Below are positions 1-42,560 of a DNA stretch of 42,560 bases, one piece after another (within the stretch, counting starts at the first letter, position 1; each line of letters opens with the position of its first letter). The position numbers and the translations under genes are program-made. The notes below the pieces were generated by a model. The model saw nothing but the letters and a program-made list of their open reading frames with translations, made no database searches and had not been told where the DNA came from. The DNA comes from an uncultured Eubacteriales bacterium (lineage in GTDB: Bacteria; Bacillota; Clostridia; Christensenellales; RUG350). Where the stretch lies: assembly GCA_900315995.1 (NCBI GenBank), contig ONBF01000020.1, forward strand, positions 1 to 42,560, given 5' to 3'.

Positions 1-1
1 A

Positions 2-709
2 TTTAAAGAATTGGCTATTATTTCATATGTGCTTTGTGAACGTAAGTTTATCGATTTGTTCGATAATATTTTACACGACTTACATATAAAAGATATCGAA
101 TACGTTCCCTCAGTTTGGGCGGAAACGATGTATTTGTTCGAGAACGAACAAAGGGACAAATCAGTATTGTTACTTGATGTCGGACACATTACGTCTTCGC
201 TTGTTCTTGCAAGAGGAGACGGTTTGCTTCATTTATCAACGTTTTCAATGGGCGGCGGGCATATCGCGGGAGATATAAGTATGTGTATGAATATTCCGTA
301 CGCACAAGCCGAAACTCTTAAACAGTATATCAATCTTTCGCTTAATCCCGCAAACGATGATGTATATAAGATTTATTCCGACAACGTGCCGATTGCTTTT
401 CAGGCAACTACCGTTAACGAAATAGTTCGCGAACGTGTAAAGCTTATCGGCGAAATGATAAATCAATGTATATCGAAGTGTGAATACGAGTGTCCTCCGT
501 ATTTACCGCTTTATTTGACGGGCGGTGGACTTTGTCATATAAGAGGCGCAAAAGAGATAATCGCAAAAATCGTTTCACGTCCCGTCGAAATAGTCGCTCC
601 GCCCATTCCGCAATCAAGCAGACCTCAATTCTCATCGACGTGGGGCTTATTGGATGTTGCGATTAAACATACAAAATCGAATACTTTTTTCAAAAAATTA
701 TTTAGATAA
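2..709 (+). CDS. ftsA: Cell division protein FtsA, 3' part (5' end outside window)
   Basis: The reading frame is open to the left edge (codons from base 2 with no start needed), so this is the C-terminal part of a longer gene. It carries the actin-like phosphate-binding segment LLLDVGHITSSLV (roughly residues 54-66 of the visible part), then the GGGHIAGDI segment and the second nucleotide-binding loop LYLTGGGLCHIRGA, in the order seen in FtsA/MreB-type ATPases. FtsA tethers FtsZ to the membrane and recruits the divisome. The C-terminus ends KSNTFFKKLFR, a short basic/aromatic tail that fits the membrane-targeting amphipathic helix of FtsA. ftsZ follows after 22 bases, the classic ftsA-ftsZ pair. 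Identity is strongly supported by context; the missing N-terminus cannot be assessed. Confidence 0.9.
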   Translation, partial: FKELAIISYVLCERKFIDLFDNILHDLHIKDIEYVPSVWAETMYLFENEQRDKSVLLLDVGHITSSLVLARGDGLLHLSTFSMGGGHIAGDISMCMNIPYAQAETLKQYINLSLNPANDDVYKIYSDNVPIAFQATTVNEIVRERVKLIGEMINQCISKCEYECPPYLPLYLTGGGLCHIRGAKEIIAKIVSRPVEIVAPPIPQSSRPQFSSTWGLLDVAIKHTKSNTFFKKLFR

Positions 710-731
710 GAATTATTCGGAGGGTATAAAT

Positions 732-2093
732 ATGAGTTTTGATAATTATAGCGAAAACTATACGGATTTGAATAAATCCGACGAACAAGAAAACGAGACG
801 CAAGAAACGGTTCAGGAAGAACCGAAAAAGTACACGTCTGTTTTCGATTCGCAAACGGAATCTGCCGTTCAGGCTTCCGATCTGCCGACCAAACCTGCAA
901 TTATTAAGGTACTCGGTATAGGCGGAGCGGGAAACAATGCAATTAACCGCATGATAACCGCGGGTGTTAAATCGGCTGATTTTATAGCTGTTAATACGGA
1001 TAATCAAGCTCTTATTATGTCCGAAGCAAAAGAAAAAATTCAAATAGGTAAAGCTATAACCAACGGAAAAGGTGCGGGCGCAATGCCGATAATCGGAGAA
1101 CAAGCGGCTCTTGAAAGTCAAGAAGAATTAATGAAGGTAATTAAGAATACCGACCTTATTTTCATTACTGCCGGTATGGGGGGCGGTACGGGAACGGGTG
1201 CTGCTCCCGTTATAGCAAAGATGGCAAAAGATATGGGTATACTAACCGTTGCGGTTGTTACTAAGCCTTTCGGATTTGAGGGTTATAAGCGTATGAAAAA
1301 CGCAGAAGAGGGTATAAGTAAACTTCGTAACTGCGTAGATACTTTACTTGTAATTCCGAACGAAAAGCTTTGGGACGTTGCCGGAGGCAATATTTCGTTG
1401 CTTGACGCGTTCGGTATCGCCGACGACGTTTTGAGACAAGGTATCCAGGGGATATCTGACTTAATCGTTATTCCGTCGCTTATTAACTTGGACTTCGCGG
1501 ACGTTTGCACAATTATGAGAGATAAGGGCTATGCTCATATGGGTATAGGCAAGGGAACGGGAAAGAATAAGACGATTGACGCCGTTATGAACGCTATTTC
1601 AAGTCCGTTGCTTGAAACGCATATCGAAGGGGCAACGGGCGTGTTGATTTACATAAACGGCGGTACGGACGTTCAACTCGGAGAGGTTCAGGACGCTTGT
1701 AATATGGTTAGAGAAGCCGTATCTCCCGAAGCTAACATTATCGTCGGTTTCGGCGCGGATAAACAACTTGAAGGCACCGTTATGGTTACGGTTATCGCAA
1801 CAGGATTTGAAGATCCCACCGCAAGTTCTTCCGAAAAGCCGAAAGAGGCAGTCGGTGAAAACGGTAATCAACAACCGCAAGGTGTGCATAGTGTAAATCA
1901 ATACGTTAATCAGTTTGCGGCACAAAGACAGCAAAACGTTCAAGGCGTCGGCAATTTTCAATCTCAAAACGTTAAAATCGACACTACGCCGAATACACAA
2001 CAGAACGGCAATAACGACAACGGAGTTCATTCGTCGCGTATAGCTTTTGACGACAGCGATATTCCTCCGTTTTTGAGAAAAATGAAAAAATAA
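732..2093 (+). CDS. ftsZ: Cell division GTPase FtsZ
   Basis: A 453-aa tubulin-like GTPase that polymerises into the cytokinetic Z ring. The GTP-binding signature GGGTGTG is present in [16 protein letters not shown], as are the N-terminal nucleotide-binding segment [13 protein letters not shown] and the T7/synergy loop NLDFADV. The last residues [10 protein letters not shown] match the conserved C-terminal peptide that binds FtsA and SepF, preceded by a Gln/Asn-rich disordered linker. An acidic N-terminal extension of about 55 residues before the GTPase core is longer than in Bacillus subtilis. The ATG at 732 is chosen because AGGAGG-like sequence (CGGAGGG) sits just upstream; an in-frame TTG/CTG extension back into ftsA is possible but would lack a ribosome-binding site. 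A terminator follows immediately. Confidence 0.97.
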
Positions 2094-2108
2094 TCGCGTT
2101 AAATTCAA

Positions 2109-2117
2109 TATGACAAA
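2109..2117 (-). promoter_or_regulatory. Candidate Spo0A box upstream of spoIIGA
   Basis: TATGACAAA matches the reverse complement of the 0A box (TTYGACAAA) at 8 of 9 positions. It lies about 63-71 bases upstream of the inferred spoIIGA start of transcription and overlaps the foot of the ftsZ terminator. In Bacillus the spoIIG promoter is activated by phosphorylated Spo0A from upstream 0A boxes, so the place is sensible. A single near-match in an AT-rich region can occur by chance. Confidence 0.35.
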
Positions 2118-2146
2118 AAAGCACAATTACTTGTGCTTTTTTTTAT
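2115..2146 (+). terminator. Rho-independent terminator after ftsZ
   Basis: Perfect 12-bp stem AAAAAAGCACAA / TTGTGCTTTTTT (2115-2126 with 2131-2142), four-base loop TTAC, followed by more T. It separates the ftsA-ftsZ operon from spoIIGA, which therefore needs its own promoter. Confidence 0.9.
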
Positions 2147-2167
2147 TATATTCGTTTTTTTACGTAT

Positions 2168-2173
2168 TATAAT
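2168..2173 (+). promoter_or_regulatory. Candidate -10 element of spoIIGA promoter
   Basis: A perfect TATAAT ends six bases before the spoIIGA ATG at 2180. No good -35 is visible at 16-18 bp spacing, as expected for an activator-dependent (Spo0A) SigA promoter. Transcription from it would start at or next to the A of the ATG, giving a leaderless message. Confidence 0.5.
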
Positions 2174-2179
2174 CGACTT

Positions 2180-2989
2180 ATGGTCGTTTATATTGAATAC
2201 TTAATTTTCGACAATATGCTTGTTAATGTGCTGATAATAACGGTAACTTTACTTGCAATGAAGAAAAAAACGTTGTTTTTGAGAATTTTCGCGGGTAGCG
2301 CGGTGGGAACAGTTGCTGCCGTAATTATGCCGATAATTGAAATAAGCGGTATTATTTTGTTTATATATAAATTTGCCGCGTCTTTGATAATAGTTTCTTT
2401 AATTACAAAATATTTCAGAGTTAAAGAATACTTTATCGGACTAATACTTTTTTATTTGGTTTCATTAGTATTCGGCGGAATTGTATATGTTTTGTGTAAC
2501 AACAGTCTGACAATCGAAGGATATTATACACGAAGCGATATTAACATAGGAATACTTGCGCTTGCAGGACTTATAACAGTGTACATATTAAGACAATCAA
2601 GCGCATACATTTTTAGTGCCGAACAGAAAAAAAATAAATTGAAAGTCGTTGAAATCGTATCCGCGTCGGGTAAAAAAATCGGAGAATATGTAGCGTTGAT
2701 TGATACCGGAAATAATTTGTACTATATGGGGCGTCCCGTTATATTTATATCGAAACAATATGCAAACCGTATAAGCGGTGATGAAATAGGAAAAGTTACC
2801 GTAAACACCGTTGTCGGTTCTAAATGTATGGATATACGTATTATTCCGAAAATAAGAATTTCGTATCTTGATTCGTACATAGAGTATAATAACGTTTATT
2901 GTGCGATAAGCAGTGAGAAATTTGCTTATTACGATATAATCTTGCATTCGTCGATGGAGGTGTCAGATGTTAAAACGGTTAATGCGTAA
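2180..2989 (+). CDS. spoIIGA: Sporulation sigma-E factor processing peptidase SpoIIGA
   Basis: A 269-aa membrane aspartic protease that removes the N-terminal pro-sequence of pro-SigE in the mother cell after a signal from the forespore. The first ~130 residues are five or so hydrophobic segments; the C-terminal half is soluble and carries the catalytic motif LIDTGNNL (Asp in DTG). The opening [13 protein letters not shown] resembles the SpoIIGA N-terminus, which supports the ATG at 2180. No Shine-Dalgarno sequence precedes it, and a TATAAT lies six bases upstream, so the transcript may be leaderless. The 3' end overlaps sigE by 23 bases; this pairing of protease and substrate gene is the standard spoIIG operon. 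Confidence 0.93.
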
Positions 2990-3677
2990 AATACTCGGAT
3001 TCTTCGATATAAAAGTCTTTGAAGATAAGCTTGTCAACTTTATTGCGGGCGGTGCGGCGTTGCCGACGCCGTATACGCCCGACGAAGAACAAGCGGTGCT
3101 TGAAGAACTGAGAAACGGCAACGAGGAAGCTCGCGCAAAACTTATAGAGCATAATTTACGGCTTGTCGTATATATTGCGAAACGCTTTGAAAGTACGGGC
3201 GTTGATATAGAAGATTTAATATCAATCGGCAGTATAGGGCTTATTAAGGCTATCAACAGTTATAAAGCCGATAAAAACATAAAACTTGCAACTTACGCAA
3301 GCAGATGCATTGAAAACGAAATACTGATGTATTTGAGAAAAACTTCGAAAATTAAAGTCGAGGTATCTTTCGACGAGCCGCTTAACACGGATGCGGAAGG
3401 AAATATCTTGTCTATAAGCGACGTTCTCGGAACCGACCCCGATTGTGTATATAAAGACCTTGAAAATGAAGACGAAAAGGACATGCTTACCGAAACTTTC
3501 GCAAAATTGAACAGTCGGGAAAAACTTATTATGGAAATGCGCTATGGGCTTATGGGAAAAGAAGAGAAGACGCAAAAGGAAGTAGCGGATATGATGGGAA
3601 TATCTCAGTCGTACATATCAAGGCTTGAAAAGAAAATACTTATGCGGATGAAAAAAGAAATGAATAAACTCGTCTGA
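2967..3677 (+). CDS. sigE: RNA polymerase sporulation sigma factor SigE (pro-form)
   Basis: A 236-aa sigma-70 family factor for early mother-cell transcription. Region 2 ([39 protein letters not shown]) and the region 4 helix-turn-helix ([20 protein letters not shown]) are very close to Bacillus SigE. About 27 N-terminal residues precede the conserved ALPTP segment; they form an amphipathic basic pro-sequence like the one SpoIIGA cleaves. The GGAGG at 2956-2960, inside the end of spoIIGA, is correctly spaced from the ATG. The overlap suggests translational coupling between the protease and its substrate. A probable target in this window is the spoIIIA promoter near 34.64 kb. Confidence 0.96.
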
Positions 3678-3683
3678 GTTTTG

Positions 3684-3712
3684 GTATAAAAATGTCTTAA
3701 TAGTCAATTATA
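3684..3712 (+). promoter_or_regulatory. Candidate SigF/SigG-type promoter of sigG
   Basis: GTATA at 3684-3688 followed 16 bases later by CAATTATA (3705-3712). This resembles the forespore (SigF/SigG) pattern GYATA then a CATA/ATTA-type -10, and it stands just ahead of sigG, where such a promoter is expected from Bacillus and Clostridium. The match is partial. Confidence 0.35.
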
Positions 3713-3728
3713 GTAACGCGAGGGCATT

Positions 3729-4505
3729 ATGCGTAAAGTTACTATAATCGGCGTGGATACTGCGACGCTTCCGAAACTTACGTCGGAAGATACGAACAAA
3801 ATACTTAACGAAATCAAAACTACGGGCAATGAAGAACTGAAACAATATTTCATTAACGCGAATTTAAGACTTGTACTGAGTATCGTTCAAAGATTCAACA
3901 ACGACAAAGTGAGCAGCGACGACCTTTTTCAAGTAGGTTGCGTCGGACTGTTAAAAGCCGTAAATAATTTCGATACGTCTCTTAATGTAATGTTTTCTAC
4001 CTACGCGGTCCCTATGATTATAGGCGAGATAAAACGCTTTATGCGCGACGCAAACTCGTTAAAGGTGAGCAGAAAAATAAGAGATACGGCGTATCTTGCG
4101 CTTAAAGCAAAAGAAAAATTGAGACACGAGGGAAACGTAGAGCCGCAACTGTTTGAAATAGCGCAGGAACTCGATATGCCCGTACAAGATATAGAGCAAG
4201 CACTCGACGCAGTGTCCGACCCCGTATCGTTATATGAAAGCGTATACGGAGACGGGGAAGACAGTTTATTGTTGATGGAGCAGATATGCGACACAAAAAG
4301 CAATGAAGTAAATTGGATAGATAACGTTGAATTGACGGACGCCGTTGCTTTACTTCCCGAAAAGGAAAAGAAAATAATCGTTCTCAGATATTATATCGGC
4401 AAAACACAGATGGAAATCGCCGAAGAACTCGATATATCCCAAGCGCAAGTAAGTAGGATGGAGAAAAACGCATTACGGAAAATAAAAGAAAAAGTAAAAG
4501 AGTAA
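3729..4505 (+). CDS. sigG: RNA polymerase sporulation sigma factor SigG
   Basis: A 258-aa forespore-specific late sigma factor. Diagnostic stretches are the N-terminal VTIIGVDTATLPKLT, region 2 NLRLVLSIVQRFNN and DDLFQVGCVGLLKAV, STYAVPMIIGEIKRFMRD, and the region 4 helix-turn-helix MEIAEELDISQAQVSRMEK. SigF and SigG are close paralogues; the GVDT..LP start and the position right after sigE argue for SigG. The start has GAGGG four to five bases upstream. The 51-base gap after sigE holds a candidate forespore promoter, so sigG can be expressed separately from the spoIIG operon. Confidence 0.93.
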   Translation: MRKVTIIGVDTATLPKLTSEDTNKILNEIKTTGNEELKQYFINANLRLVLSIVQRFNNDKVSSDDLFQVGCVGLLKAVNNFDTSLNVMFSTYAVPMIIGEIKRFMRDANSLKVSRKIRDTAYLALKAKEKLRHEGNVEPQLFEIAQELDMPVQDIEQALDAVSDPVSLYESVYGDGEDSLLLMEQICDTKSNEVNWIDNVELTDAVALLPEKEKKIIVLRYYIGKTQMEIAEELDISQAQVSRMEKNALRKIKEKVKE

Positions 4506-4585
4506 AGGAGTATTTCTTAACGTTATACTGAATCTTTATTTTTTAACTTATTATATTCTTATGTATAGTGGCTCTAACAAAGATA

Positions 4586-4615
4586 TTGACAAGCAGTTAA
4601 GATAACAGTTATAAT
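4586..4615 (+). promoter_or_regulatory. Strong SigA-type promoter of the P-loop gene
   Basis: TTGACA (4586-4591), 18-bp spacer, TATAAT (4610-4615): consensus in both hexamers. The predicted start near 4622 leaves a leader of about 24 bases with a GGAGAA ribosome-binding site before the ATG at 4646. Confidence 0.8.
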
Positions 4616-4645
4616 TAATTAAATAACATTTAGGAGAATTATACT

Positions 4646-5137
4646 ATGAAGAAATTAATTATTATAGCTGGTTCACCAAATAGCGGAAAAACATTGACAA
4701 CAAACAAATTGATTTCAAAACTTATTTATGAAAAACACTTTGAAATAGAAGAGTATTTTAATGATGATAGTGAAAAAGAGTTTTGGAATAAAGACCGAAA
4801 TGGCGAAAAAAAGGTTGGTGGGTCTATTGCTTTGAGTAGAGACAATAGAAAAATAGCGATTTTTACATACGGCGATACCGAAAAGGCAATCAAGTACATT
4901 TTTGAAGAGATTTATAATCGAGATTTTGAAAGTATAGTGTTCTGTTCGCATGCGACACGTGGTAAAAAAGTATTTGATAAAGTTTATGAATATTTAAAAG
5001 GAATAGATTTGAATGAAGTTAAAGTGATACCAATCCATAAGAATTTATTAGCAAATTACAATAAAAACGAAATGGAAAATGAATATATGGAAAATGAATA
5101 TACGGCAAACTTGATAATGGAATTTCTTGAAGTATAA
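4646..5137 (+). CDS. Unrecognised P-loop NTPase-like protein
   Basis: I do not recognise this 163-aa protein as a named family. It opens with beta-strand KKLIIIAG followed by a clean Walker A motif GSPNSGKT (residues 9-16), so it probably binds ATP or GTP. A later strand IAIFTYGD and ESIVFCSHATRG could be the Walker B / sensor strands of a small AAA or kinase-like fold. It is soluble, with no membrane segment. The end contains the pentapeptide MENEY twice, encoded by a perfect 15-bp tandem duplication. It has its own consensus promoter, lies between sigG and a broken ABC transporter gene, and uses more AT-rich codons (AAA, GAA, AAT, TTT) than its neighbours, all of which suggest accessory or acquired DNA. 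Function cannot be assigned from sequence. Confidence 0.8.
   Translation: MKKLIIIAGSPNSGKTLTTNKLISKLIYEKHFEIEEYFNDDSEKEFWNKDRNGEKKVGGSIALSRDNRKIAIFTYGDTEKAIKYIFEEIYNRDFESIVFCSHATRGKKVFDKVYEYLKGIDLNEVKVIPIHKNLLANYNKNEMENEYMENEYTANLIMEFLEV
5072..5101 (+). repeat. Perfect 15-bp tandem duplication inside the P-loop gene
   Basis: ATGGAAAATGAATAT occurs twice head to tail (5072-5086 and 5087-5101), encoding MENEYMENEY in frame. It looks like a recent slippage duplication near the 3' end of the gene and keeps the frame open. Confidence 0.95.
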
Positions 5138-5151
5138 AGTAATCAATCGTC

Positions 5152-5180
5152 TTGCGAAATTATCGGTTAAACTGTATAAT
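5152..5180 (+). promoter_or_regulatory. SigA-type promoter ahead of the ABC transporter pseudogene
   Basis: TTGCGA (5152-5157), exactly 17 bp, TATAAT (5175-5180). The predicted start is about 20 bases before the pseudogene ATG. The promoter has survived although the gene behind it is dead. Confidence 0.7.
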
Positions 5181-5209
5181 ATATCTATTAATTGAAATAC
5201 GAGTATTAT

Positions 5210-5911
5210 ATGAAACGAAATTCGATTGCGTTAAACTACATTTGGAAAAATTCAAAGAAATATCTTCCCAAGATATTGTTTTTGGTAATACTTAACGTTA
5301 TTTCGTCGCTTTTATTCGTATTTACGGCGTTTTTTTAGGGGAGATTGCTTGATAACGCAATCGACAACGGTAGCGGTACTATTACAGTAAACGCGCTTAT
5401 TGTGCTTTCGGCAATAATCGCGCAGTTTATATAAGGTAAAGTAACGATTAATGATAATATCCGCGTTGACGCGACGACGAGATGTTTGTTTTCATACGTT
5501 CCGCAAGGAAACAAAATAATAAGCGGTACGATAAGAGATAACTTGACGTTCTTTTCAAAAGATTATAATGACGAAACAATAAACAATGCGCTTCAAACCG
5601 TTTTTTTGAAAAACGATATCGATAATCTTCCGAATAAACTCGATAGCGTTCTTAAAGAAGGCGGAGAAGGATTATCCGACGGACAACTTCAAAGACTTGC
5701 GATTGCAAGAGCGCTTATTAACGACGCGCCCGTGTTACTGCTTGACGAAGCAACTGCCGAACTCGACGAGAATACTGAGTGTAAAATTCTCGAAAATATT
5801 AATAAATTGTCGGATAAAACCGTGCTTTTTATAACGCACAGAAGTAGCGCAATGGCTGTTTGCAAACATATTTTACGCGGTCAAAACAAAAATTTCGTTA
5901 TGATAAAATAA
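5210..5911 (+). pseudogene. ABC transporter (exporter type), degraded: two stops and loss of most of the membrane domain and Walker A
   Basis: One frame can be read from ATG 5210 to TAA 5911, broken by TAG at 5336-5338 and TAA at 5432-5434. The first part (KRNSIALNYIWKNSKKYLPK then a hydrophobic stretch) is the start of an exporter-type transmembrane domain. After the second stop the frame resumes inside a nucleotide-binding domain: GKVTIND, the Q-loop region YVPQGNKIISGTIRDN, signature LSDGQLQRLAIARAL, Walker B VLLLDEATAELD and the H-loop FITHR. Most of the membrane domain and the whole Walker A segment are missing, so about two thirds of a normal ~550-aa half-transporter has been deleted. 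The C-terminal fragment from about 5486 is open for 141 codons but could not bind ATP normally. What it exported is not recoverable. Confidence 0.88.
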
Positions 5912-5967
5912 TCTTAATTATTAACATCTTTCAGTTCACGCGCATACTCTCTAATATGCGAGGGAAT

Positions 5968-6228
5968 ATGGATATAACTTTTTGTGAATTGAGAGAAAAA
6001 GAAGTGGTCAATCTTGCCGACGGTAAACGTCTCGGTCGTGTTCAGGATCTCGTTATCGAGCCTTGCGGTAAAGTCATAGGGCTTGTTGTTCCCGGAGAAA
6101 AGAAACTTATCAAAGCATTGAGCCGAGACGAAAGTATATTCGTTGCGTGGAAAAATATCGTAAAACTCGGCGACGATGTTATACTTATCGACTTAAACGG
6201 GATAGTGCCTTGTAATAATAATTGTTAA
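5968..6228 (+). CDS. YlmC/YmxH-family PRC-barrel protein
   Basis: An 86-aa single PRC-barrel protein: ELREKEVVNLADGKRLGRV at the start and a central GKVIGLVVPGE segment are typical of the small YlmC/YmxH proteins found beside sporulation and cell-wall genes in spore formers. Some are made in sporulation, but their job is not established. The start is uncertain: ATG 5968 matches the family's usual N-terminus, while ATG 5956 (adding four residues) is also in frame; GAGGG at 5960-5964 lies rather close to 5968. The long in-frame extension into the ABC pseudogene is not a real N-terminus. The C-terminus is Asn/Cys-rich (PCNNNC). Confidence 0.78.
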   Translation: MDITFCELREKEVVNLADGKRLGRVQDLVIEPCGKVIGLVVPGEKKLIKALSRDESIFVAWKNIVKLGDDVILIDLNGIVPCNNNC

Positions 6229-6233
6229 AAACA

Positions 6234-6262
6234 TTTACACTTATCACAATATATTGTATACT
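6234..6262 (+). promoter_or_regulatory. SigA-type promoter of nrdR
   Basis: TTTACA (6234-6239), 17-bp spacer, TATACT (6257-6262); start predicted near 6269, directly before the GAGGTGG ribosome-binding site. Confidence 0.75.
6244..6259. promoter_or_regulatory. Candidate NrdR box (self-regulation of nrdR)
   Basis: TCACAATATATTGTAT has the invariant palindromic core CAATATATTG, which fits the NrdR-box core CWATATATWG exactly; one flank base on each side departs from the ACA...TGT consensus. It fills the spacer between -35 and -10 of the nrdR promoter, the ideal place for a repressor. NrdR boxes usually come in pairs about three helical turns apart; I see only a poor second half-match upstream. 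Confidence 0.6.
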
Positions 6263-6279
6263 TATTGTGAGGTGGCACT

Positions 6280-6738
6280 ATGAAATGTATGTACTGCGGT
6301 TGTCTTGAAAGCAAGGTTATCGATTCAAGACTCAATGAAGACGGAACGTCAATAAGACGTCGTCGCGAGTGCGTTAATTGCGGAAAACGGTTTACGACTT
6401 ACGAAACGATTGAAACCACGCCGATACTTGTTATCAAACGTAACGGTACGCGCCAAGCTCTCGACGTCAATAAAATCAAGTCCGGAATAATACGCGCGTG
6501 TGAAAAACGTCCCGTTCCTATGGCTGAGATTGAAAAAATCGTTTCCGACATCGAAAAACATATTCACAATTCGCTTGAACAGGAAATTTCAAGTCAGCAA
6601 ATAGGTGAACTCGTTATGGAGAAGTTAAAAAGTCTCGACGAGATCGCATACGTAAGATTTGCGTCCGTCTACCGTCAGTTTAAGGATATTAATACCTTTT
6701 TGAGTGAAATTCAGGATATGATGAAGAAAAACAAATGA
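6280..6738 (+). CDS. nrdR: Transcriptional repressor NrdR
   Basis: A 152-aa repressor of ribonucleotide reductase genes. The N-terminal zinc ribbon is complete (MKCMYCG and [13 protein letters not shown], two CxxC pairs), followed by the ATP-cone ([20 protein letters not shown]...RACEKRP) that senses dATP/ATP. The length is the family norm. The start has GAGGTGG eight or so bases upstream. A probable NrdR box overlaps its own promoter, which suggests autoregulation. No ribonucleotide reductase gene is in the window. The stop codon overlaps the start of the next gene (ATGA), so the two are likely co-translated. Confidence 0.96.
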
Positions 6739-7583
6739 TAACTTTTTCAGCGGATAAATATTACGCAAAACTTACCAAAGCCATACTTAAACAGCGTCCC
6801 GAATTATCTTATAACGAGTTACGGAAAGCTATAAGAAATAAGAATATAAAAATCAACGGCGTAAGAATCGACCGTGACGTCGAATTGTCGCAAGGCGATA
6901 AGGTGGAAATATATATTAAACCGCGAAATTTTGAAACCTATCGACAGGGCGCCGTATATGAAGATCAAAACATAGCGGTTTTTTATAAACCGAAAGGTGT
7001 TCAAAGCGTCGGCGAAGATTCGCTGTCTGAAAAACTTAAAAACTTTTACGATTATATCGAACCGTGCCATAGGCTCGATACGAATACGGACGGTTTAATG
7101 ATTTTCGCACTTAATGAAAATGCGTATAACGAACTTCTTTTTCTGATAAAAGAACGTAAAATAAGAAAGTTTTATAAAGCGATCGTATACGGTGAGCCTA
7201 AGGGGAAGAAGTTGACTTTATTCCTTGTGAAAGATTCGAAAACGGGAATTGTCAAAGCTTACGAAAAGCAGGTGAGAGGGGCTTCAAAAGCCGAAACGGA
7301 ATTCAGAATAATAAAGTCGTACGGAGATTGTTCGGAAATCGAAGCGGAACTTTTAACCGGCAAAACGCATCAAATAAGAGTATCTTTCGCGCATTTCGGC
7401 AATCCGATTCTCGGTGACGGCAAATACGGCAGCAACACGCTTAACAAGGCTTATAAAGTACATAAACAATGTTTAACGGCATATAAACTTAAATTCAACA
7501 TCGAACGTTCGAAAATTTTCAATTATCTTAACGGTAAAATTATCGAAATTCCCGTTAAATTCCCCGTAAAAAAACAGGACTAG
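6735..7583 (+). CDS. RluA-family pseudouridine synthase
   Basis: A 282-aa RNA pseudouridine synthase. An N-terminal S4-like RNA-binding segment ([22 protein letters not shown]) is followed by the catalytic motif [13 protein letters not shown] with the nucleophilic Asp near residue 115, and the [23 protein letters not shown] segment typical of RluA/RluC/RluD. It isomerises one or more uridines in rRNA or tRNA; which position cannot be told from sequence. It starts by ATGA overlap with nrdR, so the pair shares a promoter. There is no visible terminator before sigK. Confidence 0.88.
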
Positions 7584-7593
7584 CAACAAAGCG

Positions 7594-7627
7594 CCGTTTT
7601 ATTCATATATTACTATGCATAAAACGG
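7594..7627. promoter_or_regulatory. 34-bp palindrome across the sigK promoter/leader region
   Basis: CCGTTTTAT at 7594-7602 pairs with ATAAAACGG at 7619-7627, then one T/C mismatch, then CATA/TATG, around a six-base centre TATTAC: 13 of 14 positions are symmetric. Its right edge takes in the first GG of the sigK ribosome-binding site GGAGG (7626-7630). There is no T run after it, so it is not a terminator. Inside it, CATATATT (7604-7611) matches a SigE-type -10 (CATACANT) at 7 of 8, though no convincing -35 is visible. It may be an operator, or, in read-through RNA from rluA, a hairpin hiding the ribosome-binding site. Confidence 0.5.
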
Positions 7628-7638
7628 AGGTTGTTATT

Positions 7639-8337
7639 TTGTTTGAAGGTCTTTTTAATCTGCTTTCCGACGTAGTTTTATTTTCTTCATATATCGGCGC
7701 AAAAAGTACTTTTCCACGTCCGTTATCGCCGGAAAAAGAACGGGAATATCTGTTAAAAGCGAAAGACGGAGATCAAGACGCAAAAGACGTTTTAATCAAA
7801 CATAATCTTCGTCTCGTTGTACATATCGTTAAAAAATACAACAACTATAACGACGTGGACGAATTGATTTCGGTCGGCAGCATCGGTCTTATTAAGGCGA
7901 TAAACACTTACGAGATGGGTAAGGGAACGCAACTCGTCACATACGCCGCAAGATGTATTGAAAACGAAATACTTATGACGCTGAGAGCAAATAAAAAGCT
8001 TAAAAGTAACGTTTCGATAGACGCGCCTATGGGAACGGATAAGGACGGAAACGAAATATCTTTAATTGACGTTTTGTGTTCGGAAGAGGACTGTATATTC
8101 GATTCGGTCGAACACAGTATGCTTTCGGATAAACTCTTTGAACTCGTTAAAAACGTTCTTGACGAAAGAGAATATCGAACAATCGTATTAAGATACGGAC
8201 TGAACGGCTCTCCCGCGCTTACTCAGCGAGAAGTCGCAAAACTGTTCGGAATATCCCGTTCGTACGTATCGAGAATAGAAAAACGAGCTCTCAATAAGAT
8301 TAAAGTTAATATTGATCGTGAAGAATTGTTTATTTAG
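7639..8337 (+). CDS. sigK: RNA polymerase sporulation sigma factor SigK (pro-form), uninterrupted
   Basis: A 232-aa late mother-cell sigma factor. Region 2 ([47 protein letters not shown]) and the C-terminal helix-turn-helix (EVAKLFGISRSYVSRIEKR) are SigK-like. The N-terminus LFEGLFNLLSDVVLFSSYIG is a short hydrophobic pro-sequence like that removed by the SpoIVFB protease. The TTG at 7639 is chosen because GGAGG lies eight bases upstream of it; the in-frame ATG at 7615 would place that GGAGG inside the gene. The gene is continuous, with no skin-type insertion. It is followed within about 40 bases by the RNase P RNA gene. Confidence 0.92.
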   Translation: MFEGLFNLLSDVVLFSSYIGAKSTFPRPLSPEKEREYLLKAKDGDQDAKDVLIKHNLRLVVHIVKKYNNYNDVDELISVGSIGLIKAINTYEMGKGTQLVTYAARCIENEILMTLRANKKLKSNVSIDAPMGTDKDGNEISLIDVLCSEEDCIFDSVEHSMLSDKLFELVKNVLDEREYRTIVLRYGLNGSPALTQREVAKLFGISRSYVSRIEKRALNKIKVNIDREELFI

Positions 8338-8343
8338 ATATAC

Positions 8344-8372
8344 TTGACAAGTATTCGTATAAGAGTTACGAT
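8344..8372 (+). promoter_or_regulatory. SigA-type promoter of rnpB
   Basis: TTGACA (8344-8349), 17-bp spacer, TACGAT (8367-8372). The predicted start at about 8379 coincides with the first base of the P1 stem of the RNase P RNA. Confidence 0.8.
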
Positions 8373-8378
8373 TATTAT

Positions 8379-8703
8379 GAGTTAATCGGATGATCGCGTG
8401 TAGTAATTATACGAGGAAAGTCCGAGCACCGCAGAGCAGGACGCCGGCTAACTACCGGTGAAGGCGACTTCAAGGAAAGTGCAACAGAGATATACCGCCG
8501 AATATATTCGGTAAGGGTGGAAAGGGGAGGTAAAAGCTCACCGACGGATTTGGTAACTTATCCGCCATGTAAACCCCGTTCGGTGCAAGACAGGAAGCGT
8601 TTTAACGCGGCTCGCCAGCTTCCGGTATTCGCTTGAACGCATTGGTAACAATGCGCCTAGATAGATGGTCATCCAAGACAGAACTCGGCTTACAGATTAA
8701 CTC
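8379..8703 (+). ncRNA. rnpB: RNase P RNA (bacterial class A type)
   Basis: The catalytic RNA that matures tRNA 5' ends. The ends are set by a perfect P1 helix, GAGTTAAT (8379-8386) with ATTAACTC (8696-8703). Conserved elements in order are GAGGAAAGTCCGAGC near 8412, a central AACAGAGA, AGGGTGGAAAGG near 8513, a CCCCGTTCGGTGCAAGA segment near 8575, AGATAGATGGTCATC near 8660, and the 3' signature ACAGAACTCGGCTTACAGA. The GTAAGGGTGGAAAGG/P8-P9 layout favours the ancestral A type over the Bacillus B type. Own promoter and terminator flank it. The RNase P modulator gene rnpM is also in the window at 25.9 kb. Confidence 0.95.
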
Positions 8704-8708
8704 TTTAT

Positions 8709-8748
8709 CGGAAGTCTTACGTCAAATCGTATGGCTTCCGTTTTTTTT
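8709..8748 (+). terminator. Terminator of rnpB
   Basis: CGGAAG (8709-8714) pairs with CTTCCG (8735-8740) around a loop that has a small inner ACG/CGT stem, followed by eight T. Confidence 0.85.
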
Positions 8749-8773
8749 ATCCGTTAATGGCAATACTCTGAAT

Positions 8774-11335
8774 ATGATTTATGTGTTATTGTTTTTATCG
8801 GTTGTATCGGCGTCGGTTCTTCTTATCGAAATCGTATCGCATTTCGATAAGTATATGTTTTTTGTTAAAACGTATTTTATGAAAACAAGATTGAAAAACG
8901 CAAAAGCAAAAACTTCACGAAATAAACGGATACTTAATTCCGAGTGTTCGAAATTGATTGATAATATTCTGTCTTACGGAATTGAATACGTAAGTAAAAA
9001 TCCGCCGAAAACTTTGATAAAGCTGTATCGGGGATATAGTAGATTAGACGGAGTGAAAATGTTCAAGGATATATTATACGAGTCGAAATTCGATGCGTCA
9101 GCATTCAAAACTTTGATACTCGATTCAAAACTCGACTATATGGAAAGCGTTTTATCCGATTATATTTATAAATATTGTCTGTTGGAAGAAATTGTTTCAA
9201 CCGTCCGAATTATCAATAAATGCCGATTTGAATTCGAGGTTGCGTGCGCGTTCAAAAGACTTATAAAAATAGCCGATTTAATAGAATTAAATGTTATTTT
9301 CGAGAGACCGAACGGTGTACGGGTATGGCTTGAAAATAACGGCTTTAATTATAAAAAAGGCGCATATTTGGTTTCAAATAAAATTTACAAAACGGAATAT
9401 AAAAGTTTGAAATTAAAATGCGAAGATACGGATAATATCATATTTGCGCTGAATAATCGTTTCAAAATAAATTCGGCGTCGACTTTAAGTATATATACGA
9501 ATTGCGGAGAAATTTTTTGTGAAGACGCTGTGTCGGACGGTGCGGTTGAGTATCCGTTTTATTTAGAATCGCAAAAATTAAAAAATGTATTCGGCAAAAA
9601 ATCTTTAATTTGTTTATCAGACAGCATCGAGATAAATTATGATTTGAATACGGATAAAGAGTTATTGATAAAATTTTCTTTCCCGTATTTTGAAAGTATC
9701 GGATTCGGAAATGGGATAATGAGATTTAAGAAGAGCGGACTGACGATGCTTTTGAAAAATTCAAGCATCGCTTATATCGAACGAATCAATAACAGTATAG
9801 AAGTGTATCTTAACGTTACGCAAGGGGGCTATAATCTTATATACGGAACAAGAGCGTTGATTACTATCGGTGATATGCAAAAAAAATTGTTTTCATTGTG
9901 TCAACCGGTTAAAATTCATACACTGCTTTCGGAATCGGAAAACAATATAAAATACAGAAAAAAATATTTTGATAATGACGGAAATTTATGTGAAATAAAT
10001 TATAAACAACGTAATGAACTCAATATTGAATTTGAAGATAAGCCGATATATCTCAAAAAAGTTATGTTTTTTGACAAAACGGAAACATATTATCAATTCG
10101 GAAATTATTCGATAACCGTTTCATGTGATTACGATAAAACGTATTACAATATAATTTCGGATGCAATAGATATTAAACGTATTTTTATAAATGCCGAAAA
10201 CGGAAATTTTACTGCCGATAAGAATACTTTGCTTTTTTGTCGCAACGGTGAAACAAAAAAAATTAAAATATACGGTACGGATCGTGTTTCAATCAAGAAC
10301 GGAATTATTACCGCCGCAATCAAAAATAAAATAAGTATTAAACTCGGAACCGAAAAAAACTCGTCATATATGCTTCCCAAGACGATTGAATTAAATTCGC
10401 CCGATTTGGCGTTGAATCTTTTATTGCGACATCCGCTTAAATTTCAGTTGATAGGCATAACGGCATACGATACCGAGCCGAAAGAGATAGGACTTGACGC
10501 ATTTATAACTATGTTAAGTGCGCATATTTATATATGTCCCGATATTGTAATGAGAGCAATAGACGATTTGTTTACCGTTGATTTCACGATTGATAAAGGG
10601 TTGTATTTCTTCAATCTTGTATTCGATTGTGTTAAAACCATGCAAAACGACGATCTTTTGTGTAATGCGGATAATTCATATAAAATAGAAAAATTTCTTT
10701 TGAACGGTTATCAACATATTATCGACGGTAAAGAAAAGTACGCGATATTGTTCTTAACCTGCGTAAGCGAGTTCATCCCGTATGCAACTTCCGAATCGAA
10801 AGCAAAACTTATCGACTATATGGAAAACGTCAAAAGAAAATACGCTTTGAATTACAAAGAAGTTTGTGAATTGAAAGAAGAGTATCCCGTTATTTATTAT
10901 TCCGATTCGGACGATGGCGTAATAAAAGATATAATTAAAATGCATGAATATTCAAAAAACAAAGATGACGTATACGATATATTAAATAAACTTAACTCGA
11001 TTAAAAATTATATTTTCGGACGATCGGATAATCCGTATTCGTTTTCAAACGACGGAAAAAAATACGATACGATTTGCGCTTCTTTATTTTACAGAGTGTT
11101 TTTAGCGGATATTATAGGAATAAAACACGATAAAGGAAAATTGAAAATCGAACCGAATTTACCTAAAAGCTGGGATTATTGCAACGCGGTATTTCATTAC
11201 GATAACGGCGAATATCATTTATGTTTTATCAAGGGCGATAAAAAATCCGTACTTTGCGACGGCGTTGCTTCCGCAAACGACTCTATACCGCTTATTGCGG
11301 ACGATACGAAATACGTTGAAGTATATTACGATTAA
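8774..11335 (+). CDS. Membrane-anchored protein with a strongly diverged GH94-like C-terminal half
   Basis: A protein of 853 aa if it starts at ATG 8774; an open frame runs back into rnpB, but a start there would lie inside the RNA and its terminator. The N-terminus is one hydrophobic helix (MIYVLLFLSVVSASVLLIEI), then a basic helical region and a long beta-rich middle. The last ~90 residues (LFYRVFLADIIGIKHDKGKL, then PNLPKSWD, ending IPLIADDTKYVEVYYD) follow the C-terminal pattern of GH94 phosphorylases (YR...E.ILGI...L.I.P.IP..W...PL). A segment near residues 540-620 recalls the GH94 (alpha/alpha)6 catalytic core, but the usual GGAYGFRDQ-type sequence is reduced to EIGLDAFITM. I infer a relative of cellobiose/chitobiose phosphorylases or of the GH94 part of cyclic beta-glucan synthases that has lost most catalytic residues; function unknown. 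No clear ribosome-binding site. Confidence 0.6.
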   Translation: MIYVLLFLSVVSASVLLIEIVSHFDKYMFFVKTYFMKTRLKNAKAKTSRNKRILNSECSKLIDNILSYGIEYVSKNPPKTLIKLYRGYSRLDGVKMFKDILYESKFDASAFKTLILDSKLDYMESVLSDYIYKYCLLEEIVSTVRIINKCRFEFEVACAFKRLIKIADLIELNVIFERPNGVRVWLENNGFNYKKGAYLVSNKIYKTEYKSLKLKCEDTDNIIFALNNRFKINSASTLSIYTNCGEIFCEDAVSDGAVEYPFYLESQKLKNVFGKKSLICLSDSIEINYDLNTDKELLIKFSFPYFESIGFGNGIMRFKKSGLTMLLKNSSIAYIERINNSIEVYLNVTQGGYNLIYGTRALITIGDMQKKLFSLCQPVKIHTLLSESENNIKYRKKYFDNDGNLCEINYKQRNELNIEFEDKPIYLKKVMFFDKTETYYQFGNYSITVSCDYDKTYYNIISDAIDIKRIFINAENGNFTADKNTLLFCRNGETKKIKIYGTDRVSIKNGIITAAIKNKISIKLGTEKNSSYMLPKTIELNSPDLALNLLLRHPLKFQLIGITAYDTEPKEIGLDAFITMLSAHIYICPDIVMRAIDDLFTVDFTIDKGLYFFNLVFDCVKTMQNDDLLCNADNSYKIEKFLLNGYQHIIDGKEKYAILFLTCVSEFIPYATSESKAKLIDYMENVKRKYALNYKEVCELKEEYPVIYYSDSDDGVIKDIIKMHEYSKNKDDVYDILNKLNSIKNYIFGRSDNPYSFSNDGKKYDTICASLFYRVFLADIIGIKHDKGKLKIEPNLPKSWDYCNAVFHYDNGEYHLCFIKGDKKSVLCDGVASANDSIPLIADDTKYVEVYYD

Positions 11336-11372
11336 TTATAGACTAATAACGTTTTTTTTGATAAAATATTAC

Positions 11373-11398
11373 CGTTGAACGAATTAAGTCGTTTAACG
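11373..11398. promoter_or_regulatory. Hairpin/palindrome ahead of rarA
   Basis: CGTTGAACGA (11373-11382) pairs with TCGTTTAACG (11389-11398) through ten positions with one G-T pair, loop ATTAAG. No T run follows, and the rarA ribosome-binding site begins seven bases later. It could be a leader hairpin or an operator; no known repressor box was recognised. Confidence 0.45.
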
Positions 11399-11417
11399 TA
11401 ACTCGGAGTGATTGCAA

Positions 11418-12644
11418 ATGGATAATTTATTTGAAAATTTACATGACGATAAAAAACCGCTCGCGGAAAGGATGAGACCGAAAAATTTGAACGGATTCGT
11501 CGGTCAAAAACATATTCTCGGAAACGGAAAATTGTTAAGAAGATTGATTGAAGCAAAGCGCGTGCCGAGCGTAATATTCTACGGACCGCCCGGTACGGGC
11601 AAAACCACGCTTGCCGAAATAATAGCCGAAACCGCGGATTCGCAATTCGTTAAACTTAATGCCGTATCGAGCGGCGTCGCGGACGTTAAAGCTGTTATTG
11701 AACAAGCAAAAAAAGATTTTGAATTATACGGCAAAAAAACATATTTGCTTCTCGACGAGTGTCACAGATGGAGTAGAGCACAAAGTGATTCGTTGTTAGC
11801 CTCGCTTGAAAAAGGTTTTGTCAGTTTCATAGGCTGTACGACCGAAAACCCGTATTACAGTATGACGAGAGCAATAGTATCGAGATGTTCCGTTTTTGAA
11901 TTCAAAAGAATAGATTCAGAAGATATAAAGGAAGTTTTGAAACGGGCAATTGCCGCCGACAACGGATTAAATCGTTACAACGTCAGAATAGATGACGATG
12001 CGCTTGATTACTTTGCCGCCACTTGCGCGGGAGATATAAGAAGCGCGTTGAACGGTTTGGAACTCGGTGCGATTACAACGCCGTTAAATTCAGATTCCGA
12101 AATACATATTACCAAAGAAATAGCGGCAGAGTGTCTTCAAAAGAAAGCTTTAAGTCTCAATGAAAACACTTATTACCATCTTCTGAGTGCGTTTTGCAAA
12201 AGTTTAAGAGGTAGCGACGTTACGGCGGCGTTATATTATGCGAACCGCTTAATCGAAGCGGGGATAGAACCGCAGATTCTTGCGCGCAGAACAATAGCAC
12301 ATGCCTCCGAAGACGTCGGGATGAGTGATCCTATGGCTTTAATTCAAGCGTGCGCAAGTTTGTACGCGCTCGATAATCTCGGTATGCCCGAAGGAAATCT
12401 TGCTCTTACACAGGCAATAATTTATGTTTGTGAAGCAAAAAAAGACAATAACGTTGTAGTTGCTATGAATATGGCTCGGGATGACGCTGTCAATAATCCG
12501 GACGACAATATTCCCGAATATCTCAAAAATCATACCGAAGCAAGTAAATTTTATAAATATCCGCACGATTACGGCGGTTACGTGGAACAGCAGTACCTGC
12601 CTGACAGTCTTAAAAACAGAAATTATTATAAGAAAAAAAATTAG
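11418..12644 (+). CDS. rarA: Replication-associated recombination protein RarA (MgsA), clamp-loader-type AAA+ ATPase
   Basis: A 408-aa AAA+ ATPase that acts at stalled replication forks together with single-strand binding protein. It starts with the family signature PLAERMRPKNLNGFVGQKHIL, Walker A FYGPPGTGKTTLAEII, Walker B LLLDECHRWSRAQSD, the sensor-1 region GCTTENPYYSM and arginine finger SRCSVFEF. The C-terminal tetramerisation region has the MgsA pattern ARRTIAHASEDVGMSDP. The ATG at 11418 is nine bases from GGAG; a TTG two codons upstream is only three bases from it. It is a single gene between the GH94-like gene and rubrerythrin, both of which seem to be separate transcription units. 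Confidence 0.94.
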   Translation: MDNLFENLHDDKKPLAERMRPKNLNGFVGQKHILGNGKLLRRLIEAKRVPSVIFYGPPGTGKTTLAEIIAETADSQFVKLNAVSSGVADVKAVIEQAKKDFELYGKKTYLLLDECHRWSRAQSDSLLASLEKGFVSFIGCTTENPYYSMTRAIVSRCSVFEFKRIDSEDIKEVLKRAIAADNGLNRYNVRIDDDALDYFAATCAGDIRSALNGLELGAITTPLNSDSEIHITKEIAAECLQKKALSLNENTYYHLLSAFCKSLRGSDVTAALYYANRLIEAGIEPQILARRTIAHASEDVGMSDPMALIQACASLYALDNLGMPEGNLALTQAIIYVCEAKKDNNVVVAMNMARDDAVNNPDDNIPEYLKNHTEASKFYKYPHDYGGYVEQQYLPDSLKNRNYYKKKN

Positions 12645-12672
12645 CGGAAATCGTATTAAATTATAAATATAA

Positions 12673-12702
12673 TTGGACAATAACGATTTATTTTTATATA
12701 AT
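12673..12702 (+). promoter_or_regulatory. SigA-type promoter of rubrerythrin
   Basis: TTGGAC (12673-12678), 18-bp spacer, TATAAT (12697-12702), then a 30-base AT-rich leader with AAGGAGGAA before the ATG. Confidence 0.65.
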
Positions 12703-12734
12703 TATATATAATATACAAAAATAAGGAGGAATTT

Positions 12735-13268
12735 ATGGAATTAAAAGGCAGTAAAACGGAAAAAAACCTGCAAACCGCTTTTGCGGGAGAAAGTCAAGCC
12801 AGAAACAAATACGATTATTTTGCGTCGGTAGCTAAAAAAGAAGGCTATCAACAGATTGCGGCGTTTTTCGAAGAAACTTCCGCAAACGAGAAAGAACACG
12901 CAAAAATATGGGCGAAGCATTTGGGTGTTATCGGAACCACGGTTGATAATTTGGAAGCGGCTGCAAACGGCGAAAACTTCGAGTGGGTTTCTATGTACAA
13001 AGAGTTTGCGGAAATTGCAAAAGAAGAAGGCTTTCTTCAAATTGCCGCACAATTCGAAGGCGTTGCAAAAATAGAAAAAGCACATGAAGAAAGATACCGT
13101 GCATTGAAACTTAATATTGAAAATAACTTTGTATTCGGCAAAGACGACGTAGTTATGTGGAAATGCAGGAACTGCGGACACATACATATCGGTAAAAATG
13201 CTCCGCAATTATGTCCCGTTTGCGCGCATCCGCAAGCTTACTTTGAAGTGGAAAATAAAAATTATTGA
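12735..13268 (+). CDS. rbr: Rubrerythrin (diiron peroxidase)
   Basis: A 177-aa NADH-linked peroxide reductase of anaerobes. The N-terminal four-helix bundle has the diiron ligands as [27 protein letters not shown] and the second ExxH-type pair [13 protein letters not shown]; the C-terminal rubredoxin-like domain has both iron-binding pairs, [10 protein letters not shown] and [11 protein letters not shown]. Length and domain order are those of classical rubrerythrin. It has a strong ribosome-binding site (AAGGAGG), its own promoter and a strong terminator, so it is a single-gene unit. Its presence points to an anaerobe that meets occasional oxygen. Confidence 0.97.
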
Positions 13269-13283
13269 TATTTGATTACGCAT

Positions 13284-13321
13284 AAAAAGAAACCTCGCCA
13301 TAGTTGCGAGGTTTCTTTTTT
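13284..13321 (+). terminator. Terminator of rubrerythrin
   Basis: Perfect 15-bp stem AAAAAGAAACCTCGC / GCGAGGTTTCTTTTT (13284-13298 with 13306-13320), seven-base loop. The A and T runs are symmetric, so it could also work on the other strand. Confidence 0.95.
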
Positions 13322-13853
13322 ACAAAAAACCACGCAATTTCCGATATATCTTTATTCCGAATATATAACCGCTTGATGTTAATTAACAAAAAAATCTCCG
13401 CTCTCGCAATATTTATTTATCACAAAAAATATAAAGACCGATTAAAGTTATGTTTTATTAAAAAATAAAAATAATGATTAAATTATTGTTTTTTATATAT
13501 GGAAACAAATAAAATATTTTCGGAAATTTTGAATTAGAAATAGTCAGTTAAATCATATTTTATCGATTCGAGTAAAATATAAAAATAAAAAATTTTCGAT
13601 AAAATATGTATAATAATGCAAAAATATGTATATAAATAATATAATTTAATATTAGAAATTATTAAAAATATTAAATGCTTGAATTAAACGTAAATTTATT
13701 TACTCTGATTTAATCAAATAGATTGCGTTATATAATCATATATACATTTCATTTTATTGAATATAAATTATATTTATCAAATAAGAATCTTTAATATTGT
13801 ATATTTATACAAAAATTTATTTGATTTGATTTTACAAAAAGGTGTAAAAATCA
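13322..13853. other. Gene-free, extremely AT-rich spacer
   Basis: About 530 bases with no credible reading frame on either strand. The left 100 bases are only moderately AT-rich (for example ACCGCTTGATG and CTCCGCTCTCGC); from about 13430 it becomes almost pure A and T with many A and T tracts, so it is probably curved and easily melted. There is a 12-base direct repeat AAAATATGTATA at 13601-13612 and 13621-13632. I found no consensus DnaA boxes, hairpin terminator, or RNA gene. It may be decayed DNA or an AT-rich upstream region for ruvX. Confidence 0.7.
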
Positions 13854-13882
13854 TTGCGAAACGGGAAGAAATATTGTATTAT
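13854..13882 (+). promoter_or_regulatory. SigA-type promoter of ruvX-yrzB
   Basis: TTGCGA (13854-13859), 17-bp spacer, TATTAT (13877-13882). Start predicted near 13889, only a few bases before the ruvX ATG. Confidence 0.65.
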
Positions 13883-13893
13883 GTTCAAGAGAA

Positions 13894-14301
13894 ATGAAAC
13901 ATATGGCACTTGACGTCGGTGACGTCAGAATCGGAATAGCAATGAGCGATATGCTCGGAATAATCGCAAACGGTTACGAGACGTATATTCGTAAAAAAAA
14001 CGAGTCGGATTTCGTTTATTTGAGCGAATTGATTAAAAATAACGGTATAGGTACGGTTGTTATCGGGTTGCCTGTAAATATGAGCGGAGACGAGGGAAAT
14101 CGTGCTAAAATCGTGAGAGATTTTGCCGCTGAACTTCAAAAACGCGTCGATATTCCGATAGTGTTTCAAGACGAAAGATTAAGCACGGTTTCGGCGGAGC
14201 GAATTTTATTGGAAGCTGACGTCAGCCGAAATAAACGTAAAACAGTTATAGACAAGATTGCCGCGACGATTATTCTTCAAAGCTATCTCGACAAAAAATA
14301 A
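13894..14301 (+). CDS. ruvX: RuvX/YqgF RNase H-fold nuclease (putative Holliday junction resolvase / pre-16S rRNA nuclease)
   Basis: A 135-aa protein. The RNase H-fold start MALDVGDVRIGIAMSD carries the first catalytic Asp; VVIGLPVNMSG is the conserved central loop; DERLST is the family signature; and the final helix VIDKIAATIILQSYL holds the last acidic residue. YqgF in E. coli trims the 5' end of 16S rRNA and has also been described as a resolvase. The start at 13894 (MKHMALDVG) matches the usual N-terminal length; there is little Shine-Dalgarno sequence and a very short leader. It is followed by the yrzB homologue, the same order as in Bacillus (yrrK-yrzB). Confidence 0.93.
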   Translation: MKHMALDVGDVRIGIAMSDMLGIIANGYETYIRKKNESDFVYLSELIKNNGIGTVVIGLPVNMSGDEGNRAKIVRDFAAELQKRVDIPIVFQDERLSTVSAERILLEADVSRNKRKTVIDKIAATIILQSYLDKK

Positions 14302-14313
14302 AGGAGTAAACTT

Positions 14314-14619
14314 ATGTCTACACAAAAAAAACAACAAGCAGAAGAGACCGTTGAAGAAATCGAAGTTATTACTCTCGAAGACGAAAACGGAAAACAAAGT
14401 GAATTTCAAGTTATTGCAACGCTTGATTACGATGGTAGCACTTTCGCCGTTCTCGAAGAAAGAGAAGAGGCTGAAAGCGATTCCGAAAACGGTGAGGTTT
14501 TGATATTCAAAATCGCGGAAGAAGACGGGGAAGAATCTTTACTCCCCATCGATGACGACGCACTCGAAGAAAAAGTGTTTAATGAATTTTTGAAATTGTT
14601 AAACGCTGACAGTCAATAA
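14314..14619 (+). CDS. DUF1292 family acidic protein (YrzB-like)
   Basis: A 101-aa very acidic protein of the DUF1292/YrzB type: ITLEDENGKQSEFQVIATLDY, a central YAVLEE-like AVLEEREE, and a C-terminal LPIDDDALEEKVFNEFLKLL. Family members sit next to ruvX throughout Clostridia and Bacilli; no biochemical role is established. AAGGAG lies seven bases before the ATG, and the gap to ruvX is 12 bases, so the two are one operon. A terminator follows. Confidence 0.88.
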   Translation: MSTQKKQQAEETVEEIEVITLEDENGKQSEFQVIATLDYDGSTFAVLEEREEAESDSENGEVLIFKIAEEDGEESLLPIDDDALEEKVFNEFLKLLNADSQ

Positions 14620-14665
14620 ATATTATCTGTTGCCGACAGTTGATTTTATTAATACTGTTATTGAC

Positions 14666-14695
14666 GGGAATACGGAAAACGGATTCCCTTTTTTT
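14666..14695 (+). terminator. Terminator of ruvX-yrzB
   Basis: GGGAAT (14666-14671) pairs with ATTCCC (14683-14688) followed by seven T; the 11-base loop ACGGAAAACGG has no strong structure. Confidence 0.8.
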
Positions 14696-14768
14696 ATTTT
14701 CGATGCGTTTTTTATTTGCATAATGATTTTGTTTATGTTAATATATGTATAAATTTTATAAATTCGCA

Positions 14769-14812
14769 CCGTGTGTTACTTCTGTCGTCGTAATCGGCGG
14801 TTTTGCATACGG
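14769..14812 (+). promoter_or_regulatory. Structured 5' leader of rpsB
   Basis: An outer stem CCGTGTG (14769-14775) with CATACGG (14806-14812) encloses an inner hairpin GTCGTCG (14784-14790) with CGGCGGT (14795-14801), loop TAAT; several pairs are G-U. It is a GC-rich island in an AT-rich spacer, ends about 22 bases before rpsB and looks like an autoregulatory ribosomal-protein leader. I cannot match it to a specific published leader family. The promoter lies in the AT-rich stretch around 14730-14760 but no hexamer pair stands out. Confidence 0.5.
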
Positions 14813-14834
14813 GAGGGTTTAACAGGAGGTTTTT

Positions 14835-15600
14835 ATGTCAGTTATTTCTATGAAACAGTTGTTGGAAGCGGGTGTTCACTTCGGTCACCAGACGAAGAGA
14901 TGGAACCCAAAAATGTCGAAGTATATCTACGGCGCTCGTAATGATATTCATATCATCGATCTCGAATTGACCGCCGATTTGATCGAAAAGGCGTACGAAT
15001 TCTGAAGAGGCTGAAAAGCTTGCAGACGATGTAAATGCACAGGCTCAGGAAGCTATCGAGACCGAGGCAAAACGCTGTGATATGTGCTATATGAACCAAA
15101 GATGGTTAGGCGGTACGCTTACCAATTTCAGAACAATTCGCACCCGTATCGACAGATTGAACAAAATCAATCAAATGGAAATTATGGGCGAATTCGATTT
15201 ATTGCCCAAAAAAGAAGTGCTTAAATTAAAAGCGGAACGCGATCAGCTCGAAAAAAATCTCGGCGGCATCAAAAATATGCGTAATTTACCGAGTGCTTTG
15301 TTTATAGTTGATCTCAAAAAAGAGGAAATCGCAGTCAAAGAAGCGAAACTTCTCAATATTCCGATCGTCGCTATCGTCGATACTAACTGTAATCCCGAAG
15401 ACGTTGACTATCCTATTCCCGGAAACGACGACGCTATACGCGCTATCGCGTTGATAAGCGGAGTAATCGCAAACGCGGTAATAGAGGGAAGAGAAGGAGA
15501 ACAAGGTCTTGCGGAAAAACTTGCTGCCGAAGAAAACGCGGAAACGACGGAAACTTCCGTAAGCGAAGAAGTCGTTGTTGAAAATACTGAGAATATTTGA
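14835..15600 (+). pseudogene. rpsB: 30S ribosomal protein S2, frameshifted with a lost internal segment
   Basis: ATG 14835 behind AGGAGG gives a normal S2 N-terminus ([44 protein letters not shown]) and then hits TGA at 15003-15005. S2 coding resumes in the +1 frame as [10 protein letters not shown]..., [28 protein letters not shown] and runs to 15600, with the usual C-terminal [14 protein letters not shown] and an acidic tail. The nearly universal VLFVGTKKQA segment is absent: the 13 residues between the break and QAQEAI do not resemble it, and a few codons are missing. S2 is essential in the 30S subunit and this is the standard locus ahead of tsf, so I suspect assembly error, a mixed-strain consensus, or real damage with another copy elsewhere. 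Every other part of the protein looks normal. Confidence 0.9.
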
Positions 15601-15619
15601 TTATAAGGAGAGAAATTAT

Positions 15620-16489
15620 ATGTTTACAAGTCAAGACGTAATGAAATTGAGACAAATGACGGGCGTCGGTATGATGGACTGCAAAAAGGCTCTTGAAGCT
15701 ACCGACGGAAATTTTGACGAAGCAATCAAGTTTCTTCGTGAAAAAGGTATGGCTACCGCGGCTAAAAAAGCGGGGCGTATAGCGTCGGAAGGTCTTGTTC
15801 TTTCTTATAAAAACAACGGCGTTTGCACGTTGGTTGAAGTTAATTGCGAAACGGACTTCGTCGCAAGAGGAGATCAATTCAAAAATTTCGTAACCGGCGT
15901 TGCGGAATACGTTGCAAACAATAACATTAACACACTTGAAGAACTTGTTGCGGCAAAGACTGCCGACGTCAACGAAGCGATTGCCAAAATCGGCGAAAAG
16001 ATTGCTATCAGACGTTTTGTGAAATACGTTGAAAATAATTCAACCGTTGACAGTTACATCCATATGGGCGGTAAAATCGGCGTAGTAGTGGAGGCAAGTA
16101 AAAACATACCTGCCGAAGTAATTCACGACGTTGCGCTTCAAATAGCGGCGGCAAAACCCTCGTACGTATCAAAGGACGAAGTTCCGCAAGACGAAATAGC
16201 CAAAGAAAAAGAAATTCTCAAAGCGCAAGCGTTGAACGAACCCAATCCGAAGCCCGTGAATATCATTGAAAAGATGGTAGAGGGAAGAATAAATAAGTAC
16301 TATAAAGACGTGTGCTTGCTCGAACAACCTTTCGTAAAGAACGGTGATATGAGCATCGCTCAATACTTAAAGGCGTCGAACGCAAGTATTATTCGCTTTA
16401 CGCGTTTCGAAATGGGCGAAGGACTTGAAAAGAAACAAGACGATATGGCGTCTGAAGTTCAAGCTCAACTCGATAAACTGAAAAAATAA
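15620..16489 (+). CDS. tsf: Elongation factor Ts
   Basis: A 289-aa nucleotide exchange factor for EF-Tu. The N-terminal UBA-like domain (DVMKLRQMTGVGMMDCKKAL) and the core TDFVARGDQF are diagnostic; the second half contains the coiled-coil and C-terminal segments NIIEKMVEGRINKYYKDVCLLEQPFVKN. The ATG at 15620 has AAGGAGAG upstream; the longer frame from 15575 has no ribosome-binding site and would overlap rpsB. It follows rpsB by 19 bases, the near-universal rpsB-tsf operon, and is closed by a terminator at once. Confidence 0.97.
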   Translation: MFTSQDVMKLRQMTGVGMMDCKKALEATDGNFDEAIKFLREKGMATAAKKAGRIASEGLVLSYKNNGVCTLVEVNCETDFVARGDQFKNFVTGVAEYVANNNINTLEELVAAKTADVNEAIAKIGEKIAIRRFVKYVENNSTVDSYIHMGGKIGVVVEASKNIPAEVIHDVALQIAAAKPSYVSKDEVPQDEIAKEKEILKAQALNEPNPKPVNIIEKMVEGRINKYYKDVCLLEQPFVKNGDMSIAQYLKASNASIIRFTRFEMGEGLEKKQDDMASEVQAQLDKLKK

Positions 16490-16497
16490 TTCTGGAG

Positions 16498-16539
16498 GAA
16501 CGCTTATTAACCGTTTGCGGTCGATAAGCGTTCTTTTTT
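16498..16539 (+). terminator. Terminator between tsf and pyrH
   Basis: Perfect ten-base stem GAACGCTTAT / ATAAGCGTTC (16498-16507 with 16524-16533), an inner ACCG/CGGT stem, then six T. The T run ends 12 bases before the pyrH ATG, so pyrH and the genes behind it depend on read-through or an unseen promoter. Confidence 0.9.
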
Positions 16540-16551
16540 ATGGAGAGAATT

Positions 16552-17256
16552 ATGAAATATAAGCGCATTTTAATTAAAATCAGCGGAGAAGCTCTCGCCG
16601 GTGAAAAAGGTTTCGGACTTGATAATCAGGTAATCAAAAACCTTGTCGATCAGCTTTATCTTATTCATAAAGCGGGAATAGAAACGGGGATAATTATAGG
16701 TGCGGGCAACTTTTGGCGCGGAAGACAAGGCAGCGATATGGACAGAACGACTGCCGACCATATGGGAATGCTTGCGACTATGATTAATTCGCTTGCTCTT
16801 CAAGACGCTATGGAAAAACACGGTATCGAAACGCGCGTTCAATCTGCGATAACAATTCAAAGAGTGGCTGAACCTTATATTTTAAGGAAAGCCATGAGGC
16901 ATTTCGAAAAGGGACGGATGGTTATTTTTGCTTGCGGCACGGGCAATCCTTATTTTTCAACGGATACGGGCGCCGCGTTACGCGCAGCCGAAATCGGCGC
17001 GGATATAATACTGCTTGCGAAAAACGTAGACGGTATTTACAGCGACGACCCAAACAAAAATCCGAACGCCGAGAAATTCGATAAAATATCTTATAAAGAA
17101 ATAATCAACCGCGGACTTGCCGCTATGGATACGACGGCAATTACGCTTTGTATGGAAAACAACATACCGATATTAGCCTTTGGATTGAGCGAAGAAAACA
17201 GCGTATTCCGCGCGGCAAACGGCGAAAAACTCGGTACGCTTATATCAAATAATTAA
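16552..17256 (+). CDS. pyrH: UMP kinase
   Basis: A 234-aa hexameric amino-acid-kinase-fold enzyme that phosphorylates UMP to UDP in pyrimidine synthesis. The phosphate-binding loop [12 protein letters not shown], the uridylate-site segment [11 protein letters not shown] and [16 protein letters not shown], and the ATP-site region [19 protein letters not shown] and [15 protein letters not shown] are all present. ATG 16552 is preceded by GGAG at a good distance; the ATG at 16540 overlaps that site and would add only MERI. Directly downstream of the tsf terminator and upstream of frr, as in most bacteria. Confidence 0.97.
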
Positions 17257-17271
17257 TTACGGAGTGAGACT

Positions 17272-17847
17272 ATGGCAAACGAATCCATTGAAGTTTTGGA
17301 AGTATTCGATAAATTGGAAACATCTTGTTCTAAAACGTATAATAATCTCGTTAACGAATATCTCGAAATTCGTGCCGGACGCGCAAATCCGCACGTTTTG
17401 GATAAGGTACTCGTAGATTATTACAATACGCCGACGCCTATTAATCAAATAGGTAACGTAACGGTAAGCGAAGCGCGCGTTCTCGTCATTTCCGTTTGGG
17501 ATACGAGCGTTTTGAAGAACGTGGAAAAAGCCATTATCAACGCCAATATCGGTTTGGTTCCGAATAATGACGGTAAAGTTATACGTCTTGTTTTTCCCGA
17601 GCTTACCGAAGAGAGACGTAAAGAACTTGTCAAACAAATCAAGAAACTCGCGGAAGAAACGAAAGTTGTGGTTCGATGCCACAGACGCGATGCGCTCGAA
17701 GAATTGAAAAAATTCAAAAAAGACAGCGTAATAACCGAAGACGATTATACTTCTTATGAAAAGGATGTCGATAAAGAAATAAACTCACAAATCGAAAAGA
17801 TAGATAAATTGTCTCAAAACAAAGAAAAAGAGGTAATGAGTGTATAA
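17272..17847 (+). CDS. frr: Ribosome recycling factor
   Basis: A 191-aa tRNA-mimicking factor that, with EF-G, splits post-termination ribosomes. Hallmarks are the EIRAGRANPHVLDKVLVDYYNTPTPINQI segment (the RAGRA/NP loop), domain II around VISVWDTS, and the C-terminal helix ending KIDKLSQNKEKEVMSV. Length is typical to slightly long. The start has CGGAG upstream. Its end overlaps the GTG of a small unnamed gene by eight bases. Confidence 0.97.
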   Translation: MANESIEVLEVFDKLETSCSKTYNNLVNEYLEIRAGRANPHVLDKVLVDYYNTPTPINQIGNVTVSEARVLVISVWDTSVLKNVEKAIINANIGLVPNNDGKVIRLVFPELTEERRKELVKQIKKLAEETKVVVRCHRRDALEELKKFKKDSVITEDDYTSYEKDVDKEINSQIEKIDKLSQNKEKEVMSV

Positions 17848-18052
17848 TTATCTCATCGGTAAAACCGTTGACGAAGCGGTTGAATATTGTAAAAAAAACG
17901 CTTTGTCTTATGATTTGAATTGTATAAAATCTTACAGAAATTATGCGTACGATACAAAGCTTATCGTTCGCGTTGTCGAGCGCGGCGGAAAGTTAATGCT
18001 GTCATACGGTGATTTTATGCAAAATGCAGTTGTCGATAATCTGAAAATATGA
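17840..18052 (+). CDS. Small protein with a PASTA-like pattern, between frr and uppS
   Basis: A 70-aa protein starting at GTG 17840 with GAGGT six bases upstream, inside the end of frr; its stop overlaps the uppS start (ATGA). The sequence YLIGKTVDEAVEYCKKNALSY...VRVVERGGKLMLSYGDF follows the strand-helix-strand rhythm of PASTA domains (...VVGKTVEEA...L...GL...), which bind cell-wall muropeptides and beta-lactams. There is no signal peptide or membrane helix, so a stand-alone cytoplasmic PASTA-like fold is odd. Tight coupling on both sides argues that it is a real gene. The domain call is by eye and uncertain. Confidence 0.7.
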   Translation: MYNYLIGKTVDEAVEYCKKNALSYDLNCIKSYRNYAYDTKLIVRVVERGGKLMLSYGDFMQNAVVDNLKI

Positions 18053-18735
18053 AAATCACGGTTCCGAAACATATAGGTTTTATTATGGACGGAAACGGGC
18101 GTTGGGCAAAGAAACGTCTGCTGCCCCGTTCGTTAGGTCACCGAGAGGGAGTAAAAGCGTTAAAACGCGTAATCGACGCTTGTATCGACTACGGCGTCGA
18201 ATATGTTACGGTGTACACTTTCTCGACTGAAAACTGGAATCGTCCTAAAAAAGAAGTAGACGCTCTTATGAATCTTATACGGGAGTTTAAGGATAAAGAT
18301 TTCAAAAATGAATTCAATAAACCCGTCAGAGTAAGATTTATAGGAAATATCGACGGATTGCCCGATGATATTGCAACAGCAGTAAAAGAAGTTGAATTAT
18401 CGTCGAAGGACGTAAAAGATTTTTGTTTGGTTATTGCATTGAATTACGGCGCAAAAGACGAAATCGTTCACGCGTGTAATAAAATGCGTGAAACTGGTGT
18501 TGTCGCAACAAATGAAAATATCGGTGATTATCTCTATACGGCGGGTATTCCCGATCCCGATTTGATTGTCAGAACGGGCGGGGAAAAGCGTTTGAGTAAT
18601 TTTCTGTTGCTTCAATCCGCATACGCAGAATTTGAATTTCTCGACGTTTTGTGGCCCGATATGGATAAAAAAGATGTTGCGCAAATAATGAAAGATTATT
18701 CAAAGCGCGAAAGAAAATACGGTAGAGTTAAATGA
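18049..18735 (+). CDS. uppS: Isoprenyl transferase (undecaprenyl diphosphate synthase)
   Basis: A 228-aa cis-prenyltransferase that builds the C55 lipid carrier for cell-wall synthesis. The catalytic motif HIGFIMDGNGRWAKKR (Asp at residue 14), the substrate-binding YTFSTENWNRP, and the C-terminal DPDLIVRTGGEKRLSNFLLLQSAY are all intact. ATGA overlap with the preceding small gene and with cdsA after it makes one compact operon. Confidence 0.97.
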   Translation: MKITVPKHIGFIMDGNGRWAKKRLLPRSLGHREGVKALKRVIDACIDYGVEYVTVYTFSTENWNRPKKEVDALMNLIREFKDKDFKNEFNKPVRVRFIGNIDGLPDDIATAVKEVELSSKDVKDFCLVIALNYGAKDEIVHACNKMRETGVVATNENIGDYLYTAGIPDPDLIVRTGGEKRLSNFLLLQSAYAEFEFLDVLWPDMDKKDVAQIMKDYSKRERKYGRVK

Positions 18736-19574
18736 AAGTCAGAGTAATAACGGGTTTTTTGATATTCGTTGCGTTAGTCGCGTCGCTTGTATTACGACAA
18801 GTACTCGGTAATCTTGTATTTGATGTTTTCATATTCGTTATTATGCTCGCTACGTCATACGAAACGTTTCGTTGCTTAAACGGCGAAAATTCGAAAATAA
18901 TATTCTTTGTTCCGACTTTAATCGGTTTTACACTGAGTGTTGCGGGATATTATGTTCTTGGCTTTAAGGGTATCTTACTTGCCTTTTGCATCGGACTTTT
19001 TATATCGGCAATGTTTTTCTTGTTTTTGAAAAATACCGGACTTAACGATTTGTTTTCGATGATATTCATTATGCTTTATCCGATAGGTATAACGTATTGC
19101 GCCGTTTATATTAATCACGATTTCGGAGGTTTTCTCGGAATTGTACTCGTATTAACCGTTGCGACTTTCACCGATACGTTCGCGTATTTTGTCGGGATAC
19201 TGTTCGGAAAGCATAAGCTTTGTCCGTCAATCAGTCCGAAGAAGACGGTCGAAGGATTTTTCGGCGGAATATTCGGCGGTATACTCGCTGCCGGTTTATG
19301 CTTTTTGTTATTTGAAGTATTTGAAATTTTCAATTCGATTGCGGACGTTTATTCACTCGGCGGAGTGAATAAGTTTTGGATCTATTTGATAGTAGGCATT
19401 GTCGGCGCATTACTGGATACGTTAGGCGATTTGTTCGCAAGTCAACTCAAACGTAAATGCGGTATAAAAGATTTCGGTCGCATTTTCCCGGGACACGGCG
19501 GCTTCCTTGACAGAGTGGACGGACTTATTTTCGTTCTTCCGCTTATTGTGATTGTTTCGTATTTTGCGTTATGA
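18732..19574 (+). CDS. cdsA: Phosphatidate cytidylyltransferase
   Basis: A 280-aa integral membrane enzyme that makes CDP-diacylglycerol from phosphatidate and CTP. It has about eight hydrophobic segments and the family signature SQLKRKCGIKDFGRIFPGHG followed by GFLDRVDGLIF near the C-terminus. Starts by ATGA overlap with uppS and overlaps dxr by four bases. Confidence 0.96.
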   Translation: MKVRVITGFLIFVALVASLVLRQVLGNLVFDVFIFVIMLATSYETFRCLNGENSKIIFFVPTLIGFTLSVAGYYVLGFKGILLAFCIGLFISAMFFLFLKNTGLNDLFSMIFIMLYPIGITYCAVYINHDFGGFLGIVLVLTVATFTDTFAYFVGILFGKHKLCPSISPKKTVEGFFGGIFGGILAAGLCFLLFEVFEIFNSIADVYSLGGVNKFWIYLIVGIVGALLDTLGDLFASQLKRKCGIKDFGRIFPGHGGFLDRVDGLIFVLPLIVIVSYFAL

Positions 19575-20707
19575 AAACCGTTTCTTTAATCGGCAGTACG
19601 GGTTCAATAGGACGTCAAACGCTCGACGTCGTAAAAATGCACAAAGATAAATTCAGTGTGAAATGCTTAACTGCGCGCAGTAATGTTGAATTGTTGCTAA
19701 AACAAGCCGAAGAGTTTCTGCCCGAATATATCGGCGTCACGGATACGGATAAATATAAAGAGTTAAAAACTTTTTCAAATAATAAATACAAAATACTCGC
19801 ACCCGATGAAGCGAATATGTTCGCTTCGACCGCGGCTGATTTTATTGTGGTTTCGTGTACGGGAATAAACGGTTTATTGCCTACGATAAACGCGCTGAAA
19901 AACGGTAAAAACGTAGGGCTTGCGAATAAAGAAACGCTTGTTACCGGAGGTAAATTCGTTATCGACGCGTTGAGAGAAGGCAAAGGAAATCTGTTCCCGA
20001 TAGACAGTGAACATTCTGCCGTTTGGCAATCCTTGCGCGCGGGAAACGAAAAAGAAGTTAAAAAAGTTATTCTCACGGCGAGCGGAGGACCGTTTGTCGA
20101 TTATACAAAAGAAGAACTTAAAAGCGTTACGCCGAGTATGGCTCTTAAACATCCGAATTGGAATATGGGCGGAAAAATAACGATAGATTCGGCAACGCTT
20201 ATGAATAAAGGTCTCGAATTTATCGAGGCAATGTATTTGTTCGACTTAAAACCCGAACAAATCGAAATAGTCGTACACCGTCAAAGCATAATTCATTCGA
20301 TGGTCGAGTATATTGATAATGCGGTTGTTTGCGAAATGAGTTATCCTACGATGATAATTCCGATACAGTACGCAATGACGTATCCCGAAAGATCGGAAAC
20401 CGAGATAAAATCACTTGATTTTTGCGCTGTCGGTAAGTTCGATTTCGAAAAACCGAGATACGACGCTTTCCCGTGTCTGCGCTTAGCGTTGAACGCCGCG
20501 CAATACGGCGGAATTATGCCTATTGTGCTTAACGCGGCAAACGATTTCGCCGTTTATGAATTTTTACGCGAAAAAATAGGGTTTATTGATATTGCGAAAA
20601 TTGTCGAATGTGAATTAAACCGTACGGTTAATGTGAATAATTATTCATTGGAAGATATCCCGTTGATTGATCGGGAAGTAAAGGAACGTTTGGAGGGAAC
20701 TTGTTAA
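19571..20707 (+). CDS. dxr: 1-deoxy-D-xylulose 5-phosphate reductoisomerase
   Basis: A 378-aa NADPH-dependent enzyme making MEP in the non-mevalonate isoprenoid pathway. The nucleotide-binding loop LIGSTGSIGRQTLDVV, the NKETLVTGG motif, the metal/substrate region PIDSEHSAVWQ and ILTASGGPF, and the HPNWNMGGKITIDSATLMNK segment are all present. It is co-transcribed with uppS, cdsA, rseP and ispG, so isoprenoid supply and use sit together. The end overlaps the frame of rseP, but rseP's best start lies downstream of it. Confidence 0.97.
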   Translation: MKTVSLIGSTGSIGRQTLDVVKMHKDKFSVKCLTARSNVELLLKQAEEFLPEYIGVTDTDKYKELKTFSNNKYKILAPDEANMFASTAADFIVVSCTGINGLLPTINALKNGKNVGLANKETLVTGGKFVIDALREGKGNLFPIDSEHSAVWQSLRAGNEKEVKKVILTASGGPFVDYTKEELKSVTPSMALKHPNWNMGGKITIDSATLMNKGLEFIEAMYLFDLKPEQIEIVVHRQSIIHSMVEYIDNAVVCEMSYPTMIIPIQYAMTYPERSETEIKSLDFCAVGKFDFEKPRYDAFPCLRLALNAAQYGGIMPIVLNAANDFAVYEFLREKIGFIDIAKIVECELNRTVNVNNYSLEDIPLIDREVKERLEGTC

Positions 20708-20742
20708 TTAACGGTCTATTCTGCATAACTTTCGGAGAAGTT

Positions 20743-21762
20743 ATGCTGAGCATATTATATGTCATTATAGCATTGCTCGTTCTTATGGCAATGGTCGTTA
20801 TACACGAAGCGGGACACTATTTGGTAGGTAAACTGCTTGGTTTTCAAATTAATGAGTTTTCTATCGGTTTCGGTAAAGCAATCTTTCAAAAACGGCTTAA
20901 AAACGGCGAAATGTTTTCAATAAGAATAGTTCCTTTGGGTGGATATTGCGCATTTGAGGGCGAAGATGAGCAAAACGATAACCCGAAAGCGTTCAATAAT
21001 CAAAAATGCTGGAAGCGAATTTTGGTGCTGTTTGCCGGGGCGTTTTTTAATTTTATCTCCGCAATTTTAATAATAAGTTGCACGTTTATGACTTACGGGG
21101 ATACTGTTCCCGTAATAATCGATCAATATATAGACGCGGACGGAAATACTGTTGCGTTCGATTCGGGTACGTCCGATATGCAAACAGGAGATTATATACT
21201 GTCGGTTGACGGGACGAATTTATCGTTTATCCAAACTATACCGCCTAAAAAAGATGGACAAACCGAAAGAGAATTCAGAATAAGAAGATACAATGAAGAC
21301 GGCTCATACGTCGATAAGGACGTTAATTATACTGTCGGCGAAGGCGTTATTCCTATTCAGTATAAAACATTAAAATACGGGTTTTTCGAGGCAATGGGAA
21401 GAGGCTTCGTAGTCAATTTTCAATTAGTAGGTAAAATATTCAGCGTTTTCGTCGGTTTGTTTACGGGGGCAACCGCAACCGACGATTTGGGCGGTCCCGT
21501 CACAACGATTTCGACATTGTCGCAATTTGCGGGATTGGGACTCGGTATCCTTATGTATGCGGTTTGTTTGATTTCCGCAAATCTCGCTTTCTTCAATCTG
21601 ATGCCTATTCCCGCATTGGACGGTTCACGTATCGTTTTCGTTATTATCGAGTGGATAAGGGGCAAACCCGTTAAACGTAACGTGGAAGCTACTATACATT
21701 TTGTAGGCTTGGTTCTGCTTTTTGCTTTTGCAATTTTCGTGGATATGTTAAAATTATTCTGA
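20743..21762 (+). CDS. rseP: RIP-type site-2 zinc metalloprotease (RseP/RasP family)
   Basis: A 339-aa intramembrane protease. The active-site helix [17 protein letters not shown] has the HExxH zinc motif at residues 21-25; a periplasmic-side PDZ-like domain occupies the middle ([16 protein letters not shown]), and the C-terminal [12 protein letters not shown] is the second conserved motif of the family. ATG 20743 is chosen because GGAGAAG lies just upstream; the frame extends to 20701 without a ribosome-binding site. In Bacillus RasP cleaves anti-sigma factors, FtsL and signal-peptide remnants. It lies in its conserved place after dxr. Confidence 0.95.
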
Positions 21763-21763
21763 T

Positions 21764-22725
21764 ATGACAAAAGAAGTAACGATTAAAAACGTAAAAATAG
21801 GTAACGGCAACCCCGTGGCTATACAGTCGATGACGAATACGAAAACGGGTGACGTAGACGCAATGATTGCACAGATAAACGCTTTGAAAAAAGCGGGGTG
21901 TGATATAGTTCGTTTTACCGTAAACGACGCCGCCTTGCGCTTAAAGCAATCGAAAACGGTATACATAAAATACGCATTAATCCCGGAAATATCGGCGCGG
22001 AACAAAACGTGAGAGCCGTAGTTGACGCCGCTAAACTTCATAATATTCCGATAAGAGTGGGAGTAAACGGCGGTTCGATTCAATCTGATTTACTTAAAAA
22101 ATACGGGAATACCGCAAAATCTTTATATGAAAGCGCAGTTCAAAATGTAAGACTTCTTGAAAAATTCGGATTTGACAATATAGTGATATCCGCAAAAGCA
22201 TCCGACGTAAAACGTACCATCGACGTATACAGATTGCTTTCGAAGTTACAGTATCCGCTGCACATAGGCGTTACGGAAGCGGGACTCGGAGAGGACGCGT
22301 TAGTCAAAAGTTCGGTTGCGCTCGGTTCGCTTCTTGCGGACGGAATAGGGGACACTGTCAGAGTATCTATGACGGGAGACCCCGTTCAAGAAGTATCTGC
22401 CGCAAAGAAAATTCTGCGTGCGGTCGGGCTCGATAACAATTACGTTGAAATAGTCGCGTGTCCGACTTGCGGACGAACGGCGTTTGATATGACTTCAATC
22501 GTTGAAGAGTTGAAAGAGCGTACGAAAAATATAAACAAGAATTTGAAAATTGCGGTTATGGGATGCGTTGTAAACGGTCCCGGTGAAGCGCGTGAGTGTA
22601 ATTTCGGAATTGCCGGCGGAGCGGACAAGTCCGCGCTGTTCGTAAACGGTAAAGTAGTCGGAACGGTTGATAACGATAAAATTACGGAAACGCTTATGAA
22701 ACTCACGGAGGAATACGTTGGATAA
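21764..22725 (+). pseudogene. ispG: 4-hydroxy-3-methylbut-2-enyl diphosphate synthase, with internal deletion and frameshift
   Basis: The frame from ATG 21764 gives a good IspG start ([34 protein letters not shown]), then turns to non-homologous sequence after about 21927 and stops at 22012. From 21929 a second frame reads [39 protein letters not shown] and so on to 22725, including the [4Fe-4S] cysteines CPTCGR and CVVNGPGE. The segment that should lie between (the ...IPLVADIHFDYR region, about 23-30 residues) is missing, so a deletion of 3n+1 bases joins the halves; GCCGCC/CCGCC at the junction could be microhomology. IspG is essential in the MEP pathway whose dxr gene is intact next door. 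Assembly error or a real lesion are both possible. Confidence 0.92.
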
Positions 22726-24253
22726 AATTCTGGAAATTTTCAACGAGAATACTTCAAAAAAATATGACTTTTTGAAAATAAATTCGTTAAATATAAAAGT
22801 ATCTCAAAAAAAAGTTTTACTTACGCTTTTGATTCAAAGCGAAAAGTACGACACTTTGACAGCCGACGAGAAAAACGAAATAACTGCCGTAATGAGCGAT
22901 ATAGTAAAGAGCGTTTCATCAGATTACTCTACCGAAATCAATTATAAAAAGTCATATGCAGACTGTGACGTTATCGAAGAATATACAATAAACTATTTGC
23001 GTGAAAACAACCCGATGCTCTGCACGGAACTGAAAAGAAGTTATATCAAAGCAACCGAAGGACGATACGGATACACGTTGACAGTTACCGCTCCGAAATA
23101 CATAATCGACGCCTTTTCGATGACGGACGTTACTCCGAAATTAAAAGAATTTTATTATCGTAATTTCTTTGAAGATATTGACCTCGATTATAAAGTTGCC
23201 GACGTGGAAACAAGCGGCGAAAAACTCGGAGTGGATAACGATATAAGGCTTAACGTCATTAAAGAAATAAACGTAAGCGACGTTGTTAAGATTGTCGGTT
23301 ATCCTATTGAGAAAAAACCGAAATTTATAAAAAAATCGCAAAGAATCGCAAGCGACTGCGTTTTGTGCGGAAAAATAGTCGATAAACAGAGAAGAACAAG
23401 CGCGAAAGAACGGGTTTTTTACACCTTCACTCTCGACGACAGCACCGATAAAATTCGCTGTCTGTATTTTCCGAAAAAGGATAAAGTCGATAATTTCTTC
23501 AACGTCGTGGACGGTACCGAAGTTTTAATGCGCGGAAGTATAAAAGCGGACGAAAACAGTAAGCTGTTTACTTTTTGGGTAAACGATATTTCGTTATGTA
23601 AAATCGACTGGAATACCGCCGTTGACGAAACCGTTTACAAAGACGTTCCCGAACATTATACGAGAATACTTCCCGAACCGTTTGAAGATTATTATCAATC
23701 GAATATTTTCGATAAAACGGACATACCCGAATATGCACTCGGTAAAACTTTCGTTGTGTTCGATTTCGAAACAACGGGACTCGATACGCAAAACGATACG
23801 CCGATTGAACTCGGCGCGCTTAAAATAACGGACGGCGTTTTTACAGAAAAGTTTTCAACGCTTATCAATCCTCAAAGAAGTATTTCTCCCGAAATTACGA
23901 AAATTACGAATATCTGCGACGCGGACGTTGCGGGCGCACCGAAATTCAGCGAGATAGTCGGAGATTTTTATAAATTCACGAGAGGGGCGATACTTGTCGG
24001 GCATAACGTCGATTTCGACCTTGGCTTTCTCAAACGGTTGGGGCAAGACAATTCGTATAATTTCTATGACAATGAAACGTTAGATACGATAAAACTCGCA
24101 AGAAAATATATTCATCCGACTAATTTCACGCTTGAAAAGGTCGGCTTGTTCTTCGGATTAAAAGGCGAAGGATTGCACAGAGCGTTCAACGACGTGGTGC
24201 TGACGGCAAAAGTTTTATTGAAATTAATTGAATTTATTAAAAAACAGTTGTAA
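22718..24253 (+). CDS. PolC-derived protein with only N-terminal, OB and proofreading exonuclease domains
   Basis: A 511-aa protein at the exact place of polC (after ispG, before rimP) but about one third of PolC's length. Residues 1-200 resemble the PolC N-terminal region; about 210-300 form an OB fold (CVLCGKIVDKQRR...VFYTFTLDD...LMRGSIK). After a linker of about 45 residues comes a full DEDDh exonuclease: FVVFDFETTGLD (D349, E351), VGHNVDFDLGFL (D434) and HRAFND (H487, D492). The PHP segments that flank the exonuclease in PolC are missing, and the protein stops 19 residues after the last exonuclease motif; no polymerase-domain remnant follows. The ends are clean, so this looks evolved rather than freshly truncated. 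I infer a stand-alone proofreading exonuclease, perhaps serving a DnaE-type replicase in trans. Starts eight bases inside the end of ispG. Confidence 0.85.
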   Translation: MDKILEIFNENTSKKYDFLKINSLNIKVSQKKVLLTLLIQSEKYDTLTADEKNEITAVMSDIVKSVSSDYSTEINYKKSYADCDVIEEYTINYLRENNPMLCTELKRSYIKATEGRYGYTLTVTAPKYIIDAFSMTDVTPKLKEFYYRNFFEDIDLDYKVADVETSGEKLGVDNDIRLNVIKEINVSDVVKIVGYPIEKKPKFIKKSQRIASDCVLCGKIVDKQRRTSAKERVFYTFTLDDSTDKIRCLYFPKKDKVDNFFNVVDGTEVLMRGSIKADENSKLFTFWVNDISLCKIDWNTAVDETVYKDVPEHYTRILPEPFEDYYQSNIFDKTDIPEYALGKTFVVFDFETTGLDTQNDTPIELGALKITDGVFTEKFSTLINPQRSISPEITKITNICDADVAGAPKFSEIVGDFYKFTRGAILVGHNVDFDLGFLKRLGQDNSYNFYDNETLDTIKLARKYIHPTNFTLEKVGLFFGLKGEGLHRAFNDVVLTAKVLLKLIEFIKKQL

Positions 24254-24276
24254 ATAAATTATTTATATGTTATTAT
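24248..24276 (+). promoter_or_regulatory. SigA-type promoter of the rimP-nusA-infB operon
   Basis: TTGTAA (24248-24253, the last codon and stop of the PolC-like gene), 17-bp spacer, TATTAT (24271-24276). Start predicted near 24283, giving a leader of about 60 bases with a hairpin. Confidence 0.6.
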
Positions 24277-24300
24277 ATCTATGCTTGATATTGATTTTTG

Positions 24301-24320
24301 AGAGTGGGAAAACCCACTCT
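24301..24320 (+). terminator. Hairpin in the rimP leader (possible attenuator)
   Basis: Perfect eight-base stem AGAGTGGG / CCCACTCT with an AAAA loop, followed by TTAACTTTTAT rather than a pure T run. It lies downstream of the rimP promoter, so it may act as a weak terminator or attenuator, or simply close the upstream transcript. Confidence 0.55.
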
Positions 24321-24344
24321 TAACTTTTATCAACGGAGATGCTT

Positions 24345-24788
24345 ATGTCGAATACAGTCGAAAAATTGTACGACCTGTTGTCGCCGAAGGCGGCTGAACT
24401 CGGATACGAAACAGTCGAAATAAAATATGAAAAATCCGAATTGATCGTATATATTTGGAAGAAAGGCGGAGTAAATCTCGACGACTGCGAAAAGTTTCAT
24501 AATGCGGCAAGTGAATTATTGGACGGATTCGATTTTACATCGGGGGCGCAATATACTCTCAGTATATCGTCACCGGGGCTTGACAGAGCAATAGTTACCG
24601 ACGATGATTACAGACGTAATTTGAACGAAGACGTTGAGATTGTTTTCGATAAAACAATCGGAAAGAAGAACGTTCACGGAATACTTGTCGATTATTCACA
24701 AAACGATGTGACGTTATCGGCAAGCGGCAAACAAAAAATTTACAATAAAAAAGATATATCGGTATTGAGACCGTATATAAAGTTTTAG
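24345..24788 (+). CDS. rimP: Ribosome maturation factor RimP
   Basis: A 147-aa 30S assembly factor. The N-terminal alpha/beta domain ends in the diagnostic LSISSPGLDRAIVTDDDYRR, followed by an SH3-like C-terminal domain (ILVDYSQNDVTLS). GGAG at 24335-24338 is six bases before ATG 24345; the ATG at 24339 directly abuts that site and would add only two residues. First gene of the conserved rimP-nusA-rnpM-ylxQ-infB-rbfA series. Confidence 0.94.
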   Translation: MSNTVEKLYDLLSPKAAELGYETVEIKYEKSELIVYIWKKGGVNLDDCEKFHNAASELLDGFDFTSGAQYTLSISSPGLDRAIVTDDDYRRNLNEDVEIVFDKTIGKKNVHGILVDYSQNDVTLSASGKQKIYNKKDISVLRPYIKF

Positions 24789-24802
24789 GAGGAATACTTA
24801 AA

Positions 24803-25900
24803 ATGGTTAATAAAGAATTTTTTCTTGCACTCGACGATTTGGTTAATGAAAAGCGTATTGATAAACAGGTTTTGTTAGACGCGCTCGAAGCGGGTCTCGC
24901 GTCCGCCTACAAGAAAGAATACGGAGACGGTCGCGGAATAATCGTTAATCTCAATCCCGACACCTACACGATGCAAGTTATCGCTTACAGAACGGTAGTC
25001 GAAGGACCGACGGACGACGAGAAGGAAGTTACGCTCGAAGAATTGAAAGACGAAATGGACGATCTCGGATTACCGTTTGATTATAAGGTAGGCGACGTCA
25101 TCAGAGAGGACGTTACGCCAAAAGATTTCAGCCGTATTGCCGCGCAAACCGCAAAGGGCGTTATTACGCAAAGAATCACCGAAGCCCGCAGAGACGTTAT
25201 TATGAACGAAATGAATGAAAAAGAGGGCGAGATAATGACCGCTATCATAAGACGTATCGAATCCGGTACGGTTTATGTGGAAATGACGCAAAGCCAAATG
25301 GAAGGTATTATGATGCCGTCCGATCAGGTTCACGGTGAGAAGTATAACGTAAACGACGTGATTAAAGTAATAGTCAAGAAAGTTCGTAATACAACGAAAG
25401 GCGCGCAAGTCGTAGTTTCGAGAAGCGCAGCCAATTATGTAAGACGTATGTTCGAGCTTGAAGTACCCGAAATAAAGAGCGGTCTTGTGAGTATAAGAGG
25501 TATCGTAAGAGAGGCGGGATACCGTACGAAACTCGCTGTTGCCGCGGAAGATCCGAATATCGACCCGATCGGCGCTTGTATCGGAACACGCGGAATTCGT
25601 ATTAATTCGATAGTTTCCGAATTAAACGGAGAAAAAATAGATATAATCGAGTGGTGCGCGGATCCTCTCGAATATATCGCAAGAGCTTTGAGCCCCGCAA
25701 AAGTTTTGATGGTTCAAGTCAATGACGAAAGCAAAGCGGCAAAAGCAATCGTTCCCGACGATAAACTGTCGCTCGCTATCGGCAAAGACGGACAAAACGT
25801 AAGACTTGCTCACAGATTGACGGGCTGGAAAATCGACGTTAAACCTTTTTCGAGTATAGAGGGAACGCCCGAAGCCGATCTCGGAGAAAATAATGCCTAA
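24803..25900 (+). CDS. nusA: Transcription termination/antitermination factor NusA
   Basis: A 365-aa RNA polymerase-binding factor. The N-terminal polymerase-binding domain, an S1 domain (IMTAIIRRIESGTVYVEM), and two KH domains (DPIGACIGTRGIRINSIVSEL and LAIGKDGQNVRLAHRLTGW) occur in the standard order. It lacks the C-terminal acidic repeats of E. coli NusA, as is normal for Bacillota. AGGAGG precedes the ATG. It controls pausing, intrinsic termination and rRNA antitermination; nusB is also in the window. Overlaps rnpM by eight bases. Confidence 0.97.
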   Translation: MVNKEFFLALDDLVNEKRIDKQVLLDALEAGLASAYKKEYGDGRGIIVNLNPDTYTMQVIAYRTVVEGPTDDEKEVTLEELKDEMDDLGLPFDYKVGDVIREDVTPKDFSRIAAQTAKGVITQRITEARRDVIMNEMNEKEGEIMTAIIRRIESGTVYVEMTQSQMEGIMMPSDQVHGEKYNVNDVIKVIVKKVRNTTKGAQVVVSRSAANYVRRMFELEVPEIKSGLVSIRGIVREAGYRTKLAVAAEDPNIDPIGACIGTRGIRINSIVSELNGEKIDIIEWCADPLEYIARALSPAKVLMVQVNDESKAAKAIVPDDKLSLAIGKDGQNVRLAHRLTGWKIDVKPFSSIEGTPEADLGENNA

Positions 25901-26168
25901 GACAAAAAACGTTCCTATGCGTATGTGCGTCGTTTGCAGAAAAATGACGCCGAAAGAAAATTTGATACGTATTGTCAGAACGTCGGATAACAAAATAGTT
26001 TTCGGTAACGATAAACACACGGAAGGACGGGGGGCGTATGTTTGCTCAAATCCGGAGTGTATCGGAAAGTGTATTAAAAAGAAAACGCTTAACTATGTGT
26101 TCAAAACCGAAATAAGTGATGAAATCTACGAAAAATTAGCCGATTATGCAAATAAACAAAGCGTTTAG
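25893..26168 (+). CDS. rnpM: RNase P modulator RnpM (YlxR)
   Basis: A 91-aa basic protein of the YlxR family. RMCVVCRKMTPKENLIRIVR at the start and GRGAYVCSNPECIGK in the middle are the family hallmarks. YlxR has been shown to bind RNase P RNA and modulate its activity and was renamed RnpM; its target RNA gene rnpB is 17 kb upstream in this window. Tightly coupled to nusA (overlap) and to ylxQ (23-base overlap). Confidence 0.93.
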   Translation: MPKTKNVPMRMCVVCRKMTPKENLIRIVRTSDNKIVFGNDKHTEGRGAYVCSNPECIGKCIKKKTLNYVFKTEISDEIYEKLADYANKQSV

Positions 26169-26439
26169 TTACGTAGGTTTCGCCATTAAAGCCAATAAGA
26201 CGGTTTTCGGTACGGACAGTTTACTCGGCTATTCGAAAAAAATACATTTGATAATCGCGTCCGCTGCTCTGTCCGAAAACGCTTTGAAAAAAATAGAAAA
26301 ACTCGGCGAACTTAAAAAATGTCCGATTATTAAGCTTAATGAAACCGAGTTTGATAATACCGTCAATAAAACCGGATGTAAAGTCGTGGGAATCACATCT
26401 TTCGAGCTTGCGTCCGCAATACGAAAATGTTTTGAATAA
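26146..26439 (+). CDS. L7Ae/L30e-family RNA-binding protein YlxQ
   Basis: A 97-aa alpha-beta-alpha protein of the L7Ae/L30e/S12e fold: YVGFAIKANKTVFGTDSLL, then a central strand HLIIASAALSENALKKI and GITSFELASAIRK at the end. YlxQ-type members bind kink-turn RNA in vitro; the cellular target is unknown. Always found between ylxR and infB in Bacillota, as here. Confidence 0.9.
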   Translation: MQINKAFSYVGFAIKANKTVFGTDSLLGYSKKIHLIIASAALSENALKKIEKLGELKKCPIIKLNETEFDNTVNKTGCKVVGITSFELASAIRKCFE

Positions 26440-26451
26440 TTCGGAGGTAGT

Positions 26452-29019
26452 ATGGAACCCGTTAAGGAAAAGAAAACTCAAACAGAATCTATCAAAAAAT
26501 TAAAAGAATATAAGGAGACTAAGTTGTCTTCTCTTTATTCGGACGCAAAAAATCTTCGCGTCGAACTCGATAAGAATTTGAGAGAAATCGAAGTTCAAAT
26601 TTCCGAATTACTCGATAAAAAGCGTAAAGAAGAACAAGAGCGTCAACCCGAAATAAGCGCGCCCGCAGTCAAAACCAAAAAGTCGGAGCCCAAAGAAAAG
26701 ATCGTTGAAAAAGACAAACTTATCGAAAATGTCGAAAAAGATAAGACCGACAAAAAGAAAGAAAAAGCGGACGATGAAAAAACAGACGCGAAAGTCGAGT
26801 CCGTTGTCGCGCAGAAAACATCTTCCGAACAACGTATCCAATTAACGCAAAACGCAAAAATCGGTATTATCAAATCCGATACGCCTCACGCTCCGATAAG
26901 ACGTATCTATATTCCGCAAGAGCGCGACAGAAACGGGAGACCGCAAAACAAGACGCAAAACACGTTCGGAAACGGCGCAAGGAACAATAATAAACCGAAC
27001 CTTCAAAAAACGCCGACGTTAAACATAAACAATGCGCCTGCCGCCGCTAAAAACGCACCGCAGACAAAAAAGAAAAAGGATACTCAAAAAGTCGACGAAC
27101 GCTCCGCTAAGAGTAAACGCACGTTGATGCGGATGGGAATTATAGTCGACGATAATATATCATTGGACGAAGACGCGGATATTTCAAGACGCTTTAAGGT
27201 AAGAAGATCCAAAGATGCCGAGGAAAGTTTTACTCCGACGCCTGTCGTTATAGACCATGCGGTTATCACGACGGATAACGTTCCGATTAAAGTGTTAAGT
27301 GAAAAAATCGGAAAAACCGCTTCGGAAATAATTAAGAAAGTATTCGACCTCGGAATAATGGTGAATATCAACGGCAGTATCGACTTCGATACCGCCGAAA
27401 TGGTTGCCGCGGAATACGGTATAACCCTTGAACATAACGTAGAAAAGACAAAAGAAGAATTACTTCAAGTATATGACGAAGACCAAGAAGACGAGAACGC
27501 AAAAGTTACTCGTCCGCCTGTTGTAACTATTATGGGACACGTTGACCACGGTAAAACTACGCTTCTCGACTATATAAGAAAGTCGGACGTCGCGGGAGGC
27601 GAAGCCGGCGGAATTACGCAGCATATCGGCGCGTATACCGTTACTGTTAAAGGTCAAACGATTACTTTTATAGATACGCCCGGTCACGAGGCGTTCACCG
27701 AAATGCGTTCGCGTGGCGCGCAAGTAACCGATATAGTTATTATCGTAGTTGCTGCCGACGACGGAATTATGCCGCAGACAATCGAAGCTATCAATCACGC
27801 CAAAGCCGCAAAAGTGCCTATAATCATCGCAATAAACAAAATGGATAAAGACGGGGCGAACCCCGATAAAATAATGCAACAACTCACCGAATACGAACTT
27901 ATTCCGGAAGAGTGGGGCGGTGATACCGTTATGGTTCAGATTTCCGCCAAGAAAGGAACAAACGTCGATAAACTGCTTGAAAACGTGTTGCTTGTTGCGG
28001 AAATGCAAAACCTTAAAGCCAACCCCGACAGATCGGCTCGCGGCGTTATAATAGAGGCTAAACTCGATAAGAATAAAGGCTCGATGGCAACTGTTCTCGT
28101 TCAAAACGGAACGCTTAAAGTATCCGATTATCTGGTTGCCGGTACGGTTACGGGTAAAGTAAGAGCAATGCTCGACGATAAAGGAAGAAACGTCAATCAA
28201 GCCGGTCCGTCAATGCCCGTTATTGTTTTGGGCTTCTCGGACGTACCCGTTGCGGGAGATAAAATAGTCGTTGTAAACGACGAAAAACTTTCAAGGCAAG
28301 TCGCGGAAGAACGAAAAGTCAAAGAGCGTGAAGAATCGTCTAAGACCACCGCAAGCAGAACGCTCGAAGACCTTATGAAAGACGTCGGGGACAATACGAA
28401 AAAAACACTTAACGTTATTATAAAAGCAGACGTTCAAGGTTCGGTCGAAGCGCTGAAACAATCTATTTTGAAACTTGCAAACGACGAAGTGAAAATCAAC
28501 GTTGTACACGGCGCGGTAGGCGCAGTCAATGAATCGGACGTAATGCTTGCCGATACGACTTCCGCAATTATTATAGCGTTCAATATTCGCCCCGACACCA
28601 AAGCAAAAGCTCTTGCGGAGGCAAAAAAGATAGAGTGCAGAACGTATAGAATCATATACGACGCAATCGACGATATTAGCGCGGCAATTAACGGTATGCT
28701 CGCTCCGAAGTTCAGAGAAGACGTTCTCGGAAAAGCCGAAATAAGACAAGTGTTCAAGTTAAGCAGCGCGGGTACGATAGGCGGTTCGTATGTGCTTGAA
28801 GGAAAAATCACCCGTAATGCGAAATTGAGATTAATTCGTGATAATATCGTTATTTACGAAGGCGCGGTAGGTTCGTTAAGAAGATTGAAAGACGACGTTA
28901 AAGAGGTTGCCGCAGGATATGAGTGCGGTATCGGTATTTCGGGATATTCCGATTTGAAAGTCGGCGATATTATAGAAGCGTTCGTGTTATCGGAAGAGAA
29001 AGATGAAAAGAACAGATAA
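26452..29019 (+). CDS. infB: Translation initiation factor IF-2
   Basis: An 855-aa GTPase that brings initiator tRNA to the 30S subunit. A long, highly charged, low-complexity N-terminal region (Lys/Glu/Asp-rich, then Asn/Pro-rich) covers about 200 residues; an IF2-N domain follows ([20 protein letters not shown]). The G domain starts with G1 GHVDHGKTT near residue 362, then GGITQHIG (switch I), DTPGHEAF (G3), [11 protein letters not shown] (G4) and [11 protein letters not shown] (G5). The C-terminal fMet-tRNA-binding part is complete. GGAGG lies directly upstream of ATG 26452. Overlaps rbfA by 17 bases. Confidence 0.98.
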
Positions 29020-29335
29020 GGTAAACGCGGAAATTAAAAAACGTCTTTCGGAAATAATCGAATTCGGGCTGAAAGATCCGAGAGTGAAAGGAAACCTTGT
29101 AAGTATTTTGAGAGTTGATACAACCGACGATCTCAAATACTGTAAAGTTTATGTAAGTATTTTCGGCGAATATCGAAAAGAAGCTTTTGAGGGTATCAAA
29201 AGCGCGAACGGCTATATTCGTTCGGAGCTTGCGGGAAAACTGTCCGTAAGATGCGTACCCGAACTTATTTTCATACTCGACGATTCCATCGAATACGGAA
29301 TTAAAATAGATAAAATATTGAAAGAGTTGAAATAG
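29003..29335 (+). CDS. rbfA: Ribosome-binding factor A
   Basis: A 110-aa KH-fold 30S maturation factor: the N-terminal VNAEIKKRLSEIIEFGLKDPR, DLKYCKVYVSIFG, and C-terminal VPELIFILDDSIEYGIKIDKIL match the family. It starts inside the end of infB (GGAAGAG upstream), the standard arrangement, and its stop overlaps the GTG of the next gene by one base. Confidence 0.95.
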   Translation: MKRTDKVNAEIKKRLSEIIEFGLKDPRVKGNLVSILRVDTTDDLKYCKVYVSIFGEYRKEAFEGIKSANGYIRSELAGKLSVRCVPELIFILDDSIEYGIKIDKILKELK

Positions 29336-30282
29336 TGGAAAAAGCAAAAGAATTAATTGCAAACGCTGAGAACTTAGCGATAATAATGCACACCAAGCCG
29401 GACGGAGATACTATCGGTTCGGCACTTTCTTTATATTATACGTTGATAAAAGAGAATAAAAAAGTCGAGCTTTTGTGTGATGACGTTATTCCGTCGAAAT
29501 TCGATTTTATTATGCCGAAATGCGGACTTTCGGACGCGGATAAGCCAAAGTACGATTTAATAGTTTCAATTGATTGCAGCGACGTTGAAAGACTCGGAAA
29601 ATATTACGATATTTATCGTAAAACAAAAAATACCGTTTGCTTTGATCACCATAAAACGAATACAAGGTTTGCAAAGCACGTTGTACTCAGGGCAAACTAT
29701 GCGTCTACCGCCGAATTGATGTTTGAATTTTTGGAGTATTACAACCGTGATTTGATTGATAAAAGAATTTGCGAATGCGTCTATATCGGTATAGTTACGG
29801 ACAGCGGCGGTTTTTGCTATCCCGAAGTTTCTTCAAATACGCATTTGATTGCCGCAAGACTTTATGAATACGGAATTAACGCAAATTATTTGTATAATAA
29901 AGTGTTCAGAAGTAAATCTATGAAGCGTTTCAAACTGCATATGAGAGCAGTATCGCGCGCACGTTTTTACAACGACAACGCCATTGCGCTTGTCTGTTTC
30001 TTTGAAAAAGATTTCGAAGAGACGAATACGGATATTTCGGATACGGAAGGATGTATCAATATTGTTCAGAATATAGACGAAGTTAAAATTTCGATTGCCG
30101 TTACCGAAGCCGGTAAAGATTGTTTTAAGATCAGTTTCAGATCGATTGAAGAATTGGACGTAAGCGAGTGCGCCGGAGTGTTCGGCGGCGGCGGACACAA
30201 GAACGCCAGCGGTTGCAAGGTTTACGGACCGTTTGAAGAGGTTGTTGAGCGCGTCGTCAAAGCCGCGAGAGATATTCTATGA
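29335..30282 (+). CDS. nrnA: DHH/DHHA1 phosphoesterase (NrnA-type oligoribonuclease / pAp phosphatase)
   Basis: A 315-aa phosphoesterase. DHH motifs: IIMHTKPDGDTIGSAL, IVSIDCSDVERLG, VCFDHHKTNTRFA (the DHH), VTDSGGFCY, and the DHHA1 C-terminal glycine-rich GVFGGGGHKNASGCKV. NrnA degrades nanoRNAs and dephosphorylates 3'-phosphoadenosine 5'-phosphate; some relatives cleave cyclic dinucleotides (GdpP class), but this one lacks the membrane and GGDEF parts. GTG start at 29335, overlapping rbfA's stop by one base. Same order as in Clostridia: rbfA-nrnA-truB. Confidence 0.9.
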   Translation: MEKAKELIANAENLAIIMHTKPDGDTIGSALSLYYTLIKENKKVELLCDDVIPSKFDFIMPKCGLSDADKPKYDLIVSIDCSDVERLGKYYDIYRKTKNTVCFDHHKTNTRFAKHVVLRANYASTAELMFEFLEYYNRDLIDKRICECVYIGIVTDSGGFCYPEVSSNTHLIAARLYEYGINANYLYNKVFRSKSMKRFKLHMRAVSRARFYNDNAIALVCFFEKDFEETNTDISDTEGCINIVQNIDEVKISIAVTEAGKDCFKISFRSIEELDVSECAGVFGGGGHKNASGCKVYGPFEEVVERVVKAARDIL

Positions 30283-31139
30283 ACGGATTCGTCAATCTAT
30301 TGAAACCCGTCGGTCTTTCGTCAAGCGAAGCCGTCGTTAAAGTTAAACGTTTGCTTAGTGATATCGGAATAAAAACCGCCGTGGGTCATATGGGAACCTT
30401 GGATCCGTTAGCGTGTGGCGTGCTTCCCGTCGGAATAGGTAAAGCCACCCGATTGTTTGATTATTTCCTTAAAAAGAAAAAAGAATATATTGCGGTTTTC
30501 AAATTCGGAATCGAGACGGATACACTCGATTCTTGCGGAAAAATCGTTAATATGAACGATAAGATTGTTTCAAAAGACGAAATAAACGGTATTTTACCGA
30601 AGTTTATCGGTGAGATTTATCAAATTCCGCCTCAGTATTCCGCCGTTTCGGTTAACGGCAGACGTGCGTACGATATAGCGAGAAGCGGTAAAAGCTGTGA
30701 ATTGAAAGCTCGGAGAGTTTCGGTCGATAACATTGAAGTTTTGAACCGAAACAGCGACAATACGTTCACTTTCGATATTAAATGCGGTTCGGGCGTTTAT
30801 ATCCGCTCGCTCGTAAGAGATATTGCCGACGAGTTGAATACGGTCGGATATATGGCGGCATTGATACGTAAAAAAAGCGGACTCTTCGATATTAACGACT
30901 CCGAAACGATTGAAGAAATTTCCGACGATATAAACGCTTCGATTATAAGCATTGATAAAATTCTTTGCGATATGAACACCGCTGATTTCGGCAGAAAAGA
31001 TTTGGAAAGACTGAAAAACGGGTCAATGCTTGATGTCGATATGGAAGACGGTGAATATCTTATTAAAGAAAACGGAAATGCTCTTGCTCTTGCCCGCGTA
31101 CAAAGCGGAACAATAAAACTTACAGTAAGATTATTATGA
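30279..31139 (+). CDS. truB: tRNA pseudouridine-55 synthase
   Basis: A 286-aa enzyme that makes pseudouridine 55 in the T loop of tRNAs. The start FVNLLKPVGLSSSEAVVKVK and catalytic GHMGTLDPLACGVLPVGIG (Asp42) are textbook, followed by YIAVFKFGIETDTLD and the RNA-binding thumb QIPPQYSAVSVNGRRAYD. ATGA overlaps on both sides tie it to nrnA and ribF. Confidence 0.97.
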   Translation: MNGFVNLLKPVGLSSSEAVVKVKRLLSDIGIKTAVGHMGTLDPLACGVLPVGIGKATRLFDYFLKKKKEYIAVFKFGIETDTLDSCGKIVNMNDKIVSKDEINGILPKFIGEIYQIPPQYSAVSVNGRRAYDIARSGKSCELKARRVSVDNIEVLNRNSDNTFTFDIKCGSGVYIRSLVRDIADELNTVGYMAALIRKKSGLFDINDSETIEEISDDINASIISIDKILCDMNTADFGRKDLERLKNGSMLDVDMEDGEYLIKENGNALALARVQSGTIKLTVRLL

Positions 31140-32035
31140 CGATGAAAAAAGCAAATACCGAAAAACTCGTGGTGGCAATGGGGTATTTCGACAGCGTGCA
31201 TATGGCGCACCGCGAAATAATATCGAAAACAATAGAAACGGCTCGGGAGTTAAACGGGACGCCGACGGTTTGTACTTTTTCAAATAACCCGTATAAAGTG
31301 TTTAACGTCGATAAAAAACCGCTTTTTCCTTTCAATTACAGAAAGAGAATAATAAAAGAAATCGGAATTGAGAATTTTATTTTGTATAAGTTCAATAAAA
31401 GATTCGCGAATATGTCAGCAGAAGATTTCTTCAAAACGTTAATCGAAAAACATAATATCATTGCGTTCGTGGCGGGATATGATTATACGTTCGGAAAAGA
31501 TAAACGGGGAAACTTCCGAAAATTATCGGAATTATCGTCCGAGTACGGAATCAAATGCATAATGATTGACAAAATGTGCATCGATAACGTAAAAATAGGC
31601 ACTACCGCAATCGAAAAATATTTAAGCGACGGAAACGTGGAAACGGCAAATAAAATGCTCGGCAGACCGTATTCCGTAACGGGTAAAGTGTCACACGGAA
31701 GAAATGTCGGAGAAAGGCTGGGATTTCCGACTGCAAATATTAAAATTCCGAAAAAACTGTATATGCCGAAATTCGGAGTTTACGCAACCGAAACCGTAAT
31801 TGACGATAAAACTTATCGAAGTATAACGAACGTGGGTGCGCAGCCGACTTTTAATGAAAATAAATTGAAAATCGAAACGTACATATTCGATTTCGACAAA
31901 AACTGCTATAATTCCGATATGGAAGTTAAATTTCTCAAATATTTAAGAGAAATTAAGGTTTTTGAAAACAGCGAAGCGTTAAAAAAACAAATTGCGGAAG
32001 ATGTAATCAAAACAAAGGAGTACTTTAATGATTAA
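31136..32035 (+). CDS. ribF: Bifunctional riboflavin kinase / FAD synthetase
   Basis: A 299-aa two-domain enzyme that converts riboflavin to FMN and FAD. The N-terminal nucleotidyltransferase domain has AMGYFDSVHMAHREII, a variant of the usual GxFDGVHxGH in which the second GH is AH; the later GYDYTFGKDKRGN and IGTTAIEKYLSDGNVE agree with the family. The C-terminal riboflavin kinase domain is clear: GKVSHGRNVGERLGFPTANI and GVYATE. ATG 31136 overlaps truB's stop; a second ATG two codons on is equally possible. Eight-base overlap with the next gene. Confidence 0.93.
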   Translation: MTMKKANTEKLVVAMGYFDSVHMAHREIISKTIETARELNGTPTVCTFSNNPYKVFNVDKKPLFPFNYRKRIIKEIGIENFILYKFNKRFANMSAEDFFKTLIEKHNIIAFVAGYDYTFGKDKRGNFRKLSELSSEYGIKCIMIDKMCIDNVKIGTTAIEKYLSDGNVETANKMLGRPYSVTGKVSHGRNVGERLGFPTANIKIPKKLYMPKFGVYATETVIDDKTYRSITNVGAQPTFNENKLKIETYIFDFDKNCYNSDMEVKFLKYLREIKVFENSEALKKQIAEDVIKTKEYFND

Positions 32036-32891
32036 GTTCGGACCGGCAGGCAACAGCGAAGACTTCTACAATAAAGGATATAAGAGAACAATCGAAGCCC
32101 CCGCATATCTTAAAAGTATGGGGCTCGACCTTTTTGAATATTCCTTCGGTCAAGGAGTATCGCTTAAAGAAGAAACGGCAAATGCAATAAGAGAACAAGC
32201 CGAATTAAACGAAATCGAAATAAGCGTTCACGCACCGTATTACATAAATTTTGCGTCCGAAGAAGAGATAAAAGCGAATAATTCTTTTATGTACGTTACG
32301 AAATCGCTCGAAGCGCTTAAACAACTCGGCGGTAAACGCTGTGTGTTCCATACGGGAACGATCGGAAAAGCGGAATATACAAAAGCCGTCGATCTTGCGT
32401 ATTCACGCCTCGAAAAATTAGCGGAAATTATTATCGAAAACGGTTTTGACGATTGTTATATCTGTCCCGAAACGATGGGGAAGCGTTCGCAAATAGGAGA
32501 CGTGGACGATATAATAAAATTTGCAAAAATCGCGCCGTTTTTCGTGCCTGCAATCGACTTCGGGCATATCAACGCAAGAAATTGCGGCGCGCTCGATACA
32601 AAAGACGATTATCGTAAAATTTTGGATAAACTGCTTGTTAATCTCGACTTTTACAAAGTCGATGAAATGCACGTTCATTTCTCGAAAATCGAATATACTC
32701 AGGCGGGGGAGCGTAGGCATTTAACGTTTGAAGATAACGTATACGGTCCGCGGTTCGAACCGCTTGCCGAGCTTCTCGTCGAATATAAACTGAATCCTTA
32801 TATCGTTTGCGAATCGGCAGGCACGCAGAGTATCGACGCGCAAAAAATGAAAAGTATATATAAACAATATATGAACGATACTTTACAATAA
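32028..32891 (+). CDS. Endonuclease IV-type AP endonuclease (TIM barrel)
   Basis: A 287-aa AP-endonuclease-2-family TIM barrel that, by family, cuts DNA 5' to abasic sites using three zinc ions. Likely metal ligands are visible in order: SVHAPYY, CVFHTGTIG, ICPETMG, PAIDFGHINA, MHVHFSKIEYT and IVCESAGT. The length suits bacterial endonuclease IV (about 280 aa). Sequence such as GPAGNSEDFYNKG at the start is typical of the clostridial deoxyribonuclease IV-like branch. AAAGGAG precedes the ATG inside the end of ribF. The choice between true Nfo and a related xylose-isomerase-like TIM barrel is made on the metal motifs. Confidence 0.85.
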   Translation: MIKFGPAGNSEDFYNKGYKRTIEAPAYLKSMGLDLFEYSFGQGVSLKEETANAIREQAELNEIEISVHAPYYINFASEEEIKANNSFMYVTKSLEALKQLGGKRCVFHTGTIGKAEYTKAVDLAYSRLEKLAEIIIENGFDDCYICPETMGKRSQIGDVDDIIKFAKIAPFFVPAIDFGHINARNCGALDTKDDYRKILDKLLVNLDFYKVDEMHVHFSKIEYTQAGERRHLTFEDNVYGPRFEPLAELLVEYKLNPYIVCESAGTQSIDAQKMKSIYKQYMNDTLQ

Positions 32892-32910
32892 GAAAAAACT
32901 ATGTTACTAT
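32882..32910 (+). promoter_or_regulatory. SigA-type promoter of the M24 peptidase gene
   Basis: TTTACA (32882-32887, across the end of the endonuclease gene), 17-bp spacer, TACTAT (32905-32910). The -10 ends six bases before the ATG at 32917, so transcription would start at the start codon. Confidence 0.6.
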
Positions 32911-32916
32911 TTTAAT

Positions 32917-33993
32917 ATGGTTTTTTCGAGTAGGCTTAAACAATTAACCGAATATATAAGCAAAGACAGCGGAGTTTTGATTAATTCCGAAGTCAACCGC
33001 TTTTATTTTACCGGTTTCAAGAGTTCGTTCGGCTATCTGCTGATTACCGAATCAACGGTGAAATTTTTTACCGACAGCAGATATGCGGTTGACGCATACG
33101 TCAATATTCCCGAAAATATCGAAGTGGAAATAGTCGATTCGATGTCGTGCTATTCGTTAATTGCTTCGGCTGTCAAAAAAGCGGGAATAACGTCGCTCGG
33201 AATAGAAGAATCTTATCTTACCGCAAGAGAGGCGCAAGTAATAAGAGCGAATTTCGGAACGCAGCTTAAATTTTATGATATAAGTCCGATAATTGCGTCG
33301 ATGAGAGCAATTAAATCGAAAGACGAACTGAGCGCTATGAAAGCGTCCGCCGAAATATGCGATAACGTTTTCTCGATTATTGTCAAGAAAATCAGGTACA
33401 ATATGACGGAAATAGATCTTGCAATCGAGATAGAATATCAATTAAGGCTGGCGGGAGCGGACGGGACTTCGTTCGATACCATTTGCGCTTTCGGAGTAAA
33501 CAGTTCTAAGCCGCACGCGCGTCCCACTCCGAATAAACTCGAAAAAGGTGATATGATTTTACTCGATTTCGGTTGCGTAAAAAACGGATATTGTTCGGAT
33601 TTTTCGAGAACATTGGCGTTTTTTCAAATCAAACCGGAGTTAAAGAGAATCTATAATATAGTGTTGGGCGCACAAAGACACGCCATTAACGCTATTAAAG
33701 CAGGTATGTATACGAGAGAAGCCGATTCGTTCGCAAGAGAGTTTATCAAAGCCAACGGATACGGAGACGAGTTTACTCACGCTCTCGGTCACGGCGTAGG
33801 TCTCGAAATACACGAGGCACCCGTCGTATCCAAAAACAGTGACGAAATGCTTAAAAACAATATGACGGTAAGTTGCGAACCCGGAATATATTTGAACGGT
33901 ATCGGCGGGGTTCGTATCGAAGATGTAATTATTGTCGAAGACGATAAAGTCACACCTTTGACGTCTTCTACAAAAGAATTGATAATTTTATAA
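32917..33993 (+). CDS. M24 family aminopeptidase (Xaa-Pro peptidase type)
   Basis: A 358-aa metallopeptidase of the creatinase/pita-bread fold. The N-terminal creatinase-like domain ([30 protein letters not shown]) precedes the catalytic domain with all five metal ligands visible: [18 protein letters not shown] (two Asp), [13 protein letters not shown] (His), [19 protein letters not shown] (two Glu). It cleaves N-terminal Xaa-Pro bonds by family. No Shine-Dalgarno sequence precedes ATG 32917 and a promoter ends six bases upstream, so the message may be leaderless. Placed before efp exactly as in Bacillus (yqhT-efp) and before spoIIIA. Confidence 0.92.
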
Positions 33994-34009
33994 TTTACGG
34001 AGGCTATCT

Positions 34010-34573
34010 ATGGCACAGATTATGGCAGGAGATTTCAGAAAGGGCGTAACGTTTGAACTCGATTCGCAAGTAATGGTTATCGTTGATTTCCAACACGTTA
34101 AACCCGGCAAAGGTGCGGCGTTCGTTCGCGCTAAGGTTAAGAACGTAATTACGGGCGGCGTAATCGAACGTACTTTTAATCCGTCGGAAAAATATGAGCT
34201 TGCGCACATCGAACATAAACCGATGCAATATCTTTATAACGACGGAGAACTTTATTACTTTATGGATCAAGAGACTTTTGAACAGATTCCCCTTAATCAT
34301 TCGCAAGTCGAAGACGCTCTTAACTACGTTAAAGAGAATATGGACGTGACGATTTCTTTCTATAACGGCGCACCGTTTGCCGTTGTACCTCCGAATTTTG
34401 TCGAACTTCAAATAACGCATTGCGAACCCGGTGCGAAAGGTGATACGGCTCAGGGCGGCAGCAAGCCCGCAACGCTCGAAACGGGATACGTTATTCAAGT
34501 GCCGCTCTTCGTTAACGAAGGTGACACGATAAGAGTAGACACCCGTACGGGCGAATATATGTCGAGAATATAA
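34010..34573 (+). CDS. efp: Elongation factor P
   Basis: A 187-aa tRNA-shaped factor that relieves ribosome stalling at polyproline. Domain I ends its tip loop with [14 protein letters not shown], Lys34 being the residue usually modified; domains II and III follow, with the signature ending [20 protein letters not shown] 34010 has CGGAGG upstream; the Met four codons later is less well placed. A terminator follows directly. Confidence 0.97.
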
Positions 34574-34605
34574 TTTAATTATCGTTAAGTTTTATGATTT
34601 TAACG

Positions 34606-34633
34606 GCACCGTAATTAATACGGTGCTTTTTTT
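34606..34633 (+). terminator. Terminator of efp
   Basis: Perfect eight-base stem GCACCGTA / TACGGTGC (34606-34613 with 34619-34626), loop ATTAA, then seven T. Confidence 0.95.
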
Positions 34634-34662
34634 GCATATGGGTAATCGGACAAGCATAAGTT
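34634..34662 (+). promoter_or_regulatory. Candidate SigE promoter of the spoIIIA operon
   Basis: GCATATG (34634-34640) fits the SigE -35 KMATATT at 6 of 7; after 14 bases CATAAGTT (34655-34662) fits the -10 CATACANT at 6 of 8. It stands between the efp terminator and spoIIIAA, where Bacillus also has its SigE-dependent spoIIIA promoter, and sigE itself is in the window. Confidence 0.6.
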
Positions 34663-34675
34663 TAAGTTAAGGACT

Positions 34676-35518
34676 ATGTTAAACGAAATATTACCGACTG
34701 AATATTTTGACGCAATCAGCAAGAATTGCAATCTGAGCGAATTGTATGAGATTCGTTTACAAAACGATAAGTATATTCAACTGTACGGACGCTTCGGAAA
34801 GAAGGTATTGAACGTTAAAGCGGACGAAAACGAAATAAAACATTGTATCGAGAGAGCGACTTGCGAGTCGATATACGCATATAATCACCAAATTCAAAAA
34901 GGATATATCGCTTGTTGCGACGGCATAAGAATCGGACTGGTGGGAGAAGCCGTTATCGAAAACAATTCGGTTAAAACAATAAAAAACATAAGCGGACTGG
35001 TGATTCGTATTCCGCACGAAATTATCGGGTGCGCCGAGTATATCATTTCAAAAATACGTTCAAATGACGAAATTAAAAACTCTTTGATTATTTCACCGCC
35101 CGGATGCGGTAAAACTACTGTTTTGAGAGATATAGCGCGGCTGCTTTCCGATAAATTCAACGTGCTGATAATAGACGAAAAAAACGAAATTTCGGCAACG
35201 GTCAACGGGCGTGCGAAACTCGACGTCGGAAACTCGTTGGTTATGCTTTATCATCCGAGAGAGTCGGGATATGAAACCGTAATAAGAAACACCGCGCCCG
35301 ACTGCATAATTACCGATGAAATATATTCGGACGAAGATATAAAACGTTTAGCCGTGGCAATCAAAAGCGGCGTTAAGATAATAACTTCGATTCATTCGGA
35401 TGAAAAACAGTTCGATAAACTCTTGTATCCTAAATTGAGTTTTTTTGATTTATATGTATTCTTGTCGAAAAATCCCGTCGGGAATATAAGCGCGGTACGG
35501 AGTTATGAACATGAATAG
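34676..35518 (+). CDS. spoIIIAA: Stage III sporulation protein AA (secretion-type ATPase)
   Basis: A 280-aa ATPase related to type II/IV secretion ATPases, made in the mother cell and powering or assembling the feeding-tube channel between mother cell and forespore. Walker A is SPPGCGKTTVLRDIARLL; Walker B-like residues lie in NVLIIDEKNE; the segment ARLDV/KLDVGNSL and TDEIYSDEDI follow. The protein is a little shorter than Bacillus SpoIIIAA (about 307 aa). Only a weak TAAGG precedes the ATG. First gene of eight tightly packed spoIIIA genes. Confidence 0.95.
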   Translation: MLNEILPTEYFDAISKNCNLSELYEIRLQNDKYIQLYGRFGKKVLNVKADENEIKHCIERATCESIYAYNHQIQKGYIACCDGIRIGLVGEAVIENNSVKTIKNISGLVIRIPHEIIGCAEYIISKIRSNDEIKNSLIISPPGCGKTTVLRDIARLLSDKFNVLIIDEKNEISATVNGRAKLDVGNSLVMLYHPRESGYETVIRNTAPDCIITDEIYSDEDIKRLAVAIKSGVKIITSIHSDEKQFDKLLYPKLSFFDLYVFLSKNPVGNISAVRSYEHE

Positions 35519-35993
35519 CATTGTTTTTGCCGGATGTATTATGCTTATAAGTTCATACATCGGTATTTATTTTAAGTTGTATTACAAAAAAAGAAACGCG
35601 TTGTTTTGTGATTTATCAAACTTTGCTAAGTTTATCAATCAGCGTATCAAAAGCACTCACGATTTAATCCCCGAAGTAATAGCTTCGTTTCACCCAAACT
35701 CCGAAGAGTTATCGAAAATCTGCAATAATCTCAATGATTATAAGAACAAAAAATGCGAATTATCGACGGTTTTCGATTCAAAATACATAAAATCCGAAAA
35801 AGATTTACTCATAAATTATTTCGAGAAACTCGGAAAAAACGATTTCGAGAACGAAATTCGATTGTCCGACGAATTTGTTGCTGAAACGGCTGAGATACAA
35901 ACGTTGACAAACTTTGAAGTGAAACAAAAAGGGGAGTTGATATTCAAATTGTGCATAATGGGCGGTCTTCTCGTGTCGATATTGATTGTTTGA
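35505..35993 (+). CDS. spoIIIAB: Stage III sporulation protein AB
   Basis: A 162-aa protein with a transmembrane helix at each end (IVFAGCIMLISSYIGIYFKL and LCIMGGLLVSILIV) and a helical cytoplasmic part between, resembling type II secretion GspF-like components. Overlaps spoIIIAA by 14 bases. Assigned mainly by position and hydropathy within an otherwise unambiguous operon. Confidence 0.9.
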   Translation: MNMNSIVFAGCIMLISSYIGIYFKLYYKKRNALFCDLSNFAKFINQRIKSTHDLIPEVIASFHPNSEELSKICNNLNDYKNKKCELSTVFDSKYIKSEKDLLINYFEKLGKNDFENEIRLSDEFVAETAEIQTLTNFEVKQKGELIFKLCIMGGLLVSILIV

Positions 35994-36000
35994 GGTGAAA

Positions 36001-36198
36001 ATGGAAATAGAAGTGATTTTCAAAATAGCGGCAATCGGAATAATCGCCGCTATTGTAAATTCATTATTGAAAAAGAGCGGTAAAGAAGAAATCGCAACGG
36101 CGGTAAGTATTGCGGCTATAATAATCGTCGTGTTTATGCTTGTCGATATGATAAGCGACTTGTTCGTAGATTTAAGAACGGTTTTTAAGTTGTACTGA
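36001..36198 (+). CDS. spoIIIAC: Stage III sporulation protein AC
   Basis: A 65-aa protein of two transmembrane helices (VIFKIAAIGIIAAIVNSLL and EIATAVSIAAIIIVVFMLVD) joined by a short basic loop, the form and length of SpoIIIAC. The ATG at 36001 directly follows GAGGTGAAA; the frame five codons upstream overlaps spoIIIAB without a ribosome-binding site. Its stop shares one base with the spoIIIAD start. Confidence 0.93.
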   Translation: MEIEVIFKIAAIGIIAAIVNSLLKKSGKEEIATAVSIAAIIIVVFMLVDMISDLFVDLRTVFKLY

Positions 36199-36584
36199 TG
36201 GAAATTCTGAGAGTAATTGGAATAGGTATAATAGGCGCAATTACGGTAACGATGTTGAAAACGTCGAAAAGTGAAGTCGCAATCGTCGTTTCGATTGCGA
36301 CCGGTATCGTAATAATTCTGTCGGTTATGAGCATATTCGGAGATACTCTTGAAAACATTGAAAGCATTATCGAAAAAACTCATATCGAACAAGGGTTGTA
36401 TTCAGGAATAATAAAGATTGTCGGAATCGGTTACATTGTCGAGTACTCGTCGAGTATCTGTGATGATTTTGATTGTAAAAGCATTTCGGCGAAAATAAAA
36501 TTTGCGGGTAAAGTAACGATATTTGCACTTTCGCTGCCTATCTTTAACTCGGTTATCAACGTTATATGCGAAATAATATATTAA
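36198..36584 (+). CDS. spoIIIAD: Stage III sporulation protein AD
   Basis: A 128-aa membrane protein whose N-terminal half repeats the SpoIIIAC pattern (VIGIGIIGAITVTMLKTSK, SIATGIVIILSVMSIF), followed by a conserved GYIVEYSSSICDDF segment and a last hydrophobic stretch. Translationally coupled to spoIIIAC (TGATG) and overlapping spoIIIAE by 19 bases. Confidence 0.93.
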   Translation: MEILRVIGIGIIGAITVTMLKTSKSEVAIVVSIATGIVIILSVMSIFGDTLENIESIIEKTHIEQGLYSGIIKIVGIGYIVEYSSSICDDFDCKSISAKIKFAGKVTIFALSLPIFNSVINVICEIIY

Positions 36585-37744
36585 TAAAAATAATTGTTCT
36601 GGCAATATTTACCGTAACGATATGCGGGGCTTGTACGACGTCGTCGGCGTATGCGGACAGCGAAACTCCGCAAAGTATCGAGGACAGCGTGTATGAACAG
36701 CTCGATAAATTGGATCTCGGTGATTTCGAAAAATTTGCGGATAAATACGGCGTATACGACGGAAGCATTAAAATTGCGGTTGAAAAAATATTAAACGGTT
36801 CGACAAACGTTTTATCAAGTTCGGGAATATCTTCTCTGTTTGACGCTTTAATAAAAGACTTTATCGGTTTTCTGCCCGCATTATTGAGCGTAATCGTTAT
36901 TGCATTCATTGGGGGGATACTGAAAAACAGCAAAAGCGGTTTCTTGAAAGGTTCGACTTCCGATGTCATTGATTTCGTATGCTTTGCGTCCGTTTTAACA
37001 ATAGTACTCGTATTCATAAAAGACTATTTTTATGAGGCGAAAAACATAATATCGGGATTAACCGAATTATCGGATATTACATTTCCTTTAATGTTAACAT
37101 TTATGGAAATTTCGGGCTCGGGAAACGCAATGAATACGATAACTTTTCTTTCAGGTACGTTTTCAAACGTTATTATGAACGCCATAACCTTCGTGGTGTT
37201 TCCGTTGATTCTTGCCGTAATTATTCTTAGCGTAGTGGGGAATTTGTCCGCATCGGTAAATTTGAACAGATTGAAAAAATCCGTTTCTTCAACAGCAAGC
37301 TGGCTGCTCGGAATAATGTTCGGACTGTATACAATAGTGCTTACGGGCTGCGGAATAGTGGGAATAAATATGGATAACATATCGATAAAAGCTATAAAAT
37401 TCGCATTATCGGGATATGTACCCGTTATAGGCGGATATTTATCAAGCGGTATGGACTATGTGCTGGCGGGAAGTATAATGATAAAAAATTCGGTCGGCTT
37501 TATAGTGCTTATTATGTTATTCTCATTAATTTTACTTCCCGCACTTAAAATACTGCTTTTTTCACTTGCGCTCGATTTAACATCGGGAATTATTTCTCCG
37601 ATAGGAGATCAAAGACAATGCGAAATGCTTTCGTCTTTAAGCGGAAGTCTTAAACTTCTCGTCGCAGTGATTCTCGGAGCGGGTTTTATATTCTTCATAA
37701 TGATTTTGTTCGCCATATCGGCGGGAAACGCGGGGATTGTATGA
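36566..37744 (+). CDS. spoIIIAE: Stage III sporulation protein AE
   Basis: A 392-aa polytopic membrane protein. It begins with a signal peptide (IIVLAIFTVTICGACTTSS, likely cleavage after AYA), an extracytoplasmic region of about 65 residues, then about seven hydrophobic helices; LTELSDITFPLMLTFMEISG and ISPIGDQRQCEMLSSLSGSL are conserved SpoIIIAE segments. It belongs to the putative channel or permease part of the complex. The start overlaps spoIIIAD, and the ribosome-binding site is weak, suggesting coupling. Confidence 0.95.
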   Translation: MRNNILIKIIVLAIFTVTICGACTTSSAYADSETPQSIEDSVYEQLDKLDLGDFEKFADKYGVYDGSIKIAVEKILNGSTNVLSSSGISSLFDALIKDFIGFLPALLSVIVIAFIGGILKNSKSGFLKGSTSDVIDFVCFASVLTIVLVFIKDYFYEAKNIISGLTELSDITFPLMLTFMEISGSGNAMNTITFLSGTFSNVIMNAITFVVFPLILAVIILSVVGNLSASVNLNRLKKSVSSTASWLLGIMFGLYTIVLTGCGIVGINMDNISIKAIKFALSGYVPVIGGYLSSGMDYVLAGSIMIKNSVGFIVLIMLFSLILLPALKILLFSLALDLTSGIISPIGDQRQCEMLSSLSGSLKLLVAVILGAGFIFFIMILFAISAGNAGIV

Positions 37745-38223
37745 CGTTTGCGTCCTATCTTTTGACAATAGTGGGAATAAGCGTCATAGGCGTTATTATC
37801 GAAATAATAATGCCCGACGGAGAAATGTATAAATTCGTTAAAGGCATTTTCGCGTTATTCGTAACGTTTACGATAATAGCCCCCGTGCCGAAACTCTTAA
37901 ACAAAAGCGAAACCGTAACGGCTCCCGAATATAAAACTGACGTCGAATATTCATACGACGAAGAATACGTACGGTTTGTTAACGAATTATACGTCGATAA
38001 TCAAGTAAGGGAAGCCGAGCGGGATATAAAACGTTTAACGGGTATCGATACGGACGTGGATATGGTTTGCGAAAATAAAAAAATTCTTGAAATAAACGTA
38101 AAAGCGGACAAACAGGTTATAAGTGAAAACGACGGACATATATTATTTACAGACAATGTGAAAATGTATTTCGTAACGAAATTCAATATCGAAGCAAAAC
38201 AGGTAAACGTGATATGGAAATAG
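37741..38223 (+). CDS. spoIIIAF: Stage III sporulation protein AF
   Basis: A 160-aa protein with two N-terminal transmembrane helices (LLTIVGISVIGVIIEIIMP and GIFALFVTFTIIAPVP) and a C-terminal soluble ring-building-motif-like domain (REAERDIKRLTGIDTDVDMV...ILEINVKAD). ATGA overlap with spoIIIAE, ten-base overlap with spoIIIAG. Confidence 0.92.
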   Translation: MTFASYLLTIVGISVIGVIIEIIMPDGEMYKFVKGIFALFVTFTIIAPVPKLLNKSETVTAPEYKTDVEYSYDEEYVRFVNELYVDNQVREAERDIKRLTGIDTDVDMVCENKKILEINVKADKQVISENDGHILFTDNVKMYFVTKFNIEAKQVNVIWK

Positions 38224-38789
38224 TAAAAAAAACTCAAAAAAACAGCGAAAAACCGAAAATTGCAGGGATTATGGAAAAAATCAAAAATATTAAACATATT
38301 GAAGTCATTATCGCAATATGTTTAATTGTAGCCGTTATCGGAATATACTTATCGGGCACAGAAAAAAACACGAAAACAAATACGGAAGAAAAAACCGTTT
38401 CGCAAAACAATACGGACGTATATGAAGAAAAATTGAAAGCGGTATTATCGGAAATCAACGGCGCGGGTAAAGTAGACGTAATGATTACGTACAATAGCAG
38501 CAGTGAAATAATTACCGCAAACACAACGACAGTTTCGAGCGATAAAACAAATTCGAGCGATAGGTCGGCGGAGAGTAAAAACGAGACGGTATCGCCGGTG
38601 CTTATCAATCAATCGGGCACGACAACGCCGTTAATCGTAAAAGAAATTTTACCTGACGTTAAAGGCGTTATAGTGATTGCCGAAGGCGCGGATGATATAA
38701 AAGTCAGGCTTAACTTGGTAAACGCAGTGTGTACGGCACTTGCCGTAGACGCTGACAAAGTGGAAATTTTTACAAAAAACAAGGCATAA
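38214..38789 (+). CDS. spoIIIAG: Stage III sporulation protein AG
   Basis: A 191-aa single-pass protein: a basic cytoplasmic N-terminus, one helix (HIEVIIAICLIVAVIGIYLS), a Ser/Thr-rich stretch, and a ring-building domain (EEKLKAVLSEINGAGKVDVMITYNS...IVKEILPDVKGVIVIAEGADDIKVRLNLV, quoted in parts). In Bacillus SpoIIIAG forms a large ring in the intermembrane space of the feeding tube. Confidence 0.93.
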   Translation: MEIVKKTQKNSEKPKIAGIMEKIKNIKHIEVIIAICLIVAVIGIYLSGTEKNTKTNTEEKTVSQNNTDVYEEKLKAVLSEINGAGKVDVMITYNSSSEIITANTTTVSSDKTNSSDRSAESKNETVSPVLINQSGTTTPLIVKEILPDVKGVIVIAEGADDIKVRLNLVNAVCTALAVDADKVEIFTKNKA

Positions 38790-38801
38790 CAGGAGGTAAA
38801 T

Positions 38802-39278
38802 ATGTCAAAAAAGAAAAAGATTGTTTTATTGTCGGTGATGGTATTGTTATTGATTGTAAGCGGCGTCCTGAATTTCGTTATGACGGACAAAAACATCAAT
38901 ACGGTTGTGGACGATTCGTCAAAGACCGCGGCAAGTTTTTTCAGCACTTATAAGACGGACAGAGACGGGACGAGAAATCAAGAGATTTTGTATCTCGACG
39001 CAATAATCGCAAGTGAGAACTCGACCGAAGCCGCGAAAACCGCCGCCGAGGAAATGAGACTCGAAGTCTGTAAAACAATGGAAACCGAACTTGTTCTCGA
39101 ATCACTCATTAAAGCTAAGGGGTTTGATGACGCAATCGTTACGATTTCCAGCAGTAAAGTCAATGTAATCGTCAACGACGCGGAGTTGAAAAGCGACGAA
39201 ATAGCTCAAATACTAAGCATCGTAACGGAAGAAACGGCATATTCACCCGCAAATGTAAATATTATGAGTTATAACTGA
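38802..39278 (+). CDS. spoIIIAH: Stage III sporulation protein AH
   Basis: A 158-aa single-pass protein with an N-terminal helix (KIVLLSVMVLLLIVSGVLNF) and a YscJ/FliF-like C-terminal domain (ESLIKAKGFDDAIVTISSSKVNVIVND). In Bacillus it binds SpoIIQ from the forespore to build the intercellular channel. AGGAGG precedes the start. Last gene of the operon; no terminator is visible before the next promoter. Confidence 0.94.
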   Translation: MSKKKKIVLLSVMVLLLIVSGVLNFVMTDKNINTVVDDSSKTAASFFSTYKTDRDGTRNQEILYLDAIIASENSTEAAKTAAEEMRLEVCKTMETELVLESLIKAKGFDDAIVTISSSKVNVIVNDAELKSDEIAQILSIVTEETAYSPANVNIMSYN

Positions 39279-39307
39279 TTGCAAACGTAATAATAAAGTG
39301 TTATAAT
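39279..39307 (+). promoter_or_regulatory. SigA-type promoter of the asp23-like gene
   Basis: TTGCAA (39279-39284), exactly 17 bp, TATAAT (39302-39307), beginning right after the spoIIIAH stop. It separates vegetative expression of the following genes from the sporulation operon. Confidence 0.75.
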
Positions 39308-39323
39308 ATTTTTGGAGGTGTGT

Positions 39324-39656
39324 ATGGCTTCTAAAAATACTACCAACAATCAATATGAAAATATAATTATTTCGCTCGCTAACGTTATTGTGGAACAGAT
39401 GGACGGTGTAGCATCGATTGCGGGGCGTAACCGCTCGCTGTTCAAAAATAAACCGGGGAAAAATTCGGGAATACAGATATATATCAACGACCAATCGGTA
39501 ACAATCGATATTTCGATAAACGTATATTACGGATACCGCGTCCCCGAAGTTGCCTATAATCTGCAAAAGAAGTTGCAAGAAGAAATAGGAAAAGCAACGA
39601 AATTCAACGTAAGCACGGTTAACGTTAACGTAGTCGGAGTGGTATTTACATCATAA
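39324..39656 (+). CDS. Asp23/Gls24 family envelope stress protein
   Basis: A 110-aa Asp23-domain protein: YENIIISLANVIVEQMDGVASIAG at the start, then VTIDISINVYYGYRVPEVAYNLQKKLQEEI and VNVNVVGVVF at the end, the compact single-domain form (YqhY-like) found before nusB in Bacillota. Asp23 proteins associate with the membrane and envelope; in Bacillus, YqhY has been linked to control of fatty acid synthesis. ATG 39324 has GGAGGTG upstream; the TTG at 39312 overlaps that site. Confidence 0.9.
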   Translation: MASKNTTNNQYENIIISLANVIVEQMDGVASIAGRNRSLFKNKPGKNSGIQIYINDQSVTIDISINVYYGYRVPEVAYNLQKKLQEEIGKATKFNVSTVNVNVVGVVFTS

Positions 39657-39661
39657 AAAGG

Positions 39662-39689
39662 AAAGACTTGTGCCGCGGCATAAGTCTTT
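39662..39689 (+). terminator. Hairpin between asp23-like gene and nusB (weak terminator or attenuator)
   Basis: AAAGACTTGTGC (39662-39673) pairs with GCATAAGTCTTT (39678-39689) through 12 positions with one G-T pair, loop CGCG, followed by TTTTGGG. The T run is short, so partial read-through into nusB is likely. It starts two bases or so after the asp23-like stop and ends ten bases before the nusB ATG. Confidence 0.6.
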
Positions 39690-39699
39690 TGGGTTAAAA

Positions 39700-40113
39700 A
39701 TGAGCAGAAAAGTTGCAAGAGATACGGCGTTCAAATTAACTTTCGAATTTTTATTCAGCGGGTCGGTTAACGAATATACAAAAGAAAAGTTTTTTGAAAA
39801 CGTACAATTAACAGACGAAGATAAAAAATATATCGACGCCGTTTTTAATGGCGTCGTCGATGATTTCCGCGAATTAAACAAAACTATCGAAAAATATGCG
39901 GTAGGATATAAATTGGATAGAATTTATAAACCCGATTACGCTGTATTGTTAAATTCGATTTTCGAAATAAAAAATATGAGGGATATTCCTTATGCGGTTA
40001 CGATAAACGAAGCTATTGAACTTGTAAAAGCGTATTCGGATGAAAAAAGTCATAAATTCGTTCACGGAATACTTACTTCCGTAGTTAAAGAGGTGCAAAA
40101 TGGGAATAATTGA
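39700..40113 (+). CDS. nusB: Transcription antitermination factor NusB
   Basis: A 137-aa all-helical RNA-binding protein that works with NusE/S10 and NusA in rRNA antitermination. SRKVARDTAFKLTFEFLF at the N-terminus, YKLDRIYKPDYAVLLNSIFEI and PYAVTINEAIELVKAYSDEK, then FVHGILTSVVKE match the family (RE.A...L......DR....D..IL..A..E......P..V.INE.VELAK). ATG 39700 is taken because the in-frame GTG at 39670 lies inside the hairpin; the ribosome-binding site (GGG) is poor. Overlaps folD by 14 bases. Confidence 0.93.
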   Translation: MSRKVARDTAFKLTFEFLFSGSVNEYTKEKFFENVQLTDEDKKYIDAVFNGVVDDFRELNKTIEKYAVGYKLDRIYKPDYAVLLNSIFEIKNMRDIPYAVTINEAIELVKAYSDEKSHKFVHGILTSVVKEVQNGNN

Positions 40114-40936
40114 CGGTAAAGCGATTTCTTTACGGATAAGAGAAGAGTTGAAAGAGAAAGTCTCCGCTTTGAAAAAAAGAAAAATATCGCCTTGTCTTGC
40201 GGTTATTATGATCGGCGACGACCCAGCAAGCGCAATTTATGTTCGCAATAAAATAAAAGCTTGCGAAGATACGGGAATAAAATCACTGAGTTATCACTTC
40301 GACGCGGACGTCGAAGAAAAGCAGGTAGAGAAACTTATCGATTCACTTAACTGTGACGACAGCGTTCACGGTATTTTGGTACAAGTACCGCTTCCACGAA
40401 AATTCAACGAAAAAGCACTTCTTGCAAGAATCGACGTTTCAAAAGACGTAGACGGATTTTCCGCATATAATATCGGTCAGCTTGCTCTCGGAAACGACGG
40501 TTTTAAGTCGTGTACGCCTTACGGGGTAATCAAACTGCTTGAATACAGTAACGTCGATATAGCCGGTAAAAACGCCGTTGTGATAGGGCGAAGCAATACA
40601 GTCGGAAAACCGATGGCTCTGATGCTTCTTGAAAAAAACGCAACCGTTACGATTTGCCACAGTAAAACCCGAGATCTTAAAAATATTACGAGTAATGCGG
40701 ATATTTTAATAGCCGCAATAGGTAAAGCGCATTTTGTTACCGCGGATATGGTTAAAGAAGGCGCGGTTGTAATCGACGTCGGTATCAATAAACTCGACGG
40801 AAAAACGGTCGGAGACGTTTGCTTTGACGAAGTAAGTAAAAAAGCGTCGTTGATAACGCCCGTTCCCGGAGGCGTAGGACCGATGACAATTACAATGCTT
40901 TTGTTTAACACCCTTAAATCCGCGGAGTCGAGATAA
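40100..40936 (+). CDS. folD: Bifunctional methylenetetrahydrofolate dehydrogenase / methenyltetrahydrofolate cyclohydrolase
   Basis: A 278-aa one-carbon enzyme interconverting 5,10-methylene- and 10-formyl-THF with NADP. Active-site YVRNKIKACEDTGI with the conserved Lys, HGILVQVPLPR, the cofactor loop VVIGRSNTVGKPMALMLL, and the terminal VPGGVGPMTITMLL are all present. Same order as in Bacillus (nusB-folD-xseA-xseB-ispA). Confidence 0.97.
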   Translation: MGIIDGKAISLRIREELKEKVSALKKRKISPCLAVIMIGDDPASAIYVRNKIKACEDTGIKSLSYHFDADVEEKQVEKLIDSLNCDDSVHGILVQVPLPRKFNEKALLARIDVSKDVDGFSAYNIGQLALGNDGFKSCTPYGVIKLLEYSNVDIAGKNAVVIGRSNTVGKPMALMLLEKNATVTICHSKTRDLKNITSNADILIAAIGKAHFVTADMVKEGAVVIDVGINKLDGKTVGDVCFDEVSKKASLITPVPGGVGPMTITMLLFNTLKSAESR

Positions 40937-40937
40937 A

Positions 40938-42128
40938 GTGACGGGCGTAATTACCGTAAGCCAACTCAATAATTTTATAAGACAGATAATATCCGCAGAA
41001 GAGTATCTTCAATATATCACCGTTTCGGGTGAAGTTTTCTCTATTTCCGTAGTCAACAATAACGCTTTTATAACACTTGCCGATAAAGACGCACAGATTG
41101 CTTGTACGCAGTTCGGCGTGAATCCGCAAAATCTTCCGAAAAAGGGAGATCGGGTACTTGTTACGGGCGGATTGAGTTATTATGCGAAATCGGGTAAAAT
41201 GACGTTTATCGCAAGAAAAACAGAGCTTGCGGGCTCGGGGGTACTGCTTCAAAAATTCGACGAGCTTAAAAAGAAACTTCAAGCCGAAGGTTTATTCGAC
41301 GAAAACCGTAAAAAAACTATCCCGAAATACGCGAAAAAAATCGTGGTTGTTACAAGTGTTTCCGGTGCGGTAATTCGTGATATAGTTACCACTGTTCGTC
41401 GTAAAAATCCTGTTATCGACATAAGCGTTATAGATGCAAGAGTTCAGGGAGAAACCGCATATACGGACATCATTAACGGTCTTGATTTTGCCGACGAATT
41501 AAACGCTGACGCCGTTATACTTGCACGCGGCGGCGGCTCGCTTGAAGATTTGCTGCCTTTCTTTGACGAGAGAGTTGTACGAAAAGTCGCCTCTATGAAA
41601 ACACCCATCATTTCGGCGATAGGTCACGAAACCGATTTTTCGCTGTGTGATTTTGCCGCTGATTTAAGAGCTCCGACGCCTACGGCGGCAGGCGAGGCGG
41701 TCGCTTATGATTATTATGAAACGATTGATACAATTAATCGTTTCGTTAATAAAATTTCCGCGCATTTTCAACGTGAAATAAATGCGAAAAGTCAAAATCT
41801 CAATCATTTGATTAATTCGATTTTGTTGAAAAGTTACAACAAAATCGACGCGGACTTGTCAAAAGTAAAAAACATTGTCAACGTTTGCAATTACGCACTT
41901 AACAATAAAATACTTATATTTTCTCACGTTTTCGATAAGACTATCGACCTTATCAACGCAAATAATCCTATGAATATGATTAAAAAAGGATTGTATAAAA
42001 TAGAGCGAAACAACACGCCGCTTGCGTCTTTGAAAAACATCAAAGCAAACGATTTGATTTCGATTTTTTCGTGTGAAGGAAAAGCGACTGCGACAATTAA
42101 AAACGTAGAGCTTAAAAAGGAGTTATAA
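40938..42128 (+). CDS. xseA: Exodeoxyribonuclease VII large subunit
   Basis: A 396-aa nuclease subunit that, with XseB, degrades single-stranded DNA. The N-terminal OB domain (TVSGEVFSISVVNNNAFITL) is followed by the catalytic region KIVVVTSVSGAVIRDIVTTV, ILARGGGSLEDLLPFFDERV, and SAIGHETDFSLCDFAADLRA, PTPTAAGEAV, then a coiled-coil C-terminus. Starts at GTG 40938, one base after the folD stop, with CGGAG ten bases upstream. Confidence 0.96.
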   Translation: MTGVITVSQLNNFIRQIISAEEYLQYITVSGEVFSISVVNNNAFITLADKDAQIACTQFGVNPQNLPKKGDRVLVTGGLSYYAKSGKMTFIARKTELAGSGVLLQKFDELKKKLQAEGLFDENRKKTIPKYAKKIVVVTSVSGAVIRDIVTTVRRKNPVIDISVIDARVQGETAYTDIINGLDFADELNADAVILARGGGSLEDLLPFFDERVVRKVASMKTPIISAIGHETDFSLCDFAADLRAPTPTAAGEAVAYDYYETIDTINRFVNKISAHFQREINAKSQNLNHLINSILLKSYNKIDADLSKVKNIVNVCNYALNNKILIFSHVFDKTIDLINANNPMNMIKKGLYKIERNNTPLASLKNIKANDLISIFSCEGKATATIKNVELKKEL

Positions 42129-42129
42129 T

Positions 42130-42348
42130 ATGAAACTTGAAGAAAAATTATCCGAACTTCAAAAGATTGCAGAGCAACTCGACAATGCGGATACGAGTCT
42201 TGATACGAGTCTTGAATTGTATAAAAAAAGTATAGAACTCGCTAAATCTTGCGTCGATGAATTAAACGAAGCAAAAGGTAAAATCGCCGTAATCAAGAAA
42301 GAAGCGGATAAAATAATCGAGTCCGACGTTCCGGAGGACTTAAAGTGA
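42130..42348 (+). CDS. xseB: Exodeoxyribonuclease VII small subunit
   Basis: A 72-aa helical hairpin protein: KLEEKLSELQKIAEQLDNAD and SLELYKKSIELAKSCVDELNEAKGKI, the XseB pattern and length. AAGGAG lies just upstream, inside the end of xseA, and the stop overlaps the GTG of the next gene. Confidence 0.95.
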   Translation: MKLEEKLSELQKIAEQLDNADTSLDTSLELYKKSIELAKSCVDELNEAKGKIAVIKKEADKIIESDVPEDLK

Positions 42349-42560
42349 AACTATACAATCACTTAAACGAGTTTGAAATTTATCTCGAAAATTATTTCAA
42401 TAACCTTTCGAACGGCAACGAAGACGTGCTTTTCGAGTCCGTTGCATACGGCATTGTAAAAGGCGGTAAAAGATTAAGACCGATGCTCGCTTTTGCGTCC
42501 GCCGAAGCGGTAGGGGGAGATTATAAAAAACTTTTTTCAATAGCGTTGGCTATCGAAATG
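42345..42560 (+). CDS. ispA: Polyprenyl synthetase (farnesyl diphosphate synthase type), 5' part only
   Basis: The GTG at 42345 overlaps the xseB stop (GTGA) and opens a frame that runs off the right edge. The 72 visible residues contain VAYGIVKGGKRLRPMLAFAS, the substrate-binding GGKRLRP motif of trans-prenyl diphosphate synthases, and FSIALAIEM, which normally leads into the first DDxxD motif just outside the window. Position after xseB matches ispA/yqiD. The aspartate motifs and chain length cannot be judged here. Confidence 0.88.
   Translation, partial: MKLYNHLNEFEIYLENYFNNLSNGNEDVLFESVAYGIVKGGKRLRPMLAFASAEAVGGDYKKLFSIALAIEM

Follow-up and report, generated by a model that had tools for sequence, protein, structure and literature searches.

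A shortened protein beside rarA in an uncultured Eubacteriales bacterium, probably descended from a cyclic-glucan synthase and no longer catalytic

An 853-aa protein is encoded at positions 8774 to 11335 (forward strand, stop included) of a 42,560-nucleotide contig stretch, here called the window, from an uncultured Eubacteriales bacterium. Based on the list of open reading frames, hhalign comparisons, a reading of the locus and a profile search of the genome, we consider it likely that this gene descends from that of a cyclic-glucan synthase, was reduced in size, probably no longer encodes an active enzyme, and has been retained in the form of a shorter membrane protein.

The gene runs from ATG to stop over 853 codons and has no internal stop. 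Because the other frames over the same stretch are full of stops (65 and 75 in the other forward frames; 38, 35, and 55 in the reverse frames), the open frame is not a matter of chance: it is a real ORF, and the earlier note was right that a frame behind rnpB has been kept open. The upstream neighbour is rnpB (8378–8708, forward; class A RNase P RNA, Rfam RF00010, 261.9 bits), which ends 65 bases before the ATG and is followed on its 3' side by a terminator-like hairpin with a T8 tail (8709–8748, forward), found by eye and missing from the terminator scan because its loop is long. This putative rnpB terminator leaves 25 bases before the ATG at 8774, upstream of which no clear ribosome-binding site was seen on reading the sequence; a TTG start at 8633 was dropped, as it lies inside rnpB. 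The first-codon-position GC content (GC1) of the gene is the lowest among the 19 window genes checked. Downstream, 76 bases separate the stop from rarA (11412–12644, forward; identified from the ORF list and comparison with relatives), which has an alternative ATG with a better ribosome-binding site at 11418 and which served as locus marker in the relatives. Elsewhere in the window, the translations from 2180–4505 and 34676–39278 include what we take to be SpoIIGA, SigE, SigG, and a spoIIIA-type cluster, and 7615–8337 presumably encodes a SigK-like factor. The window genome is only 1.3 Mb yet retains these apparent sporulation genes.

The C-terminal end of the protein points to its ancestry. 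Residues 728–850 (10955–11323, forward), which correspond to the last barrel helices and the C-terminal beta domain of the GH94 half, match a profile of 11 full-length synthase-type proteins (hhalign E 1.5e-10, Prob 96.9), and this match runs to the very end of the long proteins. When profile A3 was searched over the whole window genome, the gene at 8774–11335 was the sole match (E 1.7e-14, profile positions 2413–2504). The last ~125 residues thus match cyclic beta-1,2-glucan synthases at their GH94-type C-terminus. Since the synthase profile hits nothing else in the window genome, production of such a glucan by this route is improbable there. A search with the 853-aa protein of 61 genomes (its own and 60 relatives) gave matches in 14, itself included; the 13 non-self matches cover parts of residues 719–852, mostly within frames of ~1,500–2,900 aa, and the best four in other genomes (G019, G038, G009, and G046) all lie directly 5' of rarA. 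Ancestry from a stand-alone phosphorylase was rejected, given that the slot holds the long synthase in relatives and that the four best matches are such copies. For the 853-aa protein, no match over the cut-offs was obtained with Pfam and none with NCBIfam; the GH94 phosphorylase family PF17167 was absent at E up to 10, the sole GH-type Pfam match was sub-cut-off (PF03633, E 0.16), and DUF4367 matched weakly (E 0.018), under its cut-off. A single-sequence search of the PDB returned nothing significant (best E 0.15, 4zle).

We surveyed the slot before rarA at 59 rarA loci in 58 of 60 relatives (G033 contributing two loci, G031 and G051 being left out), of which G001, G008, G020, and G027 offer less than 1 kb of sequence before rarA. 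The gene directly before rarA encodes a full synthase-type protein of ~2,400–2,500 aa in 8 of the 58 relatives (one contig-cut), and a comparison of the profile of the full-length slot protein with the solved Agrobacterium synthase gives E = 0. Two of the relatives, G009 and G038, show the order ylmC-like gene, nrdR, pseudouridine-synthase-like gene, sigK-like gene, rnpB, synthase, rarA, which is the order of the window with rnpB inverted. With rarA downstream and a sigK-like gene and rnpB upstream, as in these two genomes, the window gene occupies the orthologous slot. Whereas rnpB points in the same direction as the following gene in the window (8378–8708), it points in the opposite direction in three relatives (L017 2813–3132, L018 11135–11454, and L020 11260–11592), and is therefore apparently inverted in the window.

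Besides the window, the rarA slot holds a shortened form in 5 of the 58 relatives. G002, which belongs to the same family as the window, has a 655-aa slot protein that resembles the window protein over its C-terminal end (BLAST E 7e-7, last 93 residues; direct comparison E 1e-5, last ~91 residues). The others, spread over four further families, are proteins of 1,622 aa in G033 (profile E 1.5e-60), 481 aa in G057 (profile E 1.4e-22), 1,391 aa in G059 (two collinear hhalign matches, E 4e-9 and 6e-9) and, as a weaker case, 444 aa in G053 (hhalign E 1.6e-4, none of 100 shuffles scoring as high). Shortened forms also adjoin rarA in G077, G198, and G219, outside the 58. Among the shortened slot proteins, only that of G002 matches the window protein directly at significance; direct comparison with the G033, G059, G053, and G029/G052 proteins gave nothing significant. 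About 44–45 of the 58 relatives have no recognisable counterpart before rarA, some of them having little sequence there, and G001, the same family as the window again, has no such gene within the 435 bases available. In G002, two further GH94-type stretches look broken: one at C8:29735–31341 lies in two separate frames, and another on C41 (L240) has stops inside the match.

In G029 and G052, whose genomes are of 0.8–0.9 Mb, the gene immediately preceding rarA encodes a protein of ~400 aa that lacks a membrane helix (408 aa, L059 10436–11662; 397 aa, L060 10501–11694). These genes were not counted as shortened forms, their profile match being weak (E 0.0025–0.011); they are possibly a still smaller synthase remnant, as judged from sequence. 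The adjoining genes of 465 and 453 aa gave no match in this analysis.

Full and shortened loci are interspersed in the RarA tree, where G059 groups with the full-length G007 and G033 with the full-length G019 and G046. This suggests several reductions; as this tree is of one gene and splits family f1, we do not claim a number of reduction events from it.

A wider search, in 297 genomes drawn from a larger order, bears on whether such shortened frames are maintained. In family f3, an N-terminal match was found in 15 genomes, within open frames of 463–512 aa. Of these forms, 14 (L222–L235) all carry the N-terminal match, and 11 of them also match the profile near its C-terminus; each of these second matches is weak by itself (i-Evalues 1.5e-4 to 1.1), but their place never varies. 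The fifteenth form, in G057 (L066), has both matches (second i-Evalue 0.43). Between the two matches, ~2,100 residues are missing, and only the forms of G057 and G077 among the 15 adjoin rarA. We compared pN and pS within four genera, leaving out G290 (frame cut at a contig end) and G057 (no congener with such a form in the set). For the 43 f3 pairs inside genera g36 and g63, pN was 0.23–0.46 and pS 0.62–0.80, the latter near saturation, and the closest pairs gave pN/pS of ~0.28–0.38. As pN lies well under a near-saturated pS, the f3 short forms are constrained although fast, and they are under purifying selection. The two pairs of 1,242–1,622-aa forms in family f32 gave pN/pS of 0.63 and 0.70, and are less informative with pS near saturation.

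The main rival explanation, and a fair one, is that the reduced synthase no longer functions in this species and that its frame stays open only through recent or slow decay. It draws on the low GC1 and the weak start region, on the opposite direction of rnpB in relatives, by which the upstream region would have been rearranged, and on the broken-looking GH94-type stretches on C41 and C8 of G002; moreover, the family of the window is represented by three genomes in our set, and the single gene that can be compared with the 853-aa one shares 24% identity with it. We nevertheless think it unlikely, since 853 codons remain open beside frames with 65 and 75 stops, a shortened yet open form sits in the same slot of G002, and the short forms of f3 are under purifying selection.

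A weaker match extends beyond the C-terminus into the catalytic core. Residues 537–686 (10382–10831, forward) form a collinear alignment with the beginning of the GH94 catalytic domain at a sub-threshold hhalign E of 0.0016–0.004; the core score of 36.1 exceeds the shuffle maximum of 27.2, and none of 200 shuffles of residues 501–727 scored as high. Further upstream, the sequence is silent: residues 1–530 have no detectable similarity to the synthase, two runs of a comparison with the synthase N-terminal domain gave scores within those of shuffles, and the middle of the protein against the long-protein profile gave hits of E 0.1 or worse (hhalign). Because no sequence similarity is detectable there, the descent of residues 1–530 rests on position and predicted secondary structure. 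The AlphaFold model of the 853-aa protein from its single sequence is unusable as a structure (pLDDT 34.8); its secondary structure is helical at 1–170, beta at 175–540, helical at 543–778, and beta again at 783–851. This helix-beta-helix-beta order would be, with low confidence, that expected of the C-terminal half of the synthase behind a helical N-terminus, and, judged by its order alone, the mostly beta stretch of residues 175–540 (9296–10393, forward) would correspond to the GH94 supersandwich.

A second model, of residues 500–853, was computed with 31 long relatives as the alignment (A4, i.e. 31 of 49 motif-carrying C-termini among 80 loci) and reached pLDDT 60.1, with ~78–96 over residues 770–853, ~87 at 540–549, and mostly <60 elsewhere. 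It matches GH94 phosphorylases (Foldseek E 3e-8; 8ho7_A at Z 16.2, rmsd 4.2, 264 aligned), but neither this model nor its fold matches are independent evidence, as the model was steered by the 31 GH94-type rows. As for the (alpha/alpha)6 barrel, the C-terminal domain is confident in this steered model and the barrel part stays mostly at pLDDT <60.

The lack of any match between residues 1–530 and the synthase could also mean that an unrelated membrane protein gained only the C-terminal GH94 stretch by fusion. We regard this as improbable: the core remnant at 537–686 is collinear with the C-terminal match, the gene occupies the synthase's own slot, and the predicted helix-beta-helix-beta order, albeit from a low-confidence model, is that of the synthase's ends.

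The active site of the core is largely gone. The seven active-site strings YQAGGA, RDQLQD, HWW, ENGGQYTH, EPYV, WYTG, and DWND are all absent from the 853-aa protein, and the conserved segment YQAGGAYGFRDQLQD of the long protein faces unrelated sequence in the alignment. Among the columns at least 90% identical in the 31 full-length relatives, 29 of 137 are kept, with 18 of 112 in the barrel part and 11 of 25 in the C-terminal part. The helical part is also shorter, with ~240 residues compared with ~410 in the full-length GH94 domain. Asn625-Asp626 can be aligned to the ND of DWND, whose last Asp we take to be the catalytic acid, so that one active-site residue may stay in place. That pair might be thought to mark a still active GH94-type enzyme with a rebuilt active site, which we find very hard to credit given the gap-rich stretch around it (pLDDT <50), the few near-invariant barrel columns kept, the seven missing strings, and the shortened helical part. 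Much of what the earlier note had claimed from the letters agrees with these results, namely a GH94-like end of ~90 residues (found both by hhalign and by the genome profile), a segment near residues 540–620 recalling the catalytic core (now collinear over 537–686 and unequalled by the 200 shuffles), and an active-site sequence largely lost.

The protein carries a single membrane helix at residues 4–22 (8783–8839, forward), as determined by hydropathy and charge count. The 25 residues that follow have a net charge of +6, and there is no further hydrophobic helix, so the charge rule predicts a protein facing the cytoplasm. From this and from the known topology of the synthase, of which every soluble domain is cytoplasmic in Agrobacterium (PMC10901819), we infer that the N-terminal helix anchors the product in the membrane, the remainder lying in the cytoplasm. 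The earlier note had correctly seen one N-terminal membrane helix and had proposed an envelope protein; its description as a worn GH94-like C-terminal half with one helix, a lost active site, and an open frame stands, whereas the envelope placement is doubtful in view of the charge and of the Agrobacterium topology.

Returning to descent from a synthase with retention of the shortened product, the most plausible course of events would begin with an ancestor of ~2,500 residues, composed of an N-terminal helical domain, a glycosyltransferase, a glucoamylase-like cyclisation domain, and the GH94 half, whose gene would have sat between the sigK-like gene/rnpB and rarA. In the lineage of the window, the glycosyltransferase and cyclisation domains would have gone, and the GH94 barrel would have been shortened with loss of most of its active site, leaving the membrane helix and the C-terminal GH94 domain. 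Without catalysis, such a product would most likely act as a scaffold, or as a glycan- or protein-binding platform.

Work on the Agrobacterium synthase offers a precedent. In that enzyme (PMC10901819), the N-terminal domain is a side scaffold contacting the glucan primer. Growth suffers only slightly when the GH94 acid is mutated, but function is lost on truncation in the C-terminal half, and the GH94 half serves as a scaffold without needing its catalytic acid. Because that half still matters with its acid mutated, scaffolding or glycan binding would be the most economical function for the window protein. That other lineages seem to have shortened the same protein also hints at a non-enzymatic role for the remainder.

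Beyond the single gene, we tentatively propose, with somewhat more doubt than assurance, that hollowed-out cyclic-glucan synthases form a class found across several families of a single clostridial order. These would have been cut down probably more than once, would have lost the synthesising and cyclising domains, and would now work at the membrane, on its cytoplasmic side, as scaffolds or as sensors of glycans; the window gene would represent one stage. The Agrobacterium work left open the role of the non-catalytic parts of the synthase; lineages apparently without the enzymatic middle, which keep one or both ends and do so under selection in at least one family, would offer that role in isolation. 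They would also show how a giant multidomain enzyme can be reduced, without leaving its locus, to one third or one fifth of its former size. Annotators should also bear in mind that a frame next to rarA with no domain hit may be a relic of the synthase. In the open-access library searched, we found nothing on glycoside-hydrolase or GH94/synthase pseudoenzymes, and nothing joining glucan synthase with Clostridia and NdvB, or with Christensenellales.

Among known systems, the solved synthase (PDB 8rf0, 8rf9) and the ~2,500-aa slot proteins share with the window protein the C-terminal residues, the collinear core remnant, the N-terminal membrane helix, the predicted cytoplasmic placement and, for the relatives' proteins, the rarA slot. 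In contrast to them, the window protein is a third as long, shows neither a glycosyltransferase nor a cyclisation domain in searches with Pfam and the synthase profile (the latter domain defines GH189 in the Thermoanaerobacter italicus synthase, PMC10834661), and has an unrecognisable N-terminus and a GH94 part that has lost most active-site residues. The GH94 phosphorylases for cellobiose, chitobiose, and cellobionic acid resemble it in the C-terminal fold of the steered model and in the weak 4zle hit (E 0.15), but the window protein differs from them by its shortened barrel, lost active site, and membrane helix, and synteny points to the synthase. Finally, the forms of f3 (~455–500 aa), f32 (1,242–1,622 aa), and G059 (1,391 aa) are likewise shortened, carry an N-terminal helix, and in several cases stand beside rarA; unlike the window protein, they have a recognisable N-terminal domain (profile E down to ~1e-24), and those of f3 are without the GH94 barrel.
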